From JBHIBR01 sp046759145 [NCBI: Nitrospinota bacterium] (GTDB taxonomy: Bacteria > UBA8248), in the NCBI GenBank assembly GCA_046759145.1, contig JBHIBR010000108.1:1-6420 (forward strand): a stretch of 6,420 nucleotides of DNA, given 5' to 3'. A program made the translations under genes and the position numbers. Shown here one piece after another: positions 1 to 6,420 of the stretch (within the stretch, counting starts at the first letter, position 1; each line of letters begins with the position of its first letter). Under the pieces are notes generated by a model. It was not told the DNA's origin and ran no database searches. It saw nothing but the letters and a program-made list of their open reading frames with translations.

Positions 1-15
1 CGTTCGGTGGACCGA

Positions 16-1836
16 CTAGGCGACCGTGACCGACTTGGCGAGGGCGCGGGGTTTGTCCACCTCGCGGCCCAGGGCGACGCCCACGAAGTAGGCGAGGAGC
101 TGCCCGGCCAGGAGGTGGAGGAAGGGGGCGAGCAGTGGGGAGACACTGGGGAGGGGGATGTCCGCCTGGTAGAGAATGTGGTCCTCCTCCGAGTCGTCGA
201 ACCGAAGGCCCAGCAGCCAGCCTCCCCGCGCCCGGACCTCCTCCACGCTGCTCAGTGTGAGTTCATAGAGGGTGCGCTGGGAGCGGGGGGGTACGAGCAC
301 CACCGTCCGCACCCTCTCGTCGATCATGGCGATGGTGCCGTGCTTGAGGAAGCCCGCCGACATCCCTTCGGCGTGGTGGTAGGTGACCTCCTTCATCTTC
401 AAGGCGCACTCCAGGGCGGCGGGGTAGTAGATGCCCCGGCCCAGGTAGAGCCAGTTGCTGACCCCGGCGTTTTCGGTCGCGAAGGTGTGGACCAGTCCGG
501 ACCGCTCGTTGAGCGCCCCCTGCAGGATGGCAGGGAGGTCCCCCAGGAGCCTCCGGTGGGAGTCCCGGGCGTCTGGAGGGAGGTGCCCCACCCGCACCCC
601 CACCTCCGAGGCCACGAGCAGAAGGAGCACCATCTGGCTCAGCGCCGCCTTGGTGCTCACCACACAGATCTCCGGCCCCGACCCCTGGAGGATGGGCAGG
701 TCCACCAGGCGCACCATGGAAGAGCCCATGACGTTCACGATGGCCGCCGTCCGGGCGCCCGCAGCCCGGGCCGTCCGCAGGGCGCTGAGCGTGTCGTAGG
801 TCTCCCCCGACTGGCTGATCGCCACCACCAGTGCCTCCGGCCCCGGGCGGGCGAGGTGGAGGAACTCGTCGGCGCTCACGGCGGGCACGAAACGCCCGGC
901 CAGCTCGCTGAAGAGGTACTGCCCCACCTGGCCCACGTAGTGGGTGGTCCCCACCCCCACCAGGAAGGTCTCCCGGCTCTCGGCAATCAGCGCCGCGAGG
1001 CGGTCGATCAGGTCGGATTCCACGTTCAGCGCGCTCGTCACCGTCTGGGGCTGCTCGTAGATCTCCTTGAGCATGTAGTGGGGGTAGCCCCCCCGCCGGC
1101 TCATCTCGGCGTCCCAGGCAATCTCGACCGCCTCCTTGGGGACGGGCTCCTGGGAGTCGATGTGGCGCACCATGAAGGCGTCTTTGGTGAGGACGGTGTA
1201 CTCGCCGTCCTCCATGATGACCGCCGAGCGGGTGAACTCGATGAAGGCGTTGAAGTCCGAGCCGAGGAAGTTGGTCTGGTTGCCCAGGCCGATGATGAGG
1301 GGGCTCTCCCGCTTGGCGCCGAACACCCGGTCGGGGGTGTGGCTGGAGATGAGGGCCAGGGCGAAAGTGCCTTCCAGTTCCCGGAGGGTGCGGACGAAAG
1401 CCTCCTCCACGTCAGCGGCCTCGGCGAAGTGGGCCGCCACCAGGTGTGCGACCACCTCGGTGTCTGTCTCCGAGGCAAAGCGGGCACCCCGGGCCTCGAG
1501 GCGCTCGCGCAGCTCCCTGTGGTTGGAGATGATGCCGTTGTGGACCACCGCGAAGGCGCCGCTGCTGTCCAGGTGGGGATGGGCGTTCTCGGGGCTCACC
1601 CGTCCGTGAGTGGCCCAACGCGTGTGGGCCACCCCCACCCGCCCCCGGACCCCGGCGAGGTGCTCCTTGGCGTTCACTTCGTCCACCGACCCCACGTTCT
1701 TGCGCACCTCGATGCGGCCGTTCCGCTGGACGGCCACGCCGCATGAGTCGTAGCCCCGGTACTCGAGGTTGCGGATGCAGCGGAAGAGCTGGGAGCCCAC
1801 GTTGCGGGCGCTCACGACGGCGGCGATACCGCACAT
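16..1836 (-). CDS. glmS: Glutamine--fructose-6-phosphate aminotransferase (isomerizing)
   Basis: Cytosolic enzyme making glucosamine-6-phosphate from fructose-6-phosphate and glutamine, the entry step to UDP-GlcNAc. It has 606 residues against 609 in E. coli, so it is full length. The N-terminal glutaminase domain (about 1-220) has the Cys2 nucleophile (MCGI), HTRWATHG at 71-78, HNG at 99-101 and SETDTE at 122-127. The first SIS domain carries SQSGETYDT at 341-349 and VSTKA at 393-397. The second carries ALKMKE with Lys480 and Glu483, and KHG with His499, equivalent by eye to E. coli K485, E488 and H504. The C-terminus ALAKSVTVA keeps the Schiff-base Lys601. Glutaminase, isomerase and sugar-binding residues are therefore all present. 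The motif normally ELKHG reads FLKHG here, and the SIS2 wording (HAEGMSAG) is less like the E. coli enzyme than expected. The ATG follows the upstream stop by one base, with GGAG at 1847-1844, suggesting translational coupling. Identification is secure. Confidence 0.97.
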   Translation of the reverse strand: MCGIAAVVSARNVGSQLFRCIRNLEYRGYDSCGVAVQRNGRIEVRKNVGSVDEVNAKEHLAGVRGRVGVAHTRWATHGRVSPENAHPHLDSSGAFAVVHNGIISNHRELRERLEARGARFASETDTEVVAHLVAAHFAEAADVEEAFVRTLRELEGTFALALISSHTPDRVFGAKRESPLIIGLGNQTNFLGSDFNAFIEFTRSAVIMEDGEYTVLTKDAFMVRHIDSQEPVPKEAVEIAWDAEMSRRGGYPHYMLKEIYEQPQTVTSALNVESDLIDRLAALIAESRETFLVGVGTTHYVGQVGQYLFSELAGRFVPAVSADEFLHLARPGPEALVVAISQSGETYDTLSALRTARAAGARTAAIVNVMGSSMVRLVDLPILQGSGPEICVVSTKAALSQMVLLLLVASEVGVRVGHLPPDARDSHRRLLGDLPAILQGALNERSGLVHTFATENAGVSNWLYLGRGIYYPAALECALKMKEVTYHHAEGMSAGFLKHGTIAMIDERVRTVVLVPPRSQRTLYELTLSSVEEVRARGGWLLGLRFDDSEEDHILYQADIPLPSVSPLLAPFLHLLAGQLLAYFVGVALGREVDKPRALAKSVTVA

Positions 1837-1837
1837 C

Positions 1838-3043
1838 TCAGCGCTCCGGCCGGGGGTGGGAGTAGCTGTGGGGGATGACCCCGGCGGCGGGGATGACCGT
1901 GCCAGCCATGAGCGTGTTGCTCGCTCCCACCCGCGCCCCGTCGCCGATGAAGGCCCCGAGCTTGGGGAGCCCGGTGCCGATCTCCTGCCCGTTCACCCGG
2001 CAGAGGATGGGGGAGCGGTCCAGGTAGTTGTTGATGGTCATGGTGCCCGAGCCCACCTCCACGTCCTCCCCCACCACGCTGTCGCCCACGAAGGAGAGGC
2101 GCCCCACCTTGGCTCGGCCGAAGAGCACACAGTTCTTCAGCTCCACCCCGTAGCCCACCGTGGTCTCCGGCCCCACGCAGGTGTAGGGACGGATGAGGAC
2201 GTTGTTGCCCACGAAGGAGCGCCGCCCGATGAAGCAGGGGCCGACCATCACCGTCCCCGACTCCACCACCACGTCCTCCTCCACCCGGACGGGCCCCCGG
2301 AGCTGGACGTCCCCCCGGAGCTGGACGCTGCGGTCGAGCTCGGCGCTCTGCCAGCTGTCCATCACCATCCGGTTCGCCCGGAGGATGTCCCAGGGGTAGC
2401 AGGCGTCCACCCAGCCCCCCTCCCAGATGGAGGCGTAGAGCCCTTCCTCGGCGATGAGACGGGAGAGGCCCTGCTCCATCTCCCCCTCCTCCAGATAGTC
2501 CAGGATCCGGTAGGGGAGGACGAAGGCCCCCGCCAGCACGTAGTTGCCCCGCTCGCCCATCCCCGGTTTCTCAACGAGGCGGTCGATGCGCATCTCGGGG
2601 CCCAGGTAGACGTTCCCGTACAGGCCCGTCTCGGGCGTGTGGCACACCGCCGCCGCCGCCCCCCCCATCGAAGCGAACGTCTGGAGGGTCTGGAGGTAGA
2701 TGTTGTTGTCGGTGACCACGTCGGCGTAGGCGAGGAGGAAGTACTCCCCCTCCTCGAAGCGCTCGCGGGCGAGGCCGACGGCCTGGGCGATGCTGCGGGG
2801 GCTCTCCTGGATGAGATAGTCGATGGCCATCCCCCAGCGGGCGCCCCGCTCGAAGTAGGCGGTGATGCGCTCCCGGCGGTGGCCCACCACCATGATCACA
2901 TCCCGCACCCCCGCCGCCCGCAGTTGCAGGAGGGTGTTCTCCAGGAGGTAGCGCCCCCCGACCGAGATCATGGCCTTGGGGCGGGTGGTGGTGAAGGGGA
3001 CGAGATTTGCGCCGACGCCAGCCGCCAGGATGAGCGCTTTCAA
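1838..3043 (-). CDS. GlmU-like sugar-1-phosphate nucleotidyltransferase with left-handed beta-helix domain
   Basis: A 401-residue two-domain protein. Residues 1-230 form a Rossmann-like nucleotidyltransferase: LILAAGVGANL at 4-14, RPK at 21-23 with Lys23, a QES..S.AQAVG segment at 79-90, YAD at 106-108 (metal Asp108), VEKP at 157-160 and WVDACYPWDIL at 211-221 (second metal Asp213). Residues about 235-392 are hexapeptide repeats of a left-handed beta-helix acyltransferase, ending with a KLGAFIGDGARVG segment. The layout and wording resemble the archaeal-type bifunctional GlcN-1-P acetyltransferase/UDP-GlcNAc pyrophosphorylase more than E. coli GlmU (456 aa). Pairing with glmS supports UDP-GlcNAc synthesis. 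Two oddities: the usual Arg of GxGxR is Asn13, and the catalytic His expected before L.(Y/F).GD is Arg315, with the following Tyr as Phe318. Substrate and activity at both sites are therefore uncertain. The start is TTG at 3043; no ATG or GTG exists between it and the in-frame TAA at 3109-3107, and GGGGGGA precedes it by 7 bases. Confidence 0.88.
   Translation of the reverse strand: MKALILAAGVGANLVPFTTTRPKAMISVGGRYLLENTLLQLRAAGVRDVIMVVGHRRERITAYFERGARWGMAIDYLIQESPRSIAQAVGLARERFEEGEYFLLAYADVVTDNNIYLQTLQTFASMGGAAAAVCHTPETGLYGNVYLGPEMRIDRLVEKPGMGERGNYVLAGAFVLPYRILDYLEEGEMEQGLSRLIAEEGLYASIWEGGWVDACYPWDILRANRMVMDSWQSAELDRSVQLRGDVQLRGPVRVEEDVVVESGTVMVGPCFIGRRSFVGNNVLIRPYTCVGPETTVGYGVELKNCVLFGRAKVGRLSFVGDSVVGEDVEVGSGTMTINNYLDRSPILCRVNGQEIGTGLPKLGAFIGDGARVGASNTLMAGTVIPAAGVIPHSYSHPRPER
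1844..1847 (-). promoter_or_regulatory. Shine-Dalgarno of glmS inside the upstream gene
   Basis: GGAG lies seven bases before the glmS ATG, within the last codons of the GlmU-like gene. The junction is TGA-G-ATG, an arrangement typical of translational re-initiation. It also leaves no room for a separate glmS leader or glmS ribozyme. Confidence 0.6.
2294..2327 (-). repeat. 18-bp tandem duplication encoding two beta-helix hexapeptides
   Basis: A 16-base string (plus strand 2294-2309) recurs exactly at 2312-2327, giving a period of 18 bases. It encodes VQLRGD followed by VQLRGP at residues about 240-251 of the GlmU-like protein, the first hexapeptides of the beta-helix. Near-perfect nucleotide identity suggests a recent in-frame duplication of one hexapeptide unit. 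Confidence 0.7.
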
Positions 3044-3050
3044 CGAGATT

Positions 3051-3057
3051 TCCCCCC
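3051..3057 (-). promoter_or_regulatory. Shine-Dalgarno for the TTG start of the GlmU-like gene
   Basis: GGGGGGA on the minus strand lies seven bases before the TTG at 3043. It supports TTG as the real start. The in-frame codons upstream contain no ATG or GTG before a TAA, and the nucleotidyltransferase motif begins directly after this TTG. Confidence 0.55.
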
Positions 3058-3105
3058 AATAGAGTTTTGCGCCCCTACGTCCGCAGCAAGCCCGGGCGGT
3101 GGCTG

Positions 3106-3134
3106 ATTATAGCATAGCCTTATAGCATTGTCCC
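3106..3134 (-). promoter_or_regulatory. Sigma-70 type promoter with extended -10, driving the GlmU-like gene and glmS
   Basis: On the minus strand a perfect TATAAT (3111-3106) is preceded by TGC, giving an extended -10. A GGGACA hexamer (3134-3129), four of six matches to TTGACA, lies at the ideal 17-base spacing. The expected transcript start is about 3100-3098, leaving a leader of about 55 bases before the TTG start at 3043. This AT-rich patch stands out sharply in a very GC-rich window. It implies that the two amino-sugar genes can be transcribed independently of the thiolase and regulator genes upstream. Confidence 0.65.
3107..3128 (-). repeat. 9-bp direct repeat across the promoter spacer and -10
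   Basis: On the minus strand ATGCTATAA occurs at 3128-3120 and again at 3115-3107, separated by GGCT (period 13). The downstream copy forms the extended -10. The upstream copy falls in the spacer and offers a second TATAAG hexamer, but with no acceptable -35. The origin of the duplication is unknown; it could be a slippage product or a regulator half-site pair. Confidence 0.6.
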
Positions 3135-3268
3135 CCCAGCGAGAGGGCCATCTCCACCACCCGACACACCATGGGCCTTCCGCCCACCGGGTGGAGGACC
3201 TTCGGGAGGGGGGAGGCCATGCGGGCGCCCTTCCCCGCCGCGAGCACCACGGCCGCAAAAGAGGGCAC
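3107..3268 (-). pseudogene. glmU: Truncated 5' remnant of canonical glmU
   Basis: From a GTG at 3268 this frame gives 53 residues. About residues 5-46 read as the start of a bacterial Glm[14 protein letters not shown] with the catalytic Arg, [14 protein letters not shown] with the conserved Lys, then [10 protein letters not shown]. Homology stops there. Seven unrelated residues (QCYKAML) follow, then TAA at 3109-3107. A functional GlmU has about 450-460 residues, so nearly all of the uridylyltransferase domain and the whole acetyltransferase domain are missing. No continuation was seen in another frame before the next gene. It begins 21 bases after the regulator's stop, so it may once have been co-transcribed with it, but no good Shine-Dalgarno is evident. 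The break coincides with the -35 hexamer of the downstream promoter. An assembly deletion cannot be excluded from this sequence alone. Confidence 0.75.
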
Positions 3269-3279
3269 TACTGCGGCCG
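3250..3279 (-). repeat. Inverted repeat between the regulator and the glmU remnant
   Basis: Perfect 8-base arms (3250-3257 and 3272-3279, CGGCCGCA/TGCGGCCG) flank a 14-base loop. On the minus-strand RNA the loop contains the GTG start of the glmU remnant. There is no following U tract, so it is not a classic intrinsic terminator. It might sequester translation or mark an mRNA processing site, or be chance in GC-rich DNA. Confidence 0.4.
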
Positions 3280-3289
3280 CCGAAGCCCC

Positions 3290-4660
3290 TCAGCCCCTCC
3301 CCTTGGGGGCGAGGCCGAGCTGGACCACCTTGCGCCTGAGGGTATTGCGGTTGAGCCCCAGGAGGCGGGCGGCGCGAACCTGGTTGCCCCCGGTCTCCCG
3401 CAGCACCACCTGGAGCAACACCCGCTCTACGCTCTCGATGGTGACTTCGTAGAGGTCGCCCCTGCGGTGGGGACTCTGGCGGTGGATCACATCGGAGAGA
3501 CGCTCGCGGAGGATGGCCTCGAGGCTGCTCCGGCTCCCCTCCACCACGGCGGGGGGCCCCTCCAGGTGGCGCGCGTCCACCACTTCCCCTGAGGCCAAGG
3601 CGCAGGCGCGCGCCAGGACGCGGGTGAGCTCCTCCAGGTTCCCGGGCCAGGGTCGGGAGGAGAGCCAGCGAGCGGCACCGGGCGAGAGCCTCTTCTTCTC
3701 CCCTTTCATGGCCTCGCAGAGAACCTCCAGCACGCGGGAGGCGAGCGCCGGTATGTCCCGGCGGCGCTCCCGGAGAGGAGGGACCTCTACCCTCTCCGCC
3801 GGCAAGCTCCCCAGGGCGGGCACCAGATCCTTCCGGCGGCGGATCTGTCCCAGCTCGCCCCGGTAGCCGATGAGCACCCGGAAAGCGGGCGAGGGAGCCT
3901 CCCGCACGCGCTCGGCGATGCGCTCCTGGAGAGGGGGGGGAAGGAGGTTCATCTCATCCAGAAAGAGTGTCCCCCCCATCTCCATGAGTTCGGCCGGGCT
4001 CTCTCCCGGCGGGCCTCTTTCGAGGAGCTCACGGCGAACCACCGAGGGGGCCTGGCCCCGCCAGTCGAGATGGAAGAAGGGGCCCTCCTCCGCTGAACCG
4101 AGGGCGTGGAAGCCACGTGCCGCCTGGGCCCTCTCCGTGCCCGGCTCCCCCGCGAGGAGAAGATGCGCCGGGCGCCGGGCGGCCTCCCGAAGCCGGGCGC
4201 AGAAGCGCTGGCAGGCCTGGCTCTCACCCCAGAGGGGGGGCGCCGGCTGCGGGGTGGCCATCCGGCGCATCCACCGCAGTTCGCGCCCCAGTCGCCGCAC
4301 CTCCCGCGCCCGGAGGGCCACCTGGGCCACCCCCTCCGCATCCAGGGGCTCCAGGAGGTAGGCCCACGCCCCAGCCCCCACCGCCTGGAGGAGCGAGTGG
4401 CGCGCCCCAGCCGGCCCCACCACCACCAGCGGGGGGCGCTCCTCCATCGCCTCGAACAGGGGGCGTACCCGGCCCCAGGGGTGGGCCTCGTGGTCCAGGA
4501 GGATGAGTCCGCACTGACGGAGGGAGCCCGGAGCCAGGCTGGCCGGGTCCGAGACTCTCCGCAGCTCCAAGCCCCGAGCCGCCAGCTCCTCCCGGAGCCT
4601 CACCCTCTCCTTCGACTCGGGGCCGACCAAAAGGACGGACACTGCTCCCCTGCCCCCCAT
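3290..4660 (-). CDS. Degenerate NtrC-family (sigma-54 type) regulator with Fis-type HTH
   Basis: A 456-residue protein with NtrC order: receiver-like domain (about 8-120), AAA+ domain (about 145-370) and Fis-type helix-turn-helix (about 405-450). The receiver keeps a possible Asp56 but has VGPES where the acidic pair belongs, and Glu104 in place of the conserved Lys. In AAA+, the Walker A reads GEPGTERA at 171-178, so the P-loop Lys is Arg. Walker B GGTLFLDE at 229-236 is intact, but the GAFTGA sigma-54 contact loop is absent. PPLRER at 294-299 and WPGN at 338-341 remain, while the sensor II Arg is Glu (NLEEL). The C-terminus, GGNQVRAARLLGLNRNTL, is a strong Fis HTH. It probably binds DNA but neither hydrolyses ATP nor activates sigma-54. 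It lies 27 bases after the DUF35 gene. The start is uncertain: the ATG at 4660 has GGAGG directly abutting it, and a GTG at 4642 would give a more typical MSVLLVG start. Its target is unknown. Confidence 0.85.
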   Translation of the reverse strand: MGGRGAVSVLLVGPESKERVRLREELAARGLELRRVSDPASLAPGSLRQCGLILLDHEAHPWGRVRPLFEAMEERPPLVVVGPAGARHSLLQAVGAGAWAYLLEPLDAEGVAQVALRAREVRRLGRELRWMRRMATPQPAPPLWGESQACQRFCARLREAARRPAHLLLAGEPGTERAQAARGFHALGSAEEGPFFHLDWRGQAPSVVRRELLERGPPGESPAELMEMGGTLFLDEMNLLPPPLQERIAERVREAPSPAFRVLIGYRGELGQIRRRKDLVPALGSLPAERVEVPPLRERRRDIPALASRVLEVLCEAMKGEKKRLSPGAARWLSSRPWPGNLEELTRVLARACALASGEVVDARHLEGPPAVVEGSRSSLEAILRERLSDVIHRQSPHRRGDLYEVTIESVERVLLQVVLRETGGNQVRAARLLGLNRNTLRRKVVQLGLAPKGRG

Positions 4661-4687
4661 CCTCCAGAGCCAGACGAAAGAGACCCC

Positions 4688-5065
4688 TTAGCCCGCGAGG
4701 CGGAAGATCGGGCCCGCCTCCCCCACTCCGATGAGCTCCACCGCCGCCCCCAACTGCGACTCGGAGCCGGCGCCGGGGTGGGCCCCTTCTGCGGAGTCCG
4801 GAGCTTCTCCGACGAGCCGCCCCAGCACCCGGACCCCCTCGGCCAGGTCCACCAGCGCCAAGAGGTATGGCACCTCCTCGCGGAAGCGGGGGGAGCTCAC
4901 GTGCACCCGGGTGTAAGAGTAGAGCGCCCCGCGGCCGGAAAACTCCCTCGGCTCAAGGTCGGCCGCGCCGCACCGACCGCAGAGGGCACCCTCCTGCCAG
5001 GCCAGGCGGCCGCATTGCCGGCACCTCCACCCCCGGAAGGGACCTCGCGGCCCGCTCCTCTCCAC
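4688..5065 (-). CDS. Zn-ribbon OB-fold protein (DUF35), thiolase partner
   Basis: A 125-residue protein. An N-terminal rubredoxin-like zinc ribbon has CRQC (Cys15, Cys18) and CGRC (Cys29, Cys32). It is followed by the DUF35 OB-fold signature: FSGRGALYSYTRVH at 42-55, then VPYLLALVDLAEGVRVLGRLV at 65-85 with the typical Py-x-x-a-x-V-x-L-x-e-G pattern. Family members partner SCP2-type thiolases or related CoA-ester enzymes, for example BbsA with BbsB in toluene degradation, the DUF35 subunit of the archaeal thiolase/HMG-CoA synthase complex, and ChsH2 in steroid degradation. They are thought to hold the CoA substrate. The GTG start at 5065 is chosen because AGGAGG precedes it by exactly eight bases and it sits just before the zinc ribbon. 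The longer upstream reading frame is only the thiolase read out of frame. The gene follows the thiolase with a 13-base gap, fitting one functional unit. The specific acyl-CoA substrate cannot be told. Confidence 0.9.
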   Translation of the reverse strand: MERSGPRGPFRGWRCRQCGRLAWQEGALCGRCGAADLEPREFSGRGALYSYTRVHVSSPRFREEVPYLLALVDLAEGVRVLGRLVGEAPDSAEGAHPGAGSESQLGAAVELIGVGEAGPIFRLAG

Positions 5066-5073
5066 CTCCCCTT

Positions 5074-5079
5074 CCTCCT
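5074..5079 (-). promoter_or_regulatory. Shine-Dalgarno of the DUF35 gene overlapping the thiolase stop
   Basis: A full AGGAGG on the minus strand lies eight bases before the GTG at 5065 and begins on the last base of the thiolase TGA (5081-5079). It fixes the short form of the DUF35 gene and suggests coupled translation of the two subunits. Confidence 0.75.
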
Positions 5080-6239
5080 CAACGAGGCGGGCCCAGGATG
5101 TGAACGACGCAGGTGGCCCCCGACCCTCCCAAGTTCTGGGCCAGACCCACCTCCGCCCCCCCGACCTGGCGCTCGCCCGCCTCGCCCCTGAGCTGCACCA
5201 CCAGCTCGTGCACCTGGGCGAGCCCCGTCGCCCCCACCGGGTGCCCCTTGGCCTTGAGGCCGCCGCTGGTGTTGACCGGGAGCCTCCCTTCCCGCGAAGT
5301 CCACCCCTCCAGGGCCGCCCGGAAGCCGGCACCTTTGGGGAAGAACCCCAGGTCTTCCACCGCGAGGATCTCGGCGATGGTGAAGCAGTCGTGCACTTCG
5401 GCGAGGTCCACGTCCGAGGGGCTCAGGCCCGCGGCGTCGAACGCGCGGCGGCCCGCCTCCACGGTGGCGTCGAGGCGCGTGATCTCCGCCTTCTCCTCCA
5501 GGGCGAGGGCGTCGGAGGCCTGGGAGGAGGCCAGCACCTCGACCGCCCCGTCTCGGTAAGCGCGGGCGCGCTCCCAGGGGCAGAGCACGCAGGCCGCCGC
5601 CCCATCGCTGATGAGCGAGCAGTCGTAGACCCCCAGGGGCTCGGCCACGGGACGGCCGCCCAGGGCCTGCTCCAGGGTGAGGGGCTTGCGGAGGTGGGCG
5701 TTGGGGTTCAGGAGGCCGTTCGCCTGGTTCTTCACCGCCACCGCCGCCAGCGCTTCCCGGGGGGCGTCGAACTGGTGCAGATAGCGGCGGGCGATGAGGG
5801 CGAAGAGGGCGGGGAAGGTGGCCCCCGCGTTCACCTCCACCTCCCAGTCGCCGGCGCAGGAGAGGATGTGGGTGGCCTGCCGGGTGTCCACCGAGGTCAT
5901 CTTCTCAGCCCCGGCCACCAGCACCAAGTCGTGGGCCCCCGACGCCACGGCCAGCACCCCCTGCCGCAGCGCCAGCCCGCCGGAGGCGCAAGCCCCCTCC
6001 ACCCGCGTACAGGGCACCGGGCGCAGGCCCAGGGCGCGGGCGGCATAAGGGGCGAGGTGGCTCTGGCCCGTGAAGGACTCGGCCGCGAAATTGCCGAGGT
6101 AGAACGCCTCCACCTCGGCCCGATCCACCCCCCCATCGGCGAGGGCGGCCTCGCAGGCCTGAGCCACCAGGGCCGAGAGCGACTCCGAACGCACACCGAA
6201 TCGCGTGAGCCCCACGCCCAGGATGGCGACGCGCCGCAC
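5079..6239 (-). CDS. Thiolase family protein (SCP2/archaeal acetyl-CoA acetyltransferase type)
   Basis: Numbered from the GTG at 6239, a 386-residue thiolase-fold enzyme, the usual length for this subfamily. It begins RRVAILGVGLTRFG, has the nucleophile Cys84 in VEGACASGGLAL, HDCF at 283-286 (the His typical of SCP2-type thiolases) and NTSGGLKAKGHPVGATG at 323-339 with His333. It should cleave or form a beta-ketoacyl-CoA (or a comparable acyl-CoA) with free CoA. The DUF35 partner immediately downstream matches the pairing in archaeal acetoacetyl-CoA thiolases and BbsAB-like systems. A fatty-acid or aromatic-acid breakdown role, or an acetoacetyl-CoA role, all fit; no HMG-CoA synthase is seen inside the window. 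The GTG at 6239 is preferred because GGAGGTGA precedes it by eight bases. An in-frame GTG four codons earlier (6251) overlaps that Shine-Dalgarno and would add only four residues. All catalytic motifs look intact. Confidence 0.93.
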   Translation of the reverse strand: MRRVAILGVGLTRFGVRSESLSALVAQACEAALADGGVDRAEVEAFYLGNFAAESFTGQSHLAPYAARALGLRPVPCTRVEGACASGGLALRQGVLAVASGAHDLVLVAGAEKMTSVDTRQATHILSCAGDWEVEVNAGATFPALFALIARRYLHQFDAPREALAAVAVKNQANGLLNPNAHLRKPLTLEQALGGRPVAEPLGVYDCSLISDGAAACVLCPWERARAYRDGAVEVLASSQASDALALEEKAEITRLDATVEAGRRAFDAAGLSPSDVDLAEVHDCFTIAEILAVEDLGFFPKGAGFRAALEGWTSREGRLPVNTSGGLKAKGHPVGATGLAQVHELVVQLRGEAGERQVGGAEVGLAQNLGGSGATCVVHILGPPR

Positions 6240-6247
6240 CTTCGAGC

Positions 6248-6255
6248 TCACCTCC
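6248..6255 (-). promoter_or_regulatory. Shine-Dalgarno deciding the thiolase start
   Basis: GGAGGTGA, an eight-base match to the anti-Shine-Dalgarno complement, lies eight bases before the GTG at 6239. It includes the alternative GTG at 6251, which therefore has no properly spaced site of its own. Confidence 0.7.
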
Positions 6256-6316
6256 CCCCGGCGAGCGCCTGAGAGCCTCCTTCCATCCTACCTCCCCACG
6301 CCGCCCCCTGGGGCGA

Positions 6317-6337
6317 AGCCCTTCACACGAAAGGGCT
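6317..6337 (-). repeat. Inverted repeat following a possible upstream gene end
   Basis: Arms AGCCCTT and AAGGGCT (7 bp) flank a 7-base loop, starting on the last base of the TGA that ends the possible upstream reading frame. No U tract follows on the minus strand (it continues TCGCCCC), so it is at best a weak or Rho-assisted terminator. The remaining bases 6256-6316 show no recognisable promoter or gene. Confidence 0.4.
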
Positions 6338-6420
6338 CAGAGCCTCTTGCCCTGGCTCGCATTGGCGCGGAGGTCCGCCTCGCAGGCTGGCCCGGCGGTG
6401 TCGACGCCAGGCGGTCTCTC
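6337..6420 (-). CDS. Possible 3' end of an upstream gene (27 codons, partial)
   Basis: An open frame enters the window at 6420 and ends at TGA 6339-6337. Its 27 codons have mostly G or C in third position, like the genes beside it, and it ends 97 bases before the thiolase start on the same strand. The product is not recognised from so short a piece. Its stretch GVDTAGPACEADLRANA faintly recalls the N-terminal DTxSPxFxxN segment of acyl-CoA carboxylase beta subunits, but this is too weak to name it. It may equally be non-coding. Confidence 0.3.
   Translation of the reverse strand, partial: ERPPGVDTAGPACEADLRANASQGKRL

Follow-up and report, generated by a model that had tools for sequence, protein, structure and literature searches.

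The 53-codon open reading frame (ORF) that follows the NtrC-like regulator gene is, by homology, the genuine N-terminus of a canonical GlmU, and its glmU homology breaks off exactly at the beginning of a promoter-like site that precedes a unit of a GlmU-like gene and glmS. We give about an even chance to the reading that a rearrangement cut a canonical glmU and left this stub as its 5' end, that the GlmU-like protein is a native relative of older date that has diverged, and that UDP-GlcNAc comes from another source elsewhere in the genome. In the window, which is the whole stretch of 6,420 nucleotides that was analyzed, the order on the minus strand is thiolase, OB-fold protein, NtrC-like regulator, stub, GlmU-like gene, and glmS:

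6251-5079, minus strand: thiolase
5332-4688, minus strand: open frame, start uncertain, for a protein with a ChsH2-type OB-fold domain
3290-4660, minus strand: NtrC-like regulator (Pfam Sigma54_activat, E = 3.2e-8; HTH_8, E = 2.6e-13)
3107-3268, minus strand: glmU remnant ORF of 53 codons, of which about codons 1 to 46 (3268-3131) are canonical glmU and 7 are read-through codons
3106-3134, minus strand: sigma-70-like promoter with an extended -10 (GGGACA, 17 nt, TATAAT), overlapping the end of the glmU remnant; a consensus match only
1838-3043, minus strand: GlmU-like protein of 401 amino acids, with a nucleotidyltransferase domain and a left-handed beta-helix of the archaeal GlmU type; N13, R315, and F318
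16-1836, minus strand: glmS, 606 amino acids, apparently intact (TIGR01135, 611.8 bits against a cut-off of 418.05)

The stub begins with GTG and ends with TAA (3268-3107). Its residues 5 to 45 match positions 2 to 42 of the 452-position glmU model TIGR01173 (E = 7.9e-14, 51.3 bits), while IspD, MobA, and other NTP-transferase models match it more weakly; within Pfam, it matches the general NTP_transf_3 model (E = 1.1e-8). GlmU chains in the PDB match residues 3 to 47 without gaps (best E = 4.8e-12), and all 17 chains listed at an E value of 0.01 are GlmU or its uridyltransferase part. When canonical GlmU proteins are searched against the window by tblastn, those of B. subtilis (E = 3.9e-11) and Aeromonas (E = 2.1e-11) both match at the stub, where the alignments end at GlmU residues 44 and 46, respectively. 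The remaining matches below an E value of 0.01 lie in the C-terminal half of the GlmU-like gene (E = 1.6e-12 and 6.2e-7), which also gives a weak full-length match to canonical GlmU (E = 0.002). The earlier note had read a canonical GlmU N-terminus in 3107-3268 and had staked this on a significant alignment to GlmU proteins, which the TIGR01173, PDB, and tblastn matches supply.

A permissive search of 3040-3145 in any frame for the residues of E. coli and B. subtilis GlmU that lie past the break yielded nothing better than an E value of 0.2, and no second canonical glmU sequence was found within the window. Because homology stops at the break and 3040-3145 holds no further GlmU, about 46 glmU codons remain, and the last seven codons of the ORF (QCYKAML) represent read-through into the promoter-like site rather than GlmU. 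The stub of 53 codons described earlier therefore stands as an ORF, but its glmU homology covers only about 46 of these codons. A continuation of glmU in another frame is rejected on the tblastn results together with the permissive search. The GC content by codon position of the 46 matched codons (0.76/0.54/0.89) is as in the flanking genes.

Like canonical bifunctional GlmU (TIGR01173; E. coli, B. subtilis), the 46 codons carry the nucleotide loop (L-A-A-G-x-G-T/S-R, here AAGKGARM) and the P-K motif; the Arg and Lys are kept, and the Thr of G-x-G-T-R is replaced by Ala. Unlike canonical GlmU, the stub is missing about 90 percent of the protein; its 51.3 bits compare with a TIGR01173 cut-off of 366.85, and both the uridyltransferase and the acetyltransferase domains are incomplete.

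Broken gene starts are ordinary in general. In B. subtilis, however, GlmU is regarded as an essential protein (PMC13046274, in excerpt), and thus a genome with a remnant only would need another route to UDP-GlcNAc. We also asked how often such stubs occur in genomes of the phylum of a Flavonifractor locus (Bacillota; see below), which may not be the phylum of the window. Matches to the stub at an E value of 1e-4 are present in 112 of the 119 genomes sampled from this one phylum; the shortest open frame among the 119 matches is 235 amino acids, and none lies in a shorter frame. A GlmU start of 53 codons is therefore no usual form in that phylum.

The promoter-like site at the break (3134-3106) matches the consensus at 10 of 12 positions, with a 17-nt spacer and a TG ahead of the -10 hexamer. 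It is the one such site found in 2900-3400, compared with a mean of 0.0 (standard deviation, 0.2) in 50 shuffles. Its -35 hexamer covers the last of the glmU codons in part, and TATAAT includes the stop codon of the stub. A promoter in place of the missing part of glmU, as proposed previously, is thus borne out as a consensus match. Could the ORF instead encode a small protein with a function of its own, or act as a leader through whose translation the promoter or the genes downstream are controlled? The retained loop Arg, the coding-like GC content by codon position, and the location of the ORF ahead of the promoter-like site are compatible with such a role, which we nevertheless regard as extremely improbable: a 46-residue piece of a fold would probably not be stable, the end of the ORF is the promoter-like site read as codons, the segment 3100-3038 folds no better than its shuffles (z = 1.04; 173 of 200 shuffles do as well or better), and the window has no Rfam match at gathering level. 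On the last two results, an Rfam element or a folded leader at the junction was rejected. A sigma-54 promoter at the junction was also rejected, as the sole site with two or fewer mismatches lies at 4107-4122, with 1.8 expected by chance.

The stub begins 21 bases after the regulator stop codon, a spacing as for the second gene of an operon. In the reading that we prefer, the ancestral order would have had glmU directly behind the regulator at this distance, and a deletion or an insertion would have joined glmU codon 46 to the promoter of the neighboring GlmU-like/glmS unit. What is left would be a dead glmU remnant that has not decayed, which suggests that the break is probably recent. The GlmU-like protein would be native and of older date, related to archaeal GlmU but diverged from it, and coupled to glmS. 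Elsewhere, the genome would contain either an intact glmU or a different path to UDP-GlcNAc. We infer that the organism itself, rather than the assembly, carries the break, that the break is recent, and that UDP-GlcNAc has a further source.

Repeats in 2950-3300 are short or imperfect. The 8-base word TCCCCCCA occurs at both 3051-3058 and 3131-3138; it was not compared with chance and by itself proves no mechanism. The junction is also spanned by an imperfect inverted pair of 21 nt (81 percent; 2977-2997 with 3148-3168), with the same limits on what it can say about chance or mechanism. It could be taken as a trace of an insertion, in which a block of promoter, GlmU-like gene, and glmS landed in glmU and left the 3' part of that gene beyond glmS, to the left of position 1; the window stops 15 bases past the glmS stop codon, leaving room on that side. 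We consider this very unlikely, given that the repeats listed in 2950-3300 are all short or imperfect and that the codon usage of the block looks native, although the window is too short to reach its other end.

By alignment, the GlmU-like protein is related over its full length to archaeal GlmU, the sugar-1-phosphate nucleotidylyltransferase-acetyltransferase represented by TIGR03992 and S. tokodaii PDB entry 2ggo, with which it has the two-domain layout in common. It scores 288.4 bits against TIGR03992, a near miss of the curated cut-off (292.1) over positions 1 to 385 of 393, and its residues 1 to 387 align with 2ggo (E = 1.3e-52). It differs from archaeal GlmU in that the catalytic Arg, His, and Tyr are replaced. 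At the Arg of the nucleotide loop (G-x-G-T/S-R), the GlmU-like protein has N13, and it has S84 in place of a Gly; the Arg and the Gly are each present in 27 of 27 compared proteins, which are chosen loci and not a fair sample (nine haloarchaeal proteins of the TIGR03992 type, mutually related and from among the matches listed, two Haloferax proteins linked to glmS, 14 from the Flavonifractor phylum, and two canonical GlmU proteins). L042, L043, and the second L032 match duplicate the genes of L032 and L038, each of which entered the count a single time, and loci with a C-terminal match only (L007 to L011 and L013) were left out of the 27. In the acetyltransferase domain, R315 and F318 replace the His and Tyr (H363 and Y366 in E. 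coli GlmU), which are found in 13 of 13 GlmU-type comparators (the nine haloarchaeal proteins and those of S. tokodaii, E. coli, B. subtilis, and Aeromonas). In S. aureus GlmU, E348 and H362 are described as key catalytic residues of the acetyltransferase site (PMC11947611, in excerpt).

Other positions are intact. K23, D108, K159, D213, E301, K303, and N338 are retained and are invariant in a nine-row alignment; they correspond to the Lys, the two Asp residues, and the EKP Lys of the nucleotidyltransferase and to the Glu, Lys, and Asn of the beta-helix. Since most other catalytic positions are kept, some GlmU-like activity is possible. With both catalytic signatures broken, however, the protein is unlikely to supply UDP-GlcNAc through the usual chemistry. 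Predicting the structure of the GlmU-like protein from its sequence alone gave a mean pLDDT of 39.2, and no conclusion was drawn from the model.

The loop Arg is not universal among related enzymes. According to the excerpted text of PMC4643126, the R18A change at this position in E. coli GlmU lowers activity about 6000-fold, while the corresponding mutation in the UDP-glucose pyrophosphorylase of H. pylori causes a loss of only 86 percent, and the Leishmania UDP-glucose pyrophosphorylase lacks the residue. The same excerpts describe its loss in E. coli GalF, which is weakly active, and in the modulatory subunit from potato. The GlmU-like protein has the pattern of such GalF-like or modulatory paralogues, with the loop Arg lost and the other sites kept, and with S84 for Gly as a further change. 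In this it resembles enterobacterial GalF and the modulatory large subunit of plant ADP-glucose pyrophosphorylase, nucleotidyltransferase paralogues that lost most of their activity along with the loop Arg (PMC4643126, in excerpt). Unlike these relatives of glucose-1-phosphate enzymes, it is of the GlmU type, adjoins glmS, and has a changed acetyltransferase site as well.

Relatives of the beta-helix domain also occur on their own. Among six beta-helix-only proteins from relatives of the Flavonifractor genome (taken from eight retained loci, with the residues of L008 and L011 read from tblastn), five have Ser and Phe at the His and Tyr positions and one has His and Tyr. A His-less branch of the domain thus exists, and the loss of the His need not mean a dead protein. 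The loci L007 (1399-2142), L013 (1378-2136), and L009 each encode a GlmU-like beta-helix alone, with Ser and Phe replacing the acetyltransferase His and Tyr. In L007, a gene of the uridine kinase family (PF00485, E = 1.5e-6) lies two genes upstream, and in L013 the gene directly upstream reads like that gene, by reading alone. L010 carries a related protein with His and Tyr behind a putative GlmM-like gene, also by reading alone.

The glmS start lies one base past the stop codon of the GlmU-like gene. Its product is identical to E. coli GlmS at 10 of 11 checked positions and has Thr for Ser at the eleventh. The earlier note had proposed that the GlmU-like protein now makes UDP-GlcNAc, so that canonical glmU became dispensable and was mostly deleted. 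The full-length match to archaeal GlmU, the one-base spacing to glmS, the promoter-like site in place, and the retention of most other active-site positions speak for such a replacement. Canonical GlmU is also missing from some bacteria (PMC7725333, in excerpt), so loss of glmU is possible in principle, and NCBIfam includes an alternative bacterial GlmU model, TIGR03991. However, the replacement of the catalytic Arg, His, and Tyr (N13, R315, and F318), along with S84 for Gly, makes a straightforward takeover doubtful, and nothing in the codon usage points to a recent arrival. We therefore hold replacement to be unlikely: the part of the proposal that survives is a glmU start cut at a promoter-like site ahead of GlmU-like/glmS, whereas the takeover by the GlmU-like protein is not supported.

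Synonymous codon usage of the GlmU-like gene does not differ from that of glmS (318 of 500 shuffles as large) or of the thiolase gene (117 of 500), the latter computed on the trimmed stretch 5105-6251. The gene therefore does not appear newly imported, its description as a new gene is not supported, and there is no sign in synonymous codon usage of a recent import of the GlmU-like/glmS pair. The regulator differs somewhat from the GlmU-like gene (19 of 500) and from glmS (2 of 500), while neither glmS (176 of 500) nor the regulator (126 of 500) is distinguished from the thiolase gene. The stub, too short for a codon test, gives mixed values (97, 11, 251, and 11 of 500 versus glmS, the GlmU-like gene, the regulator, and the thiolase gene, respectively). 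Taken gene by gene, these comparisons single out the regulator as the one that deviates. When genes are pooled, glmS plus the GlmU-like gene differ from the regulator plus thiolase (7 of 500). We take the pattern to reflect a single genome whose regulator gene is atypical, though it would also fit a join of related strains.

Such a join is part of the main rival explanation, in which the junction is an artifact of assembly or strain mixture and the true order is regulator, full glmU, GlmU-like gene, and glmS, or in which its halves derive from separate places or strains, with the contig passing over the missing part. The pooled difference in codon usage between the sides of the junction fits this explanation, as do the undecayed remnant, the TCCCCCCA word on both sides, and the fact that pattern scans of genome and viral contigs did not find the GlmU-like gene of the window, as might be the case for a metagenome contig. 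However, an 8-base word is far too short alone to mislead an assembler, the GlmU-like gene and glmS are not separated across the junction from the thiolase gene (117 and 176 of 500), and the junction coincides with a well-formed promoter-like site, which may, however, belong natively to the GlmU-like gene. An artifact is thus somewhat unlikely in our estimation, and we rank a true deletion with another UDP-GlcNAc source elsewhere above it as the most likely explanation.

The regulator is itself unusual. In an alignment with residues 1 to 426 of E. coli NtrC, it has lost the Walker A Lys (GEPGTERA versus GESGTGKE) and the GAFTGA loop, while its Fis-type DNA-binding end still matches HTH_8. The loss of this Lys and this motif makes it improbable that the protein is a working sigma-54 activator.

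Searches for relatives of the locus returned little. A scan of genome contigs with the GlmU-like protein gave one distant locus, from Flavonifractor, and scans of viral contigs with the GlmU-like protein, GlmS, and the regulator found no relative. The corresponding viral-contig scan with the stub gave one locus, which carries a different nucleotidyltransferase: on a 335-kb viral contig (L045, 5992-7089), a 365-amino-acid protein has a start like that of GlmU-type nucleotidyltransferases, with 47 percent identity over 32 stub residues. Across 398 genomes of the Flavonifractor phylum, there is no full-length match to the GlmU-like protein at an E value of 1e-30; 25 of them match it in part, and all 27 matches end by residue 349 of 401. 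A tblastn search of plasmids with this protein gave only proteins of less than 60 percent identity, the best being haloarchaeal, and a phage search found no place covering 80 percent of it.

If the GlmU-like protein does the job of GlmU despite the missing residues, it would represent a new active-site solution. If it is inactive, it would be a GlmU-type pseudoenzyme adjoining glmS and a possible control element for the supply of cell wall precursors; our literature searches listed no paper on such an arrangement. One model for control is GlmR of B. subtilis, a UDP-GlcNAc-binding protein with uridyltransferase activity that stimulates GlmS (PMC13046274, in excerpt). By analogy, the GlmU-like protein may be a catalytically broken archaeal-type GlmU that has become a sensor or modulator of the cotranscribed GlmS, binding UDP-GlcNAc or a precursor and setting GlmS activity while UDP-GlcNAc is made elsewhere, and the glmU truncation may have put the pair under its own promoter. 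We offer this tentatively and consider it unlikely. GMPPA, a noncatalytic nucleotidyltransferase paralogue, binds the product and regulates the pathway enzyme GMPPB (PMC11228364, in excerpt); unlike in this animal GDP-mannose system, the partner of the GlmU-like protein is a guess.

Partly similar arrangements are found on plasmids. On Paracoccus seriniphilus plasmid p599725, a shortened canonical glmU lies directly ahead of glmS, with a sigma-54-type regulator gene nearby. In contrast to the window, this glmU keeps about 330 residues (E. coli numbering), there is no intervening GlmU-like gene, and the regulator is downstream of glmS. The Paracoccus glmU (L028, 3872-5029) lacks most of the acetyltransferase part and has no gene in the collection table, which omits pseudogenes. 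The Haloferax gibbonsii and H. mediterranei plasmids pHG2 and pHME505 have a sugar nucleotidyltransferase gene with a one-base overlap with glmS. This nucleotidyltransferase is 31 percent identical to the GlmU-like protein but keeps the Arg, and its beta-helix is without the GlmU acetyltransferase motif. Besides the glmS-overlapping genes (L038, 2214-3383; L039, 4242-5411), the Haloferax plasmids carry an archaeal glmU at another place.
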